Assembly (NCBI RefSeq): GCF_000661915.1 | Contig: NZ_CP007509.1 | Coordinates: 248,001-312,000, forward strand | DNA from: Stutzerimonas decontaminans | Lineage (GTDB): Bacteria; Pseudomonadota; Gammaproteobacteria; Pseudomonadales; Pseudomonadaceae | Direction of reading: 5' to 3' | DNA length: 64,000 nt | Shown here: piece after piece, positions 1 to 64,000 of the stretch | How positions within the stretch are numbered: the stretch's first letter is position 1 | Layout: every line of letters begins with the position of its first letter | Notes under the pieces: model-generated | Database searches by the model: none | What the model was told of the DNA's origin: nothing | Seen by the model: the letters and a program-made list of their open reading frames with translations, nothing else | Program-made: the position numbers and the translations under genes

Positions 1-608
1 CCGGTCTTCTGGCCCTGCAGCACCGGTGCTTCGAACTTCACGCCGTTCTCTTCCAGCGCGACCCATTCCGGCACCACGCCGAACGCGGTATCGACGTAAC
101 GCTCCAGGCCTTCGGCGTCGCGGGCGCTGGAGTCGTTCTTCCACAGTACGCCGCGGGGCTTGAGCACCTGCACCAGCGCCTCCAGCACGGCATCCTTATT
201 GCGCTCCATGGTGGCCGAGGCCAGCTGCACCACCAGATGGTCGTGGAAGCGATCCACCACCAGGCCCGGCAGCAGGTCGGAATCGCCGTAGATCAGGCGG
301 TAGCACGGCTGATCGAACAGGCGATCACGCAGCGACAGCGCGACCTGAATGCGATGCACCAGCAGCGACTTGTCCAGGCTGTGCTTGAGATCGCGCGACA
401 GCAGGCGTGCGCAGATAAGGTTGTTCGGCGACACCCCGACGATGCCCAGCGGTTTGCCGCCGGCGGCTTCGAGCACGGCCTGATCCCCGGCGGCGAAGCC
501 CGCCAGCGGCGTGGCCGCGGTGTCCACCTCGTTGCTGTAGACCCACAGATGGCCGGCGCGCAGGCGGCGATCGGCATTGGCTTTGAGGCGCAGGCTGGGC
601 AGGGTCAT
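1..608 (-). CDS. rlmI: 23S rRNA methyltransferase RlmI-like (partial, 3' end outside window)
   Basis: Only the first 202 or so residues are present; the gene runs off the left edge. The N terminus (MTLPSLRLKANADRRLRAGH) followed by a short beta-rich module reads as the PUA RNA-binding domain that begins RlmI/YccW proteins. The visible part continues with motifs such as YGDSDLLPGLVVDRF, typical of the linker into the Rossmann methyltransferase domain, which lies outside the window. RlmI makes m5C1962 in 23S rRNA using S-adenosylmethionine. The ATG at 608 is the first good start in this frame. The pfpI-like gene upstream is on the same strand, 102 bp away. The family call is firm; the exact target nucleotide is inferred from the family. 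Confidence 0.85.
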   Translation of the reverse strand, partial: MTLPSLRLKANADRRLRAGHLWVYSNEVDTAATPLAGFAAGDQAVLEAAGGKPLGIVGVSPNNLICARLLSRDLKHSLDKSLLVHRIQVALSLRDRLFDQPCYRLIYGDSDLLPGLVVDRFHDHLVVQLASATMERNKDAVLEALVQVLKPRGVLWKNDSSARDAEGLERYVDTAFGVVPEWVALEENGVKFEAPVLQGQKT

Positions 609-710
609 CGGCGGGGCTCCGGGAAAAAGACGGGCATTCTAAACGAGCGGCAGGCCACGCGCGCCAGCGCTGCCGGAAAATCCTCGCAGCACCCGCCACG
701 TGTCGCCCGC

Positions 711-1250
711 TCAGGCGGACAGGGCGTCGATCAGCGCCTGACTGAACGCCGGGATGTCATCCGGCTTGCGACTGCTGATCAGCTGACCGTCCACCACCAC
801 CTGCTCATCGACCCACTCGGCGCCGGCGTTCTTCAGGTCGTCGGTAAGCGAAGGCCAGCTGGTCATGCGCTTGCCCTTGACCAGACCGGCCGAGATCAAC
901 AGCCAGCCGCCGTGACAGATCACCGCTATCGGTTTGTTCGCCGCGGCGGCGTCGCGCACCAGCTTCTGCGCGGTTTCGTCGGTGCGAATGGTGTCGGAGT
1001 TGACCACGCCGCCGGGTAACAGCACGGCGTCATAGTCATTCACATCGAGGTCATCGAAGGTCTTGTCCACGTGAAACTTGCTGGCCGGCGTGGTGTGGTT
1101 CCAGCCGGTCACTTCGCCATTCTTGGCGGAGACAATCTGGGCTGTCGCACCGGCCTTCTCCAGCGCTTCCTGAGGTCCGGTCAGCTCGACCTGCTCGAAG
1201 CCGTCGGTTACCAGGATTGCCACGCGCTTGCCGTTGAGGGGTTGGGTCAT
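711..1250 (-). CDS. pfpI: DJ-1/PfpI family protein (protease/deglycase-like)
   Basis: 179 aa from the ATG at 1250; an in-frame ATG two codons upstream (1256) is an alternative. A longer open frame exists upstream but overlaps the divergent HDOD gene and looks non-coding. The fold is class I glutamine amidotransferase-like. VAILVTDGFEQVELTGP opens the domain, VLLPGGVVNSD is the glycine-rich strand, and AVICHGGWLL carries the nucleophile-elbow Cys followed by His. PfpI/YhbO/YajL relatives are cytosolic stress proteins described as proteases or as protein/nucleotide deglycases; the sequence cannot decide which. It is transcribed divergently from the HDOD gene across a gap of about 127 bp. Confidence 0.9.
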   Translation of the reverse strand: MTQPLNGKRVAILVTDGFEQVELTGPQEALEKAGATAQIVSAKNGEVTGWNHTTPASKFHVDKTFDDLDVNDYDAVLLPGGVVNSDTIRTDETAQKLVRDAAAANKPIAVICHGGWLLISAGLVKGKRMTSWPSLTDDLKNAGAEWVDEQVVVDGQLISSRKPDDIPAFSQALIDALSA

Positions 1251-1377
1251 GAGCATGCCTCCGTTTGTCTGTCGGTAAGCTCGCCGAATGCGAGTCACTT
1301 GAAATGGGACCCGCTTCTCAGCCAAAGTTCGCCCTTTCGTGCCAGTGGCACTTTGCCTTCTCGTCGAGCGACCCTTC

Positions 1378-2244
1378 ATGGCCGTTGAACTTTCCGCCGA
1401 ACAGATCCGCCGGGTGCTGCAAGGCATCAGCGTGCCACCGCAACCGCAGATCATGGTCGACCTGCAGATGGAGCAGGTCATGCCGGTGCCCGATCTGAAG
1501 GCGATCGCCCGGCTGATCAGCCAGGACCCGGGCCTTTCCGGAGCGCTGCTCAAGCTGGTCAACTCGCCGCATTTCGGTCTGGCCAACCGCATCGCTTCCA
1601 TCCAGCAGGCGGTAAACCTGCTGGGCTGCAATTCGGTGATCAACTTGATCAACGCGCAGTCAATCAAGGGCGAGATGAGCGATGAGACCATCGTGACCCT
1701 GAGCCGCTTCTGGGACAGTGCGCAGGACGTGGCCATGGCCTGCCTGACCCTGGCCAAGCGCATCGGTTACCAGTCCCCGGATGAGGCGTACACGCTGGGG
1801 CTTTTCCACAACTGCGGCATCCCGCTGATGCTCAAGCGCTTCCCCGGTTACATGAGTGTGCTGGAAGAGGCGTACGCCAGTACCGGTGACGGCCAGCGCA
1901 TCGTCGATATCGAGAATCGCGTGCTCAGCACCAACCATGCTGTGGTCGGCTACTTCACCGCCAAGTCGTGGAATCTGCCGCTGCACCTGTGCGATGCCAT
2001 CGCCAACCACCATAACGCGCTGTCGCTGTTCGCCGAAGATTCGGGACGCGACGCGCCGATCAAGACACTGCTGGCGATCCTCAAGATGGCCGAGCACATT
2101 TGCGCCTGCCACCGGGTGCTCGGCGCGCAGCCGGACGATCACGAGTGGGACAGCGTGTCACAGCTGGTACTCGAGTACGTCGGGCTGTCGGAATACGATT
2201 TCGTCTGCCTCAAGGAAAGCATCCGTGAGCTGGGCGTGGGCTGA
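1378..2244 (+). CDS. HDOD domain protein
   Basis: 288 aa from the ATG at 1378; the frame stays open further upstream (1339), but that segment overlaps the divergent promoter region. The HDOD signature is clear: LLKLVNSPHFGLANRIASIQ and AVNLLGCNSVINLINAQ near residues 55-95, then GLFHNCGIPLML near 140. HDOD proteins are related to HD-GYP hydrolases but lack the full metal-binding set, and are usually regulatory partners in signalling or stress pathways. There is no attached receiver, GGDEF or kinase domain, so this is a stand-alone HDOD protein. mutM follows 57 bp downstream on the same strand. The specific role is unknown. Confidence 0.85.
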   Translation: MAVELSAEQIRRVLQGISVPPQPQIMVDLQMEQVMPVPDLKAIARLISQDPGLSGALLKLVNSPHFGLANRIASIQQAVNLLGCNSVINLINAQSIKGEMSDETIVTLSRFWDSAQDVAMACLTLAKRIGYQSPDEAYTLGLFHNCGIPLMLKRFPGYMSVLEEAYASTGDGQRIVDIENRVLSTNHAVVGYFTAKSWNLPLHLCDAIANHHNALSLFAEDSGRDAPIKTLLAILKMAEHICACHRVLGAQPDDHEWDSVSQLVLEYVGLSEYDFVCLKESIRELGVG

Positions 2245-2301
2245 CGCCCCGGCGCCGGCCTGATAAGGTCGGCATCCCTTCGCTGTATCCAACGTCCCGC
2301 C

Positions 2302-3114
2302 ATGCCCGAACTTCCCGAAGTCGAAACTACCCGCCGCGGCATCGAGCCATACCTTGTTGGTCAGCGTGTCAGCCGCGTGCTGGTGCGTGACCGGCGGTTG
2401 CGCTGGCCGATCCCGGAAGACCTCGATGTGCGTCTTTCCGGCCAACGCATCGAGGCGGTCGAACGTCGCGCCAAATACCTGCTGATCAAGGCCGAGAGCG
2501 GCACGCTGATCGTTCATCTGGGCATGTCCGGTAGCCTGCGGCTGGTCGACGCGGCATTGCCGGCGGCCAAGCACGAGCACGTCGATATCCTGCTGGAATC
2601 CGGCCAGGCGCTGCGCTACACCGATCCGCGACGCTTCGGCGCGATGCTCTGGAGCGATGAGCCGCTCGCACATGTGTTGCTCGCCAACCTCGGGCCCGAG
2701 CCGCTGGGTGAGGATTTCGACGGTGACCGGCTGTATCGGCTGTCCCGCGGGCGCAGCATGGCGGTCAAGCCGTTCATCATGGATAACGCGGTGGTGGTGG
2801 GCGTCGGCAATATCTATGCGAGCGAGGCGCTGTTCGCCGCCGGCATCGACCCGCGGCGCCCGGCAGGAAGCATCTCGCGAGCGCGTTACCTCAAACTGGG
2901 CGAGGAAATCCGGCGAATACTGGCGATGGCCATCGAGCGCGGCGGCACGACGCTGCGCGATTTCGTCGGTGGCGATGGCAAGCCTGGTTACTTCCAGCAG
3001 GAGTTGTTCGTCTACGGCCGGGCCGGCGCATTCTGCAAGAACTGCGGTAGCACGCTACGCGAGATTCGCCTCGGCCAGCGCGCCAGCGTGTATTGCGCTC
3101 GTTGCCAGCGCTGA
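2302..3114 (+). CDS. mutM: Formamidopyrimidine-DNA glycosylase
   Basis: 270 aa, the usual family length. After removal of Met the protein begins [12 protein letters not shown], giving the catalytic Pro1 and Glu2 of the Fpg/MutM bifunctional glycosylase/AP lyase. RRAKYLLI carries the conserved Lys (about position 57), and the C terminus has a zinc finger with four cysteines (CKNC at about 244-247 and CARC near the end). It excises 8-oxoguanine and formamidopyrimidines from oxidised DNA and nicks the backbone by beta,delta-elimination. A short GC-rich inverted repeat (2254-2273, GATA loop) sits between the HDOD gene and this one. Confidence 0.98.
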
Positions 3115-3228
3115 GCCCTTGTAACTGCGCGTGCGTTGACGGCGTTCACGCTCAGCTTGCCCCGGCCACTGCTATAGTGGCCGCCACAACTAAAATTGCC
3201 GCGTTTCGCACAGCTGAAGGACCACACC

Positions 3229-3570
3229 ATGAACCTGTTCCGCTCTACCGCTGCTGTCTTGGCACTGACCACTGGCCTGCTGGCGCTGCCGGCGCATGCG
3301 GAATCGGTTCCGCAGAATGTCAGCGGCGATCCGATGTACACCGTCGAAGCGCCCAAGGCCTACTCCATGATCGGCGATCTGGTCATCGCCCGCCCGCTGC
3401 TGATCGGCGCGACCGTGCTCGGCGCCGCCGCTTTCGTCGTCAGTCTGCCGTTTACCGCGCTGGGCGGTAACGTCGGCGAGGCTGGCAAGGCACTGGTGGT
3501 CGAGCCGGGCAAAGCGGCTTTCGTGCGCTGCCTGGGCTGCACCACCAGTGGCTACGACGCCCAGCGTTGA
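3229..3570 (+). CDS. Small exported conserved hypothetical protein
   Basis: 113 aa from the ATG at 3229, preceded by a good ribosome-binding site (GAAGGA at 3216-3221). That start gives a clean Sec signal peptide: MNLFRS, a hydrophobic core, then cleavage after AHA at about residue 23. The mature part has one hydrophobic stretch ([20 protein letters not shown], about residues 55-74), suggesting an inner-membrane anchor, and a CLGC pair near the C terminus. Similar short proteins in pseudomonads are sometimes labelled 'multidrug transporter', but nothing here supports transport. A strong hairpin follows at 3583-3623. Function unknown. Confidence 0.75.
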
Positions 3571-3582
3571 TCGACGTCATCC

Positions 3583-3623
3583 ACACCGCGACTGGCAGGG
3601 CCTGAGCCTTCCGGTCGCGGTGT
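3583..3623 (+). terminator. Long stem-loop between the small exported protein and the Na/Pi-like gene
   Basis: A 13-bp stem with one T/G position (ACACCGCGACTGG at 3583-3595 against CCGGTCGCGGTGT at 3611-3623). Its 15-nt loop can itself fold (AGGGC/GCCTT around CTGA). It starts 12 bp after the upstream stop codon and has no clear T tract, so it is either a weak or Rho-assisted terminator or an RNA-stability element. Confidence 0.45.
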
Positions 3624-3669
3624 TGCTGCAGTAGGCTTCGCCTCCCATCCCGCACCGCGAAGCCCCTCC

Positions 3670-5508
3670 TTGAATAACCGATTCTTCAAGACATATCTGC
3701 CCATCGTGGGCTTGCTGATGCTGTCCTGGTCATTCTGGGCCAGCGACGGTTGGCTTGAGCTGTGTGCGGGGCTCGCCCTGTTCCTGTTCGGCATGCAGTG
3801 TCTCGAAGAAGGGCTGCGCCAGTTGGCCGGCAGCAAGCTCGAACAGCTGCTGGCGCGCAGTACTGCGACGCCGCTCAAGGGCCTGATGTTCGGCGTCAGC
3901 GGCACCATGCTGCTGCAGTCCAGCACGCTGGTCTCGTTGCTTACCATCGCTTTCATCAGCACCGGGCTGATCAAGCTTGCCGGCGGCATCGCCATCCTGT
4001 TCGGTGCCAATCTCGGCTCCACCACCGGTATCTGGCTGCTGGCACTGGCCGGACAGAACGTCAGCCTGAGCCCGCTGGCCTTGCCGCTACTGGTTTTCGG
4101 CGTGCTGGCCAGCTTCACCGGTGACAAGGGCAAGGCGGCCGGGCGCATCGTGCTGGGCATCGCCTTCATCTTCCTTGGTATCGATCAGATCAAAGATGGC
4201 TTTTCCAGCTTCGGCGGCATGGACCTGTCTCAGTACCATGCCGGCGGACTGAAAGGGCAGCTGCTGTTCGTGGCGATCGGGCTGCTCGCCACCGTGGTGC
4301 TGCAATCCAGCCATGCCACGCTGATGCTGACCCTGACGGCGCTGGCCGCCGGGCAGCTCGATCTAGGGCAGGCCCTGGCTACCGCCATCGGCGCTAATGT
4401 GGGAACCACCGTAACTGCTGCGCTGGTCGGCTCGCTTGGCGGCAATCGCAGCGCCCAGCGACTGGCATTGGCGCATGTCCTGTTCAACGTGGCGACTGCG
4501 GCGCTGGCGCTGGTGCTGCTGCTGCCGCTGACCGATCTGGTGCGCTGGCTTACCGAACCGCTGGGACTGGGCGCCAATACGCTGATCCAGCTGGCGCTGT
4601 TTCATTCACTGTTCAATGCAATGGGCGTCGCCTTGTTCTGGCCGTTCCAGCGTCAGCTGGCCGAGCTTCTGCAGCGTGTGCTGCCCGACCGGGTCGAGCC
4701 GACGGTGCTGATCACCGAACTTGCGCAGTCGATGCCGGCCGAGCCGCTGACCCGCGCGCGCTACCTGAATGACCGTGCGTTGGATTCGGCAGATGCCGCC
4801 GCCAGTGCCGTGGCGCAGGAGCTGCAGCATCTGGCGCGCCTTAGCCTGGAGGTGATTTGTCATGCGACTTACCTGCCGGTGGATCAGCTGCGTCAGCAGG
4901 GTCGGATCGACGACGCGCTAGTAAACGCGAAACCAGACGCTCAGGCCCTGGATGCCGAGCGGCTGTATCAGCGGCATATCAAGGGCGTGTATTCGGATCT
5001 CCTGACCTTCATGGGGCGCCTGGAACTGCCACTGGACGAGAGTCATCAGGCGTTCTGGCTGAGCTGTCAGGTTGCGGCGCTGCAGCTGGTGGATGCGGTC
5101 AAGGACGCCAAGCACCTGCAGAAGAACCTCGGCCACTACCTGCGCACCGATGACTCCGCGGCGCGCCAGGCCTATGTCGAGCTGCGTCGGCATCTGCTGG
5201 AGTCGTTGCGCGAGATCCGCGCGCTCAACCACTCGGAGCTGCCCGATGAGCTATGGCGCGAGCGCTTGAACTGGCTGGATGAGCGCGCTGCCAAGTTCGA
5301 TGCGGAGTTCCGTCGCCGCTTGTTCGAGTCGATCCGCAACCAGAAGCTGGACGGTTTGCAGAGCAGTTCGCTGATGAACGACCTGGGTTACGCCAGCCGC
5401 ATCATCCAGAGCCTGCGCAACGCCTTGCTGCTGGGTGAAGGCCATGAGCTGACGCGGCAGCTGCGGCAGCTGGCAGAGGACGACGGTCCGGTCATTCTGC
5501 AGCTGTAA
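3670..5508 (+). CDS. Na/Pi-cotransporter II-related protein with PhoU-like C-terminal domain
   Basis: 612 aa. The N-terminal half holds two Na_Pi_cotrans repeats, each marked by a QSS motif: LLQSST at about residue 83 and VLQSSHAT at about 212, amid 8-9 hydrophobic segments. The C-terminal half (about 345-600) is soluble, helical and PhoU-like. This architecture matches NptA/YjbB-type proteins, which move inorganic phosphate across the inner membrane, often as Na-coupled exporters. The start used is TTG at 3670, with no good ribosome-binding site; ATG at 3718 is possible but would shorten the first membrane segment. The 3' end overlaps the convergent ggt gene by 17 bp. Confidence 0.88.
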   Translation: MNNRFFKTYLPIVGLLMLSWSFWASDGWLELCAGLALFLFGMQCLEEGLRQLAGSKLEQLLARSTATPLKGLMFGVSGTMLLQSSTLVSLLTIAFISTGLIKLAGGIAILFGANLGSTTGIWLLALAGQNVSLSPLALPLLVFGVLASFTGDKGKAAGRIVLGIAFIFLGIDQIKDGFSSFGGMDLSQYHAGGLKGQLLFVAIGLLATVVLQSSHATLMLTLTALAAGQLDLGQALATAIGANVGTTVTAALVGSLGGNRSAQRLALAHVLFNVATAALALVLLLPLTDLVRWLTEPLGLGANTLIQLALFHSLFNAMGVALFWPFQRQLAELLQRVLPDRVEPTVLITELAQSMPAEPLTRARYLNDRALDSADAAASAVAQELQHLARLSLEVICHATYLPVDQLRQQGRIDDALVNAKPDAQALDAERLYQRHIKGVYSDLLTFMGRLELPLDESHQAFWLSCQVAALQLVDAVKDAKHLQKNLGHYLRTDDSAARQAYVELRRHLLESLREIRALNHSELPDELWRERLNWLDERAAKFDAEFRRRLFESIRNQKLDGLQSSSLMNDLGYASRIIQSLRNALLLGEGHELTRQLRQLAEDDGPVILQL

Positions 5509-7224
5509 CCGGTTCGCGGCGTGCCGGCACCATCAGTGCCTGGCCGATGCCGCGCGGGTCGCTGGCCGCCTCGACCGTGCCGCTCGACTTGTGCCAGTAG
5601 AGCACCTGCTGGTTGCCGTAGTCGCGTTCGATCAGCCTGGGCTGGTGGCCACGTGCGCGCAGGGCGTCCAGCTGCGCCGGGGTGAAGGCGTCGGCTTCGT
5701 ACTGCAGCACATCCGGCAGGTACTGGTGGTGATAGCGCGGCACTGCTGGCCAGGCCTGCACCGGCTCGCCATCCAGATAAGCCAGTGCCGAAAGCAGCAC
5801 CATGCTCGGTATGCGGCTGCCGCCGGGCGTGCCAAAGGCGGCGAACTCCTTGGCGCTTTCGATGAAGGTCGGGCTCATGCTCGACAGCGGCCGCTTGCCG
5901 CCGGAGATGGCATTGGCGCTGCTGCCTTTCAGGCCATAGGCATTGCTGCCGTCGATGTCGGCGGCGAAATCGTCCATCTCGTCGTTGAGCAGCACACCGG
6001 TACCGGGCACGGTGAAGGCGGCGCCGAACATCATGTTCAGCGACAGCGTCGCCGCCACTGCATTGCCTTCGGCATCGATCACCGCGAAGTGGGTGGTGTG
6101 CTCGCCCTCACGCCAGCGCGGCGCGGGAGGCAGTGCGTTGCTGGGCGTGGCCTGGTCGGGATCGACGGAGCTGGCGAGCTGGTCAAGGTACTGGTCTGAA
6201 AGTAGACGTGGCAGCGGTGACGCGACGAAATCTGGATCGCCCAGCTGCCCGCGATCACGATAGGCCCGGCGCAACGCCTCGACCACCAGATGACTGCGTT
6301 GCAGCGGTTCGGCTTCGCGCCAGGCCAGACGGTCGAGAATGCCCAAGCTCTGCGCGAGGATCATGCCGCCGGCCGAGGGTGGTGGCGCGCCGATCAGCTT
6401 GCGGCCATCGGCGAGGGCGAAGCGCAGCGGCTCGCGCTCGACGGTGTGGTAGTCGGCCAGATCCTGCAGGGTCCAGATGCCTCCGGCTGCTTGCACGCCT
6501 TGCACCAACTGCTCGGCCACCTCACCGCGGTAGAAGCCGTCGCGGCCGTGAATGGCCAGGCGCTCCAGGGTCTGCGCCAGCTCCGGCTGGCGTAGCCGAT
6601 GGCCTTCGGCTGGCAGGTTCCCGTCGTGGAGAAACAGCCGCGCGCTCTCCGGATCATCGCGCAGCGCCGCGAGGCGCCAGCCGGCGCGCTGGCGATAGAC
6701 GGCATCCACCGCGAAGCCATCGCGGGCCAGCGCGATGGCCGGCGCCAGGGTGGTCTTCAGGGGCAGGCGGCCGCGCTTCTCGGCGAGTTCGACCAGCGCG
6801 GCCGGCGTGCCGGGAATCGCTGCGGCCAGCGGGCCGTTCAGCGAGAGTTCGCGCTGGATCTTGCCATCGCGCAGGTACAGGTCCGGCGTAGCAGCGCCGG
6901 GTGCTCGCTCGCGGGCGTCGAGGAAGATGTGGCGGGGCGATTCACCGGCTTCGCGCAGCAGAAAGAAACCACCGCCACCGAGCCCGGAGCCGTATGGCTC
7001 GACCACGGCCAGGGCTGCGCTGACCGCAACGGTGGCATCGAACGCGTTGCCGCCAGCTTCGAGAATGCGCCGGCCGACTTCACTGGCCAGCGGATGGGCC
7101 GTGGCGACGGCGCCGTTTGCAAGAGGATTGCCATGGGCCGCGCAGGCCAGCAGCAGGAGGGCGGCGAGACAACCCTGGAGGCCCCTGAGCAGGCTGGTCC
7201 TTCGGGTCGGGCGCCGCGAGAGCA

Positions 7225-7225
<1 letters not shown>
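5492..7225 (-). CDS. ggt: Gamma-glutamyltransferase
   Basis: 577 aa from the ATG at 7225; that A is shared with the TGA of the ferredoxin gene upstream, so the two are probably translationally coupled. It starts with an Arg-rich n-region and a hydrophobic signal sequence (GCLAALLLLACAAHG). The large subunit carries GGNAFDATVAVSAALAVVEP and GSGLGGGGFFLL. The autoprocessing site is the Thr of TTHFAVIDAEGNAVAAT, which becomes the small-subunit nucleophile. GGT is periplasmic and hydrolyses or transfers the gamma-glutamyl group of glutathione and related compounds. The open frame extends back through the ferredoxin gene but that part is not coding in this frame. Confidence 0.95.
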
Positions 7226-7518
<293 letters not shown>

Positions 7519-7583
7519 TTACGACCGGGCAATTGTGCCGCATCGCCGGCCTGCGTGCACTCGACGCGGCCCGGCGGGCATCG

Positions 7584-8165
<582 letters not shown>

Positions 8166-8171
8166 TCAATC

Positions 8172-9767
8172 TCAGGACTTCTGCAGGCGATCACCCAGTT
8201 CCGTGGCGAGTTTGGCGCACAGCGCGTAGATCGACAGCTGGGGATTGGCGCCGATGCTGGTGGGGAACAGCGAGCCGTCATGTATCGACAGGTTGGGCAG
8301 CTGATGGTGCCGGCCGAGGCTGTCGGTGACGGCTCGGCGTGGGTCATCGCCCATGGCGCAACCGCCCATCACGTGGGCGCTGCCGAGGCGGGTGCGGTAC
8401 AGGGCGAGGTCCAGACCCTCGATCAGCTCGCGGGCGGCGCGGGGCGTACGCACGTAGCGGGCGTCGGCATGCAGTGGGAGGACTGCGCGGGCGCCGGCGG
8501 CGAACTGGGTCTCGGCCATGCTGAGAAAGGCGCGGCGGATGCCGTTCCAGGCGTAGTCGGTCATGCGGTAGTCGAGCACCGGGCTGCCGTCGCTGCGCAG
8601 CTCGACCGTGCCCTCGGCGCTGTCCGGATGAAAGCCGTCGCGTTGCAGGGCGATCATCGCGTGGGTATGCGGCAGCTTGGCCATGCGCTGCGCATTCTCC
8701 GGGCCGAAGTCGCCGAGCAATGTGGCGGCAAGGGCCGGATGGACGGGCGGCACTTCGAGCTTGTAGCCGGCCGGCCCGGCAACCCCGTCGCGCCACTGGA
8801 AGTGGTCGGAATAGATCGATTGTGGCGCGCCGCTGAAGGCGTCGATGCGCTCGTCGAATTGCGCCGCGGAGAAGTTGGTCAGGTGCAGGAAGGTGCGTTT
8901 ACCGACGCGCTGGTGCGGGTCGGGCGCCTGCGAGCGCAGCAGCAGTGCCGGTGTGTTGATGCCGCCGCCGGCGAGAATGTAGTGCTTGGCGACGACGTGG
9001 ATGCGGCGCCCGTTCGGCTCCACGCAGCGTTCGTCCATGCCCAGGCAGTCCAGGCCGACGACCTGCTCGCCCTGCATCAACAGGCGTTCGGCGCGCGCGA
9101 GGTAGAGCAGTGCGCCGCCCTTGTCCAGCAGCGCCGGAATGCTGGTGACCAGCATCGACTGCTTGGCGTTGGTCGGGCAGCCCATGCCGCAGTAGCCGAG
9201 GTTCCAGCAGCCACGTACGTTGCGCGGGATCACCGCCCAATGCTGGCCGAGGCGTTCGCAGCCGCGTTGCAGTACGGCGTTGTTGGCATTCGGCAGCACG
9301 GTCCAGGGCGCGACGCCGAGGCGCTGTTCCATGCGTTCGAACCAGGGTTGCAGCGCCTCGGCCGAAAGCCCGCTGACGCCGTGCTCGCTGGCCCAGTGCT
9401 GCAATGTCTGCGACGGAGTGCGAAAGCTCGAGGTCCAGTTCACCAGCGTGGTACCGCCGACCGCGCGACCCTGCAGGATGGTGATGGCGCCGTCCTTGCT
9501 GGTGCGGCCGATGGCCTCCTGATAGAGCGAGCGGTAGGCGCGGGCTTCCTGCATGTCGAAGTCGCTGCTGGTGTGCAGCGGGCCTTCTTCGATCAGCAGC
9601 ACCTTGAAGCCCGCGGCACTCAGCACTTCCGCGCTGGTGGCGCCGCCTGCGCCGCTGCCGACGATGGCGATGTCGGCTTCCAGCGTCAGGTCGCGCTGCA
9701 GTCGCGAGCCGTCATGGGTGGTCCAGCCGCGGGCGAGGCCTTCGGCAAAAAGATCGGCAACGGGCAC
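8172..9767 (-). CDS. laoA: GMC-family alcohol dehydrogenase (LaoA-like)
   Basis: 531 aa. I place the start at GTG 9767 because AAGGAGG lies five bases before it; the open frame begins further up at 9821 but would overlap the preceding gene. The FAD-binding dinucleotide motif is IVGSGAGGATSAEVLSAAGF, and the C-terminal GMC active-site region is HVMGGCAMGDD followed by FPTSIGANPQLSIYA (catalytic His and Asn). The gene order GMC oxidoreductase, Tat-signal protein, aldehyde dehydrogenase and divergent TetR matches the laoABCR cluster described in P. aeruginosa for long-chain alcohols derived from alkanes and SDS. LaoA oxidises the alcohol to the aldehyde. The symbol rests on that synteny. Confidence 0.85.
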   Translation of the reverse strand: MPVADLFAEGLARGWTTHDGSRLQRDLTLEADIAIVGSGAGGATSAEVLSAAGFKVLLIEEGPLHTSSDFDMQEARAYRSLYQEAIGRTSKDGAITILQGRAVGGTTLVNWTSSFRTPSQTLQHWASEHGVSGLSAEALQPWFERMEQRLGVAPWTVLPNANNAVLQRGCERLGQHWAVIPRNVRGCWNLGYCGMGCPTNAKQSMLVTSIPALLDKGGALLYLARAERLLMQGEQVVGLDCLGMDERCVEPNGRRIHVVAKHYILAGGGINTPALLLRSQAPDPHQRVGKRTFLHLTNFSAAQFDERIDAFSGAPQSIYSDHFQWRDGVAGPAGYKLEVPPVHPALAATLLGDFGPENAQRMAKLPHTHAMIALQRDGFHPDSAEGTVELRSDGSPVLDYRMTDYAWNGIRRAFLSMAETQFAAGARAVLPLHADARYVRTPRAARELIEGLDLALYRTRLGSAHVMGGCAMGDDPRRAVTDSLGRHHQLPNLSIHDGSLFPTSIGANPQLSIYALCAKLATELGDRLQKS

Positions 9768-9781
9768 GCAGGCCTCCTTGG

Positions 9782-10312
9782 TCAGACCTTGGGCGGTCCT
9801 GGGTAACCGCAGTGCGCCCAAGAGGCGGGGCTGGCGTACCAGGCCATGAGGATCATCTGCAGCAACGAGGCGTGGCCCTGCCGGAGCAGGGCCAGCGAAC
9901 TGTTCTGCCAGCGCAGCAGGAAGGCACGTAATTGATCATCGGAAGCTACGTCCCAGCCGCTCCAGATGCCAGTCAGCGGGCCTCGGGTCAGCGGCAGGCT
10001 GAGTACGTCGAACAGCTGGCGTACCTGGCTTAGCAGCGCGGGCGACAAGTGGTGCAGGCCCAGGTCAAGGCTGACGAGGGTGGTCTGCACGGCTTGCGGC
10101 ATAACCTCGGATGGCGCCGAGCCTTCCAGCAGCAGTGGAATCAGGCGACGCAGCATCGGCAGTTCGCTGTCACGCAGCACGGCGAAGCCGCTCGCCGCGC
10201 CGTCTGCTGAGGCGCTGAAAGTCCGGCTGAGCAGGCCGCCACCGGCCAGGATGGCGCCGCCGAGCAGGCCGATCTTGAGCAACTGGCGGCGATTGACGAA
10301 TGGATCGGGCAT
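9782..10312 (-). CDS. laoB: Tat-signal accessory protein (LaoB-like)
   Basis: 176 aa from the ATG at 10312. A twin-arginine signal is visible at the N terminus: NRRQLLK followed by a glycine/alanine/leucine-rich hydrophobic core (about residues 13-35). The rest is helical and resembles the small subunits that accompany GMC dehydrogenases (gluconate 2-dehydrogenase subunit 3-like). Such subunits help export or mature the folded FAD subunit, which here has no signal of its own; piggy-back Tat export of the GMC protein is therefore plausible. It sits 14 bp from both neighbours, between laoC and laoA in one operon. Confidence 0.75.
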   Translation of the reverse strand: MPDPFVNRRQLLKIGLLGGAILAGGGLLSRTFSASADGAASGFAVLRDSELPMLRRLIPLLLEGSAPSEVMPQAVQTTLVSLDLGLHHLSPALLSQVRQLFDVLSLPLTRGPLTGIWSGWDVASDDQLRAFLLRWQNSSLALLRQGHASLLQMILMAWYASPASWAHCGYPGPPKV

Positions 10313-10326
10313 CGTGACGTTGTGCT

Positions 10327-11739
10327 TCAGCGGATGAATAGAGCGTAGATCAGCTTCTGCCACCACTTGCCGTAGGGCGGGTAGATCAGCCGGGCAGCAT
10401 TGAAGCGCTGCTTGATGAATACACCTTTGGCCTTGCTGAAGGTGAGGAAGCCTTCGTGGCCGTGGTAGTGCCCCATGCCGGAGGGGCCGATGCCGCCGAA
10501 GGGCAGATCATCTTGGGCGACATGCAGCAGGGTGTCGTTCAGGCACACGCCGCCGGAGTGGGTCTGCTCCAGCACACGCTGCTGTTCGCCGCGGTCATAG
10601 CCGAAGTAGTACAGCGCCAGCGGCCGCGGCCGCGCGTTGACGTACGCCAGTGCTTCATCCAGGTCGCCGTAGGGCACGACCGGCAGGAGCGGACCGAAGA
10701 TTTCCTCGTGCATCACCCGCATGTGCTCGTTGACCTCGAGTAGCAGGCAATGCGGCATGCGTCGCTGCTGCGCCTCGGCGAACAGCGGTACGACTCGCGC
10801 GCCCTTGGCCTGGGCATCGTCCAGGTAGTCCTGCAGCCGCGCCAGCTGGCGATCGTTGATGATTGCGGTGTAGTCGGGATTGTCCGCAAGGCTCGGATAC
10901 AGACGCTGTACCGCCTCACGGTAGGCCGCAACGAAGCCCTCGACACGCTCGCGCGGCACCAGCACATAGTCCGGTGCAACGCAGGTCTGCCCAGCGTTCA
11001 TGCACTTGCCAAAGGCGATGCGTTCGGCCGCATCGGCCAGCGGGACGCTGGACGAGACGATGGCCGGCGACTTGCCGCCGAGCTCGAGCGTCACTGGCGT
11101 CAGGTTCTCCGTTGCGGCGCGCATCACGTCGCGGCCGATGTGCGTCGAGCCGGTGAACAGCAGATGATCGAACGGCAGCCGCGCGAAGGCCTGACCGACC
11201 TGCGCATCGCCCAGCACAACCGCGACATGATCTTCAGGGAAGATCTGCGCCAGCAGCTCCTTGAGCAGCTGGCCGGTAGCAGGCGTCGACTCGCTCATCT
11301 TCAGCATCACGCGGTTGCCGGCGGCGAGCGCGCCGATCAGCGGCCCGATGGCCAGGTATAGCGGGTAGTTCCACGGCACGATGATGCCGACCACACCCAG
11401 CGGCTGGTAGATCACCCGTGCGCTGGCCGGCTGAAAAGCGAGGCCGACATGCCGGCGCGAGGGTTTCATCCAGCGCCGCAGATGGCGACTGGCATAACGG
11501 ATGCCGTGCAGGCTAGGCATGATTTCCGCCAGCAAGGTTTCGTCGGCCGAGCGATGACCGAAATCCGCCGCAATTGCTTCGATCAGTGCCGGCTTGTTAC
11601 TGGCCAGCACGTCGCGCAGGGCCTCCAACCAACGCAGGCGATCCTCTTCCGAGGGCATCGATGCGGCGGTAAATGCCGAACACTGGCGGGAGAAAAGGAC
11701 CTCCAGGGCGACCAGCGCTTGCGGTATTTCGGCTGACAT
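10327..11739 (-). CDS. laoC: Aldehyde dehydrogenase, coniferyl-aldehyde-dehydrogenase-like (LaoC)
   Basis: 470 aa from the ATG at 11739, with AGGAG about 10 bases upstream. Family motifs: PWNYPLYLAIGPLIGALAAG (cofactor-binding Asn region), FTGSTHIGRDVM, catalytic Glu in TLELGGKSP, and the nucleophile in NAGQTCVAPDY. Length and motifs match class 3-type/CalB aldehyde dehydrogenases, which often end in a hydrophobic tail; here the C terminus (KWWQKLIYALFIR) is amphipathic and could touch the membrane. In a lao cluster it converts the long-chain aldehyde to the fatty acid using NAD. It is the first gene of the operon, divergent from the TetR gene. Confidence 0.85.
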   Translation of the reverse strand: MSAEIPQALVALEVLFSRQCSAFTAASMPSEEDRLRWLEALRDVLASNKPALIEAIAADFGHRSADETLLAEIMPSLHGIRYASRHLRRWMKPSRRHVGLAFQPASARVIYQPLGVVGIIVPWNYPLYLAIGPLIGALAAGNRVMLKMSESTPATGQLLKELLAQIFPEDHVAVVLGDAQVGQAFARLPFDHLLFTGSTHIGRDVMRAATENLTPVTLELGGKSPAIVSSSVPLADAAERIAFGKCMNAGQTCVAPDYVLVPRERVEGFVAAYREAVQRLYPSLADNPDYTAIINDRQLARLQDYLDDAQAKGARVVPLFAEAQQRRMPHCLLLEVNEHMRVMHEEIFGPLLPVVPYGDLDEALAYVNARPRPLALYYFGYDRGEQQRVLEQTHSGGVCLNDTLLHVAQDDLPFGGIGPSGMGHYHGHEGFLTFSKAKGVFIKQRFNAARLIYPPYGKWWQKLIYALFIR

Positions 11740-11772
11740 GCGGGCTCCTGATGCGATGTGCTGGGGGATTTC

Positions 11773-11788
11773 TAGAGTAATTACTCTA
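11773..11788. promoter_or_regulatory. Perfect 16-bp palindrome, likely TetR (LaoR) operator
   Basis: TAGAGTAATTACTCTA is an uninterrupted perfect palindrome in the 129-bp gap between the divergent laoC and laoR genes. It is 34 bp from the laoC start and 80 bp from the laoR start, and its AT-rich arms could overlap a -10 element for laoC. TetR regulators usually bind such a site next to their own gene. Binding is inferred, not shown. Confidence 0.65.
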
Positions 11789-11868
11789 AACTGTCAACGG
11801 AGCGTGCCTGTCGGTCTGTCCGCGTGTACCGTTGCAACCTTCGCTTCGCCGCCGAGATCCCGCCGCCC

Positions 11869-12543
11869 ATGGCACCCCGAACCAAGACCCGTGACCGCAT
11901 CATCGAAGCCAGCCTTGAGCTGTTCAATGCTCAGGGCGAACGCAATGTCACGACCAACCACATCGCTGCCCACCTCGGCATCTCGCCTGGCAACCTCTAC
12001 TACCACTTCCCCAACAAGCAGGCGATCGTGGCGGAGCTGTTCGGGCAGTACGAATTGCGTGTCGACCAGTTCCTGCGCCTGCCGCCAGAGCGGGAAATAC
12101 AGGTTCAGGACAAAGCGCTTTACCTCGAAGCGCTGCTGGGTGCGATGTGGGATTACCGTTTTCTGCATCGGGATCTGGAAGGTCTACTGGATGCCAATGT
12201 GGAGCTTGCGCAGCGCTATCAGGCATTCGCCGCTCGCTGTCTGCAGCACGCCCGGACGATCTATCAGGGTTTCGTTGCAGCCGGCATTTTGCTGATGGAC
12301 GAGATCCAGGCAGAAGCGCTGGCGCTGAATGCCTGGATCATCCTCACGTCCTGGGTGCGTTTCCTCGGCACGGTCGGCGCCGATGCGGGACAGCTGGATC
12401 AGCTCCAGCTGCGCCGTGGCATCTATCAGGTGCTGGCGCTGGAGAGCGCCTTCGTCGCGCCTGAAGCGCGCGAGGCGGTTGCCGCGTTGCAGCGGCAGTA
12501 TTTCGTCGCCCTGGAGCCGCTGCTGCGAGCGCCGGGGGGCTGA
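11869..12543 (+). CDS. laoR: TetR-family regulator (LaoR-like)
   Basis: 224 aa from the ATG at 11869; the open frame begins at 11824 but the family N terminus starts at MAPRTKTRDRIIEASLELFN. The helix-turn-helix lies at about residues 24-50 (VTTNHIAAHLGISPGNLYYH), followed by FPNKQAIVAELF. The C-terminal part is the variable ligand and dimer domain. It is divergent from the alcohol/aldehyde oxidation operon with a palindrome between them, the standard layout of a local repressor; in P. aeruginosa LaoR controls laoABC. The ligand is probably a long-chain acyl compound, which is inference. Confidence 0.85.
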   Translation: MAPRTKTRDRIIEASLELFNAQGERNVTTNHIAAHLGISPGNLYYHFPNKQAIVAELFGQYELRVDQFLRLPPEREIQVQDKALYLEALLGAMWDYRFLHRDLEGLLDANVELAQRYQAFAARCLQHARTIYQGFVAAGILLMDEIQAEALALNAWIILTSWVRFLGTVGADAGQLDQLQLRRGIYQVLALESAFVAPEAREAVAALQRQYFVALEPLLRAPGG

Positions 12544-12554
12544 CCGGCACTCGG

Positions 12555-13538
12555 TCAGGGTGTCTCCGCCAACCATTCTGGAATCCGCCGCTCCAGGTAG
12601 TAGCGCGGCTGACATGGCGTACCCTCGATAAAGCCGACGTGCCCGCCGCGGGCATGCAGTTCGAGGGTGGTCGTAGCTGACAGCTCGGCCGGTTCCGGCA
12701 CGCTGTGGCGGAACACGAAGGGATCGTCCTCGGCTTGGATCAGCAGGGTCGGCGTCGTGATCGTCGGCAGGTAGTAGCGGCTGGAGGCGCGGCGGTAGTA
12801 ATCCTGGGCGTCGCTGTAGCCGTGCAGCGGTGCGGTGACGCGGCCGTCGAAATCCCAGAAGGTGCGCATGCCGTGCAGTGGCCCGAGGCTCTGCAGCGCG
12901 CCGAGGTGGTCCAGCAGGCCCTCGCGCTGGAAGCGCTGCTGTTTGTCCCTCACGTAGGCGACCATCGCCTTCATGAAATGCGCCTGGTAGACGCGGGAGA
13001 AGCCGAGGCCGATACGGTCGGCGCACTGGTCCAGGCGGAACGGCACGGAAACCGCGACCGCTTTGCGCAGCGGGCAGTCGCCTGCGGTTTCGCCCAGGTA
13101 CTTGAGCAACACGTTGCCGCCCAACGAGTAACCCACCGCATACAGCGGCGCCAACGGTCTGCAGGCCTGCAGATGGGTGATCACCTCGGCGAGATCATCG
13201 CTGGCGCCGGAGTGATAGGCGCGCGGTAGCAGGTTGGGCTCGCCCGAGCAGCCGCGCCAGTTGATGGCAACGCTGGCCCAGCCGCGCGCCGCCAGCTGCT
13301 GCTGCAGTCCAAGCACGTAAAGCGAGTTCGACGAGCCGGTCAGCCCGTGCAGCACCAGCACCAGCGGCGCATCTGCCTCGTGCGGGCCGTGCCAGTCCAG
13401 GTCGATGAAATCGCCATCGCGCAGCCACAGTCGCTCACGCCGGCGCTCGAGGCGCGGCGGCTTGCGAAAGAACGGGTTCCACAGGGTCTGCAGGTGCGGC
13501 CCAGGAAGCCACCAGGCGGGTTGGAAGGTGTCGGACAC
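12555..13538 (-). CDS. yheT: YheT-family alpha/beta hydrolase
   Basis: 327 aa from a GTG at 13538, with AGGA about 13 bases upstream. The start context WWLPGPHLQTLWNPFFRK is characteristic of YheT/EMB8 hydrolases. LVLHGLTGSS is the oxyanion-hole region, VNINWRG-like VAINWRGCSGEPN follows, YAVGYSLGGNVLLKYLGE bears the nucleophile Ser (GYSLGG), and GGHVGFIEG holds the catalytic His near the C terminus. The substrate is not known; members act as esterases. It converges on laoR with an 11-bp gap. Confidence 0.9.
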   Translation of the reverse strand: MSDTFQPAWWLPGPHLQTLWNPFFRKPPRLERRRERLWLRDGDFIDLDWHGPHEADAPLVLVLHGLTGSSNSLYVLGLQQQLAARGWASVAINWRGCSGEPNLLPRAYHSGASDDLAEVITHLQACRPLAPLYAVGYSLGGNVLLKYLGETAGDCPLRKAVAVSVPFRLDQCADRIGLGFSRVYQAHFMKAMVAYVRDKQQRFQREGLLDHLGALQSLGPLHGMRTFWDFDGRVTAPLHGYSDAQDYYRRASSRYYLPTITTPTLLIQAEDDPFVFRHSVPEPAELSATTTLELHARGGHVGFIEGTPCQPRYYLERRIPEWLAETP

Positions 13539-13712
13539 GGTCGCTCGGGTTCCTCGGTTTGCCCCGACGTTAGAGCCACGACGCCGGGAAGAAAAAGCAC
13601 GATGCAGGCGTTGAATGATGCTGGCCGCCCGGCGGCTTATGCCTTTGGAGATATGGTCAGCGCCGCGTGAGGGGTGGAGAGTGGCGCGATAGCCTTATCT
13701 GGAACCCCGCCC

Positions 13713-14117
13713 ATGACGCCTACCCCCTTCGATCAACTGCTGGCTGCCGCGCGCCAGGAGCGCGAGCCCCAGCGCCTGCTGTTTGTCTTCGTCAGCGCCG
13801 AACTGCCCGACGATGCCACCGACGCCGAGCGCCAACGTTTCGAGGAAAACGCCGGCGGCTCGCTGAAACCGGTGCTCTGCGTCGACAAGCTGCCCGAGGA
13901 GCTGAGCGACTTCGCCGCGCTGCGTGAAGAATCCGAGCGCACGGGCGTGGCCTGGGATCTGCTGTTCGCCGCCGCGCTGCCGGGACAGGGCGGCATCACA
14001 CCGAACGCCGATGACGCCGAGCAGCCGCTGAAGATGATGGTCGGCGCGATCGAGACCGGCAATATCGGCCGTTTTCTGGCCTTCGATCGCAATGGTCAGA
14101 CCGTCGACTTCTACTGA
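13713..14117 (+). CDS. Conserved hypothetical protein
   Basis: 134 aa from the ATG at 13713. It is acidic, with no membrane segment or signal peptide; likely cytosolic. Features include LLFVFVSAELPDDATDAERQ near residues 22-41, a central acidic region and a C-terminal DRNGQTVDFY. Codon use is like its neighbours, supporting a real gene. It is convergent with rsmD (10-bp gap) and divergent from yheT. A gene of unknown function occupies the same place in P. aeruginosa, from memory. I do not recognise a domain. Confidence 0.7.
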   Translation: MTPTPFDQLLAAARQEREPQRLLFVFVSAELPDDATDAERQRFEENAGGSLKPVLCVDKLPEELSDFAALREESERTGVAWDLLFAAALPGQGGITPNADDAEQPLKMMVGAIETGNIGRFLAFDRNGQTVDFY

Positions 14118-14127
14118 AGTCGCCGGC

Positions 14128-14742
14128 TCAGCTCGGCGCGGCGTTGGCTGACGCGCTGCGCTCCCACAGCGCGTAGTGCACCTTGCCGGCCTGCTTCTCC
14201 CGGTGCAAGCGCCAGTTGCCCGGCAGTCCGAGGCTGGAAGGCAGTGCCTCGCTTTCGGTGTAGATCCAGGCGTGCTCGGCCAGCCAGCCCTTGTTTTCCA
14301 GCAATTCGCAGGCCGGCAGCAGCAGGTTCTTGTTGAACGGCGGATCGAGGAATACCAAGTCGAAGGGCGTCGGCGTCTGGGTTTCCAGATAGCGCAGGGC
14401 ATCGCTCTGCAGTAGCTGGCCGTGGCCGCAGTTCAGCGTGTCCAGATGCTTGCGCAGGCTGGCGATGGCGTTGGCGTTGACGTCCAGCGCCAGAGCCATG
14501 CTGGCGCCGCGCGACAGGGCTTCCAGATAGATCGCGCCGCTGCCGGTGAACGGATCGAGCACCCGCGCGCCGGAGAGATAGGGTGCCAGCCAGTTGAACA
14601 GGGTCTCGCGAACCCGGTCAGGCGTAGGGCGCAGGCCTTCGGCATCGGGGAAGCTGAAGCGGCGCGAGCGCCACTCGCCGCCGATGATGCGCAACTGGCC
14701 CTGGCCGCCGTGGGCGCTGGGACGAATGGGTGGATTGGCCAT
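14128..14742 (-). CDS. rsmD: 16S rRNA (guanine-966-N2)-methyltransferase
   Basis: 204 aa. The RsmD pattern is clear: LRIIGGEWRSRRFSFPD, RPTPDRVRETLFNWLAPYL, the SAM-binding VLDPFTGSGAIYLEALSRGA (about residues 61-80) and the catalytic FLDPPFNKNLL (DPPF). It methylates G966 of 16S rRNA during small-subunit assembly. Its ATG shares one base with the TGA of the M16 peptidase gene upstream (TGATG), so coupling is likely. Confidence 0.97.
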   Translation of the reverse strand: MANPPIRPSAHGGQGQLRIIGGEWRSRRFSFPDAEGLRPTPDRVRETLFNWLAPYLSGARVLDPFTGSGAIYLEALSRGASMALALDVNANAIASLRKHLDTLNCGHGQLLQSDALRYLETQTPTPFDLVFLDPPFNKNLLLPACELLENKGWLAEHAWIYTESEALPSSLGLPGNWRLHREKQAGKVHYALWERSASANAAPS

Positions 14743-16283
14743 CAGTGCTCCGGAACGCCGCTGGGCTGTTCGACTGGTTTATCGGTGGGCGGCGGCAGCG
14801 GTTGTTGTTCGACGCTGGGGCCGGCGGTGACGATGACGAAGGCGTCTTCCTGCAGATGCTTGTTCATCGCGGTCTTGACCTGTTCGACCGTCAGCGCCTG
14901 CACTTCGCCCATGAAGTCCTCCAGATAGGTCAGCGGCAGGTCGTAGAAGCCGATGCTGCCCAGCTGACCGACGATGTCGGCATTGCTTGCGGTAGACAGC
15001 GGGAAACTCCCGGCGATCTCGCGCTTGCTGCGCTGCAGTTCGGCCTCGCTGGGGCCTTCTGCGAGATAGTCGCGGACCAGCTGCTGCACCAGTTCCAGCG
15101 CGCCGTCGGTGAGTTCGGCGCGGGTCTGCATGCTGATCATGAACGGCCCTTCGGCGCGCATCGGACTGAAGCCGGAATAGATGCCGTAGGTCAGGCCGCG
15201 CTTCTCGCGCACCTCTTCCATCAGCCGCGTACCGAAACCGCCACCGCCGAGGATCTGGTTGCCCAGATAGAGCGCCGCATAGTCCGGATGGCCACGATGG
15301 ATGCCGAGCTGGGCCAGCATCAGGTGGCTCTGGTTGGAGGGGAAGTCGATGTGGTGCTTGCCGGCAACCGGAGCCTCGGGTGTCGGCGTCGTTGGCAGCG
15401 CCGGGCCTTCCGGCAGGGCGTCCGAGACGCCGGCTGCCAGGGCTTCGGCCTCTTCGCGGGAGAGGTCGCCGACCAGCGCGATCACCGCGTTGCCTGCCGC
15501 ATAGGCGCGGGCGTGGAAGTCGCGCAGCTGCTCGACGCTGATCCCGGGCACCGACTCTGGCGTGCCTTCGCTCGGGTGCGCGTAGGGGTGGTCGCCATAG
15601 AGCTGCGCGAATAGCTCCAGGCTGGCCAGCTTGCCGGGGTTCTGCTTCTGGAATTCGAAGCCGGCGAGCAGCTGGTTCTTGATCCGTTGCAGCGAGTCCT
15701 CGGGGAAAGTCGGCTGGCCGATGACCTGGTTGAACAGCGCCAGCGCCGGCTCGCGCTTGTCCGGCGCGCTCAGGCTGCGCAGGCTGACCACCGCCATGTC
15801 GCGGTAGGAGCCGTTGCCGAAGTCGGCGCCGAGGCCTTCGAAGCCGCGGGCGATGGCGCTGACATCCTTGCCCTCGACACCCTCGTTGAGCATGGCGTTG
15901 GTCAGCAGCGCCAGGCCGGGTACTTCGCCATCCTGGCTGCTGCCGGCGGAAAAGGTCAGGCGCAGGTCGAACATCGGCAGCTCGCGAGCCTCGACGAACA
16001 GCACCTTGGCACCTTCGGCGGTCTGCCAGCTCTGGATGTCCAGTTTGCGCCGGGCCAGTGGTTGATCGCCCAGCTCGGCGAGCGACTCCAGACGCGGCTT
16101 TTCAGGCGTTGCGGTGGGTTCGGTCGGCACGGCGGGCTGAGTGGCCTCGCGGGCTACGTCCTGCTTCACCGGCTCGCCGGGTTGTGGCAGAGCGGTGGAG
16201 CCTTCATCGCAGCCCGCCAGGCCAAAACCGGCTGCCAGCAGCAGGCCGAGCAGGCCGTTGCGCAGCGCTTTGCAATCACTCAT
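14742..16283 (-). CDS. M16 peptidase-family subunit without zinc motif (lipoprotein)
   Basis: 513 aa from the ATG at 16283, overlapping the upstream M16 gene by 8 bp. The start has a lipobox-like signal (AAGFGLAGC, Cys at about residue 25), suggesting a lipoprotein. The two M16 domains are recognisable by the R/Y-containing segment GGGGFGTRLMEEVREKRGLTYGI, but the N-terminal domain has no HxxEH zinc site: the equivalent region reads FSAGSSQDGEVPGLALLTNAMLNEG. This is the non-catalytic partner of a two-subunit processing-peptidase-like pair, the catalytic one being the gene just upstream. Confidence 0.88.
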   Translation of the reverse strand: MSDCKALRNGLLGLLLAAGFGLAGCDEGSTALPQPGEPVKQDVAREATQPAVPTEPTATPEKPRLESLAELGDQPLARRKLDIQSWQTAEGAKVLFVEARELPMFDLRLTFSAGSSQDGEVPGLALLTNAMLNEGVEGKDVSAIARGFEGLGADFGNGSYRDMAVVSLRSLSAPDKREPALALFNQVIGQPTFPEDSLQRIKNQLLAGFEFQKQNPGKLASLELFAQLYGDHPYAHPSEGTPESVPGISVEQLRDFHARAYAAGNAVIALVGDLSREEAEALAAGVSDALPEGPALPTTPTPEAPVAGKHHIDFPSNQSHLMLAQLGIHRGHPDYAALYLGNQILGGGGFGTRLMEEVREKRGLTYGIYSGFSPMRAEGPFMISMQTRAELTDGALELVQQLVRDYLAEGPSEAELQRSKREIAGSFPLSTASNADIVGQLGSIGFYDLPLTYLEDFMGEVQALTVEQVKTAMNKHLQEDAFVIVTAGPSVEQQPLPPPTDKPVEQPSGVPEH

Positions 16284-17628
16284 CACGGGCTTCCTCGGGC
16301 AGAACATGGGCGACGCTCAGGCGGGAGCGGGTGAAGTAGGTGTTGGCCGCCTGCTGAATGTCCTCGGGCGTGACCGCTTCCAGCGCGCTCAGCTCTTCGT
16401 CCATCAGGCGCCAGGACAGGCCGACGGTTTCCAGCTTGCCGATTGTGGTGGCCTGCTGGGTGATGGAATCGCGCTCGTAGACCAGGCCGGCGATGACCTG
16501 CGCACGCACGCGCTCGAGTTCGTCCGCCGAAGGTGCTGTCTGCTTGAGTGCCTCCAGCTCCTGCCACAGGCCGGCTTCGACTTCTTCCAGCGTGCGGCCC
16601 TTCTGCATGTTCGGCGCGGCGCTGAGGACGAACAGGCTGTCGCCGCGGGCGTAGGCGTCGTACCAGGCCGAGGCGCTGGTCACCAGCTCCTCACCGCGTT
16701 CCAGCCGTTCCGGCAGGCGCGCGCTGTAGCCGCCGTCGAGCAGGGCGGAGATCAAGCGCAGCGCATGCACCTGGCGAGCGTTCTCCTCCGTCGCTAGGCT
16801 CGGCGTATTGAAGGCCATCAACAGCGTCGGCAGCTGGGTCTTCACGTGCAGCTTGAGGCGGCGCTCGCCCGCTTCGGCCAGTTCCAGCGGGCGCTTGGCT
16901 GCCGGTACTTCACGCTTCTCGATGTCGCCGAAGAAGCGCTCGGCGAGGCCGCGGACCTCGTCCACCGAGACGTCACCGACCACCACCAGGGTGGCGTTGT
17001 TCGGCGCGTACCACTGCTCGTACCAGGCGCGCAGCTCGTCAGCCTGCATGCGGTTGAGGTCGGCCATCCAACCGATGGTCGGGTTGCGGTAGCCGCTGGC
17101 AGGGTAGGCGATGGTCTTGAAACGCTCGTAGGCCAGCGAGCTAGGCTTGTCGTCGGTGCGCAGGCGGCGTTCTTCCTTGATCACTTCGATCTCGCGGGCG
17201 AACTCCTCTGGCGGCAGCTTGAGACTAGCCAGGCGATCGGCTTCGAGCTCGAAGGCCACGGCCAGGCGGTCGCGTGCCAGGACCTGGTAATAGGCGGTGT
17301 AGTCGTCGCTGGTGAAGGCGTTCTCTTCGGCGCCCAGCTCACGCAGGATGCGCGAAGCTTCGCCGGCATCGAGCTTGCGGCTGCCCTTGAACATCATGTG
17401 CTCGAGGGCGTGGGAGAGGCCGGTCTGGCCGGCCGTCTCGTAGCTGGAGCCAACCTTGTACCAGAGCTGTGACACCACCACGGGGGCGCGATGGTCCTCG
17501 CGAACGATCACTTTCAGCCCGTTATCGAGAAAGAACTCGTGGGTGGGCTGGCTGTCTGCTGCTGCCAGCAGGGGCAGATAAAGCGCTCCGAGCAGCAGGG
17601 CGGCGGCGCGGCGTAACATCAGAGGCAT
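16276..17628 (-). CDS. M16 zinc peptidase, catalytic subunit
   Basis: 450 aa from the ATG at 17628 (ATG at 17619 is an alternative). A signal peptide (RRAAALLLGALYLPLLAAA) directs it to the periplasm. The inverted zinc motif HxxEH is present as HALEH, residues 73-77, in QTGLSHALEHMMFKG; the distal Glu lies in the following helix (ENAFTSDDYTAYY region). It is a pitrilysin/insulinase-type endopeptidase that degrades short peptides. It shares an 8-bp overlap with its non-catalytic partner, which argues for a heterodimer. Confidence 0.92.
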   Translation of the reverse strand: MPLMLRRAAALLLGALYLPLLAAADSQPTHEFFLDNGLKVIVREDHRAPVVVSQLWYKVGSSYETAGQTGLSHALEHMMFKGSRKLDAGEASRILRELGAEENAFTSDDYTAYYQVLARDRLAVAFELEADRLASLKLPPEEFAREIEVIKEERRLRTDDKPSSLAYERFKTIAYPASGYRNPTIGWMADLNRMQADELRAWYEQWYAPNNATLVVVGDVSVDEVRGLAERFFGDIEKREVPAAKRPLELAEAGERRLKLHVKTQLPTLLMAFNTPSLATEENARQVHALRLISALLDGGYSARLPERLERGEELVTSASAWYDAYARGDSLFVLSAAPNMQKGRTLEEVEAGLWQELEALKQTAPSADELERVRAQVIAGLVYERDSITQQATTIGKLETVGLSWRLMDEELSALEAVTPEDIQQAANTYFTRSRLSVAHVLPEEARDE

Positions 17629-17857
17629 AGTCGGGACTCGTCCAGTTGGTGTCCGCCACGGCAGACTGGCAGGGCGGCAACACGGCAGCCATGGTACTGG
17701 TGCGTGCGGATCAGGCAAAGCCGGGATATCCGCTGCTTAACCGGCCCTGATAGAGGAACCCGTGCTTAGCGCACCCGCTTTGCGAGGTGCTAGGATAGAG
17801 CCCGTTTGGCCGGCGGCGTGGCTGCCGGCGTATCGCACCCTTGAGAATACCTTCTCC

Positions 17858-19134
<1,277 letters not shown>

Positions 19135-19138
<4 letters not shown>

Positions 19139-19806
19139 TTCGTTTCGAACAGGTCGGCAAACGCTACCCCAACGGCCACATCGGGTTGCACGAGCTTTCC
19201 TTCCAGGTGCGCCGTGGCGAGTTTCTCTTCGTCACTGGCCACTCCGGCGCCGGCAAGAGCACACTGCTGCGCCTGCTGCTGGCGATGGAGCGCCCCACCA
19301 GTGGCAAGTTGCTGCTGGCCGGGCAGGACCTGTCGCGCATCACCAATGCGCAGATCCCTTTCCTGCGTCGGCAGATCGGCGTGGTGTTCCAGAATCACCA
19401 GCTGCTGTTCGATCGCACCGTGTTCGACAACGTCGCCCTGCCGTTGCAGATTCTCGGGCTGAACAAGCGCGAAATTGGCCAGCGGGTGATGACCGCGCTG
19501 GAGCGCGTCAGCCTCAAGGACAAGGCGCTGCAGTATCCGGCGGACCTGTCCACCGGTCAGCAGCAGCGTGTCGGCATCGCCCGCGCCGTGGTGCACCGGC
19601 CGGCCCTGCTGCTCGCCGATGAACCGACCGGCAACCTCGACCCGCGACTCGCTGCGGAGATCATGGGCGTGTTCGAAGACATCAATCGCCTGGGTACCAC
19701 CGTGCTGATCGCCAGCCACGATCTGGCGCTGATCGCGCGGATGCGTCACCGCATGCTGACCCTGCAACGTGGTCGCCTGATCGGCGACGGGGAGGCCAGC
19801 CGATGA
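19135..19806 (+). CDS. ftsE: Cell division ATP-binding protein FtsE
   Basis: 223 aa ABC ATPase. Walker A is GHSGAGKSTLLRLLL, the signature is LSTGQQQRVGIARAVVHRP and Walker B is LLLADEPTGNLDP. FtsE pairs with FtsX at the septum and transmits ATP hydrolysis to periplasmic amidase activation. It overlaps ftsY upstream and ftsX downstream by 4 bp each, the classic ftsYEX arrangement. Confidence 0.98.
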
Positions 19807-20822
19807 GCAGCGAACGCAATCCCAAGACCAATCCGAGCACGGCCGAGCGCGTTGGCGGTTCGGTGAAGAAGCCGGAGCAGCCGCGCGGCGACGAGCCTGA
19901 CTTCAAGACGCTGTTCCACGCCTGGCTGGAAAGTCATCGCGCCAGTCTGGTCGACAGCGTCGGGCGTCTGATCAAGCAGCCGATCGGCAGTTTCTTCACC
20001 TGCCTGGTGATGGCCGTGGCACTGAGCCTGCCGATGGGCTTGGCGTTGCTGCTGGATAACGTCGAGCGGCTCGGCGGCTCCTGGCAGCGCGCGGCGCAGA
20101 TTTCGCTGTTCATGCAGCTGGACGTGGATGCTGGTGCCGGTGAGCGCTTGCGCGACGAGATCGCCGCAATGCCCGATGTGGCAGCGGCGGACTGGGTCAG
20201 CCGTGAACAGGCATTGGATGAATTCCAGCAGCTGTCCGGGCTTGGCGAAGCGCTCAAGGAGCTGCCGGAGAACCCGCTACCCGGCGTGATCATCGTGACG
20301 CCAGAAGAGGTGGACAAGGACAAGCTCGAAGCGCTGCGCCAGCAACTGGCCGAGTTGCCCGGCGTGCAGCTGGCGCAGCTTGATCTGCTCTGGGTCGAGC
20401 GGCTGACCGCCATCCTCAAGCTCGGCGACCGTTTCGTCTTTGGCCTTACGTTGTTGCTGATCGCCACGCTGCTGCTGGTGATCGGCAACACCATCCGCCT
20501 GCACATCGAGAATCGCCGCACCGAAATCGAAGTGGTCAAGCTGGTCGGCGGCACCGATGGCTATGTGCGTCGCCCGTTCCTCTACATGGGCGCTATCTAC
20601 GGCCTGGGCGCGGGGTTGATTGCCTGGCTGGTGCTGGCCTATGGGCTGGGTTGGCTGAACGAGGCGGTGGTGAGCCTGGCCGGGCTCTACGGCAGCAATT
20701 TCGGTCTGGAAGGCGTTCCGGCCGGCGATGCGTTATCACTGGTGATCGGCGCGGTGCTGCTCGGTTACATCGGCGCCTGGCTGGCAGTTGCAAGGCATCT
20801 GAGTGAACTGGCTCCCAGGTGA
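19803..20822 (+). CDS. ftsX: Cell division protein FtsX
   Basis: 339 aa. A long cytosolic N terminus (about 55 residues) precedes the first membrane segment (SFFTCLVMAVALSLPMGLALL). A periplasmic domain follows (about 85-205), then three more membrane helices, including FGLTLLLIATLLLVIGNTI and the C-terminal pair. The cytosolic loop before the last helices has HIENRRTEIEVVKLVGGTD, conserved in FtsX/MacB-like permeases. It forms the inner-membrane complex with FtsE. ftsE overlaps its start; rpoH follows after 111 bp with its own promoters. Confidence 0.97.
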   Translation: MSSERNPKTNPSTAERVGGSVKKPEQPRGDEPDFKTLFHAWLESHRASLVDSVGRLIKQPIGSFFTCLVMAVALSLPMGLALLLDNVERLGGSWQRAAQISLFMQLDVDAGAGERLRDEIAAMPDVAAADWVSREQALDEFQQLSGLGEALKELPENPLPGVIIVTPEEVDKDKLEALRQQLAELPGVQLAQLDLLWVERLTAILKLGDRFVFGLTLLLIATLLLVIGNTIRLHIENRRTEIEVVKLVGGTDGYVRRPFLYMGAIYGLGAGLIAWLVLAYGLGWLNEAVVSLAGLYGSNFGLEGVPAGDALSLVIGAVLLGYIGAWLAVARHLSELAPR

Positions 20823-20861
20823 AATATCCTTTTAAAACAGTTGCTTAGTGGTTGTGTCAGG

Positions 20862-20905
20862 GAACTTTTCCACAGGCTTGCAGTCTCATGCAGCAATGCT
20901 AAACT
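20862..20905 (+). promoter_or_regulatory. Tandem rpoH promoters: sigma-E (AlgU)-type and extended -10 sigma-70-type
   Basis: GAACTT at 20862-20867, then 16 bp, then TCTCA at 20884-20888 fits the sigma-E/AlgU consensus (GAACTT, N16-17, TCTGA), one mismatch in the -10. Overlapping it is TTGCAG (20878-20883), 16 bp and an extended -10 TGC-TAAACT (TAAACT at 20900-20905). Both would begin transcription 30-40 nt before the rpoH ATG. Control of rpoH by the envelope-stress sigma factor is known in E. coli and P. aeruginosa. Positions are read from sequence only. Confidence 0.6.
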
Positions 20906-20933
20906 GCTGCAGCTTCGCCATTGGAGGTACTGC

Positions 20934-21788
20934 ATGACTACTACTCTGCAACCTGTTCAAGCGCTAGTCCCGGGAGCCAATCTCGAGGCCTACGTGCAGA
21001 CCGTGAACAGCCTCCCGCTGCTCACCGTCGAGCAGGAGCGCGAGCTGGCCGGGCGCCTCTTCTATCATCAGGATCTCGAAGCGGCTCGGCAGATGGTGCT
21101 GGCGCACCTGCGTTTCGTCGTTCACATCGCCCGCAGCTATTCCGGCTACGGTCTGGCCCAGGCCGACCTGATCCAGGAAGGCAACGTCGGCCTGATGAAG
21201 GCGGTCAAGCGTTTCAATCCGGAAATGGGTGTGCGGCTGGTGTCCTTCGCCGTGCACTGGATTCGCGCCGAAATTCACGAGTTCATCCTGCGTAACTGGC
21301 GCATCGTCAAGGTCGCGACGACCAAGGCGCAGCGCAAACTGTTCTTCAATCTGCGCAGCCAGAAGAAGCGTCTGGCCTGGCTGAACAACGATGAAGTCAC
21401 CGCCGTGGCCAATAGCCTGGGCGTCGAGCCGCACGAAGTGCGCGAGATGGAAAGCCGTCTGACTGGTCATGACATGGCCTTCGACCCGGCCGCTGATGCC
21501 GACGACGACAGCGCCTATCAGTCGCCTGCTCACTACTTGGAAGACCATCGCTACGATCCGGCCCGTCAGCTTGAAGATGCCGACTGGAGCGACAGTTCCA
21601 CCTCCAGCCTGCATACGGCACTCGAGGGTCTGGACGAGCGCAGCCGGGACATCCTCCAGCAGCGTTGGCTGAACGAGGACAAGGCGACCCTGCATGACCT
21701 GGCGGCCAAGTACAACGTGTCGGCCGAGCGCATTCGTCAATTGGAAAAGAATGCAATGAACAAGCTGAAGGGCTCGATTCAGGCCTGA
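20934..21788 (+). CDS. rpoH: RNA polymerase heat-shock sigma factor (sigma-32)
   Basis: 284 aa from the ATG at 20934, with a consensus GGAGGT 5 bases upstream; the longer open frame to 20841 is only leader. Region 2 reads [40 protein letters not shown]. The RpoH box ([15 protein letters not shown]) is intact at about residues 129-145, and region 4.2 ends with [25 protein letters not shown]. It directs RNA polymerase to heat-shock promoters. It has the sigma-E-type promoter upstream and a clear terminator downstream. Confidence 0.98.
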
Positions 21789-21808
21789 TGCTCGTGTGCT
21801 AAGAACGA

Positions 21809-21843
21809 ATCGCGGGATGCCATTGGCTCCCGCGATTTTTTTT
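21809..21843 (+). terminator. Rho-independent terminator of rpoH
   Basis: A 9-bp perfect stem, AATCGCGGG (21809-21817) with CCCGCGATT (21830-21838), has a 12-nt loop and runs into a tract of T residues to 21843. It starts 20 bp after the rpoH stop. Confidence 0.9.
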
Positions 21844-21869
21844 GGCTGTCGTCAGGCACCGTCTGGCTA

Positions 21870-24437
21870 TCAGGGCTCGCGCCTGGCCTGGCGGATGTTG
21901 TCACGCGCCTGTTCAACCGCGATCAGCAGCTGCGCGTTGGTGATCGGTTTGTGCAGCCAGACGATCCCCTTGGGAAACTTGGCTTCGTCGAACTGATGCG
22001 CGGCCGAGATCACCACAATGGGCAGATCCTGCATCGCCGGTTTGTCGCGCAACTCGTCGATCAGCTGCATGCCGCTGCCGTCGGGCAGGTGCAGATCGAG
22101 TGTCATGGCCTCGTAACGGCCAGATGCAAGTTTTTCACGGGCCTGATGCAGGCTCTGCACGCGCTCCACGCCATAGCCACCTTCGCGCAGCATCAGATGC
22201 AGCAGGCGGCCAGTATCCGGTTCGTCTTCGACGACCAGGATGCGTGGCAGGTCGTCGCGGCTGTCCGTCTCGCTGGTTGACGCCTGGATCGGCAGCTCGC
22301 ACCAGAAGGTGGTGCCCTGGCCTGGCGGGCAGTCGAAGCCGACCGTGCCGCCCATGCGTTCGATCAGCTCCTTGGTGATCGCAAGGCCGAGGCCGGTGCC
22401 CGACTTCTGTCGGCTGTCGGAGGCGTCCGCCTGGGCGAACTTCTCGAACACGCGGGCGCGGAATTCCTCGGGAATGCCTGGACCCTGGTCGGTCACACTG
22501 ACGCGCACCCGCGGCCCACGCACACTACTGTGTAGACGGATCTCGCTGCCAGGCGGGGTGAACTTGACGGCGTTGGAGAGGAAATTCCCCAGGACCTGCT
22601 GTAGGCGCATGCCGTCTACCCAGACGAGCACATCGCTCGGGTGCTCCAGCGTACAGCGCACGCCATGCTGTTCGCAGAGCGCCTGGTTGCTTACCAGGGA
22701 TTCCTCAAGCAGATCGCCAAGCGAATGTTCGCGCAACTCGAAAGACATCTTGCCTGCGGCAATCTTTTCCATGTCCAGCAGGTCGTTGATCAGGTGGCCC
22801 AGGCGCAGACTGTTGCGGTAGGCGATTTCGAGCATCTGCTGCATGGCGGCTGGCGCGGCCCCGAGCGCGCCGCCGACGATCAGCCCGAGCGCACCGCTGA
22901 TGGAAGTCAGCGGGGTGCGCAGCTCGTGGCTGACGGTGGAAACGAAATCGTTCTTCATCTGCTCGACGCGTTTGCGTTCGGTCAAGTCCATCAGTGTGCC
23001 GCTGATGCGCTGGGCCATGCCCTGGGGATCACGCTGGATATAGCCGCGCAGCAGGACGGGGACAACATGTCCGTGCTTGTGCTGCAGGCGCAGCTCGGTG
23101 GTGAAGTGATCGACATTGGACAGCATGGTCTGCGCCAGCCGGGCCTTCTGCTGCGCCAGATCCTCGGCGACCGTGACTCGTTCCCACAGCTTGAGGTCGC
23201 AGGTCAGCTCGTTCGGACGGTAGCCGAGCATTTCCCAGGCGCGCGGCGAGGCATACATGCTGCCGGCCTCGAGATCCAGGTCCCAGAGCCCGTCGTTGCT
23301 GCCTTTTAGCGCCAGCGTCAGGCGTTCCTCGCTCAGTCGCAGGTCATGCCTGCTCTGGCGGATGTGGCGGGTCATCTCTTCGGCCAGTGCCTGGGCGCGG
23401 CTGTGGCGAAGAGCCAATGAGGAGGTGAGGAAGAACACGAGTAGGCTCAGGCCCAGCCCAAGCCCTGCAACCAGCGCTTCGTTGGCATGGAAGCGGCCGT
23501 CGAACTCCGGCTGGCTATCCAACCGCAATGTCCAGGTCTGCCCATAGAGATCCAGTTGCTGGAGCTGAGTGTAGCGAGCATCCTCGGGGTTGGCTGACTC
23601 GCGGGAGGAATAGATCAGCTGGTCGGTCTGTTCACCATCGCTGGCATAGATATGCAGCGCCAGTGGCAGATCGGCGGCCCGCAGAATGCCGCGCATCAGG
23701 TCTTCCACCCGATAAGGGCTGTAGACGAAACCGATCAATGCCTGCATGCGCTGCTCTGGCGTGGTCAGCGGTGCGTTCGGTTGATACACAGGTACATAGA
23801 GCAGTACGCCAGCCTGCACTTTACCGTGGGTTTCCTGCATCAGCGTGACCTTGCCGGTGATGCTCGTTTCGCCCAGCCTCGCGGCGCGCCGCATGGCACG
23901 GCGGCGGGTCGGTTCGGAATACATGTCGTAGCCGAAGGCTGCCAGATTGCGGTCAACGAAGGGCTCGAGAAAAATGATCGAGGTGTAAAACTCACGCTGG
24001 CCGGGGGGATAGATGTCGTAATCCGGAAAACCCTGCGCACGAATGCGCGCGACATGCGCATCGCGGGTGGCCGCGGGGATGGCTTGGGCGAAGCCGACCC
24101 CCTGGATGCCGGGGTAACGGTCCGGTAGCAGCAGGCGTTCGACATATGCACGCCACTGGTCGCGGCTGACATGCTCGACGGCATCGAACAGGCCGGCCCC
24201 GCCGAGGAGGATCTGTTCATGGTCGCGAAGCCGTTTACGAATCGCTTCGGTGACCTTCTCGCTTAGCATCTCAAACTGCTGTTCCGCAGCCCGGTTCTCG
24301 CTGACGCGCAGGTTCTGCCAAACCACCAGTTGCACCAGCAGGGTAAACACCAGCATCGCCCAGGCGATGCCGTTGCGTCGGCTGAAGAGCTGTCGGAGAC
24401 CCTGGGACGGCCTTTGGTGATTCACGGGTTCGCTCAT
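21870..24437 (-). CDS. CHASE-PAS hybrid histidine kinase with C-terminal receiver
   Basis: 855 aa. Order: N-terminal membrane helix (about 25-41), periplasmic CHASE sensor (about 70-310, with FYTSIIFLEPFVDRNLAAFGYDM), second helix (about 332-350, GLGLGLSLLVFFLTSSLAL), PAS domain (about 375-490), dimerisation domain with phospho-acceptor His504 in SHELRTPL, ATPase domain (GNFLSNAVKFTPPGS; GPGIP; GTGLGLAIT), and a receiver with Asp781 in LDLHLPDG. It senses an external, probably small, ligand and phosphorylates its own receiver; there is no HPt domain, so the onward partner is elsewhere. Downstream on the same strand the terminator region of rpoH is convergent. Ligand unknown. Confidence 0.92.
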   Translation of the reverse strand: MSEPVNHQRPSQGLRQLFSRRNGIAWAMLVFTLLVQLVVWQNLRVSENRAAEQQFEMLSEKVTEAIRKRLRDHEQILLGGAGLFDAVEHVSRDQWRAYVERLLLPDRYPGIQGVGFAQAIPAATRDAHVARIRAQGFPDYDIYPPGQREFYTSIIFLEPFVDRNLAAFGYDMYSEPTRRRAMRRAARLGETSITGKVTLMQETHGKVQAGVLLYVPVYQPNAPLTTPEQRMQALIGFVYSPYRVEDLMRGILRAADLPLALHIYASDGEQTDQLIYSSRESANPEDARYTQLQQLDLYGQTWTLRLDSQPEFDGRFHANEALVAGLGLGLSLLVFFLTSSLALRHSRAQALAEEMTRHIRQSRHDLRLSEERLTLALKGSNDGLWDLDLEAGSMYASPRAWEMLGYRPNELTCDLKLWERVTVAEDLAQQKARLAQTMLSNVDHFTTELRLQHKHGHVVPVLLRGYIQRDPQGMAQRISGTLMDLTERKRVEQMKNDFVSTVSHELRTPLTSISGALGLIVGGALGAAPAAMQQMLEIAYRNSLRLGHLINDLLDMEKIAAGKMSFELREHSLGDLLEESLVSNQALCEQHGVRCTLEHPSDVLVWVDGMRLQQVLGNFLSNAVKFTPPGSEIRLHSSVRGPRVRVSVTDQGPGIPEEFRARVFEKFAQADASDSRQKSGTGLGLAITKELIERMGGTVGFDCPPGQGTTFWCELPIQASTSETDSRDDLPRILVVEDEPDTGRLLHLMLREGGYGVERVQSLHQAREKLASGRYEAMTLDLHLPDGSGMQLIDELRDKPAMQDLPIVVISAAHQFDEAKFPKGIVWLHKPITNAQLLIAVEQARDNIRQARREP

Positions 24438-24624
24438 GCCTTCACTGCGGTGTGCTGTGCGTGGATCGGTTGAATGCCAGTCTGGCCAGCCATTGCTGGT
24501 CCGTTACTGATGTCGGGCCAGTATGCCGTACTGCGGGCGCCTGAGGGCGGGTGCGGTTGGCAGGTCGGCCCTGAAGGTTGCCCCAGCTTAGCTTCCGTAG
24601 TGGCCTATTGATATAGGTCCGTCA

Positions 24625-26553
24625 TCAGCGCCCGGACGAGCGGCAGGCTTGGCCATAGCAGAGTTCGCTCGGGCGCCAGTCGATTTCATCTGCCGGCAGC
24701 GGGCGGGCAAAGCCGTAGCCCTGGCCGTAGTCGCAATCCTGCGCGAGCAGGAACGCCGCCTGGTCGGCAGTCTCGATGCCTTCGGCAACTACTTTCAGGC
24801 CCAGGTTGTGCGCCAGGCCGATGACTGAACGGGTGATGGCAGCGTCGTCGCGGTCCTCGGGCAGGCCGCGGACGAAGCCTTGGTCGATCTTCAGCTTGTG
24901 CACGTTCATACGTTTGAGGCGCTGCAGCGATGAATAGCCGGTGCCGAAGTCATCGATCGCCAGCTGCACGCCGAGCGCGCGCAAGCGCTGCAGCAGCTCC
25001 AGCGCAGCATCTGGGTCCTGCATCACCGCGCTTTCGGTAATTTCCAGCTCCAGATGACGAGCCTCCAACCCGCTTCTGGCGAGAATGGTGGCGACCTGCA
25101 GATCGAGTTCGCCGTTGCCGAACAGCCGGCTGGAAATGTTCACCGCGATGAAACCGAGCGGATGGCCCTGGCCGAGCCACTCGCGCGCCTGGTTGCAGGC
25201 CTGTTCCAGCACCCAGTGGTCGATCGCGCTGATGAGTCCGGTTTCCTCGGCAATCGGGATGAATATCCCGGGTGCGATCAGCCCCTTTTCAGGATGCTGC
25301 CAGCGCACGAGGGCTTCGAAACCGCTGATCGTGCCTGTCTGCAAATCGTAGATCGGCTGAAAATGCAGGCGCAGTTGGCCTTGTTCCAGCGCCTGCCGCA
25401 GCGCCGTTACCAGCTCGACGCGCTGGCGGGCCTGGCTGGTCAGCTCCTGAGAGTAGAACGCATAGGTCGAGCGGCCACTGCTCTTGGCCTTGAACAAGGC
25501 CGAGTCGGCATTGCGCATCAGCTGTTCGACGTTCTGCACATCGGTCGGATAGGGGTATAGGACGATGCCGATGCTGGCGCTGCTGAACAGCTCCTGCTCC
25601 CCGATATGAAAAGGCTCGTTGAGGCGGTCGAGAATGCGCAGTGCCAGTGCGGTGGCCTTTTCTGCACCGTAGCCCTCGCAGAGCAGAGCGAATTCGTCGC
25701 CGCCTAGACGGCCGAGCGTCATGCTTTTTTCCAGATGCTCGCTCAGTCGCGCGCTGACAGCCTGCAGCAGGGCGTCACCCAGGCTGTGGCCGAGGCTTTC
25801 GTTGATGTCCTTGAAGTGGTCGAGGTCGATCAGCAGAAGCGCACCGCTGCGCTTGTTGGCCCGGGCGCGCTCGAGGTCTTGTTTGGCGCGCTCGGTGAAT
25901 AGCAGGCGGTTCGGCAGGTTGACCAGAGGATCGTAATGGGCCAGCTGGTCGAGCTCGTCGCGAGAGCGCTTCAGCGCCGAGAGGTCCGAGAACACGGCCA
26001 CGTAGTGGCTGAGCTTGCCCCGGTTGTCGTGGATGCAGCGCAGGTTTTGCCATTGCGGGTACACCTCGCCATTCTTGCGGCGATTCCAGATCTCGCCGCT
26101 CCACTCTCCGTTCGCCTTTAGCGCCAGCCACATCTGCTGGTAGAACGCCGCGTCGTGCTTGCCCGAGGCGAACAGTTTCGGCGTCTGCCCGAGCACCTCC
26201 TCGGTGCTGTAGCCGGTGATACGGCTGAAGGCGGGATTGACGTGCACGATGCGCTGATTCGGGTCGGTTACCAGCACGCCTTCCTGCGTGCTGTCGAATA
26301 CCGCAGCCGCCTGCTTCAGGCTGGTTTCCTGCACATGCTGGGCGCGCTGTTGCTCATCGAAGCGGCGAAAGTGCCGGCGGCCGAGCAGGAATATCAGCGC
26401 GCTGGTCAGCGCCACGAACAGGGCACCCTTGCCCATCTGCCAGGTCTGGCTGTCGCCTGCGGCCAGGCGGCCGACCAGCGTATCGCCGAGGAAAATCCAA
26501 AGCATAGCCAGGCTGAAATAGCCCAGGCTCAGCCGGACGAGGTATGTATTCAT
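24625..26553 (-). CDS. PAS-GGDEF-EAL cyclic-di-GMP enzyme
   Basis: 642 aa from the ATG at 26553; the frame is open to 26667 but that segment looks non-coding. Two N-terminal membrane helices (about 8-25 and 40-58), a PAS domain (about 85-205), a GGDEF domain with an intact GGDEF at 284-288 and an EAL domain (EAL at 413-415; DDFGTGYSS present). Both catalytic motifs look competent, so it could make or break cyclic-di-GMP. The RxxD product-inhibition site expected just before GGDEF is absent. It lies 187 bp upstream of the CHASE kinase gene on the same strand, so a shared pathway is possible. Confidence 0.92.
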   Translation of the reverse strand: MNTYLVRLSLGYFSLAMLWIFLGDTLVGRLAAGDSQTWQMGKGALFVALTSALIFLLGRRHFRRFDEQQRAQHVQETSLKQAAAVFDSTQEGVLVTDPNQRIVHVNPAFSRITGYSTEEVLGQTPKLFASGKHDAAFYQQMWLALKANGEWSGEIWNRRKNGEVYPQWQNLRCIHDNRGKLSHYVAVFSDLSALKRSRDELDQLAHYDPLVNLPNRLLFTERAKQDLERARANKRSGALLLIDLDHFKDINESLGHSLGDALLQAVSARLSEHLEKSMTLGRLGGDEFALLCEGYGAEKATALALRILDRLNEPFHIGEQELFSSASIGIVLYPYPTDVQNVEQLMRNADSALFKAKSSGRSTYAFYSQELTSQARQRVELVTALRQALEQGQLRLHFQPIYDLQTGTISGFEALVRWQHPEKGLIAPGIFIPIAEETGLISAIDHWVLEQACNQAREWLGQGHPLGFIAVNISSRLFGNGELDLQVATILARSGLEARHLELEITESAVMQDPDAALELLQRLRALGVQLAIDDFGTGYSSLQRLKRMNVHKLKIDQGFVRGLPEDRDDAAITRSVIGLAHNLGLKVVAEGIETADQAAFLLAQDCDYGQGYGFARPLPADEIDWRPSELCYGQACRSSGR

Positions 26554-26673
26554 TACTACTCTTCGGGTCCGATCAAATACTACATAGTCAAACCCCATCG
26601 CACTGGGCGAGCGGGAGATACGTCTTGCACTGGTGGTGCTGCTTCCTGCTGTGCCAGTGGTTTGCATCCTGGC

Positions 26674-27402
26674 CTAAAGCCAGCTTGGCCACCAGTCCGG
26701 TTGGTCGGGTTCTATCCGTTGCAAATAGTGGCTGCCGCCCAGCTGGCGCATCTGCTGCCGAATCCAGGCTGCGCGATTGTTCACATGGCTGCTCGGTTTG
26801 CCAGCGCTCCATTGTCGCGGGTTGGGCAACACCGCGGCGAGGAGACTAGCCTGCCGGGTCGACAGGTACGGTGCTCCGGTGCCGAAGTGATGTTGCGCAG
26901 CCGCTTGCGCGCCGAAGATGCCATCACCCCATTCGACGCTATTGAGGTAGACCTCAAGGATGCGCTGTTTCGGCCACAAGAGTTCGATCAGTGCGGTGAA
27001 CCAGGCTTCCAGACCTTTGCGCGGCCAGCTGCGGCCAGACCAGAGAAACAGGTTCTTGGCCACCTGCTGGCTCAGTGTGCTGGCACCGCGCAGCGAACCG
27101 CCGCGCTCATTGTGGCTGAGCGCGGCGCGGATTGCGGCGACGTCGAAGCCCCAGTGGTCGGCGAACTTCTGATCCTCGGCGGCGATCACCGCCATCTTCA
27201 GATCGTCCGGCAGCTCACGCCAGGGCCGCCAATCGCGGGTCAGGTCGATAGTTTCACCCGTGCGCCAGGACTCGATCTTGCGCTCGATCATCAAAGCAGT
27301 GAATGGCGGCGGCACCCAGCGGAACAGCAGTACCAGCAGTACCGATAGACCGATCAGCCAGAGCAGCAGTTTGGACAGGCGCAGCAGCAGGTTTCGCAAC
27401 AT
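26674..27402 (-). CDS. mtgA: Monofunctional biosynthetic peptidoglycan transglycosylase
   Basis: 242 aa from the ATG at 27402. A single N-terminal membrane anchor (LLLWLIGLSVLLVLLFRW) precedes one GT51 domain with the hallmark motifs EDQKFADHWGFD (catalytic Glu), GASTLSQQVAKNLFLW and KQRILEVYLNSVEWGDGIFG. There is no transpeptidase domain. It polymerises lipid II glycan strands at the inner-membrane outer face. It is divergent from the DUF423 gene (68 bp). Confidence 0.97.
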   Translation of the reverse strand: MLRNLLLRLSKLLLWLIGLSVLLVLLFRWVPPPFTALMIERKIESWRTGETIDLTRDWRPWRELPDDLKMAVIAAEDQKFADHWGFDVAAIRAALSHNERGGSLRGASTLSQQVAKNLFLWSGRSWPRKGLEAWFTALIELLWPKQRILEVYLNSVEWGDGIFGAQAAAQHHFGTGAPYLSTRQASLLAAVLPNPRQWSAGKPSSHVNNRAAWIRQQMRQLGGSHYLQRIEPDQPDWWPSWL

Positions 27403-27470
27403 GTCACTTGGTCGTGGGCGAAAAGTGCGGGCATTATAGCGGCCGCTTTGGCCATCGACCGGAAAAGGCA

Positions 27471-27845
27471 ATGATTCGTGCTTATATCGTTCTTGCCGCG
27501 CTGTTCGGCTTTACCGGCGTTGCGCTTGGTGCCTTCGCTTCCCATGGCCTTAGAAGCCAGCTGAGTCCGGCCTATCTCGCCGTGTTCCAGACGGGCGTGC
27601 AGTACCAGCTGATTCATGCGCTGGCGCTGTTCGGTGTCGCGCTGCTGGCGTTGCTGCATCCGAGCCGGCTGCTGACCGCGGTCGGTGTGTTGTTCACCGC
27701 TGGCATCCTGCTGTTTTCCGGCAGCCTTTACCTGCTGACGCTGAGCGGGATCGGCAAGCTGGGCATGATCACGCCGATAGGTGGCACGGCCTTCCTCGCA
27801 GGCTGGCTATGCCTGGTGATCGCCGGATGGCGTATACGCGGCTGA
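27471..27845 (+). CDS. DUF423 family membrane protein
   Basis: 124 aa from the ATG at 27471, preceded by an AAGG ribosome-binding site. It begins with a membrane helix carrying the family signature GALGAFASHGL-like FTGVALGAFASHGLRSQL, followed by the conserved FQTGVQYQLIHALALFG and two or three more helices ending in a short charged tail. This is the YgdD/DUF423 inner-membrane family, of unknown function. thiS follows after about 88 bp with its own promoter. Confidence 0.88.
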   Translation: MIRAYIVLAALFGFTGVALGAFASHGLRSQLSPAYLAVFQTGVQYQLIHALALFGVALLALLHPSRLLTAVGVLFTAGILLFSGSLYLLTLSGIGKLGMITPIGGTAFLAGWLCLVIAGWRIRG

Positions 27846-27872
27846 GCGGGACGAACGGCCGCGGCCTGCGCG

Positions 27873-27901
27873 TTGGTGACAGGGGTGATTCGGGCTAGAA
27901 T
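27873..27901 (+). promoter_or_regulatory. Sigma-70-type promoter of thiSG
   Basis: TTGGTG (27873-27878), a 17-bp spacer and TAGAAT (27896-27901) lie just before thiS. Start of transcription would be about 27908, leaving a short leader of about 26 nt, too short for a TPP riboswitch. Confidence 0.5.
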
Positions 27902-27933
27902 GCCGTCCCCTTTTCGCAATGGCGGCGAACAGC

Positions 27934-28134
27934 ATGCAGATTCAGTTGAATGGCGAACCCTATGAGCTGCCAGCCGGCGAGACGGTGGCCGACCTGCTGG
28001 TGCGGCTTGAGCTGAGCGGGCGCCGCCTGGCTGTCGAGCTCAACCGGGACATCGTGCCGCGCAGCGCGCACGCGTCTACCGAGCTCAGCGAAGGCGATCA
28101 TGTCGAGGTGGTGCACGCCATCGGCGGCGGCTAG
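27934..28134 (+). CDS. thiS: Sulfur carrier protein ThiS
   Basis: 66 aa from the ATG at 27934, the usual ThiS length; an ATG at 27919 in the same frame would add five residues. It is a ubiquitin-like fold beginning [12 protein letters not shown] and ends in the required Gly-Gly (HAIGGG). The C-terminal glycine is adenylated and thiocarboxylated to supply sulfur for the thiazole ring of thiamine. thiG, its acceptor synthase, follows after 74 bp. Confidence 0.97.
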
Positions 28135-28208
28135 CTCGCCGCGTCCATCCGAGTCACGCCGCCATGCGGCGCCCAGTCCGCAGCAACACGTCCGAACGAG
28201 GAATTCCC

Positions 28209-29003
28209 ATGCGCCCAGTTCCGAACGACAAGCCTTTCACCCTGGCCGGTCGCACCTATCAATCGCGCCTGCTGGTAGGCACCGGCAAGTACAAGGACCT
28301 CGACGAGACGCGCGCGGCCATCGAGGCCTCGGGTGCCGAGATCGTCACCGTCGCGGTGCGTCGTACCAACATCGGCCAGAACCCGGGCGAGCCGAATCTG
28401 CTCGATGTAATCAGCCCCGAGCGCTACACCATCCTGCCGAACACTGCCGGTTGCTTCACCGCCGAAGATGCGGTGCGCACCTGCCGCCTGGCCCGTGAGC
28501 TGCTCGACGGTCACAAGCTGGTCAAGCTGGAAGTGCTGGCCGATCAAAAGACGCTGTTTCCCAACGTGATCGAAACCCTCAAGGCGGCCGAAGTGCTGGT
28601 CAAGGACGGTTTCGACGTGATGGTGTACACCAGCGACGACCCGATCATCGCCCGCCAGCTGGCCGAGATGGGCTGTATCGCGGTGATGCCGCTGGCTGGC
28701 CTGATCGGCACCGGCCTGGGCATCTGCAACCCGTACAACCTGCGCATCATCCTCGAGGAAGCCACCGTGCCCGTGCTGGTGGATGCCGGTGTCGGTACCG
28801 CCTCGGACGCCACCATCGCCATGGAACTGGGCTGCGAAGCGGTGTTGATGAACAGCGCCATCGCCCATGCGCAGAACCCGGTACTCATGGCTGAAGCCAT
28901 GAAGTACGCCATCGAGGCTGGCCGCCTGGCCTATCTTGCCGGTCGCATGCCGAAGAAGCTCTATGCCAGCGCCTCGTCGCCGCTGGATGGGCTGATTCGC
29001 TGA
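28209..29003 (+). CDS. thiG: Thiazole synthase
   Basis: 264 aa from the ATG at 28209, with GAGGAAT as the ribosome-binding site; the open frame begins at 28164. The TIM barrel shows [31 protein letters not shown] (with the Schiff-base Lys), [15 protein letters not shown], and [22 protein letters not shown]-type phosphate-binding segments. It condenses deoxyxylulose phosphate, dehydroglycine and ThiS-thiocarboxylate into thiazole phosphate. A terminator follows. Confidence 0.98.
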
Positions 29004-29015
29004 AACGATTCGTGG

Positions 29016-29048
29016 CCGGCCCTGACCTTGCGTCTGGGCCGGTTTTTT
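29016..29048 (+). terminator. Rho-independent terminator of thiG
   Basis: CCGGCCC (29016-29022) pairs with GGGCCGG (29036-29042), followed by six T residues. It stands between thiG and trmB. Confidence 0.85.
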
Positions 29049-29066
29049 ATTTCTCGCAGGTAGACC

Positions 29067-29783
29067 ATGACAGAGCAGAACCCCGCGGCCGAAGAGCAGC
29101 AAACCGAGCACCGCCGTACCATCAAGAGTTTCGTGATGCGTGCCGGGCGCATGACCGAAGGCCAGCAGCGTGGTCTGGAGCAGGGCTGGCCGAAGTTCGG
29201 CCTGTCGCTCGAGGACGGTCTGCGCGACTTCGACGAGGTGTTCGGCCGCAGCGCGCCGCGCACCTTCGAAATCGGCTTCGGCATGGGCCATTCCACCCTG
29301 GAAATGGCCGCCGCGGCGCCGGATCAGGACTTCATCGGCGTGGAAGTGCATAAACCCGGCGTCGGCGCGCTGCTGAGCGGACTTCTGTCACAGAAATTGG
29401 ACAACGTGAGGGTCTACAGTTGCGACGCCTTGGAGGTGCTGCGCGATTGCGTGGCCGATTCCAGTCTGGACCGCGTGCTGTTGTTCTTCCCGGACCCGTG
29501 GCACAAGAGCCGCCATCACAAGCGCCGCATCGTGCAGCCGGCCTTCGCCGAGCTGATACGCAGCAAGCTTAAGATCGGCGGCGTGCTGCACATGGCGACC
29601 GACTGGGAGCCCTATGCCGAATACATGCTAGAGGTAATGAGTGTCGCCCCGGGCTATCGCAATCTGGCTGAAGACGGGCGCTGCGTGCCGCGCCCGGCGG
29701 AGCGCCCGGTGACCAAGTTCGAGCGCCGTGGAGAGCGGCTCGGCCATGGTGTGTGGGATCTGAAGTTCCAGCGCATCGACTGA
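29067..29783 (+). CDS. trmB: tRNA (guanine-46-N7)-methyltransferase
   Basis: 238 aa. SAM-binding motif [15 protein letters not shown], then [16 protein letters not shown], and the TrmB signature [21 protein letters not shown]. The C terminus [17 protein letters not shown] is the conserved TrmB ending. It makes m7G46 in the variable loop of many tRNAs. It stands between the thiG terminator and an uneventful 230-bp gap before the DUF1329 gene; I see no further gene or clear signal in that gap. Confidence 0.97.
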
Positions 29784-30013
29784 GCGAAACCGCAACAACC
29801 TGTACCGAGATACCCGCGACCGTTGCCTGGCAGCTTCGACGAAGCCCCGCCGCGGTCGCTTGCGCCACATCCAATCGAGAGCCGCAGCAGCGGCCAGGGA
29901 CGAGAGCCTGCCAGGGAGGCATGCCTGTTGCCCACACCGTATAACAATGCAACGCCGACAGCTGGGCTCGCTAGCCCTGCCCCGCGTCGTGCGCCATGGG
30001 GGGAGTAAAAACG

Positions 30014-31351
30014 ATGTACGGAAAGATCGGAATTCTGTTGTTGGCGGCCTGTGCCGCTTTACCGGCACAGGCGAAGGTAGACAGCACTCAGGCGGCGCGG
30101 CTGGGGCAGGACTTGACGCCGTTGGGAGCGGAGCGTGCCGGCAATGCGGCCGGAACCATTCCGCCCTGGACCGGTGGCGTGGCGGCGCCAGCCGGCTACG
30201 AGCCGGGCATGCACCATCCCGATCCATTTGCTGGCGACTCGGTGCTCTACCGTGTCGATCGCAACAATCTGGGCGAGTACGGCGACCAGCTTCCCGAAGG
30301 TATGAAGGCCCTGCTGGAGCGCTATCCTGACTATCACCTGCGCGTCTTCCCGACCCGCCGCAGTGCCGCGGTACCGCAGCGCATCTACGATGCCACCCGC
30401 TTCAATGCTGTCAGCGCCGAACTGATCGCCAACGGCAACGGCATCCAGGGCGCGGCGGCCGGGATTCCCTTCCCCATTCCGCAAAGCGGCATCGAGGTCA
30501 TCTGGAACCACATCCTGCATTACAAGGGTGACCAGAGCCACATGATCAATAACCAGGCGGTGGTGATCGGCGGCCGGGCCAACTACATCAAGCGCGACCG
30601 CCACGTGTACTACGTCTACAACCGCGAGGGGATGACCTACGGTGATCTGGACAACACCGTGCTGTACTACAAGTACCGCGTTACCGCGCCAGCCAAGCTC
30701 TCCGGTACCGCGCTGGTGGTGCAGGACCCGATTGATCAGGTGCTGACCACCCGTAAGGCCTGGCGTTACAGTCCGGACGATCGCCGCGTGCGTCGCCTGC
30801 CTTCGCTGGCCTACGACTCTTTGCAGCCGGACACCAGCGGCCTGGCCACGGCCGACGTGGTCGACTCGTTCAACGGCGCGCCGGATCGCTACGACTGGGA
30901 ACTGCTCGGCAAGCGTGAAATGCTGATGCCCTACAACAGCTACGCCGTGCACCAGAAGGGCATCGCCTACGACACCATCGTCCAGCCGCGTACCCTCAAT
31001 CCCGACCTGCTGCGCTACGAGCTGCACCGCGTCTGGGTGGTCGAGGCCACGCTGCGCAAGGGCTTCAGCCATCTCTACGACAAGCGTCGCTTTTACATCG
31101 ACGAGGACAGCTGGGCGATCCTGGCGGTCGATCTGTATGACGAGAAGGGCCAGTTGATCGGCCTGCAGGAAAGCCATCCGATCAGCTACTACGACGTGCC
31201 GATGTTCAACAGCACGCTGGAGACGCTCTACCACCTCAAGGACGGTAACTACTTCGTCGACGGCCTGGACAACAACGAGCCGATGTACGACTTCGACGTG
31301 AAGCTCGGCCCACGCGACTTCTCTCCGCAGGCGCTACGCCGCGGTAACTGA
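30014..31351 (+). CDS. DUF1329 exported protein
   Basis: 445 aa from the ATG at 30014, with GGGAG about 9 bases upstream. A signal peptide (MYGKIGILLLAACAALPAQA) is followed by a beta-rich protein without further membrane helices. Recurrent family words are AGTIPPWTGG, NHILHYKG, DRRVRRLPSLAYDS and VYVVEA-like WVVEATLRKG. DUF1329 proteins resemble LolB/outer-membrane lipoprotein-sorting folds and are found beside lipid or sterol export genes; here no RND or lipid gene is adjacent. It ends at a strong terminator shared with the convergent arc operon. Role unknown. Confidence 0.85.
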   Translation: MYGKIGILLLAACAALPAQAKVDSTQAARLGQDLTPLGAERAGNAAGTIPPWTGGVAAPAGYEPGMHHPDPFAGDSVLYRVDRNNLGEYGDQLPEGMKALLERYPDYHLRVFPTRRSAAVPQRIYDATRFNAVSAELIANGNGIQGAAAGIPFPIPQSGIEVIWNHILHYKGDQSHMINNQAVVIGGRANYIKRDRHVYYVYNREGMTYGDLDNTVLYYKYRVTAPAKLSGTALVVQDPIDQVLTTRKAWRYSPDDRRVRRLPSLAYDSLQPDTSGLATADVVDSFNGAPDRYDWELLGKREMLMPYNSYAVHQKGIAYDTIVQPRTLNPDLLRYELHRVWVVEATLRKGFSHLYDKRRFYIDEDSWAILAVDLYDEKGQLIGLQESHPISYYDVPMFNSTLETLYHLKDGNYFVDGLDNNEPMYDFDVKLGPRDFSPQALRRGN

Positions 31352-31369
31352 GCAGAAAATGGTCGATGC

Positions 31370-31396
31370 AAAGGGCGCCGATGGCGCCCTTTGTTT
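31370..31396. terminator. Terminator between DUF1329 gene and arcC
   Basis: A perfect 10-bp stem, AAAGGGCGCC (31370-31379) with GGCGCCCTTT (31383-31392), closes on a 3-nt loop and is followed on the plus strand by GTTTAT. The same stem lies 9 bp after the arcC stop, so it could work in both directions. Confidence 0.75.
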
Positions 31397-31401
31397 ATCT
31401 G

Positions 31402-32325
31402 CTATACGAGCCCTGCAGCTTGAAGGCTCACCCGCGTGCCGGCCTGGCCCTGGATGATGGCCTCGATCTGTTCCAGCGACCCGATCACCGCGACGTTGCC
31501 GGTGTTGCGCGCGAACTCGCAGGCTGCCTGTACCTTGGGGCCCATGGAGCCGGCGGCGAATCCCAGGCATTCCAGTCGGTCGGGATGCGCCTCGGCGATA
31601 CGCCGCTGCTGCGGCGTTCCCCAGTCCAGGTAGGCGCCGTCGACATCGGTCGCAATCACCAGCAGGTCCGCCTTCAGCTGCTCGGCAAGCAGCGCCGAGC
31701 ACAGATCCTTGTCGATCACCGCCTCGACCCCCTGCAGTCGACCTCTCTGGTCATATACCGTCGGGATGCCTCCGCCGCCGGCGCAGATCACCACGCTGCC
31801 TTTCTCCAGTAGCCAGCTGATCGGCCGGATCTCGAAAATGCGCTTCGGTCGCGGGCTGGGCACCACCCGGCGGAATCGGTCGCCATCCGCTGCGATTACC
31901 CAGCCTTTTTCCTCGGCAAGACGCTCGGCTTCATCGCGGCTGTAAACCGGGCCAATCGGCTTGCTCGGCTGCTTGAACGCCGGGTCCTCGGGATCTACCT
32001 CGACCTGAGTCAGCAAGGTGGCCAGGGGCACTTCGAATGGCAGCAGGTTGCCCAGCTCCTGCTCGATCATGTAGCCGATCATGCCCTCGGTTTCGGCGCC
32101 GAGTACATCCAGTGGATAGGCGGGAACCTCCTTGTAGGCGGCTCCCTGCAGTGCCAGTAGCCCGACCTGCGGCCCGTTGCCGTGGGCGACTACCAGTTCG
32201 TTGCCCGCCGCGATGCGCGCGATCTGCATGCAGGCGGTCCGGACGTTCTCGCGCTGGTTGTCCGCACTCAGCGGCTCCCCGCGACGAAGCAGGGCGTTGC
32301 CGCCCAGGGCTATGACGATACGCAT
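31402..32325 (-). CDS. arcC: Carbamate kinase
   Basis: 307 aa, the full family length. It begins with [17 protein letters not shown] (phosphate-binding glycines), and contains [46 protein letters not shown] and the C-terminal [14 protein letters not shown]. It converts carbamoyl phosphate and ADP to ATP, ammonia and carbon dioxide, the energy-yielding last step of the arginine deiminase pathway. It is the last gene of arcDABC, 30 bp after arcB. Confidence 0.98.
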
Positions 32326-32355
32326 GCTGCGGTTCTCCGTATCAGGCGCACGAAC

Positions 32356-33366
32356 TCAGATGCCCGCCAGCGTCGAGACGAGAATCGCCTTGATCGTGTG
32401 CATGCGATTCTCGGCCTGCTCGAAGGCAATGCAGGCTGGTGATTCGAACACCTCCTCGGTCACTTCGATGCCGTTGGCCAGGTGCGGATAGCTTGCGGCG
32501 ATCTCCTTGCCGATCTTGGTCTCGCTGTTGTGGAGCGCCGGTAGGCAGTGCATGAACTTGCAGCGCGGATTGCCGGTTGCCTGCATCAGCGGCGGGTTCA
32601 CTTGGTAGGGCAGCAGCAGCTTGATTCGTTCGGCCCAGGCTTCCAGCGGTTCGCCCATCGACACCCACACATCGGTATGGACGAAATCGACGCCTTGCAC
32701 CGCAGCAAGCGGGTCTTCGGTGAGCGTCAGACGCGCGCCGCTTGCCTTGGCGAACTCCTCGCAGGCGGCGACGTGTTCCGCACTCGGCCAGAGTGCGCGA
32801 GGTGCGGCGATGCGCACATCCATGCCGAGCTTTGCGCCGATCAGCAGCAGCGAGTTACCCATGTTGTTGCGCGCGTCGCCCAAGTAGGCGTAGCTGATCT
32901 GCTGCAGCGGCTTGTCACTGTGCTCGCGCATGGTCATGACGTCGGCGATCATCTGCGTTGGGTGGTATTCGTCGGTCAGACCGTTGAATACCGGCACGCC
33001 GGCGAAGCGGGCAAGCTCCTCGACGATCTCCTGCCTGAAACCGCGGTATTCGATGGCGTCGTACATGCGACCGAGCACCCGAGCGGTGTCCTTCATGGTC
33101 TCCTTGTGGCCGATCTGCGAGGAGTTGGGGTCAATATAGGTGACGTTGGCGCCCTGGTCATAGGCGGCGACTTCGAAGGCGCAGCGCGTGCGCGTCGAGG
33201 TCTTTTCGAAGATCAGCGCGATGTTCTTGCCCTTGAGGTGCTGGCGCTCGGTGCCGGTGTACTTGGCGCGCTTGAGATCGCGGGACAAATCGAGCAGATA
33301 GCGCAGCTCGCGTTCGCTGTGGTGCATCAGGCTGAGCAGGCTGCGGTTGTGCGTATTGAACGGCAT
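32356..33366 (-). CDS. arcB: Catabolic ornithine carbamoyltransferase
   Basis: 336 aa. Carbamoyl-phosphate binding motif [20 protein letters not shown], then [16 protein letters not shown], and the ornithine-site segment [11 protein letters not shown]. Its position between arcA and arcC and its length (longer than anabolic ArgF) mark the catabolic enzyme, which splits citrulline into ornithine and carbamoyl phosphate. The anabolic argF would lie elsewhere. Confidence 0.97.
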
Positions 33367-33388
33367 GATTCGCTTCCTCTTTTCGCCA

Positions 33389-33410
33389 GGCGGCGTGGGA
33401 GCACGTCGCC
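33389..33410 (-). other. Stem-loop between arcA and arcB
   Basis: GGCGGCGTG (33389-33397) pairs with CACGTCGCC (33402-33410) with one mismatch around a 4-nt loop, in the 52-bp gap. No T tract follows. Intercistronic stems of this kind may set the relative stability of arc mRNA segments. Confidence 0.4.
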
Positions 33411-33418
33411 TCGTGCTG

Positions 33419-34675
33419 TCAGTAGTCGATGGCGTCGCGGACGATCGGGCAGGTCATGCAATGCCCGCCGCCGCGGCCACGGCCCAGTTCGCTGGCGCTG
33501 ATGGTGATGACCTCGACCCCGGCCTTGCGCAACAGGGTGTTGGTGAAGGTGTTGCGGTCGTAGCCGATGACGACGCCGGGCTCCAGAGCGACCACATTGT
33601 TGCCGTCGTCCCATTGTTCACGCTCGACTTCATAGCTGTCGCCGCCGGTTTCCACCACCCGCAGCGCCGGCAGGCCGAGCGCCTCGGCGACCACATCGAG
33701 GAATGGTGCTTGCTCGCGGCGCACGTCAATTCCATCCGGCTTGCACTCATCCGGGCGCAGGCTGAAGGCGGTGATGCCGTGCACCACCTCCGGGAAGATG
33801 GTCACCAGGTCGCGATCACAGAAGCTGAAAACGGTGTCCAGGTGCATGGCTGATCGAGAACGGGGCAGGCCGGCGACGATCACCCGTTCGGCGGCGCCGT
33901 GGCGGAACAGCGATTGGGCCAGCTGGCCGATGGCCTGCCGCGAGCTGCGCTCACCCATGCCGATCAGCACCACACCCTTGCCAAGCGGCATGACGTCGCC
34001 ACCTTCGAGCGTGGCCAGACCGTGATCGAGTTCGGGGTCGCCGTACCAGACCTTGAAATCCTGGCCGCGGAACTGCGGATGGAAGCGGTAGATGGCGGCG
34101 GTCAGCAGGGTTTCCTGGCGCCGTGCGGTCCAGTGCATCGGGTTGAGCGAAACGCCGCCGTAGATCCAGCAGGTGGTGTCACGGGTGAACAGGGTGTTCG
34201 GCAGCGGCGGCAGGATAAAGCTCGAGTGGCCGAGGTAGTCGCGGAACATGCGGACAATCTCGCCACCTTCACTGCCAGGTAGATCGCTGCCAGACACACC
34301 GCCGATGAGGAATTCCGCCAGCCGGCGTCGCTCCAGGCCTTCCAGCCAACTGCGTACTTCGCCCTGCAGGCCGACTCCGACCTGGTTGGCGGTGATCTTG
34401 CGGTCGAGGAGCCATTTCAGTGCCTCGGGATCACTAAGCGTTTCGGTCAGCAGATTGTGCATTTCCAGCACCTCGACCCCGCGCTCGCGCATCTTGCTGA
34501 CGAAGTCGAAATGGTCGCGCTTGGCCTGGCTCACCCAGAGCACGTCGTCGAACAGTAGCTCGTCGCAGTTGCTGGGGGTCAGGCGCTGATGGGCCAGGCC
34601 CGGCGAGCAGACTAGAACCTTGCGTAGCTTGCCGGCCTCGGAGTGAACGCCGAGCTTCGGTGGTTGCAACATCAT
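33419..34675 (-). CDS. arcA: Arginine deiminase
   Basis: 418 aa, the standard length. Motifs: [20 protein letters not shown] at the start, [51 protein letters not shown], and the catalytic Cys in the C-terminal [13 protein letters not shown]. It hydrolyses arginine to citrulline and ammonia. It lies between arcD and arcB in the operon order arcDABC, as in P. aeruginosa. Confidence 0.98.
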
Positions 34676-34719
34676 TGAATTGCCTCCTTTGGTCGTCGCA
34701 CCTGTTGGTGCTTCGGGGG

Positions 34720-34746
34720 CTCGCCACGACTTGTGATCATGGCGAG
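34720..34746 (-). other. Stem-loop between arcD and arcA
   Basis: CTCGCCA and TGGCGAG form a 7-bp core, extendable to 10 bp with one G/T pair, around a 7-nt loop in the 93-bp gap. It has no T tract. In P. aeruginosa the arc mRNA is processed into segments of different stability, and this stem would be in the right place. Confidence 0.45.
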
Positions 34747-34768
34747 TGGATACGGCAGTGTTATCGCG

Positions 34769-36196
34769 TCAGAGCGAGAGGAACCCGTCATAAAGCCCGT
34801 AGGCGGCGATCGCCGCACCGATCAGCACCACCGCGAAGATCAGCTTCTCGATGGCAGTGAACACCGGCTGCCCGAGCTCATGCTTGGCCTTGGCGAAGAA
34901 CAGCACGCCGGGGGCGTAGAGCAGCGCCGACAGCAGGACGTACTGCATACCCCCGGCATAGACCAGCCACATCGCATAGAGCGTGGCGATGGCAGCATTC
35001 AGGACGTCCTTGCGCCGCTCGCCAGCTGCGCCGGCGTATCCCTCGCCGCGTACGCCGAGCAGCAGGCCATAGGCCGCCGACCAGAAGTAGGGCACCAGAA
35101 TCATCGACGTGGCGAGGTAGAGCAGGCTCAGGTAGGTCGATGCGTTGAACAGGGTGATGATCAGAAACAGCTGGATCAGCCCGTTGGACAGCCACAGCGC
35201 ATTCACCGGCACGTGCTTGGCGTTCTCCTTGCGCAGGAACTGCGGCATGGTGTGGTCGCGCGCCGCGGCAAACAGGATCTCGGCACACAGCAGCGTCCAG
35301 GACAACAGGGCGCCGGCCAGGGAAACCACCAGCCCGACGCTGATCAACACGGCGCCCCAGCGCCCGACCACCTGTTCCAGCACGCCAGCCATGGACGGGT
35401 TCTTCAGGCCCGCCAGTTCGGCCTGGCTCATGATGCCCATCGACAGCACGTTCACCAGCACCAGCAAGGCAAGCACGCTGCAGAAGCCGATCACCGTGGC
35501 GCGACCGACATCGCTGCGGCGTTCGGCGCGGGCCGAGAAGATGCTGGCGCCTTCGATGCCGATGAATACCCACACCGTCACCAGCATCATGTTGCGTACC
35601 TGCTGCATGACGCCGCCTAGCTCGATGTTGCCGCGACCCCAGAAGTCGGCGGTGAACACGTCCAGGCGGAACGCCACCGCGGTAATGACGATGAACAGGA
35701 TCAGCGGCACGATCTTGGCGATCGTGGTGACGAGATTGACGAACGCTGCTTCGCGAATGCCGCGTAGCACGAGGAAATGCACGCCCCACAGCACTAGTGA
35801 GGCACCGATTACCGCCGGCAGGGTATTGCCCTCGCCGAACATCGGCACGAAATAGCCCAGGGTGCTGAATAGCAGCACGAAGTAACTGACGTTGCCGATC
35901 CAGGCGCTGATCCAGTACCCCCACGCCGAAGAAAAGCCCATGTAATCGCCGAAGCCCGCCTTGGCGTAGGCGTAGACACCGGCGTCCAGTTCCGGCTTGC
36001 GATTGGCCAGGCTCTGGAAAACGAAAGCCAGGGTCAGCATGCCCACGGCCGTGATCGCCCAGCCGATCAGAATGCCGCCAGCGCTGGCGCTGGCGGCCAT
36101 GTTCTGCGGCAGGGAGAAGATCCCGCCGCCAATCATCGAGCCCACGACGAGAGCCACCAATGCTCCGAGCTTGAGCTGCTTCGAATTTGCGGCCAT
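34769..36196 (-). CDS. arcD: Arginine/ornithine antiporter
   Basis: 475 aa from the ATG at 36196, with AGGAG upstream; an in-frame ATG at 36223 would only add nine residues. It is an APC-superfamily carrier with about 12-13 membrane helices, beginning KLGALVALVVGSMIGGGIFSLP (the GxGIF-type substrate helix), then FGDYMGFSSAWGYWISAWIGN and WVFIGIEGASIFSARA. It exchanges external arginine for ornithine with no energy cost. First gene of the operon, downstream of an ANR-type promoter. Confidence 0.97.
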   Translation of the reverse strand: MAANSKQLKLGALVALVVGSMIGGGIFSLPQNMAASASAGGILIGWAITAVGMLTLAFVFQSLANRKPELDAGVYAYAKAGFGDYMGFSSAWGYWISAWIGNVSYFVLLFSTLGYFVPMFGEGNTLPAVIGASLVLWGVHFLVLRGIREAAFVNLVTTIAKIVPLILFIVITAVAFRLDVFTADFWGRGNIELGGVMQQVRNMMLVTVWVFIGIEGASIFSARAERRSDVGRATVIGFCSVLALLVLVNVLSMGIMSQAELAGLKNPSMAGVLEQVVGRWGAVLISVGLVVSLAGALLSWTLLCAEILFAAARDHTMPQFLRKENAKHVPVNALWLSNGLIQLFLIITLFNASTYLSLLYLATSMILVPYFWSAAYGLLLGVRGEGYAGAAGERRKDVLNAAIATLYAMWLVYAGGMQYVLLSALLYAPGVLFFAKAKHELGQPVFTAIEKLIFAVVLIGAAIAAYGLYDGFLSL

Positions 36197-36230
36197 AGCT
36201 ATCTCCTGAAAAGTCCGCGGCACTGGTTCG

Positions 36231-36272
36231 ATTAAAGTACCGAGCGAACTGCTACGTAATGATTTCGCTCAA
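36231..36272 (-). promoter_or_regulatory. ANR/FNR-dependent class II promoter of arcDABC
   Basis: On the minus strand TTGAGCGAAATCAT (36272-36259) matches the ANR/FNR box TTGAT-N4-ATCAA at 8 of 10 positions. A -10 TTTAAT occupies 36236-36231. If the box centre is at -41.5, transcription starts at about 36224, exactly 7 nt after the -10. That fits a class II anaerobic promoter about 28 nt before the arcD ATG. Confidence 0.75.
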
Positions 36273-36444
36273 GCGACCTTCGGTTAGTGCTGGGATGATT
36301 GGCGTACAAATGCCGTGAACTGTGCGGGAAAAGCCGCCAAGCGGCGCTGGTAAGGGTAGGGGAGGCGTCGGGGCCCGTTCAGACCTGGTCATCTGCAGCT
36401 GCGCGAACAGCCTTCGGCGGGACGACTAGCCTATCGTCTGTGCC

Positions 36445-36723
36445 TTGCCTATCGAGTGGAAGGCAACACGCAGGCGCCATGCTGGGGGCGCGTTCCCTAA
36501 GCGGCGAGGTGGGCAGATCAAGCTGGACGAGCAGTTCTGCATGCAGCGGAACGCGGCCTGCAATTTCCTGCAGAAGATTGACCAGTGCCTGCGCCGGCAC
36601 GGCGCGCCTGTGCGTTCGGATGTCGCGTTCGGTTATCACCGCCTTTACGACCCGCCGTTCGAAGACCCTGCGCTGACAGTTGCGCTGCCGGCCGTCGATC
36701 TCGAGCGCTTTCTTGAAGGTTGA
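36445..36723 (+). CDS. Orphan hypothetical ORF (possible gene remnant)
   Basis: 92 aa if read from 36445, or about 60 aa from the ATG at 36541. The last 60 residues have codon use like neighbouring genes (many G/C third positions) and a sensible composition ending DLERFLEG. The first part is Arg/Gly-rich and less convincing. No signal peptide, membrane helix or known motif. It lies in the only gap over 300 bp (36197-36729), which otherwise holds the arcD promoter at its left end. An antisense ORF (36379-36639) overlaps, so even the strand is uncertain. It may be the 3' remnant of a displaced gene. Confidence 0.35.
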   Translation: MPIEWKATRRRHAGGAFPKRRGGQIKLDEQFCMQRNAACNFLQKIDQCLRRHGAPVRSDVAFGYHRLYDPPFEDPALTVALPAVDLERFLEG

Positions 36724-36729
36724 GCGGCG

Positions 36730-37053
36730 TTAGTTACGGTCGGCGATCACACCGATGAGGAAGAAGATCAGCAGCAGCACGGGGGCTAGGCTGTAGTTGT
36801 TCAGATGGGCCAGGCCCTGGGTCATCCAAGGCGTCAGGAACACGATGGCCAGTCCGTAGCCCACCGCGCAGACCAGCACGAAAATCAGTGTACGCAGGAA
36901 GAAGTTGAGGCTGCTGACCGTATTCTTCACCCAGGCATTGAGCGCCGGGCCGAACAGCACGAACAGCGTCGCCATCAGTGCCAGGGAGATGTCGGACAGG
37001 TGGCTGCGGCTCCAGCGCGACAGCGTGACGATCAGGTCGAGTAGCAAATCCAT
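36730..37053 (-). CDS. DUF3392 family membrane protein
   Basis: 107 aa with three strongly hydrophobic segments: DISLALMATLFVLFGPALNAWV, NFFLRTLIFVLVCAVGYGLAIVF and APVLLLIFFLIGVIA. The start LLLDLIVTLSRWSRSHLSDISLA is the recurrent N terminus of the DUF3392 family. It is an inner-membrane protein of unknown function. It follows hemW by 9 bp and is the end of the metX-to-DUF3392 run. Confidence 0.8.
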   Translation of the reverse strand: MDLLLDLIVTLSRWSRSHLSDISLALMATLFVLFGPALNAWVKNTVSSLNFFLRTLIFVLVCAVGYGLAIVFLTPWMTQGLAHLNNYSLAPVLLLIFFLIGVIADRN

Positions 37054-37062
37054 GCGGTGTCC

Positions 37063-38262
37063 TTAAGGCAGGAAGCTCTGTAGCAGGTCATTGAGGAACA
37101 GCTGGCCCTTCGGTGTCGCCACCAGACGCGCAGGGTCGGCCGACAGCAGGCCGCGGGCTTGGGCTGCACGCCGCGGCTCGGCAAGCAGGTCTAGCGCCAG
37201 CCCGGTGCGCTGAGTGAACAGCATGGCCGGTACGCCGTCGGTGAGGCGCAGCACATTCATCAGGAATTCGAAGGGTAATTCATCGGCAGTCAGTTGCTTT
37301 TCGCCAGCGCGGAAGGCCTTCGCCGGGTCGAGGTAGTCTTTCGGCAGGCGGGTCTTCCAGCTGCGCAGGATGCGGCCGTCGGCATGGCTGAGCTTGGCAT
37401 GGGCGCCGGCACCGATGCCGAGGAAATCGCCGAAGGTCCAGTAGTTCAGGTTGTGTCGGGCCTGCCGACCCGGCTGGGCATAAGCCGAAGTCTCGTACTG
37501 GCGATAACCGTGCTCGGCAAGCAGCGCCTGGCCGGCTTCCTGGATGTCCCAGAGGATGTCGTCTTCGGGCAGCTGCGGCGGCTGGCTCCAAAACACTGTG
37601 TTCGGCTCCAGGGTCAGCTGATACCAAGACAGATGCGTCGGCTGCTGGGCGATGGCGATGCGCAGGTCGCTCAGCGCATCTTCCAGGCTTTGGTCCGGCA
37701 GGCCATGCATGAGGTCGAGGTTGAAGTTGTCGAAGCCGGCGGCGCGGGCCATGTCCGCTGCGCGAATCGCTTCGTCGCCGTCATGGATACGGCCGAGCGC
37801 CTTGAGCTTCTCGGCCTGGAAGCTCTGCACGCCGATGGACAGCCGGTTGATGCCGAGCTGGCGGTAGTCGCGGAACTTGGCTTGCTCGAACGTTCCCGGA
37901 TTGGCCTCCAGGGTAATCTCGATGTCCTCGGTGAAACCGACCAGCCGCTCCAGCCCGTCGACGATCGCCCCCAGCGCCCTGGCGGAAAACAGACTCGGCG
38001 TGCCGCCGCCAAAGAAGATCGAGCTCAGTCGGCGACCCTGGACGTGCTCGAGATCGGCACGCAGATCGGCCAGCAGCGCAGCGACATACGCGTCTTCGGG
38101 CAGCTCGGGGCCGGCTGCGTGGGAATTGAAGTCGCAGTACGGGCATTTGCGCACGCACCAGGGGATATGCACGTAAGCTGCCAGCGGCGGCAGCTCGAAG
38201 CCTGCCTCAGGCGGCGCGCCGTAGATCCCGTTGTTAGCGGTTCGCGATGCAGCCGCTTTCAT
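37063..38262 (-). CDS. hemW: Radical SAM heme chaperone HemW
   Basis: 399 aa from the ATG at 38262, which overlaps the rdgB stop by 4 bp (ATGA). The radical SAM cluster motif is [21 protein letters not shown] and GVQSF lie in the barrel, and [22 protein letters not shown] carries the HNxxYW heme-binding motif that separates HemW from the oxidase HemN. HemW inserts or carries heme to respiratory targets and is not a coproporphyrinogen oxidase. Older annotations call it HemN. Confidence 0.95.
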
Positions 38263-38852
38263 ATCCCCAGCTGCTGCTTGAGCAGGGCCATGGCGCGTGC
38301 ACGGTGGCTGAGCTGGTTCTTCTGCGCGGCCGGCAGCTCGGCACTGGAACAGTCGCATTCCGGCACCCAGAACAGTGGGTCGTAACCGAAGCCATGCTCA
38401 CCGCGCGCGGCATGCAGGATGCGGCCGTGCCAGAGGCCCTCGCAGATGATCGGCAGCGGATCGTCGGCGTGGCGCACCAGGGCCAGGGCGCAGACGAACT
38501 GCGCGCCGCGCTCGGCATCCGGAACCTCCCGCAGGGCATCCAGCAGCTTGGCATTATTGGCAGCGTCGCCCCTGCCGTCGGCATAGCGCGCCGAGTAAAT
38601 GCCCGGTGCGCCGCCAAGGGCGTCGACGGCCAGGCCGGAATCGTCGGCGAGCGCCGGCAGACCGGATATCCGCGCAGCGTTGCGCGCCTTGAGAATGGCG
38701 TTCTCGACGAAGGAAAGGCCGGTTTCCTCCGGCTCGACGGTGCTGAACTCGGCTACCGAGCGCACGCGTACAGCGTCGCCGAGCATGGCCTGGAGCTCCT
38801 TGAGTTTGCCGGCGTTATGACTGGCCAGCACCAGTTCGGGAAAAGGCATCAT
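38259..38852 (-). CDS. rdgB: RdgB/HAM1 non-canonical purine NTP pyrophosphatase
   Basis: 197 aa. I use the ATG at 38852, which overlaps the DUF4426 stop (ATGA); a second ATG follows directly at 38849. Motifs: [14 protein letters not shown] (nucleotide-binding SHNxGK), [44 protein letters not shown], and [12 protein letters not shown]. It removes dITP, dXTP and their ribo forms from the nucleotide pool. Confidence 0.97.
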
Positions 38853-39271
38853 CGGTCGGGGAAGACTTCCTGGGTGAACTCGAAGCTGATCGGCTGCGCA
38901 CCGGTCGGCTGTACGGTGAGGCTGAAGCGCAGGGTTTCCTGCGAGTCGAAGGGGAATTGCGCGAGGTAATAGATCGCCTCTTCACCCTCTTTGAGCTGCT
39001 TGAAGCTCAGCACGCGATCCTGCCCGAGCAGATTCTTCACCTGGCCGCTGACCTGTGCGGCGACCGGTTTGCCACCCTTGAGCACCGAGACGTTGACCAC
39101 GCCCTGGGTCTTGCTGCGCGTGAGGCCGGCCGCGGCGGCAATGTCCGGCTGCAGGAAGCCGGAGTTGAAGGCGATGTAGTGGATATCGTACTCACCCACG
39201 CTGTGCTTGCGTTCGGCGAGTGCCGGTAATGTGAGGAGCGCGGCCAGAAGGCCGATCAGGACGCGTTTCAT
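38849..39271 (-). CDS. DUF4426 exported protein
   Basis: 140 aa. A clean signal peptide ([19 protein letters not shown]) precedes a beta-rich mature domain with [21 protein letters not shown] and a C-terminal [12 protein letters not shown]. This is the DUF4426 family, periplasmic and of unknown function, found between metW and rdgB in pseudomonads. It follows metW by 26 bp and overlaps rdgB by 4 bp. Confidence 0.85.
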
Positions 39272-39297
39272 GTGCTTACCTCCAGCGTTGAAGCCGC

Positions 39298-39897
39298 TCA
39301 GCGGGATGGCCCGGTGACGCGGTAGATACCGATTTCACCCAGCAGATTCGGCCATAACCGACTGGCCCAGCCATGCCTGTGGTCGCGGTCGACAGCGAGG
39401 CGTTCGAGCACCCTGGCGCCGCTTTCCTGGCACAGCCGCTCGAAGTCCTCGAACGTGCAGAAGTGAATGTTCGGCGTGTTGTACCAAGTGTAGGGGAGGA
39501 ACTCGGATACCGGCATGCGGCCCTTGCTCGCCAGGTACCAGCGGCAGCGCCAGTGGCCGAAATTGGGGAAGGTGATGATGCACTGGCGGCCGACGCGCAG
39601 CATTTCCTTCATCAGCTGGTCCGGGTAGTGCACGGCTTGCAACGCCTGGGTCATCACCACCATGTCGAAGCTGTCGCTGGCGAAGTTGCCCAGGCCCAGG
39701 TCGAGGTTCTGCTCGATGACGTTGACGCCCTTGTCGATGCAGGCGGCAATGTTGTCCGGGTCGATTTCCAGGCCATAGCCGCTGACCTGCTTGTGGTCAC
39801 GCAACCAGGCGAGCAGCTCGCCATTGCCGCAGCCGAGGTCGAGAACTCGGCTGCCGGCCGGTATCCACTCTTGGATGATGTCCAGATCGGCGCGCAT
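39298..39897 (-). CDS. metW: Methionine biosynthesis protein MetW
   Basis: 199 aa. A class I methyltransferase-like fold: VLDLGCGNGELLAWLRDHK, YGLEIDPDNIAACIDKGVN, QNLDLGLGNFASDSFDMVV, and FPNFGHWRCRWYL. MetW accompanies MetX and is needed for full homoserine acylation activity in several proteobacteria. It begins 9 bp after metX and is almost certainly cotranscribed. Confidence 0.95.
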   Translation of the reverse strand: MRADLDIIQEWIPAGSRVLDLGCGNGELLAWLRDHKQVSGYGLEIDPDNIAACIDKGVNVIEQNLDLGLGNFASDSFDMVVMTQALQAVHYPDQLMKEMLRVGRQCIITFPNFGHWRCRWYLASKGRMPVSEFLPYTWYNTPNIHFCTFEDFERLCQESGARVLERLAVDRDHRHGWASRLWPNLLGEIGIYRVTGPSR

Positions 39898-39906
39898 CTT
39901 CGTTCC

Positions 39907-41046
39907 TTATACGGCTATGCGGTTCATGTAACCGCGGAAGGCTTGCAGGTAGCGGGGGTTGGGGATCAGGAAGGCATCGTGGCCCTGCGGCGCGTCGATC
40001 TCCAGGTAGCAGACGTCCTTGCGCGCGGCGAGCAGGGCGTCGACGATTTCCCGCGAGCGCTCCGGCGAGAAACGCCAGTCGGTGGTGAAGGACATCACGC
40101 AGAAGCGCGCCTGGGCGACCTCGAAGGTCTTGGCCAGATTGTCGTCATTGGCCGCCGCCGGGTCGAAGTAGTCCAGTGCCTTGGTCATCAGCAGGTAGGT
40201 GTTGGCGTCGAAGCGTCCGGAAAACTCCTCACCCTGATAGCGCAGGTAGCTTTCGACCTGGAACTCCACGCTGTTGAAGTCGTAATTGAGCTTCTCGCTC
40301 TTCAGTCCGCGGCCGAACTTGGTGCCCATGGCGTCATCGGACAGGTAGGTGATGTGGCCGACCATGCGCGCCAGCATCAGTCCGCGCTTGGGAATCACGC
40401 CCATCTCCTGGAAATGCCCGCCGTGGAACTCGGGATCGGAGAGGATCGCCTGGCGCGCGACCTCGTTGAAGGCGATGTTCTGCGCCGACAGCTTGGGTGC
40501 CGAGGCGATGGCCAGGCAGTGACGTACCCGCTCGGGGTAGCTGATGGTCCACTGCAAGGCTTGCATGCCACCCAGGCTGCCGCCGACCACCGCTGCCCAC
40601 TGGGCGATGCCGAGCCGATCGGCCAGGCGTGCCTGGCTGTGCACCCAGTCTTCCACGGTGACCACCGGGAAATCGGCGCCGTAGGGCTTGCCGCTGGCCG
40701 GGTTGGTGCTGCTGGGGCCGGTGGAGCCGTTGCAGCCGCCAAGATTGTTCAGGCTGACGACGAAGAAGCGATCGGTATCGATGGCCTTACCCGGGCCTAT
40801 GCACGAGTCCCACCAGCCGGGCTTGCGATCGTCCGCGCTGTGGTAGCCGGCAGCATGATGGTGGCCGGACAGCGCATGGCAGATGAGCACGGCGTTGCTG
40901 CGCGCAGCGTTCAGCTCGCCATAGGTTTCGTAGATCAGCTGGTAATCGGCCAGCGTGCGGCCGCAGGCGAGTGTCAGTGGCTCGGCAAAGTGCGCGACCT
41001 GCGGACTCACCAGGCCAACGGAATCGGCGGGAATTGCAGTGGGCAT
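39907..41046 (-). CDS. metX: Homoserine O-acyltransferase (MetX)
   Basis: 379 aa. An alpha/beta-hydrolase fold acyltransferase: [35 protein letters not shown], the nucleophile elbow [31 protein letters not shown], and a C-terminal [15 protein letters not shown] carrying the catalytic His. The enzyme acylates homoserine, the first committed step to methionine. In Pseudomonas the MetX type often uses succinyl-CoA, but substrate choice cannot be settled here by eye. Its leader contains a cluster of inverted repeats. Confidence 0.95.
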
Positions 41047-41095
41047 CGACCCTGGCTCTTGCTTGAAGAAGGCGGCAAAGTCTAAAGGTATGCGC

Positions 41096-41168
41096 GTTGC
41101 AATTCATCCTGAAATGCAACGGTGGGCGGGGCTCCCGCCATTTCCTCACCGGCGGCGAAGAAATGGCG
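41096..41168 (-). other. Three packed stem-loops in the metX leader
   Basis: Stem C (41096-41120) is 10 bp with one T/T mismatch and a 5-nt loop. Stem B (41125-41139) is 6 bp, GGCGGG/CCCGCC, with a 3-nt loop. Stem A (41136-41168) is 9 bp, CGCCATTTC/GAAATGGCG, with a 15-nt loop. A and B share bases 41136-41139, so they cannot form together fully. The block fills most of the 128 bp between the dynamin gene and metX. No T tract is seen. Confidence 0.5.
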
Positions 41169-41174
41169 ACGGTT

Positions 41175-43142
41175 CTAGCTGATTTGCGCCTTGGTCAGGC
41201 TGACCACCTTGCCCTGCCGCCGCAGCGGCGCCGGCCGCCGCAGCGCACGGAGCATTTCCGCGGCTTGTGCCAGTTGCAGCTCCAGTTCTCCGCTGTAGCG
41301 GGTCAGCAGCTGTCCGCGTTTGCTGTTCTGCTGGCTCTCCCTGGCCAGGTTCTTTAGCTGCAGGATGTGGGCTTCCAGCTGCTGCTTGTGTTCCAGGGAA
41401 AACTGCAGCAAGGGTGTCAGCGCGTCGCCAGCCCATTGTTCGGCATCCTGGCGCAGTCGCTGGTGCATGCCGATGACTTCCTGCACCAGGGTGGAGAAGA
41501 AACGTCTGGTGAGCGTTCGCTGCTCGGTGAGCAGGGTCTTCAATTGCAGGCGGAACTGATCGGCCTTGCCTTGCAAGCTGCGCAGCTCGCGCTGATAAGG
41601 CAGCAACTGGAACAACGGTGGATCTATGCCATTCAGCGGGTTCTCTTCGCTGTGCCGGCGATAGATCGCCGAAACCATCTTGTTGGCGCGCTCGGCTTCC
41701 TGTTCGAGGACGCCTAGATCCTGCTCCACCGAGCGGAAGAAGTGCAGGATGGCCAGGTTGATGCCGAGCGTCGTCAGGCTGCCGGTCAGACTCCGGCGCA
41801 GCCGGGTCAGGTGTTCCTCAAGGCGTTCCGCACGGATGGCCGCGCGCAGCAGCTCGCCTTGGCGCTGCAATAGGCGCTGATTGGTCTTCAGGTCGAGTAG
41901 GCGCTTGTGATGGCGGTTGTGGTCGTGCCGTGTGCGCGCGGTGAGTTCGAGCAGCATCTGCCCGCTGCCTTCCTGATGGCTGGCGAGCACGTCGCGCTGT
42001 TCGATGACCTTTTCCAAGCGCAGCTTGAGCGCGTGCTGGCTGTTCTGCACCAGTGCCAGGACCTGCAGTACCACCTGGTCTTCGAGTAAACGTTCCTTTT
42101 GCGCCAGGATGCGCTGACTTAGCAGCTGCTCCAGTTGAGCCAGTTGGCTGCGTTCGAGCAGCGCCTGGTCGCCGCGGATCTTCGCCATCAGCGCCTGCTT
42201 GGCCGACAACGGCAGAACGTCCGCGCAGTCGATACCGAGCTGCTGTGCGGTGGTTTCGCGGATGTCTTCGATAGCCTTCTGGGCGAAGGCTTCGCCGGCA
42301 ACATCGTCCCAGAGCACGTCGATCTTGTTGAGTACGGCGAACAGGCTGCTCTGGGTGTCTTCATCGAGCTGACGGATGTGCTGCTGCCAGATCTGCATGT
42401 CGCTGGCTGTGACGCCGGTATCGGCGGAAAGCAGGAAAATGATCGCCTGCGCATTGGGCAGCATCGACAGGGTCAGTTCCGGTTCGCTGCCCAGCGCGTT
42501 CAGCCCAGGGGTATCGAGAATGCGCAGACCCTGGCGCAGCAACGGATGGTCGAAGTTGACCATGGCGTGGCGCCAGGCTGGCACCAGCACCATGTCACCG
42601 CTGCCCGTGCTTTCCAGGCCAGCCGGGTCGAAGCCCAGCTGGATCGCCTGCTCCACCGGCATGGTCTTGGTCAAGGCGACCTGGGCGAAGGCCTCGGCCA
42701 TGCTTTCGGGGTCGTGCGGATCGAGCGGCAGGTTCAGCCAGAGTCGCGGAGTGCGCTTGAGCTGCGCGATGCTGGTGTCCTGCAGGCGCGACTCGATGGG
42801 CAGCAGGCGGATGTAAGAACGCTCCGAGCGTGGATCGAACAGCAGCTCGGTGGGGCACATGGTGGTGCGTCCAGCCCGCGAGGGCAGGATGCGCTGACCA
42901 TAGTTGGAGAAGAACAGGCTGTTGATCAGCTCGGTCTTGCCGCGCGAATACTCGCCGACGAACGCCAGGGTGATGTGATCGGTGCGCAGCACCCGTAGAG
43001 CGCGCTCCAGACGCGCTTCTACGCCTTCGCTGCTGAGACGGTTGTGCGCCAACCAGCTGCGGTAACGGGTGATCTCACGAATGAGGTCACGCTTCCAGGT
43101 GACGTAGGCGTCCACTTGTCGGTCGAGACGTTCCATGCTCAT
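41175..43142 (-). CDS. Dynamin-like GTPase
   Basis: 655 aa from the ATG at 43142, with GGGAG nearby. The dynamin-family G domain occupies about residues 50-330: G1 FVGEYSRGKTELINSLF, G2 region RTTMCPTELLF (switch Thr), G3 LDTPGLNALGS and G4 LNKIDVLW. The remainder is long, helical and rich in Leu, Gln, Arg and Glu, as expected of the stalk and assembly region; one mildly hydrophobic stretch (LTTLGINLAILHFF, about 490) could touch membrane. Bacterial dynamins remodel or tether membranes. It stands alone between metX and yggT on the same strand; no partner dynamin is nearby. No pathway can be assigned. Confidence 0.85.
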   Translation of the reverse strand: MSMERLDRQVDAYVTWKRDLIREITRYRSWLAHNRLSSEGVEARLERALRVLRTDHITLAFVGEYSRGKTELINSLFFSNYGQRILPSRAGRTTMCPTELLFDPRSERSYIRLLPIESRLQDTSIAQLKRTPRLWLNLPLDPHDPESMAEAFAQVALTKTMPVEQAIQLGFDPAGLESTGSGDMVLVPAWRHAMVNFDHPLLRQGLRILDTPGLNALGSEPELTLSMLPNAQAIIFLLSADTGVTASDMQIWQQHIRQLDEDTQSSLFAVLNKIDVLWDDVAGEAFAQKAIEDIRETTAQQLGIDCADVLPLSAKQALMAKIRGDQALLERSQLAQLEQLLSQRILAQKERLLEDQVVLQVLALVQNSQHALKLRLEKVIEQRDVLASHQEGSGQMLLELTARTRHDHNRHHKRLLDLKTNQRLLQRQGELLRAAIRAERLEEHLTRLRRSLTGSLTTLGINLAILHFFRSVEQDLGVLEQEAERANKMVSAIYRRHSEENPLNGIDPPLFQLLPYQRELRSLQGKADQFRLQLKTLLTEQRTLTRRFFSTLVQEVIGMHQRLRQDAEQWAGDALTPLLQFSLEHKQQLEAHILQLKNLARESQQNSKRGQLLTRYSGELELQLAQAAEMLRALRRPAPLRRQGKVVSLTKAQIS

Positions 43143-43413
43143 CCAGCTCCCGGAGGTGTGATTCGGCGAATTATCGGACCCGCTGGTGCGGGGTCAATTC
43201 AATCGAAGCCTGGCGTGACCGAGCGGCGTTGCTGGCGGCTTGGGCGGTCATGGGCGGCTCGATTTCGAGTCGATGTCCTCGTTCACACCCCGCAGCAGAG
43301 GACGAGGCAGGATGGAAAAAGCCGAGAAAGCGAAGTCTACGTGCTGCCAGGCGGCATTCCGAGGTGCTTTTCGGCCCTCGGTGCCGCTTTGGCAGCAAAG
43401 CATGAACGGCGTC

Positions 43414-44004
43414 TCAGATGAGCATGCGCAGGATGTTCGGCATATGCGTCATGGTGGCCAGGTTGTTGACCACCAGCATGTCCAGCAGCTTGATCGCCAG
43501 GAAGGCGAAGATCGGCGAAATATCGAGCCCACCGAGGTTCGGCAGCAGGCGGCGGAACGGTGCCAGGACCGGCTCGCAGAGTTGGCTGACCAACTGGGCG
43601 CCCGGGTTGTGGCTGCCCGGTGCCACCCAGGACAGGATGACGCTGATGATCAGCGCCCAGAAGAAAATATTGAGGAACAGCCCGGTGATGCCGATCAGTG
43701 CCCAGACCAGCAGCAGCAAGGGATTGCCGGGGGTGCCGTAGGCGACCAGCAGAATCAGTGCCATCAGTACCATCTGCACGATCAGCGCGAGGATCAGCGA
43801 AGAAAGATCCAGCGTACCCATGCTCGGAATGATGCGGCGCATCGGCCGCAGCAGCGGATGGGTCGCCTTGACGATGAACTGGCTGAGTGGGTTGTAGAAG
43901 TCGGCGCGCACCAGTTGCAGGATGAAGCGCAGCAGCACGATCAGCAGGTAAAGGCTGCCCAGGGTCTGGATGATGAGGATCAGGGCTTGCGAGAGTTGGG
44001 ACAT
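43414..44004 (-). CDS. yggT: YggT family membrane protein
   Basis: 196 aa with AGGAG five bases before the ATG. Two YGGT repeats, each starting in a hydrophobic helix: ILIIQTLGSLYLLIVLLRFILQ (residues 8-29) and the partner near 95-120, with NPLSQFIVKATHPLLRPMRRIIPS and CEPVLAPFRRLLPNLGGLDISP after each. It is an integral inner-membrane protein of unclear function, usually beside proC. The 271-bp stretch upstream of its stop, up to the dynamin start, holds no convincing gene. Confidence 0.95.
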   Translation of the reverse strand: MSQLSQALILIIQTLGSLYLLIVLLRFILQLVRADFYNPLSQFIVKATHPLLRPMRRIIPSMGTLDLSSLILALIVQMVLMALILLVAYGTPGNPLLLLVWALIGITGLFLNIFFWALIISVILSWVAPGSHNPGAQLVSQLCEPVLAPFRRLLPNLGGLDISPIFAFLAIKLLDMLVVNNLATMTHMPNILRMLI

Positions 44005-44013
44005 GAATGCTCC

Positions 44014-44838
44014 TTATTGGCCCAGTTGTTCGGCCAGTTCGGCCGAGCGTTGTGCGGCGGCGTTCAGCGCCAGCTGCACCAGTTGCTCGAAGCCGCCGGC
44101 CTGGAAGGCTTTGATCGCCGCTTCGGTGGTTCCGTTCGGCGAGGTGACACGGCGCCGCAGTTCGGCGGCGTCGACATCGCTTTCGCAAGCCATGCGCGCT
44201 GCGCCCAGCGCGGTCTGCATGGTCAGTCGCGCTGCGGTTTCGCGGGGCAGTCCGAGCCGTTCGCCAGCAGCGGTCATCGCTTCGATCAGCAGGAAGAAAT
44301 AGGCCGGGCCGCTACCGGAAACCGCTGTCACTGCGTCGATCAGCCGTTCCTCTTCGAGCCACAGGGCGATGCCGACAGCCGACAGCAGTTGCTCGGCCTG
44401 CTGCTTCTGCATGTCGCTGACCTGGGCATTGGCGAACAGGCCGCTAACGCCTTGACGCAGCAATGCCGGCGTGTTCGGCATGCAGCGCACGATCGCCTGC
44501 GGGCGCGGCCCCAGCCAGCGCTGCAGGCTGTCGCAGCTGATGCCAGCGGCGATCGAGACAATCAAGGGCGCATGACCCAGATGGGGCGTCAGATCCTGAC
44601 AGACCGCCTGCATGACCTGCGGTTTGACCGACAGCACCACCACATCGGCGTCAGCCAGCGCGTCGGCATTCTGCGCAAAGGTCTGGATGCCGTGTTCGGC
44701 GCTGATCTTCGCGCGCTGCTCGGCGCCTGGATCGCTGGCGCGGATGGCATCCGCGGCGACGCCCTGGGCGCGCAGCCCGCCGATCAGGCTGGCCGCCATG
44801 TTGCCGGCGCCGATGAAGGCGATGCGGGGAGAGGTCAT
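44014..44838 (-). CDS. proC: Pyrroline-5-carboxylate reductase
   Basis: 274 aa from the ATG at 44838, with AAGGA upstream. Nucleotide-binding IAFIGAGNMAASLIGGL, VVLSVKPQVM, RCMPNTPALLRQGVSGL and the signature TAVSGSGPAYFFLLIEAM (substrate site) followed by RRRVTSPNGTTEAAI. It makes proline from pyrroline-5-carboxylate with NAD(P)H. It lies 9 bp from yggT and 10 bp from yggS, forming yggS-proC-yggT. Confidence 0.98.
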   Translation of the reverse strand: MTSPRIAFIGAGNMAASLIGGLRAQGVAADAIRASDPGAEQRAKISAEHGIQTFAQNADALADADVVVLSVKPQVMQAVCQDLTPHLGHAPLIVSIAAGISCDSLQRWLGPRPQAIVRCMPNTPALLRQGVSGLFANAQVSDMQKQQAEQLLSAVGIALWLEEERLIDAVTAVSGSGPAYFFLLIEAMTAAGERLGLPRETAARLTMQTALGAARMACESDVDAAELRRRVTSPNGTTEAAIKAFQAGGFEQLVQLALNAAAQRSAELAEQLGQ

Positions 44839-44848
44839 AGCAATTCCT

Positions 44849-45538
44849 TTATTGAGGGCGCCCGTAATCACGAGCGCCGAACAGTGCGGTACCGATGCGG
44901 ACCCAGGTCGCGCCTTCGGCGATCGCCGTTTCGAGATCCTGGCTCATGCCCATGGACAGCGTATCCAGCGTCAGTGGCAGTTCGTCGCGCAATGCCCGCA
45001 GGCGGGCAAAGGCAGCACGCTGCTCGGCGGGGTCGTCGCTCGGTGCGGGAATGCACATCAGACCACGCAGCCGCAGGTTAGGCAGCGCGGCAACGGCCTG
45101 CGCCAGCGGGTGCAGTTCCTCGGGCGCGCAACCGGACTTGCTTGCCTCGCCGCTGACATTGACCTGCAGGCAGATGTTCAGCGGAGGCAGCTGCGTCGGG
45201 CGCTGGTCAGACAGACGCTGGGCAATCTTCAGGCGATCCACCGAGTGCACCCAGTCGAAGTGTTCGGCGATGGGTTTGGTTTTGTTCGACTGGATGGGGC
45301 CGATGAAATGCCAGACCAGCGACAGGTCGCTCAGCTCGGCCTGCTTGTCCAGCGCTTCCTGCAGATAGTTCTCGCCGAAATCGCGGACGCCGGCGCCTGC
45401 TGCGTCGCGAATGGCGGCGGCTGGCTGGGTCTTGCTCACCGCCAGCAGCCCGACCGTGGCCGGGTCGCGACTCACAGCTTGCGCCGCCTCACGGATGCGC
45501 GCAGCGACCTTTGCAATATTCTTCTCTATCGTGGACAT
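44849..45538 (-). CDS. yggS: PLP-binding protein YggS/PLPBP
   Basis: 229 aa. TVGLLAVSKTQPAAAIRDA carries the PLP Lys, then FGENYLQEALDK, WHFIGPIQSNKTKPIAEHFDW and the C-terminal LSMGMSQDLETAIAEGATWVRIGTALFG, all characteristic of the YggS/PROSC family, a vitamin B6 homeostasis factor without known enzymatic activity. First gene of yggS-proC-yggT; divergent from pilT. Confidence 0.97.
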   Translation of the reverse strand: MSTIEKNIAKVAARIREAAQAVSRDPATVGLLAVSKTQPAAAIRDAAGAGVRDFGENYLQEALDKQAELSDLSLVWHFIGPIQSNKTKPIAEHFDWVHSVDRLKIAQRLSDQRPTQLPPLNICLQVNVSGEASKSGCAPEELHPLAQAVAALPNLRLRGLMCIPAPSDDPAEQRAAFARLRALRDELPLTLDTLSMGMSQDLETAIAEGATWVRIGTALFGARDYGRPQ

Positions 45539-45604
45539 TACCTGCGCCCGCCACCTTGGGGTCTGCGCGGCATTCTACCTGCTTGCTTGTAATTGGGGAG
45601 TCCC

Positions 45605-46639
45605 ATGGATATCACAGAACTGCTGGCCTTCAGCGCCAAGCAGGGTGCGTCGGATTTGCACCTTTCCGCCGGCCTGCCGCCGATGATTCGCGTCGATGGC
45701 GACGTGCGGCGCATCAACCTGCCGGCCATGGACCACAAGCAGGTGCATGCGCTGATCTACGACATCATGAACGACAAGCAGCGCAAGGATTTCGAGGAAT
45801 TCCTGGAAACCGACTTCTCGTTCGAAGTGCCCGGCGTGGCGCGCTTCCGCGTCAACGCGTTCAACCAGAATCGCGGTTCCGGTGCGGTGTTTCGGACCAT
45901 TCCTTCCAAGGTGCTGACCATGGAAGACCTGGGGATGGGCGAGGTGTTTCGTAAGATCACCGACGTGCCGCGTGGGCTGGTGCTGGTCACCGGGCCGACC
46001 GGCTCGGGCAAGTCGACCACCCTGGCGGCGATGCTCGATTACCTGAACAGCACCAAATACCACCATATCCTCACCATCGAGGACCCCATCGAATTCGTCC
46101 ACGAATCGAAGAAGTGCCTGGTCAACCAGCGCGAGGTCCATCGTGACACCCTGGGTTTCTCCGAAGCCCTGCGTTCGGCATTGCGTGAAGACCCGGACAT
46201 CATTCTGGTCGGCGAAATGCGCGACCTGGAAACCATTCGCCTGGCGCTGACTGCCGCGGAAACCGGTCACCTGGTGTTCGGCACCCTGCACACCACCTCC
46301 GCCGCCAAGACCATCGACCGCGTGGTCGACGTGTTCCCGGCCGAAGAGAAGTCCATGGTCCGCTCGATGCTTTCCGAATCGCTGCAGGCGGTGATTTCGC
46401 AGACCCTGCTAAAGAAAGTCGGCGGCGGCCGTGTGGCGGCCCACGAGATCATGATCGGCACCCCTGCCATTCGGAACCTGATCCGCGAGGACAAGGTGGC
46501 GCAGATGTATTCCTCGATTCAGACCGGTGGCTCGCTGGGCATGCAGACACTGGACTCGTGCCTCAAGGGGCTGCTGGCCAAAGGGCTGATCTCGCGAGAC
46601 AGCGCCAAGGAAAAGGCCAAGCAGCCAGAGAACTTCTAA
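45605..46639 (+). CDS. pilT: Type IV pilus retraction ATPase PilT
   Basis: 344 aa from the ATG at 45605 (GGGAG six bases before); the open frame begins at 45593. N-terminal PAS-like domain, then the RecA-type domain with Walker A GPTGSGKSTTLAAM, Asp-box TIEDPIEFVHE, Walker B DIILVGEMRD and His box ETGHLVFGTLHT. The C-terminal AIRNLIRE motif, required for retraction, is intact. PilT hexamers power pilus disassembly and twitching. pilU follows after 59 bp. Confidence 0.98.
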   Translation: MDITELLAFSAKQGASDLHLSAGLPPMIRVDGDVRRINLPAMDHKQVHALIYDIMNDKQRKDFEEFLETDFSFEVPGVARFRVNAFNQNRGSGAVFRTIPSKVLTMEDLGMGEVFRKITDVPRGLVLVTGPTGSGKSTTLAAMLDYLNSTKYHHILTIEDPIEFVHESKKCLVNQREVHRDTLGFSEALRSALREDPDIILVGEMRDLETIRLALTAAETGHLVFGTLHTTSAAKTIDRVVDVFPAEEKSMVRSMLSESLQAVISQTLLKKVGGGRVAAHEIMIGTPAIRNLIREDKVAQMYSSIQTGGSLGMQTLDSCLKGLLAKGLISRDSAKEKAKQPENF

Positions 46640-46698
46640 ACGCCTGACAACCCCGGACGCCGCTCGGTGCGGCGCTTGCCACGATTGCGAGTAAGACG

Positions 46699-47844
46699 AT
46701 GGAATTCGAGAAACTTCTGCGCCTGATGGTGGAAAAGGGCGGCTCCGATCTATTCATCACGGCCGGCGTGCCGCCTTCGATGAAGGTCAATGGCAAGATC
46801 ATGCCGGTGAGCAAGACGGCGATGTCGCCGGAGATGACCCGGGAAACCGTGCATGGCGTGATGAACGAGCAGCAGCGCCGCGAGTTCACCGAAAACCATG
46901 AGTGCAATTTCGCCATCAGTGCCCGTGGTATTGGTCGCTTCCGCGTCAGCGCCTTCTACCAGCGCAACCTGGCCGGGATGGTGCTGCGGCGCATCGAAAC
47001 CAACATTCCGACCATCGAAGAGCTGAAGCTGCCGGACGTCCTCAAGAAGCTGTCGATGACCAAGCGCGGGCTGGTCCTGTTCGTCGGCGCGACCGGTACC
47101 GGCAAGTCGACCTCGCTGGCTTCGATGATCGGCTACCGCAACAAGAATTCCAGCGGGCACATCATCTCCATCGAGGATCCAATCGAATTCATCCACCAGC
47201 ATCAGAGCTGCATCGTCACCCAGCGTGAGGTCGGCATCGATACCAGCTCGTTCGAGGTGGCACTGAAGAACACCCTGCGCCAGGCACCGGACGTGATTCT
47301 CATCGGCGAGATCCGTACTCGTGAAACCATGGACTACGCCGTGGCCTTCGCCGAAACCGGTCACCTGTGTCTGGCGACGCTGCACGCCAACAACGCGAAC
47401 CAGGCGCTGGATCGCATCATCAACTTCTTCCCGCCCGACCGTCACAACCAGGTGTGGATGGATCTTTCGCTCAACCTCAAGGCCATCGTCGCTCAGCAGC
47501 TGGTGCCTACGCCTGATGGCAAGGGCCGTCGCGCGGTAATCGAGGTGCTGATCAATACGCCGCTGGCGGCCGATCTGATCCGCAAGGGCGAGGTGCATGA
47601 ACTCAAATCGTTGATGAAGCGCTCCACCGAACTGGGCATGCAGACCTTCGATCAGGCGCTGTATAACCTCTATGTGCAGGGCGAGATCACCTACGAAGAT
47701 GCATTGCTGCACGCCGACTCGGCCAACGACCTGCGCCTGCTGATCAAGCTGGGATCGGAAACCGATGGCGAGCATCTGGCCAGCGTGTCCAAGGGCCTGA
47801 GCCTGGAAGTCAGTGACGAGGACCCAGGCCGTAGCTTCCGCTAG
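46699..47844 (+). CDS. pilU: Type IV pilus accessory retraction ATPase PilU
   Basis: 381 aa. Walker A GATGTGKSTSLASM, Asp-box SIEDPIEFIHQ, Walker B DVILIGEIRTRETMD and His box ETGHLCLATLHA. In place of the PilT AIRNLIRE it has ADLIRKGEVHELK, and it carries a longer C terminus, both typical of PilU. PilU works only with PilT to boost retraction force. Its last four bases overlap the end of the convergent DUF4130 gene. Confidence 0.97.
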   Translation: MEFEKLLRLMVEKGGSDLFITAGVPPSMKVNGKIMPVSKTAMSPEMTRETVHGVMNEQQRREFTENHECNFAISARGIGRFRVSAFYQRNLAGMVLRRIETNIPTIEELKLPDVLKKLSMTKRGLVLFVGATGTGKSTSLASMIGYRNKNSSGHIISIEDPIEFIHQHQSCIVTQREVGIDTSSFEVALKNTLRQAPDVILIGEIRTRETMDYAVAFAETGHLCLATLHANNANQALDRIINFFPPDRHNQVWMDLSLNLKAIVAQQLVPTPDGKGRRAVIEVLINTPLAADLIRKGEVHELKSLMKRSTELGMQTFDQALYNLYVQGEITYEDALLHADSANDLRLLIKLGSETDGEHLASVSKGLSLEVSDEDPGRSFR

Positions 47845-48677
47845 TCAGCCTGTTCTGCCGCCCGGCCGATGCGCTTTCCGTTCTTGGCGGCGACGCGCTC
47901 GGCCTGGCCGTCACGCTGCGCGCCGGCTCGCGCGCGGCTCATCAACTGCGGGATCAACATGCCTTCGGGCAGATTCTTCCAGAAGCGCACCGGCAGGTTG
48001 TTCTCCAGCACGCCGCGGTTCAGCCGGGCCGGGTTGAACGTGCTTTCGTAATACGCCTTCCATAGTTCTCCGCCGGGGTCCGCCGCGTTCTGCGCCAGTT
48101 GCCGCCATTGCGTCGGGCAGGGCCGGGTGTAGTAGATCCCCTGTCCATCCCAGCAGACACCTTCTTCTGGCGTCGCGATCAGCCAGCTGTTCCCGCCCAT
48201 CCGTTCGGCGAAATGCCCTGCTGCCCACGGCAGTACGTCGTGCGCGGGCTCGAACCAGGCGACGTGCTGCGGTCCGTCACTGGTTTGCAGCGGGCGGAAG
48301 CGAAGAAATGCATGCAGATGATGGGCTTCGCGGCGGACTGCCTTGATTCGACCGTGCAGTTCGCTGCCGTCGATATCGCCCACCATTCGCGCACTCGAAT
48401 CGCCCTGGTTTACACGCCAGAGCACGCGATATAGCAGGCTCCAGCGATGTTCGGTGCGATAGCGTGCCGCCATCTCGAGCTCATCCAGCAGCTGTCTCGG
48501 TACACGAATCCGCTGGCCGCTCTCATTTGCCGGGGTGGGCAGGGGTTCCTCGAACAGTCCTGCCGATTCATTACCACCCGCCCAACTCACTTCATGTGGC
48601 GCGACCTGGCTCTGCAGCAGTGCACGAGCGCGGTTTCGCCATTCCTGGAAGCTCCCATCGAAGCGAACCGTGAGCAT
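47841..48677 (-). CDS. DUF4130/TIGR03915-type 'DNA metabolism' protein
   Basis: 278 aa from the ATG at 48677, which shares one base with the TGA of the radical SAM gene. The segment MLTVRFDGSFQEWRNRARAL and later PHEVSW, LLYRVLWRV, MVGDIDGSELHGRIKAVRREAHHLHAFLRF and FWKNLPEGMLIPQL match the family that always sits with the radical SAM 'DNA modification/repair' protein. Many relatives carry a uracil-DNA-glycosylase-like (UdgX) domain after this point; here the protein ends in a short basic tail, so that domain is missing. Molecular activity is unknown. It overlaps pilU end-on by 4 bp. Confidence 0.8.
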   Translation of the reverse strand: MLTVRFDGSFQEWRNRARALLQSQVAPHEVSWAGGNESAGLFEEPLPTPANESGQRIRVPRQLLDELEMAARYRTEHRWSLLYRVLWRVNQGDSSARMVGDIDGSELHGRIKAVRREAHHLHAFLRFRPLQTSDGPQHVAWFEPAHDVLPWAAGHFAERMGGNSWLIATPEEGVCWDGQGIYYTRPCPTQWRQLAQNAADPGGELWKAYYESTFNPARLNRGVLENNLPVRFWKNLPEGMLIPQLMSRARAGAQRDGQAERVAAKNGKRIGRAAEQAD

Positions 48678-49888
48678 CACCAGAGCGCCAGCTGTGCAGG
48701 GGTGTCGCGCAGATGCTGGCGCAGCATGGCTGACTCGTGCCCAGCCAGGCTTGGCCGGTAATCCTGGGTGATGACGAAGGGTTTGGCTTTCTCCAGGGAG
48801 CAACGCAGGCGAGTCAAATCCTCGAAGCGGATGCGTTTGTGCCGGCGTAGATCCACCAGGCGTTTCGCGCTGAGCATGCCGATTCCGGGGATGCGCGCGA
48901 TCATCATGGGTTCGGCGCGATTGAGGTCCACCGGAAACTGGTCGCGGTGGGCCAGCGCCCAAGCCAGCTTCGGGTCGATATCCAGCGCGAGGTTGCCCGG
49001 CCCGCTGAGCAGTTCGCTGGCGTTGAAGCCATAGCCACGCATGAGAAAGTCGGCCTGATACAGCCGGTGCTCGCGCATCAGCGGTGGTGCCGCGAAAGGC
49101 ACGGTGTTGGGGCTGTGCGGAATCGGGCTGAAGGCCGAGTAATAGACCCGGCGCAAGCGATAGCTGCCGTATAGCGACTGGGCCGTTTGCAGGATGGTGC
49201 TGTCGTCGGTGCTGTCGGCGCCGACGATCATCTGCGTGCTCTGCCCAGCAGGTGCGAAGCGCGGCGCACGCTTCTCGGCGCTGGCCTCGGTTTCGCCCTG
49301 GTGGATGGTGTGCATGGCATGCTTGATGGTCACCACCTGCTTTTCCGGCGCCAGACGGATCAGGCTGGTTTCGGTTGGCAGTTCGATGTTCACGCTGAGC
49401 CGGTCGGCGTAGCGGCCGGCTTCGGCGATCAGTAGGGGATCGGCGTCAGGAATGGTCTTGAGATGGATGTAGCCACGAAACTCGTGCTCCTCACGCAGCA
49501 GCCTGGCGACCCGCACCAGCTGCTCCATGGTGTAGTCCGCCGAGCGAATGATGCCGGAGCTGAGAAACAGGCCGCTGATGCAGTTGCGCCGGTAGAAGTC
49601 GAGCGTCAGGCTGACCACTTCTTCCGGCGTGAAGCGCGCCCGCGGTACATCGCTGGAGCGGCGATTGACGCAGTACTGACAGTCGTAGAGGCAGAAGTTG
49701 GTCAGCAGGATCTTCAGCAGCGCGACGCAGCGACCATCCGGCGTGAAGCTGTGGCAGATGCCCATACCGTCAGTGGCGCCGAGACCGCTCTTGCCCTTCG
49801 AGCTGCGCTTCGGTGCGCCGCTGCTGGCGCAGGAAACGTCGTACTTGGCTGCGTCGGCGAGCACGCTGAGTTTGTCGATCAATTGCAT
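48677..49888 (-). CDS. Putative DNA modification/repair radical SAM protein
   Basis: 403 aa from the ATG at 49888; I prefer this over ATG 49936 because the latter would put the LexA-like palindrome inside the gene. Radical SAM cluster at Cys66, Cys70 and Cys73 (CLYDCQYC). The start MQLIDKLSVLADAAKYDVSC and KFAPAGQSTQMIVGA-like FAPAGQSTQMIVGADST are family features (TIGR03916 type). A helix-hairpin-helix near the C terminus (IARIPGIGMLSAKRLVDLRR, about 325-345) suggests DNA or RNA binding. With the DUF4130 gene it forms a two-gene SOS-type cassette. Substrate unknown. Confidence 0.88.
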   Translation of the reverse strand: MQLIDKLSVLADAAKYDVSCASSGAPKRSSKGKSGLGATDGMGICHSFTPDGRCVALLKILLTNFCLYDCQYCVNRRSSDVPRARFTPEEVVSLTLDFYRRNCISGLFLSSGIIRSADYTMEQLVRVARLLREEHEFRGYIHLKTIPDADPLLIAEAGRYADRLSVNIELPTETSLIRLAPEKQVVTIKHAMHTIHQGETEASAEKRAPRFAPAGQSTQMIVGADSTDDSTILQTAQSLYGSYRLRRVYYSAFSPIPHSPNTVPFAAPPLMREHRLYQADFLMRGYGFNASELLSGPGNLALDIDPKLAWALAHRDQFPVDLNRAEPMMIARIPGIGMLSAKRLVDLRRHKRIRFEDLTRLRCSLEKAKPFVITQDYRPSLAGHESAMLRQHLRDTPAQLALW

Positions 49889-49895
49889 GACGGTG

Positions 49896-49929
49896 ACCGT
49901 GATACTGTTTGCATATACAGTATCACGGT
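49896..49929. promoter_or_regulatory. LexA (SOS) box of the radical SAM/DUF4130 cassette
   Basis: The core TACTGTTTGCATATACAGTA (49903-49922) has the CTG-N10-CAG LexA layout. The palindrome is much longer than needed: 13 bases on each side are perfectly inverted around an 8-bp centre. It lies 8-41 bp before the radical SAM ATG on the minus strand, overlapping the likely promoter. Confidence 0.85.
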
Positions 49930-50021
49930 TGCGCATGGCAGCAAGGTCCGTCGGGCGGGGCGGTTAAAGCGCATTATCGGATAAGCTGGACGCCACTCAT
50001 CAATCGCACGTCGAGGTTCGG

Positions 50022-50417
50022 ATGCAGCAGAACACCCATAGCACGCTGATCGGCTATCTCCTGTGGATATTCGGTTTTCTCGGCTCCCACCGCTTCTATT
50101 ACGGCAAGCCGATCACCGGCACCATCTGGTTCTTCACTCTCGGGCTGTTCTTCGTCGGCTGGATCATCGACCTGTTTCTGATTCCATCGATGGATCGTGA
50201 AGCGGACATGCGCTTCCAGCCGGGGCCCATCGACTACACGGTCGGCTGGATACTGCTGACCTTTCTGGGGGTTTTCGGTGTGCACCGCATGTATCAGGGC
50301 AAGTGGATCACCGGGATCCTCTACCTATTCACCGGTGGGCTGTTCTTCATCGGAGTGCTCTACGACTTCTGGACGCTGAACTCGCAAATATCCGAGCGCA
50401 ACCTAGCGCGGGGCTGA
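50022..50417 (+). CDS. Double TM2-domain membrane protein
   Basis: 131 aa. Two copies of a TM2 unit: residues 12-52 (FLGSHRFYYGKPITGTIWFFTLGLF...IIDLF) and 75-118 (FGVHRMYQGKWITGILYLFTGGLFFIGVLYDFW). Each has a helix, a G-x-HR-Y-G turn and a second helix ending D/F. It is an inner-membrane protein of unknown function. It is divergent from the SOS cassette, 133 bp from its start. Confidence 0.85.
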   Translation: MQQNTHSTLIGYLLWIFGFLGSHRFYYGKPITGTIWFFTLGLFFVGWIIDLFLIPSMDREADMRFQPGPIDYTVGWILLTFLGVFGVHRMYQGKWITGILYLFTGGLFFIGVLYDFWTLNSQISERNLARG

Positions 50418-50493
50418 ACGGAAGAAGAGATCGCGCTTGAGAAATCTGGCAGGCATGGACGGACCGACGCCCCGCCTGCGCAGATCTTTCGCA

Positions 50494-51768
50494 TCAGCAT
50501 TCGAAGCTGATGTGGCCGTCGACGATGGTGTAGCGCACCGCGCCCGGCAAGCAGTGCCCCATGAACGGGCAGTTGCGGCCTTTGGAATACCAGCGCTCGC
50601 CGACCAGGGTCGAACTGTGTTGATCGAACAGCACCAGGTCCGCCGGCTGACCCGCTTGCAGGGAGCTGCTTGGCAGGCGCAGTGCTGAGGCGGGGCCACT
50701 GGTCAGTCGCGCCAGCAGGGTTGGCAGGTCGAGCAAGCCGTCACCCACCAGAGTCAGCGCCAGTGGCAGCAGAATTTCGGCACTGCTGATGCCCGGTTCG
50801 GTTTCGCCGAACGGGGCCAGTTTGGCATCGGCCTCGTGCGGCTGGTGGTGACTGGAAATCGCCGAGATGACGCCCGCCTTCACCGCCTCACGCAGGCCAT
50901 CGCGATCCGCTGCGCTGCGCAGTGGCGGCTGCACGTGATACAGGCTGGAGAAACCGTGCAGCGCTTCATCGGTGAGGATCAGCTGATACATGGCCACGTC
51001 GGCCGTCACCGGCAGGCCGCGAGCCTGCGCCTGGGCGATCATCTCCGCGCCACGTGCGCTGGTCAGCTGGGTGAAGTGCGCACGAACGCCGGACTTTTCC
51101 ACCAGCAGCAAATTACGCGCCAGGGCTACGGTTTCCGCGGTCTCCGGGATTCCGGGCAGGCCGAGGAAACTGGCGGCAGGACCCTCGTGGGCAAGCCCGC
51201 CCTCGGCCAGGTCGCGATCCTGGGAGTGGAAAATCACCGTCAGATCGAAGGTGGCGGCGTACTCCAGCGCGCGGCGCAGATTGCGATTGCTGGCAAATTC
51301 GGTGAGCCCGTTGCCGAACGCGACGCAGCCGGCTTCGCGCAATGCGACAAGCTCAGACAGCTGCTCGCCAGCCAGGCTGCGCGTCAGTGCGCCGATGGGG
51401 AATACCTTGGCGTGGCCAGACTCGCGGGCACGATCGAGGATCAGCTCGGTGACTGCCGCGGTATCCAGTACCGGACGCGTCTGTGGCGGACAGCACAGGC
51501 TGGTGATGCCGCCGGCGGCCGCTGCCAGGGTCTCGCTGGCAATGCTGCCTTTGCGGCTGTAGCCAGGCTCGCGCAGCGCCACTGAAAGATCGACCAGGCC
51601 GGGTGTGGCGGTCAGTCCTTGGGCATCGATCGTCCGTTGTGCTTCGAAGCTGGCCGGTGCCTGGCCGATGGCGGCGATCTTGCCGTGCTGCAGATAAATA
51701 TCGGCGATTTCGTTGCGCCCGCTGACGGGGTCGATGACGTGTGCGCCGAGGATTCGGGTTGCCACCAT
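50494..51768 (-). CDS. pyrC: Non-catalytic dihydroorotase homologue (PyrC')
   Basis: 424 aa from the ATG at 51768, which shares its A with the pyrB stop. It has the dihydroorotase/amidohydrolase fold: PGLVDLSVALREPG is where active enzymes have DxHxHxREPG, so both first metal-binding His are replaced (Ser62, Ala64). Later it keeps CCPPQTRPV, ISSHHQPHEADAK and NP-like EPGISSAEILLPLAL. In Pseudomonas this protein is a structural partner that holds the large ATCase complex together; a catalytic dihydroorotase is encoded elsewhere. Confidence 0.95.
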   Translation of the reverse strand: MVATRILGAHVIDPVSGRNEIADIYLQHGKIAAIGQAPASFEAQRTIDAQGLTATPGLVDLSVALREPGYSRKGSIASETLAAAAGGITSLCCPPQTRPVLDTAAVTELILDRARESGHAKVFPIGALTRSLAGEQLSELVALREAGCVAFGNGLTEFASNRNLRRALEYAATFDLTVIFHSQDRDLAEGGLAHEGPAASFLGLPGIPETAETVALARNLLLVEKSGVRAHFTQLTSARGAEMIAQAQARGLPVTADVAMYQLILTDEALHGFSSLYHVQPPLRSAADRDGLREAVKAGVISAISSHHQPHEADAKLAPFGETEPGISSAEILLPLALTLVGDGLLDLPTLLARLTSGPASALRLPSSSLQAGQPADLVLFDQHSSTLVGERWYSKGRNCPFMGHCLPGAVRYTIVDGHISFEC

Positions 51769-52784
51769 CACTGCTGCTCCTCGGTTACGGATTCGGAATC
51801 GATCTGGCGCTGCGCAGCCTGGCCGCTCATCGCCATGGACAGCACAGCCATGCGAATGGCGATGCCGTAGGTGACCTGGTTGAGGATCACCGATTGCGGG
51901 CCGTCGGCCACCGCCGACTCGATCTCCACGCCGCGGTTGATCGGGCCCGGGTGCATCACGATGGCGTCCGGCTTGGCCAGTGCGAGACGCTGGGTGTTCA
52001 GGCCGTAGAGCTTGTAGAACTCGCCTTCGCTCGGCAGCAGGCCGCCCTGCATGCGCTCGCGCTGCAGGCGCAGCATGATCACCACGTCGACGTCGCGCAG
52101 CCCCTCGTTCATATCGGTGAAGACACGCACGCCGTATTGCTCGATGCCCTCGGGCAGCAGGGTTTTTGGCGCGATGACGCGGATGTCCGGGCAGCCCAGA
52201 GTCTTCAGCGCCAGCATGTTCGAGCGCGCCACGCGCGAATGCAGGATGTCACCGACGATGGCGACCGAGAGGTTCTCGAAACTGCCTTTGTGCCGGCGGA
52301 TGGTGAGCATGTCGAGCATGCCCTGGGTCGGGTGCGCGTGGCGCCCGTCGCCGCCGTTGATCACCGCGACCTCAGGACTGACATGCTCGGCGATGAAATG
52401 TGCGGCACCGGAGTCGGCGTGGCGCACGACGAACATATCCGCAGCCATGGCCTCCAGATTGCGCAGCGTGTCAGTCAGGGTCTCGCCCTTGCTGGTGGAG
52501 GAGGTCGACACGTTCAACGTGATCACGTCTGCCGACAACCGCTGGGCCGCCAGTTCGAAGGTCGTGCGGGTGCGTGTGGAGTTCTCGAAGAACACGTTGC
52601 AGACGGTTTTGCCGCGCAGCAGGGGAACCTTCTTCACCGCCCGGGCGCCGACCTCAAGGAAGGAGTCGGCGGTGTCGAGGATCTCGGTAAGCAACTCGCG
52701 GGGCAGGCCGTCGAGAGAGAGAAAATGGCGCAGCTGGCCTTGGTCGTTCAGCTGTAGCGGGCGCTTGGCGTCAGTGGGCGTCAT
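51768..52784 (-). CDS. pyrB: Aspartate carbamoyltransferase catalytic chain
   Basis: 338 aa. [21 protein letters not shown] is the carbamoyl-phosphate site, [18 protein letters not shown] follows, [19 protein letters not shown] binds substrate, and [13 protein letters not shown] lies at the C-terminal side. Length and the extra N terminus match the class A ATCase of Pseudomonas, which needs PyrC' instead of a PyrI regulatory chain. It catalyses the committed step of pyrimidine synthesis. It follows pyrR by 57 bp. Confidence 0.98.
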
Positions 52785-52841
52785 CGCAGGATCTCGGTAG
52801 GCGGCTGGAGATAGGCTGTAAGGCGGAAGTTAGCGTCTCGC

Positions 52842-53354
52842 TCAGGAGGGGCTGGGTTCCATCTGTTGTTCAAGGGCCAGTGGCTCCGGTCCGATCAACT
52901 TGATGCGTTGTTCCGGTGCCAGCGATAGGGTGGCGCCGACCACATCAGGGCGAATTGGCAGCTCACGCGCGTTCAGGTCGAGCAGGCAGACCAGTGTCAC
53001 GCTGGCTGGTCGGCCATAGTCGAACAGTTCATTGAGCGCGGCGCGAATGGTGCGGCCGGTCATCAGCACGTCATCGATCAGCACCAGGTGCTGGCCTTCG
53101 ATCTCGAAAGGCAGCTCCGATGGCTGCACCTGCGGGTGCAGGCCCTTCTGCGTGAAGTCGTCGCGATAGAAGGACACGTCGAGAATGCCGAGTGGTTCGT
53201 TCTGCCCGCGGGCGGCAAGCAACGCCTGGGCGACCCAGACGCCGCCGGTACGAATGCCGATGAAGCGCGGCTCCTGGATGTCGCGATCACTCAGGTGTTG
53301 CTTCAGCGCGGCAACCATTTCGGGCAGCAGCTGTTCGGGGTTGGGCAGGATCAT
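52842..53354 (-). CDS. pyrR: PyrR bifunctional regulator / uracil phosphoribosyltransferase
   Basis: 170 aa. The PRPP-binding motif [21 protein letters not shown] and [16 protein letters not shown] are clear PyrR features, with [13 protein letters not shown] between them. In Gram-positive bacteria PyrR attenuates pyr mRNA; in Pseudomonas it has been described as a transcription regulator and as a UPRTase. I did not see a convincing attenuator before pyrB. First of pyrR-pyrB-pyrC'. Confidence 0.95.
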
Positions 53355-53376
53355 GGAGTCTCCTTACAGGTCCGGA

Positions 53377-53805
53377 TCAGGCGGCAGGGTGGTCGCTCAG
53401 CCAGCCTTCCAGTAATAGGGCGGCGGCCAGGGCATCCACCGGGCGATCGCGATAGCCGCCGTGCTGGCCCTGGCGCAGACGCTCGCCTTTGGCTTCGAAC
53501 GTGGTCAGGCGTTCGTCGTGAGTATGTACCGGCAGGTTGAAGCGACCGTTGAGTCGACGGGCGAACTTTTCCGCCCGGGCACTCATGTCGCTGGGCGTGC
53601 CGTCCATGTTCAGCGGCAGGCCAACGACCAGCGCATCGGGCTGCCATTCGCGCATCAGCGCCTCGATCTGTTGCCAGTCCGGCACGCCATTCTGCGCCCT
53701 GAGTACGCAGAGTTCGCGCGCTTGCCCGGTAATGACCTGGCCGACCGCGACGCCGATCTGCTTGGTGCCGTAGTCGAAGCCGAGCAGCAATCGCGGCCCG
53801 CTCAT
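53377..53805 (-). CDS. ruvX: Holliday junction resolvase-like RuvX (YqgF)
   Basis: 142 aa. RNase H-like fold: LGFDYGTKQIGVAVGQ (first Asp), VVGLPLNMDGTPSDMSARAEKFA, VHTHDERLTTFEA and the C-terminal VDALAAALLLEGWL. YqgF takes part in 16S rRNA 5'-end processing and resembles RuvC nucleases. Its start overlaps the yqgE stop by 4 bp; pyrR follows after 22 bp. Confidence 0.96.
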   Translation of the reverse strand: MSGPRLLLGFDYGTKQIGVAVGQVITGQARELCVLRAQNGVPDWQQIEALMREWQPDALVVGLPLNMDGTPSDMSARAEKFARRLNGRFNLPVHTHDERLTTFEAKGERLRQGQHGGYRDRPVDALAAALLLEGWLSDHPAA

Positions 53806-54371
53806 GCGTGGCCGACCTGGGTGCTGAGCAGTCGCAGGTCGACGCCGAGCGAGGCAGCGGCTGCGTTCAGGCGCTGATTGTATGGCAGATCGAAGAGGAT
53901 TTCCGTGCTTGCCGGGCAGCTGAGCCAGGCGTTGTCAGCCAGTTCGGCTTCCAGCTGCCCGGCTTCCCAGCCAGCGTAGCCCAAGGCGATGAAGTGCCGG
54001 GTGGGTCCCTGGCCATCAGCGATGGCGAACAGGACATCCTGCGATGTGGACATGCCGAGCGGACCAAGCGAGAGCGTGGCCTGAAACTGTTGCTCGGGCG
54101 AATGCAGGACAAAGCCGCGATCGGTCTGCACCGGGCCGCCGGAAAATATCGGCAGACTCTGGCAGAGCGGGGGAACCGGTTCGTCCGGGCGCAGCTGCTC
54201 CAGCACATCAGTCAGGCTCAGACCGCTTGGGCGATTGACGATCAGGCCCATGGCGCCTTCTGCCCCGTGCTCGATCAGGTAGATCAGCGTCTGGGCAAAG
54301 TTCCGATCGGCCATCTGTGGCATGGCGATCAGGAAGTGATGCTTGAGGTAGCTGGGCGCGGTGCTTTTCAT
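53802..54371 (-). CDS. yqgE: YqgE/AlgH family protein
   Basis: 189 aa. Motifs: LKHHFLIAMPQMADRNFAQTL at the start, HGAEGAMGLIVNRPSGLSL, SGGPVQTDRGFVLH, and ALGYAGWEAGQLEAELADNAWL. This is the YqgE/AlgH (DUF179) family; AlgH was named for an effect on alginate in P. aeruginosa, but the biochemical role is unsettled. Start of a likely yqgE-ruvX-pyrR-pyrB-pyrC' unit. Confidence 0.95.
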   Translation of the reverse strand: MKSTAPSYLKHHFLIAMPQMADRNFAQTLIYLIEHGAEGAMGLIVNRPSGLSLTDVLEQLRPDEPVPPLCQSLPIFSGGPVQTDRGFVLHSPEQQFQATLSLGPLGMSTSQDVLFAIADGQGPTRHFIALGYAGWEAGQLEAELADNAWLSCPASTEILFDLPYNQRLNAAAASLGVDLRLLSTQVGHA

Positions 54372-54437
54372 GCCCGTTAGCTTAAGCGTTGCACCGCATT
54401 CCGGCTACAGGTGCGACGGTTCGCCCGGGCTGTGGAT

Positions 54438-55331
54438 TCAGCGGCTGGAAAGCCTGTCGCCGCGCTCGAAACGCCAGGTACGGATGATCTCGACCTGATC
54501 GAACTTCTGCGCCAGTTCTCCAGTGAAAGGAGCAAACGGCGCTGCCAGGCGCACGATACGCAGTGCGGCATCGTCCAGCACCGGCTGGCCCGAGGACTCG
54601 ATCACGCGCAGCTCCTGGATGGTGCCGTCGCGGTTGATGGTTACCAGCATGCGCAGGCTGCCGTAGATCTGCTGACGACGTGCTTCGTCCGGATAGTTGA
54701 GGTTGCCGATGCGCTCGACCTTCTTGCGCCACTCATCTCGATACCAGGCACTGATATCGCGCATGGTGGCGGCGCTGTTCTGTCGGCTGACCCTGGGGCG
54801 CTTGGCATAGCGCTCGACCTCTTGAGCCAGTTCGGCTTCGAGGCTGGCGATCTCTGCGCTCAGCTGGGAGCTGTCGAATGCCGGGGCGGCTTGCGGCTCA
54901 GGCTGTGGTGGGGTCTGTTGCTTGACGTCGGCCTTGTCGCGCTGCGGGCTGCGAGTGGTGACGACGGTCTTCGCCGGCTCCGGCCGGGTACTGCGAGGCG
55001 GTGCTGCCGGCGGGGTGACCTTGCGTACCTCGGTGTCCTGGAATTGCGCTTGCTCGGTGGTTTTCGGCGACGCCTTGTGCTCCAGCGTGCCGCTGCCCTG
55101 CTGATTGTCCTGGGCGAGAAAGTCGGCTTCCTTGGGCTTCTCCTCACTCTTGAACGTCGAGAGGGTGATTTCCAGCGTCTTGCTAATCTGTTTCGGTTCC
55201 GACTGCGTGAAACCCAGGCCGAGAATCAGCGCCAGGTGCAGTGCTGCAGCCAGAAAAAGCGTGAAGCCGAGCCTGTCCGCCGGGCGGACTCGGGTAGTTT
55301 CAGGCAGGGGTTGGCGGATAGCGGCGTTCAT
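54438..55331 (-). CDS. tonB3: TonB-family protein (TonB3-like)
   Basis: 297 aa from the ATG at 55331. A cytosolic tail, one membrane anchor (RLGFTLFLAAALHLALILGLGF, about residues 23-44), a periplasmic linker rich in Pro, Lys, Glu and Gln (about 60-165), and a C-terminal TonB domain with NYPDEARRQQIYGSLRMLVTINRDG and SSGQPVLDDAALRIVRLAAPFAPF. In P. aeruginosa the TonB3 gene next to gshB/pilG affects twitching motility and pilus assembly, which fits the neighbours here. No ExbBD genes are adjacent. Confidence 0.88.
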   Translation of the reverse strand: MNAAIRQPLPETTRVRPADRLGFTLFLAAALHLALILGLGFTQSEPKQISKTLEITLSTFKSEEKPKEADFLAQDNQQGSGTLEHKASPKTTEQAQFQDTEVRKVTPPAAPPRSTRPEPAKTVVTTRSPQRDKADVKQQTPPQPEPQAAPAFDSSQLSAEIASLEAELAQEVERYAKRPRVSRQNSAATMRDISAWYRDEWRKKVERIGNLNYPDEARRQQIYGSLRMLVTINRDGTIQELRVIESSGQPVLDDAALRIVRLAAPFAPFTGELAQKFDQVEIIRTWRFERGDRLSSR

Positions 55332-55370
55332 CGCAGGTCGGGTCGGCTCGAAGTGCCGCGCAGTCTGCCG

Positions 55371-55407
55371 GCTTTGAGCTGGGAGTCGCAAGCTCCAAGC
55401 TCAAAGC
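55371..55407. repeat. AGCT-rich palindromic element between gshB and tonB3
   Basis: GCTTTGAGCTGGGAG (55371-55385) and CTCCAAGCTCAAAGC (55393-55407) pair over 15 bp with one mismatch around a 7-nt loop. The AGCTTG word recurs through the neighbouring bases and into the last codons of gshB. It resembles a scattered palindromic repeat; copies elsewhere in the genome would confirm this. No T tract. Confidence 0.5.
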
Positions 55408-55418
55408 TGTTAGCTGGT

Positions 55419-56369
55419 TCAAGCTTGCAGCTTGGCTGCGATCGCATCCATGAGGCGCTCGCCAATGCGGGTATCGAACGCATTGTCGATTTCGCGGATG
55501 CAGGTCGGGCTGGTGATGTTGATTTCGGTGAGGTAATCGCCGATTACATCCAGTCCGACGAACAGCAGGCCGCGCTTGCGCAATTCCGGTCCGACGATTG
55601 CGGCGATCTCGCGATCACGGTCAGACAATGGCTGGGCCACGCCGCGGCCGCCAGCAGCCAGGTTGCCGCGCGTTTCACCGGCAGCGGGAATTCGCGCCAG
55701 GCAGTAGGGAATCGGCTCGCCATCGATCATCAGGATGCGCTTATCGCCGTCCTTGATAGCGGGGACGTAGCGCTGCGCCATGATCTGACGGCTGCCGTGC
55801 TCGGTGAGCACTTCGAGAATGACAGAAAGGTTGGGGTCGCCCTCGCGATGGCGAAAGATCGAGGCTCCGCCCATCTCGTCGAGGGGTTTGAGAATGATGT
55901 CACGGTGCTCGGTGGCGAACTCGCGGAGAATGTCAGAACGCCGGCTGACCAGTGTCGGTGGCGTGCATTGCGGAAACTGAGTGGCGAAGAATTTCTCGTT
56001 GCAGTCGCGCAGGCTCTGTGGGCGATTGACCACCAGTGTTCCTGCCTTCTCTGCCAATTCCAGCAGATAGGTTGCGTAGACGTACTCGCTGTTGAATGGT
56101 GGGTCCTTGCGCATGAGGATTACATCAAGGTCGGCAAGAGCCATGTCGATCTCGTCGCCTTTCTCGAACCAGCGCTGCGGGTCATTGAATACCTGCAGTG
56201 GACATGTGCGTGCGCGGGCCTGATCGCCGAGCTGATAGAGATCGCGCTGTTCCATGTAGAACAGTGTCCAGCCTCGCGCCTGGGCGGCCAGCAACATGGC
56301 CAGCGAGCTGTCCTTCTTGAAGGCGATCTGCGCGATAGGGTCCATGATGATCCCGACGCGAACGGTCAT
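55419..56369 (-). CDS. gshB: Glutathione synthetase
   Basis: 316 aa. Begins RVGIIMDPIAQIAFKKDSS. ATP-grasp features: DVILMRKDPPFNSEYVYATY, NRPQSLRDCNEKFF, DIILKPLDEMGGASIFRH, and AGGRGVAQPLSDRDREIA with a C-terminal GLDVIGDYLTEINITSPT. It joins gamma-glutamylcysteine and glycine. Divergent from pilG over 236 bp, where I see no strong promoter beyond a weak TTGATA element near 56479. Confidence 0.98.
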   Translation of the reverse strand: MTVRVGIIMDPIAQIAFKKDSSLAMLLAAQARGWTLFYMEQRDLYQLGDQARARTCPLQVFNDPQRWFEKGDEIDMALADLDVILMRKDPPFNSEYVYATYLLELAEKAGTLVVNRPQSLRDCNEKFFATQFPQCTPPTLVSRRSDILREFATEHRDIILKPLDEMGGASIFRHREGDPNLSVILEVLTEHGSRQIMAQRYVPAIKDGDKRILMIDGEPIPYCLARIPAAGETRGNLAAGGRGVAQPLSDRDREIAAIVGPELRKRGLLFVGLDVIGDYLTEINITSPTCIREIDNAFDTRIGERLMDAIAAKLQA

Positions 56370-56605
56370 GGGGTGTTCTCCGGCAATGGGCAGCGAAGCG
56401 CCGCCAGTGGCTCAAAATGTCGCTGCAGATTGGCTGTGGTTGTGCACTGGGTCAAGGAAAATCCGGATGCTTTCCCGGTTGATAGCGTGTGCATGAGGAG
56501 TGTGCTAAAAAGGTCCGGCGATTGGGTGCAGCCCATCGGTGGCAGGGCCTCCGGCGCACTGACATAACGATAAACTACGACTCACCGAGGCGATGGTAGG
56601 GCGAA

Positions 56606-57013
56606 ATGGAACAGCACTCCGAGGGCTTGAAGGTCATGGTGATCGACGATTCGAAAACGATTCGTCGCACTGCTGAAACCCTGCTGAAAAAAGTAGGTTG
56701 CGATGTCATCACCGCAGTGGACGGTTTCGATGCGCTCGCCAAGATTGCGGATACTCATCCCCGTATCATCTTCGTCGATATTATGATGCCCAGGCTGGAT
56801 GGTTATCAGACCTGCGCGTTGATCAAGAACAACAGTTCCTTCAAGTCGACGCCGGTGATCATGCTGTCTTCCAAAGATGGTCTGTTCGACAAGGCGAAAG
56901 GGCGTATTGTCGGCTCCGATCAATACCTCACCAAGCCGTTCAGCAAAGAAGAGCTGCTCGGTGCGATCAAGGCCCATGTCCCTGATTTCGCGCCGGTGGA
57001 GCAAGCATCCTGA
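56606..57013 (+). CDS. pilG: Twitching response regulator PilG
   Basis: 135 aa, a single receiver domain. KVMVIDDSKTIRRTAETLL with the acidic pair, phospho-acceptor Asp58 in FVDIMMPRLDGY, LSSKDGLFDKAKGRIVGSDQYLTKPF with the conserved Thr/Lys. PilG is the CheY-like output of the Pil-Chp system that promotes pilus extension through PilB and supports cAMP signalling. First gene of the cluster. Confidence 0.98.
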   Translation: MEQHSEGLKVMVIDDSKTIRRTAETLLKKVGCDVITAVDGFDALAKIADTHPRIIFVDIMMPRLDGYQTCALIKNNSSFKSTPVIMLSSKDGLFDKAKGRIVGSDQYLTKPFSKEELLGAIKAHVPDFAPVEQAS

Positions 57014-57056
57014 AGTTCGGCATTGTTTGCCGCTGAAGCCTTCCTATGGAGAAATC

Positions 57057-57422
57057 ATGGCTCGCGTTCTGATTGTTGATGATTCGCCGACTGAAATGTA
57101 CAAGCTCACCGCCATGCTGGAGAAGCATGGTCATGTGGTGTTGAAGGCCGAAAATGGTGCCGATGGCGTTGCGCTGGCGCGTCAGGAGAAGCCGGACGCT
57201 GTGCTGATGGACATCGTCATGCCTGGGTTGAACGGTTTTCAGGCCACTCGTCAGCTGACCAAAGATTCTGAAACCAGTCACATTCCGGTGATCATCGTTA
57301 CCACCAAAGATCAGGAAACCGATAAGGTCTGGGGCAAGCGCCAGGGCGCGAAGGATTACCTGACCAAGCCGGTGGATGAAGCCACGCTGCTGAAAACCCT
57401 GAATGCCGTTCTGGCGGGCTGA
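57057..57422 (+). CDS. pilH: Twitching response regulator PilH
   Basis: 121 aa from the ATG at 57057 (GGAG upstream); the open frame starts far upstream inside pilG. RVLIVDDSPTEMYKLTAML, phospho-acceptor Asp52 in LMDIVMPGLNG, TTKDQETDKVWGKRQGAKDYLTKP. It is the second CheY-like protein, usually acting as phosphate sink or favouring retraction, 43 bp after pilG. Confidence 0.98.
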   Translation: MARVLIVDDSPTEMYKLTAMLEKHGHVVLKAENGADGVALARQEKPDAVLMDIVMPGLNGFQATRQLTKDSETSHIPVIIVTTKDQETDKVWGKRQGAKDYLTKPVDEATLLKTLNAVLAG

Positions 57423-57463
57423 CGCCGGGGTAGTAACCACTCGGACAAAGGGACGTGGCCAGC

Positions 57464-58000
57464 ATGGCTGACATGCAAACGCCGTTTCAGCAGCTGCTGG
57501 AGCTAGATAAGCGATGCCGCCTGTACGCGGCAGGCCTGCCTTCTCAGCAGGAAGCCGTGCAGACCTGGGGAGGGATCGGCTTCCGTATGGGGGGGCGCTT
57601 GTTCGTCGCTCCGATGGGAGAGGTCGGCGAAATTCTTCATGAGCCGCGTTACACCCTTCTCCCTGGGGTCAAGAGCTGGGTCAAGGGTGTGGCAAACGTC
57701 CGCGGCCGGCTCCTGCCGGTGATGGATCTTTGTGGCTATTTCGGCTTAGAGCTTTCGCCTCTGCGCAAGCAGCGCAGGGTGCTTGTGGTCGATCACCAGG
57801 AAGTGTTCGCGGGGCTGACTGTCGACGAGGTCTTTGGCATGCAGCACTTCCCGGTAGAAGCTTTCTCGGAGGAATTGCCTCCGATAGAAGCATCTATTCA
57901 ACCGTTTATTCATGGTGTGTTTCAGCGCGAGCAGCCCTGGCTGGTCTTCAGTCCGCACGCACTGGCTACGCATCAGGCGTTTTTAGACGTCGCTTTTTAG
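57464..58000 (+). CDS. pilI: CheW-like adaptor PilI
   Basis: 178 aa from the ATG at 57464 ([11 protein letters not shown]), the length of P. aeruginosa PilI; a GTG three codons earlier (57455) is possible. CheW fold: [42 protein letters not shown] and [10 protein letters not shown]. It links the receptor PilJ to the kinase ChpA. Confidence 0.95.
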
Positions 58001-58076
58001 TTGTAGGTGGGTCGACCAAGGTCGGCCTTTTGGTTCTTGGATGGAAGCGCACGGGGGTCCAGGCGGGGGCCGGATA

Positions 58077-60128
58077 ATGATCAGAAAAATAGATGCTAAT
58101 GCTTTGTTGAGCGGGGTGCGCAGCAATACGCTGACCACCGGTTTGTTCGTTGTGCTGGTCGTTTCGATCGTATTGCTGTTCGCGAACTTCGCTTACGTCA
58201 ATACGCAGGCGGATCACGATAACGAGTACATCGCTCACGCAGGAGAGCTGCGCGTACTGTCCCAGCAGATCGCCAAGGATGCCGTGGAAGCGGCGACTGG
58301 CACGCAGGAGGCGTTCGCGTCTCTGAAACAGGCCCGTAACGACTTCAACCAACGCTGGGCTTATCTCTCGCAGGGCAACGAGAGCATCGGTCTGCCGGCC
58401 GTGCCCGAGTCACTGCGCGCTGAGGTCAGCGCGGTGGAACAGGACTGGAGCACGCTGCGTCGGGACACCGATGCCATCCTTTCCAGCGAACAGACCGTTC
58501 TTTCGCTGCACCAGGTAGCCAGTACCCTGGCTGAAACCATCCCGCAGCTGCAGGTCGAGTATGAGGAAGTCGTCGACATTCTTTTGGAGAGTGGCGCACC
58601 GGCAGCTCAGGTTTCGGTAGCCCAGCGTCAATCCCTGCTGGCCGAACGTATTCTCGGCTCGGTGAACAAGGTGCTTTCCGGTGACCAGGACTCCGTTCAG
58701 GCAGCCGACATGTTCGGTCGCGATGCGAGCCTGTTCGGTCGCGTTCTGAATGCGATGATCGAAGGTAACGTCGCTATGGGCATTACCGCTGTGGCCGATG
58801 AAGAAGCGCGGGATCGTCTCTCTGAGATCGCAGAGCTCTTCCAGTTCGTATCCGGCTCGGTGGATGAAATTCTCGAAACGTCCCCTGAGCTGTTCCAGGT
58901 GCGCGAATCGGCGAACAGTATCTTCGAAGTTTCCCAGACCTTGCTGGACAAGACCTCTGCGCTGTCGCAAGGCCTGCAGAGTCGTGCCGATGCGCGTTAT
59001 CTGAATACCATCCTCGGCTATGTGCTTGGTGCCCTGGCACTGGCTTCCATCATTCTTATCGGTCTGGTGATGGTTCAAGAAACACGTCGCCGTCTGAGCG
59101 AAACCGCCGAAAAGAACGAGCGTAACCAGGCAGCGATTCTGCGCCTGCTGGACGAAATCGGTGACCTTGCTGACGGTGACCTGACGGTAGCCGCCACCGT
59201 AACCGAAGACTTCACCGGTGCGATTGCAGACTCCATCAACTACTCCATCGACCAGCTGCGTGAACTGGTAGCCACCATTAACCAGACCGCTGTTCAGGTG
59301 TCGGGTGCGGCTCAGGAAACCCAGGCGACAGCAATGCATCTCGCCGAGGCGTCGGAACACCAGGCGCAGGAGATCGCCGGTGCCTCTGCGGCAATCAACG
59401 AAATGGCCGTTTCCATTGACCAGGTATCGGCCAACGCCGCGGAGTCTTCGGCGGTAGCGGAACGCTCGGTTGCCATCGCCAACAAGGGTAACGAGGTGGT
59501 GCACAACACCATCACTGGCATGGATAACATCCGCGAGCAGATCCAGGACACGTCCAAGCGGATCAAGCGTCTCGGTGAGTCGTCGCAGGAGATCGGTGAC
59601 ATCGTTAGCCTGATTAACGACATTGCCGACCAGACCAACATCCTTGCACTCAACGCGGCGATCCAGGCATCCATGGCCGGTGACGCAGGTCGCGGCTTCG
59701 CGGTGGTAGCGGACGAAGTACAGCGCCTGGCAGAGCGCTCTTCCGCAGCGACCAAGCAGATCGAGGCGCTGGTAAAGACCATTCAGACCGACACCAACGA
59801 GGCGGTCATCTCGATGGAGCAGACTACCTCCGAAGTAGTGCGCGGTGCTCGCCTGGCGCAGGACGCCGGTGTGGCACTGGAAGAGATCGAGAAGGTATCC
59901 AAGACGCTTGCGGCGCTGATCCAGAACATCTCCAACGCGGCACGTCAGCAGGCTTCTTCGGCCGGCCACATCTCCAACACCATGAACGTGATCCAGGAGA
60001 TCACCTCGCAGACCTCGTCGGGCACCACGGCTACGGCCAAGAGCATCGGAAACTTGGCCAAGATGGCCAACGAGATGCGCCATTCCGTTTCCGGCTTTAC
60101 CTTGCCGGATGCTCCGGATCAGGCCTGA
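58077..60128 (+). CDS. pilJ: Methyl-accepting chemotaxis protein PilJ
   Basis: 683 aa from the ATG at 58077. Two membrane helices (about 20-40 and 320-340) flank a large periplasmic domain that contains PilJ-type four-helix regions; a HAMP-like linker follows, then the signalling domain with [17 protein letters not shown] near its tip. PilJ senses surface contact or pilin and feeds the ChpA kinase. It follows pilI by 76 bp. A long antisense frame exists but is a shadow. Confidence 0.97.
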
Positions 60129-60189
60129 CTTGAGCAGTGCGGCAGTCATTTGATGGCTGCCGCCGATGATCACGAGCGAGGGGCAGGGC

Positions 60190-61056
60190 ATGCAGCCGAG
60201 GTTTGACTGGGCATTGGAGCCCTTGGCCGATATGTCGCCGGCGGAACTCCATGACTGGCAGACGCTTCTCGAAGAGCGTTCCGGCATGGTCGTCAGCGAA
60301 CGCAGACGCAGCTTCCTGCAGGCCAATCTGAGTGCTCGCATGCGCGAGGTCGGTGCTCCCGACTACGCCAGTTACTACCGTAAGGTCACTTCTGGTCCTC
60401 GTGGTGCGGTTGAGTGGTCGACACTCATGGACAGGCTGACCGTGCAGGAAACACGTTTCTTCCGGCACCCCGCCTCTTTTGAGCTGCTCGGTTCTTATCT
60501 GGGCCAGCGCATCGAACAGGGGACGCCTGGGCGGCCCCTGGCGTTGTGGAGCGTAGGTTGCGCAAGTGGAGAGGAGACCTTTTCGCTGGCCATGGCCACT
60601 GCAGAAATACTGGCCGGGCGCGACTCCGATGGGGGTTTCGGGGTTACCGGAACCGACATCAGCTTGAGCGCTTTGGCCAAGTCCCGTGCAGGGATCTACG
60701 GCGCTCGCAAACTAGAGCAGGTCGAGCCGTCGCTGCGTGAGCGTTATTTCCTACCGCTGCCCGATGATCGTTTTCAAGTTATTCCTGCCCTGGCTGCACG
60801 TGTGTGCTTTGCAAGGCTCAATGTGCTGGAACTGGCGAGCTCGCCTATCTCCGGCATGGACGTCATTTTCTGTCAGAACCTACTGATCTACTTCCGCCGC
60901 TGGCGGCGTCGAGAGATCCTCAATCGCCTGGCGGATTGCCTGGCGCCCGGAGGATTGCTTGTGATCGGCGTCGGGGAGGTGGTCGGTTGGCAGCATTCGG
61001 AATTGCTTCCGGTGGCCAACGATCAGGTTCTGGCTTTTACCCGGAAAAGTTTATGA
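60190..61056 (+). CDS. pilK: Chemoreceptor methyltransferase PilK
   Basis: 288 aa from the ATG at 60190; an ATG at 60166 is in frame but has no ribosome-binding site. CheR family: RERSG-type EERSGMVVSERRRSFLQANL, RLTVQETRFFRHPASFELL, the SAM motif LWSVGCASGEETFSLAM, and VIFCQNLLIYF. It methylates Glu residues of PilJ. Its stop overlaps a possible chpA start by 4 bp. Confidence 0.96.
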   Translation: MQPRFDWALEPLADMSPAELHDWQTLLEERSGMVVSERRRSFLQANLSARMREVGAPDYASYYRKVTSGPRGAVEWSTLMDRLTVQETRFFRHPASFELLGSYLGQRIEQGTPGRPLALWSVGCASGEETFSLAMATAEILAGRDSDGGFGVTGTDISLSALAKSRAGIYGARKLEQVEPSLRERYFLPLPDDRFQVIPALAARVCFARLNVLELASSPISGMDVIFCQNLLIYFRRWRRREILNRLADCLAPGGLLVIGVGEVVGWQHSELLPVANDQVLAFTRKSL

Positions 61057-61067
61057 GCGGAGTCGCT

Positions 61068-64000
61068 ATGGGTGATCGGCACGATTATGTCGCCCTGGAG
61101 TGGGTGAAGGGCGAGATTGCCGAAACGCTTAAGCAGGCGCGTCAGGCCCTGGAGGCGTTCGTCGAGAATCCGCAGGACTCGACGCGCATGCGCTTTTGCC
61201 TGACCTATGTGCATCAGGTTCACGGCACTCTGCAGATGGTGGAGTTCTTTGGTGCTGCGTTGCTCGCCGAAGAAATGGAGCAGCTGGCGCGAGCGCTGCT
61301 GGACGAGCGCGTGACCAACCAGGGCGAAGCGCTTGAGGTCATGATGCAGGCCATCCTGCAGTTGCCCGCCTACCTGGATCGCATTCAGAGCGCTCGCCGC
61401 GATCTGCCGATGGTGGTTCTGCCGCTGCTCAATGATCTACGTGCCGCTCGCGGTGAGAAGCTTCTTTCCGAAACCAGCCTGTTTTCACCTGATCTGTCGG
61501 GGCGAACCCCAGCACTTTCCCAGGAGTCGGTCGAGCGCCTGCGTACGGAAGAGCTGCCGGCACTGTTGCGTAAGCTGCGTCAGATGCTGCAGGTCGCGCT
61601 GGTTGGAGTGATTCGCAACCAGGACCTGCCAACCAATCTCGGCTACATGGCTCGCGTATTCGCCCGTCTGGAAATGCTCTGCAAGGATGCGCCCCTGGCG
61701 GCGTTGTGGCAGATCGCATCGGGCATGGTCGAAGGTCTTGCCAGTGGTGGCGTTAGCAATGGCACCTCGGTCCGCACCTTGTTGCGTCAGGTCGACAAGC
61801 AGCTCAAGCGGCTGGTCGAGGAAGGGGCTGACGGTCTCAATCAGGCTGCGCCGGATGAGCTGACCAAGAACCTGCTGTTCTACGTCGCTAAGGCGCCGGG
61901 GCAGACGCCGCGCATTCAGGAGCTCAAGCAACTCTACCGTCTCGACGAGGCGTTGCCCGACAGCGCTGTAGTCGATCAGGAGCGTGCTCAACTGGCGGGC
62001 CCTGACCGCGGTGCGATGCGCTCGGTAGTAGCTGCCCTTTGTGAGGAGCTGGTGCGGGTGAAGGACAGCCTGGACCTGTTCGTACGCAGCGATCGCAAAG
62101 TCATTTCCGAACTGGCTAATCTCGAGGCTCCGCTCAAGCAGATAGCCGATACCTTGGCGGTGCTCGGCTTCGCGCAGCCACGCAAGATCATTCTCGACCA
62201 GATCGTCCTCGTCCAGTCCGTAGCGCAGGGGCAACAGGCGCCTGACGACGCCGTGCTGATGGACATCGCCGGTGCGCTGCTTTATGTCGAGGCTACCCTT
62301 GCAGGCATGGTCGGCGGCCCCGCGGAGGAGCGTAGTGAAGCGAGCCACCTGCCGACCACCGACGTCGCACAGATCCATCAGCTGGTGATCCGCGAAGCGC
62401 GCAATGGATTAGAGCAGGCCAAGGACGCGATCATCGAGTTCATCGCCTCCCAGTGGAACCACGAGCATCTTGCCCGGGTGCCGGAGCTGCTGACACAGGT
62501 TCGTGGCGGTCTGGCAATGATTCCCCTGGAGCGCGCCGCGGGCTTGCTAGAGGCGTGCAATGGATATATTCAGGACCAGCTCCTGGCGCGCAAGGCCGTG
62601 CCTGACTGGCAGAGCCTGGATACTTTGGCCGACGCGATCACCAGCGTCGAGTACTACCTGGAACGCCTGTCCGAGGACTGCGGTACTCAGGGCGATCTGA
62701 TCCTGGATGTTGCCGAAGATAGCCTGCAGAACCTCGGCTACTCGCTGGGCCGGGCGCAGTCGCATCAAGACGAGACTTCGGCGACCGTCGAGGAGCTGGT
62801 CGACCCGCTGGACGAAATCGAAGTGTTGCCTGAAGAGCCGGACGCCTCCCCAAATGCGTTCGACTTCGCTCCGAACGTTCAGGAAGACTTCCAGCCTTCC
62901 GCGGAGCCCGAGCTGGCGAGCGAGCCGCAACCGCTGTTGGAACGCCATGTAGAATTCAATGCCGACGCTGGGGAAGCCGAAGCAGAGTCCGAATGGGTAC
63001 TGGAAGACCTGTCCGGCGAAGAGGAAATTGTTTTTAGCCTGCCTGATGAAGTTCAGGAGCATGAAGCGCCGACTGTTGTAGCTGAAGAGGAATTTGCCCT
63101 GAGCGACTGGAGCGAGGCGCAGGTCGCCGAGCTCGGTCTTCCAGACGTGACGCTGCCGGAATATTGCGAATCGGAGGCAACGCCGGTTGCTGAGCCTGAG
63201 CCGGCGCTTAGCTTGGAGCAGGTCATGGCGGCACCAGTGGCTGCCATCAATCCGCCGGCCCAGAACGTTCCGTTGAGTCTCCTGCCGCCTCCAGCGGACG
63301 AAGAACCGGTCGATGAGGATCTGCTGGAGGTCTTCATCGAGGAAGCTGCGGAAGTTCTGGAGGCGATAGGCGAGCAGCTGCCGCGGTGGTTCGCTGACAC
63401 CGACGACAAGGAGTCGTTGGGCGAAGTCCGCCGAGCATTCCATACGCTCAAAGGCAGCGGCCGGATGGTGCGTGCGCTGATTATTGGCGAACTGGCCTGG
63501 TCCATCGAGAATCTGCTCAACCGGGTTTTGGATCGCAGCATCGAGGCAACCGATTCGGTCAGGCAGGTGGTGACGGATGTCGTCGCGCTGATGCCGGTCC
63601 TGGTCGAAGAGTTTGCGGCCAAGGCCCAGCGCCAACGTGATGACGTCGATCGACTCGCTGCTACAGCACATGCGCTGGCCAAAGGGCAGGCGGTGGTGCT
63701 CTCGCAGCCCGAAGAGGCGCCCACGGCGCCAGTAGTCGAATCGTTGCCAGCTGCATCGCCCCAGAGGGATGACGATGCATTGGACCCCCAGTTGTTGGAG
63801 ATCTTCCGCAACGAAGCTGAGTCCCATTTGAGCACTCTGGTCAGTTTTCTTGCCGATTGCGCCCAGCGACTCCCGCAGCCGGTCACCGACGCGTTACAGC
63901 GCGCGCTGCATACGCTCAAGGGCAGTGCGCATATGGCTGGCATTCTTCCGGTCGCGGAAATCGCGACACCGCTGGAAAAGATGGTCAAGGAGTTCAAGAC
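61068..64000 (+). CDS. chpA: Chemosensory hybrid histidine kinase ChpA (partial, 3' end outside window)
   Basis: The first 977 or so residues are present. I use the ATG at 61068 (MGDRHDYVALEWVKGEIAET), preceded by GAGCGGAG; ATG 61053 overlapping pilK is the alternative. The N-terminal 500 residues are helical with FimL-like repeats (HQVHGTLQMVEF near 50). A long acidic linker (about 590-750) precedes HPt modules with phospho-His792 (HTLKGSGRMV) and His948 (HTLKGSAHMAG). Further HPt, kinase core, CheW and receiver domains would lie beyond the window. It is the central kinase of the Pil-Chp system. Confidence 0.96.
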   Translation, partial: MGDRHDYVALEWVKGEIAETLKQARQALEAFVENPQDSTRMRFCLTYVHQVHGTLQMVEFFGAALLAEEMEQLARALLDERVTNQGEALEVMMQAILQLPAYLDRIQSARRDLPMVVLPLLNDLRAARGEKLLSETSLFSPDLSGRTPALSQESVERLRTEELPALLRKLRQMLQVALVGVIRNQDLPTNLGYMARVFARLEMLCKDAPLAALWQIASGMVEGLASGGVSNGTSVRTLLRQVDKQLKRLVEEGADGLNQAAPDELTKNLLFYVAKAPGQTPRIQELKQLYRLDEALPDSAVVDQERAQLAGPDRGAMRSVVAALCEELVRVKDSLDLFVRSDRKVISELANLEAPLKQIADTLAVLGFAQPRKIILDQIVLVQSVAQGQQAPDDAVLMDIAGALLYVEATLAGMVGGPAEERSEASHLPTTDVAQIHQLVIREARNGLEQAKDAIIEFIASQWNHEHLARVPELLTQVRGGLAMIPLERAAGLLEACNGYIQDQLLARKAVPDWQSLDTLADAITSVEYYLERLSEDCGTQGDLILDVAEDSLQNLGYSLGRAQSHQDETSATVEELVDPLDEIEVLPEEPDASPNAFDFAPNVQEDFQPSAEPELASEPQPLLERHVEFNADAGEAEAESEWVLEDLSGEEEIVFSLPDEVQEHEAPTVVAEEEFALSDWSEAQVAELGLPDVTLPEYCESEATPVAEPEPALSLEQVMAAPVAAINPPAQNVPLSLLPPPADEEPVDEDLLEVFIEEAAEVLEAIGEQLPRWFADTDDKESLGEVRRAFHTLKGSGRMVRALIIGELAWSIENLLNRVLDRSIEATDSVRQVVTDVVALMPVLVEEFAAKAQRQRDDVDRLAATAHALAKGQAVVLSQPEEAPTAPVVESLPAASPQRDDDALDPQLLEIFRNEAESHLSTLVSFLADCAQRLPQPVTDALQRALHTLKGSAHMAGILPVAEIATPLEKMVKEFK

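Follow-up and report, generated by a model that had tools for sequence, protein, structure and literature searches.

Stutzerimonas decontaminans carries, in the 64,000-nucleotide stretch of contig NZ_CP007509.1 analysed here (hereafter the window), a radical SAM (rSAM) gene and a DUF4130 gene that together with their operator form one optional module of the genus (Table 1). With middling confidence, and on the basis of sequence comparison, we propose that the pair is a LexA-repressed operon for a two-subunit, damage-induced radical enzyme that would be recruited by the sliding clamp and would act on DNA. The rSAM gene is present in 47/56 genus genomes, all 47 of which have a CTG-N10-CAG box; in each of the 9 that lack it the neighbouring genes stand side by side and no box was detected, so that genes and operator make up one optional module.

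Table 1. Features of the module, in positions of the window
Feature	Position	Strand	Remarks
Extended palindrome, 13-bp perfect arms, 8-base spacer	49896-49929		3/47 genus genomes
LexA box core, TACTGTTTGCATATACAGTA (- strand: TACTGTATATGCAAACAGTA)	49903-49922		20-bp TACTGT-N8-ACAGTA; near-consensus
rSAM gene, radical SAM/HhH, TIGR03916 (rSAM_link_UDG)	48677..49888	-	403 aa + stop
QLALW codons (C-terminal clamp-binding-like motif of the rSAM protein)	48680..48694	-	
Partner gene, TIGR03915/DUF4130	47841..48677	-	278 aa + stop; starts inside the rSAM stop (TGATG)

Gene pair and predicted LexA operator

The rSAM protein matches TIGR03916 with 544.6 bits, above the curated cut-off of 343.5, and the partner protein matches TIGR03915 with 194 bits (cut-off 112.25) and PF13566 (DUF4130) with 123.3 bits (Pfam cut-off 27). 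With these scores and the one-base overlap of the genes, the initial annotation of a coupled radical SAM and DUF4130 pair is borne out. The mechanical open reading frame, which starts at 49936, was rejected as the gene start since relatives conserve the ATG at 49888. By eye, the neighbours were named pilU on one side and a TM2-type gene on the other.

The core of the LexA box lies 14 bases from the rSAM ATG and is the sole exact match within the 64 kb (0 in 100 shuffles); genome-wide, exact matches occur at four places. When up to three mismatches were allowed, the whole genome gave 413 matches versus 767 for a backwards control pattern, and because the control is commoner these loose matches are meaningless. 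The same motif class is also found ahead of recA-, umuD- and yebG-like genes (named by eye), and two such boxes precede lexA. Standing next to the gene start, the rSAM operator is hence a predicted box of the LexA regulon. The left flank of the box can be read by eye as an overlapping promoter with a putative extended -10, TGATACTGT; a consensus promoter scan gave no site, and the promoter and terminator scan led nowhere.

Among the 47 genus boxes, 42 fit CTGT-N8-ACAG and 37 fit TACTGT-N8-ACAGTA. In their alignment CTG and CAG reach 100% by construction of the search, the left flank GTGA 74-100% and the right-hand CAC 60-64%. The 13-bp perfect arms, to which attention had been drawn at the outset, do exist here but are no conserved property, being found in only 3/47 genus boxes including this one, and were rejected as a functional unit. 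Among relatives a GAAC-N7-GAAC operator precedes 71/75 alpha loci and a CTG-type operator 26/29 gamma/beta loci outside Xanthomonadaceae, while no recognised operator was detected at 9/110 loci; the operator type follows clade-specific LexA motifs. As a prediction, SOS control of the pair is supported both by the box in every genus genome with the gene and by these clade-appropriate motifs in alpha and gamma/beta relatives. Xanthomonadaceae loci show a different palindrome, which is common to uvrA, recA and a helicase.

We take COG4277 (with COG1573) to be the TIGR03916 + TIGR03915 family. A passage of PMC8565304 lists the COG1573-COG4277 operon among the predicted SOS targets of Bacteroidetes and cites Verrucomicrobia and Alphaproteobacteria, so that published predictions of SOS control already cover three other groups; the module described here shares the predicted SOS/LexA control and apparently the family, but has a gamma-type operator and no UdgX. 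Likewise, a passage of PMC3765255 predicts that DUF4130 is a mutagenesis-related enzyme and connects it with rSAM 'photolyases' and UDGs. The family is thus not known merely from annotation, as had been thought, although we found no report in the open-access literature of the reaction of the pair. A few searches of the same literature also retrieved no prior report of a clamp-like tail, of three extra cysteines, of constant rSAM-DUF4130 co-occurrence with separable UdgX or of the Xanthomonadaceae palindrome.

Conserved features of the two proteins

The pair resembles other members of the TIGR03916 + TIGR03915 family in its adjacent genes, scores over curated cut-offs, HhH and CxxxCxxC. The Pfam matches of the rSAM protein are both under the cut-offs: PF04055 (Radical_SAM) reaches 27.8 bits, just under the Pfam cut-off of 29.5, and PF12836 (HhH, about residues 319-358) 20.7 bits, under the cut-off of 27. 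In a search of solved structures the rSAM protein gave only weak matches, to HhH domains and to the cluster loop, and DUF4130 gave no match (best E 0.8). The CxxxCxxC noted initially (CX3CX2C; C66, C70 and C73) holds in 348/349, 349/349 and 349/349 rows of an alignment that includes many close relatives and from which 2/240 homologues were left out as short. C45, C54, H46 and H142 are equally invariant (349/349) and C20 nearly so (347/349). The three near-invariant cysteines besides CX3CX2C, namely C20, C45 and C54, therefore suggest a second metal site; zinc could be the alternative that they bind. C54 appears to lie just N-terminal of the first barrel strand. MoaA-type second-cluster enzymes offer a likeness in the possible extra three-cysteine site, with the difference that the candidate cysteines here lie N-terminal of CxxxCxxC.

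The rSAM protein ends in QLALW, an instance of the sliding-clamp-like pattern QL-x-LF/W that is looser than the clamp-binding consensus QL[SD]LF. The strict tail pattern was found in 95/110 loci proteins, 114/120 close homologues and 117/120 homologues of a Psychrobacter-like member, and in the alignment Q399 is kept in 348/349 rows and L402 in 333/349. The motif falls within the last eight residues in 85/110 proteins versus 9/2166 background frames, these being six-frame stretches of at least 150 codons that are mostly not genes. The linker before it is more variable (mean 1.94 bits, versus 4.29 at motif position 399, 3.00 at 400, 4.00 at 402 and 2.75 at 403), with L389, R390 and P397 also conserved. 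By this peptide pattern the rSAM protein is a candidate sliding-clamp client; no open-access paper was found that joins radical SAM with 'clamp-binding motif'.

DUF4130 is a near-obligate partner: among 299 sampled genomes of the phylum it occurs in 53/53 with the rSAM gene, and 3/56 DUF4130 genomes lack that gene (phylogeny uncorrected). By length, 77/105 DUF4130 ORFs are of a long form, in which UdgX was recognised in 6/6 tested and its motif A, GEQPG, in 76/77. UdgX, the crosslinking protein of PMC10359453 and PMC10776899, is thus fused to DUF4130 in many relatives, but its domain (TIGR03914) is absent from the partner protein here, and the best score in the genome is 29.5 bits versus a cut-off of 189.95 (by eye a different UDG-like protein). 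No UdgX match over cut-off occurs in S. decontaminans or in 13 others of the 53 genomes with the rSAM gene, and UdgX is found in 12 genomes that lack rSAM; UdgX is separable from the pair. The HhH match, the clamp-like tail and the UdgX fusion in relatives support the nucleic-acid role that had been supposed.

Proposed mechanism and alternative readings

From the observed gene pair, operator, conservation, tail, cysteines and co-occurrence we infer LexA binding, clamp binding, metal content and DNA as the substrate. DNA damage would release the operon from LexA and yield the two-subunit enzyme, whose HhH domain would bind DNA non-specifically while the Q-L-x-L-F/W tail would dock on the beta sliding clamp and bring the rSAM subunit to replicating DNA. 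The CX3CX2C [4Fe-4S] cluster would split SAM into a 5'-deoxyadenosyl radical that attacks a base which is damaged or unusual. By analogy with MoaA, whose second cluster holds GTP, a second metal site at C20/C45/C54 may help to hold a flipped-out base; DUF4130 probably serves recognition or positioning. As uracil-capturing UdgX is fused to DUF4130 in many relatives, the probable target is a lesion of a pyrimidine or an intermediate of abasic type. We put forward only tentatively the more specific form of this proposal, a two-metal-site enzyme that would edit bases at stalled forks with DUF4130 presenting the base and UdgX serving as an optional accessory.

The tail could instead dock on DUF4130 or another partner. 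Docking on DUF4130 would agree with the near inseparability of the two proteins, yet the pattern is that of the clamp consensus, is terminal and follows a more variable linker, and we regard such docking as rather unlikely. A uracil/abasic pathway, in which UdgX crosslinks to DNA at uracil sites and the pair processes or resolves the intermediate, would explain the frequent fusion, and a passage of PMC10359453 describes crosslinking via H109 and a physiological role that is largely unknown; we judge it improbable given the genomes in which either UdgX or rSAM occurs without the other.

It is similarly doubtful that the protein directly reverses UV thymine products in the manner of SplB. In favour of it, both are radical SAM proteins, SplB being a DNA-repair enzyme, and no TIGR04070 (SplB) match exists in the S. 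decontaminans genome. The likeness is however limited to the CxxxCxxC stretch of the cluster loop (BLASTP E 0.13 over 12 residues), a profile comparison covered 28 columns with 18% probability and E 0.0013 (only three SplB-like sequences, none over the family cut-off), and the 10 NCBIfam families that match the rSAM protein at E <=1 do not include SplB. SplB membership was thus rejected at the level of family similarity. To our knowledge SplB has neither the extra cysteines nor a clamp-like tail. ImuB and UmuC are SOS-controlled and have clamp-like tails, so the predicted SOS control and tail would also suit a mutagenesis factor that modifies template bases for SOS polymerases to copy; no polymerase gene was noticed by eye adjoining the pair, which pilU and the TM2-type gene flank, and we hold this for unlikely. 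In the literature, the passage of PMC3765255 favours the mutagenesis reading by its term for DUF4130 and the SplB reading by grouping DUF4130 with SplB-like rSAM photolyases, and a passage of PMC3323433 reports predicted SOS-linked SplB homologues in alpha/beta. An anti-phage or RNA-modification system is very improbable: sporadic presence in the genus and matches in 158/72,556 plasmid and 10/50,697 phage records would fit it, but both the SOS operator and the fusion to UdgX speak for DNA damage, and a defence-system identity was rejected with no PADLOC match at E <=1.

Implications

The clamp-recruited, damage-induced reading concerns a widespread pair (rSAM over cut-off in 53/299 sampled genomes of the phylum) for which clade-specific operators predict control by damage. 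The nine genus members without the module are natural comparisons, and a simple, decisive test is offered by each of three features, namely the tail resembling a clamp ligand, the additional cysteines and the form without UdgX. Beyond this pair, the separate palindrome of Xanthomonadaceae may point to a DNA-damage regulon not yet described.

The gene pair and its LexA box in Stutzerimonas

The radical SAM/helix-hairpin-helix protein (rSAM, TIGR03916) and its DUF4130 partner (TIGR03915) make up a genuine and conserved cassette that is predicted to be under SOS control and belongs to a family already known, though uncharacterised. As the initial annotation had described, the two genes are coupled by a TGATG, in which they overlap, and their start lies just behind a LexA box. 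The stop of a pilU-like gene overlaps the end of the pair at its 3' side and a TM2-type gene stands opposite its start (both named by eye).

Features of the cassette and its operator
Feature	Length	Position	Strand	Remark
rSAM gene	403 aa	49888..48677	-	radical SAM family match
DUF4130 gene	278 aa	48677..47841	-	DUF4130 family match
LexA-box core	20 bp	49903-49922		14 bases 5' of rSAM ATG

The core has its sole exact match in the window here, none in 100 shuffles, and occurs exactly at four places genome-wide, this box being one. It is nearer to the symmetric consensus than both boxes preceding lexA in the same genome. The rSAM gene was over cut-off in 47 of the 56 genomes of the genus (source genome counted), all 47 showing a CTG-N10-CAG box directly 5' of the start; CTGT-N8-ACAG fits 42 and the full TACTGT-N8-ACAGTA 37. 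In the nine genomes lacking the gene, the gap between the pilU-like and TM2-type genes measures 79-260 bases in eight and about 480 in the ninth (locus L273), where it holds short unassigned frames only. Two box patterns were sought at these nine loci and neither was present.

Outside the core, 49896-49929 and its genus relatives show a symmetric C and G, 100% and 96% conserved (47 sequences). Elsewhere in the source genome, at C1:590000-593500 (L052) and C1:3652000-3655500 (L055), a umuD-like gene diverges from an SRAP/YedK-like gene over a common LexA box (names by eye), with partial TIGR00498 matches at both, and at two further loci (L050, L056) small uncharacterised ORFs of 85 and 144 aa lie directly downstream of LexA-box-like sites.

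Operators outside the genus

A further 110 loci were collected: 30 from the 53 over-cut-off genomes of a 299-genome phylum sample and 80 named loci, the best 80 of at least 591. GAAC-N7-GAAC, in either orientation, was found in 71 loci, a CTG-type box no more than 150 bases from the start in 20 (strict) and 6 (relaxed), GTCTCA-N5-TGAGAC in four, and none of these three in nine. Grouped by name or kinship, the motif of the own clade occurs in 71/75 alpha loci (25 genomes of 'same phylum, other class' being counted as alpha by inference) and 26/29 gamma/beta loci outside Xanthomonadaceae. In Xanthomonadaceae GTCTCA-N5-TGAGAC replaces the LexA box in 4/4 loci (genome G148 being counted there by inference), and neither of two Planctomycetes/Verrucomicrobia loci has any of these motifs. 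Matches elsewhere in the same loci (944,408 bases) are rare, 30 for the alpha motif and nine for the strict gamma motif. COG4277 is presumably the rSAM family TIGR03916, an equation that fits the source name of one protein, P0191 ('predicted DNA-binding helix-hairpin-helix protein'). Published predictions of SOS control for a COG1573-COG4277 operon (PMC8565304) are extended to the Stutzerimonas lineage by the predicted damage control of the cassette. DUF4130 itself is predicted to be a mutagenesis-related enzyme in PMC3765255. LexA-linked radical SAM proteins are also mentioned in PMC9380542 and PMC7739468, in passages that leave the family unstated.

The exact GTCTCA-N5-TGAGAC palindrome occurs in 41/60 genomes of the family of G148 and its backwards-read pattern in 0/60. 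Genes were surveyed 1.5 kb either side of 75 sites (72 of at least 75 matches in these genomes and three from a separate search), using reference proteins that, rSAM excepted, were drawn from the same loci, so that each counted itself once. A DEXH helicase related to TIGR03817, which we take to be MrfA/YprA-like, lies at 26 sites (four at 26-30% identity), mraZ near ten, rSAM near nine, and uvrA, recA, dnaB and rmuC near two each (one rmuC at 27%); one or another of five further reference genes lies near six sites, and the remaining 16 lack any reference gene. UvrA and the helicase were compared with NCBIfam; the helicase frame is truncated where the locus stops and scored under the family's threshold. 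For recA, mraZ, dnaB and rmuC the identification was by eye. Among six over-cut-off lexA loci from four genomes with the palindrome (one, L182, with its start wrongly set in the scan), three carry a TTAG(T/C)AGTA-type palindrome 5' of lexA and none GTCTCA-N5-TGAGAC; therefore the regulator at the latter is probably not that LexA. GTCTCA-N5-TGAGAC may mark a LexA-independent damage regulon (L176-L180, L189-L258; Xanthomonadaceae, family inferred). At L230 a MerR-like gene (by eye), a candidate regulator, reads away from the palindrome. An open-access literature search for the motif returned nothing relevant.

Association with DUF4130 and UdgX

A downstream same-strand DUF4130 frame follows rSAM in 105/110 loci. 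Of the other five, L107 and L139 stop at a contig end, L174 has no DUF4130 in 691 bases downstream, and L083 and L086 have it about 3 kb downstream. In the phylum sample, kinship uncorrected, all 53 rSAM genomes contain DUF4130 and 3/56 DUF4130 genomes miss an over-cut-off rSAM; the uracil-DNA crosslinking domain UdgX (TIGR03914; PMC10359453) is present in 39/53 rSAM genomes and in 12 genomes without rSAM. The tie of UdgX to rSAM is looser than that of DUF4130. By length, the 105 DUF4130 ORFs comprise 77 long, 26 short (some, L081, L082 and L120, cut by locus ends) and two intermediate. UdgX was found in 6/6 long forms tested; GEQPG occurs in 76/77 and KRR[ILV]H in 54/77, the eight printed of the remaining 23 having K-x-R-L-H. 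An open-access literature search for the two families by name returned one paper, and one for UdgX with radical SAM returned none. The rSAM protein is also encoded on two 240-kb records labelled Acinetobacter phage (CAKLQH020000003.1, CAKLQF020000004.1).

Cysteines, chemistry and the C-terminal tail

Beyond CX3CX2C (C66/C70/C73), C20 is conserved in 347 and C45, C54 and H46 in all of 349 aligned proteins, many being close relatives (2 of 240 homologues were left out as short). A natural guess is that C20/C45/C54 would bind a second FeS cluster; zinc is possible too. The radical SAM part gives weak matches to many families (ThiH, HydE, MoaA, CofG). Membership of the spore photoproduct lyase (SplB) family, of which predicted SOS-linked homologues are described in alpha/beta (PMC3323433), was rejected, the similarity being confined to the cluster loop. 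The helix-hairpin-helix proposed earlier does match ComEA/RuvA-type motifs, though weakly, and a fold search for DUF4130 found none. The reaction of the pair would be radical chemistry, most likely on DNA.

The rSAM protein usually ends in Q-[LM]-x-L-[FW], which resembles the sliding-clamp-binding consensus QL[SD]LF. A strict search pattern, somewhat wider than this, matches within the last 25 residues of 95/110 proteins from the loci, whose bodies give 0.04 matches per 25 residues, and of 114/120 close homologues. It matches the last 30 residues in 117/120 homologues of the Psychrobacter-like L063 protein (one counted as QTKFG), which include named Moraxellaceae and Bacteroidota. Within the last eight residues the pattern occurs in 85/110 rSAM proteins versus 9/2166 background frames, each 150 codons or longer and for the most part not a gene. 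The 15 failing proteins mostly have near forms such as QLxLI and QMALAL; that of L139 has no tail motif at its end. Columns of the motif vary less than the linker does on average, though L389, R390 and P397 within the linker are conserved as well. An open-access literature search for radical SAM with a clamp-binding motif found no paper. The clamp-like tail and the extra cysteines are features that make the mechanism of the cassette testable.
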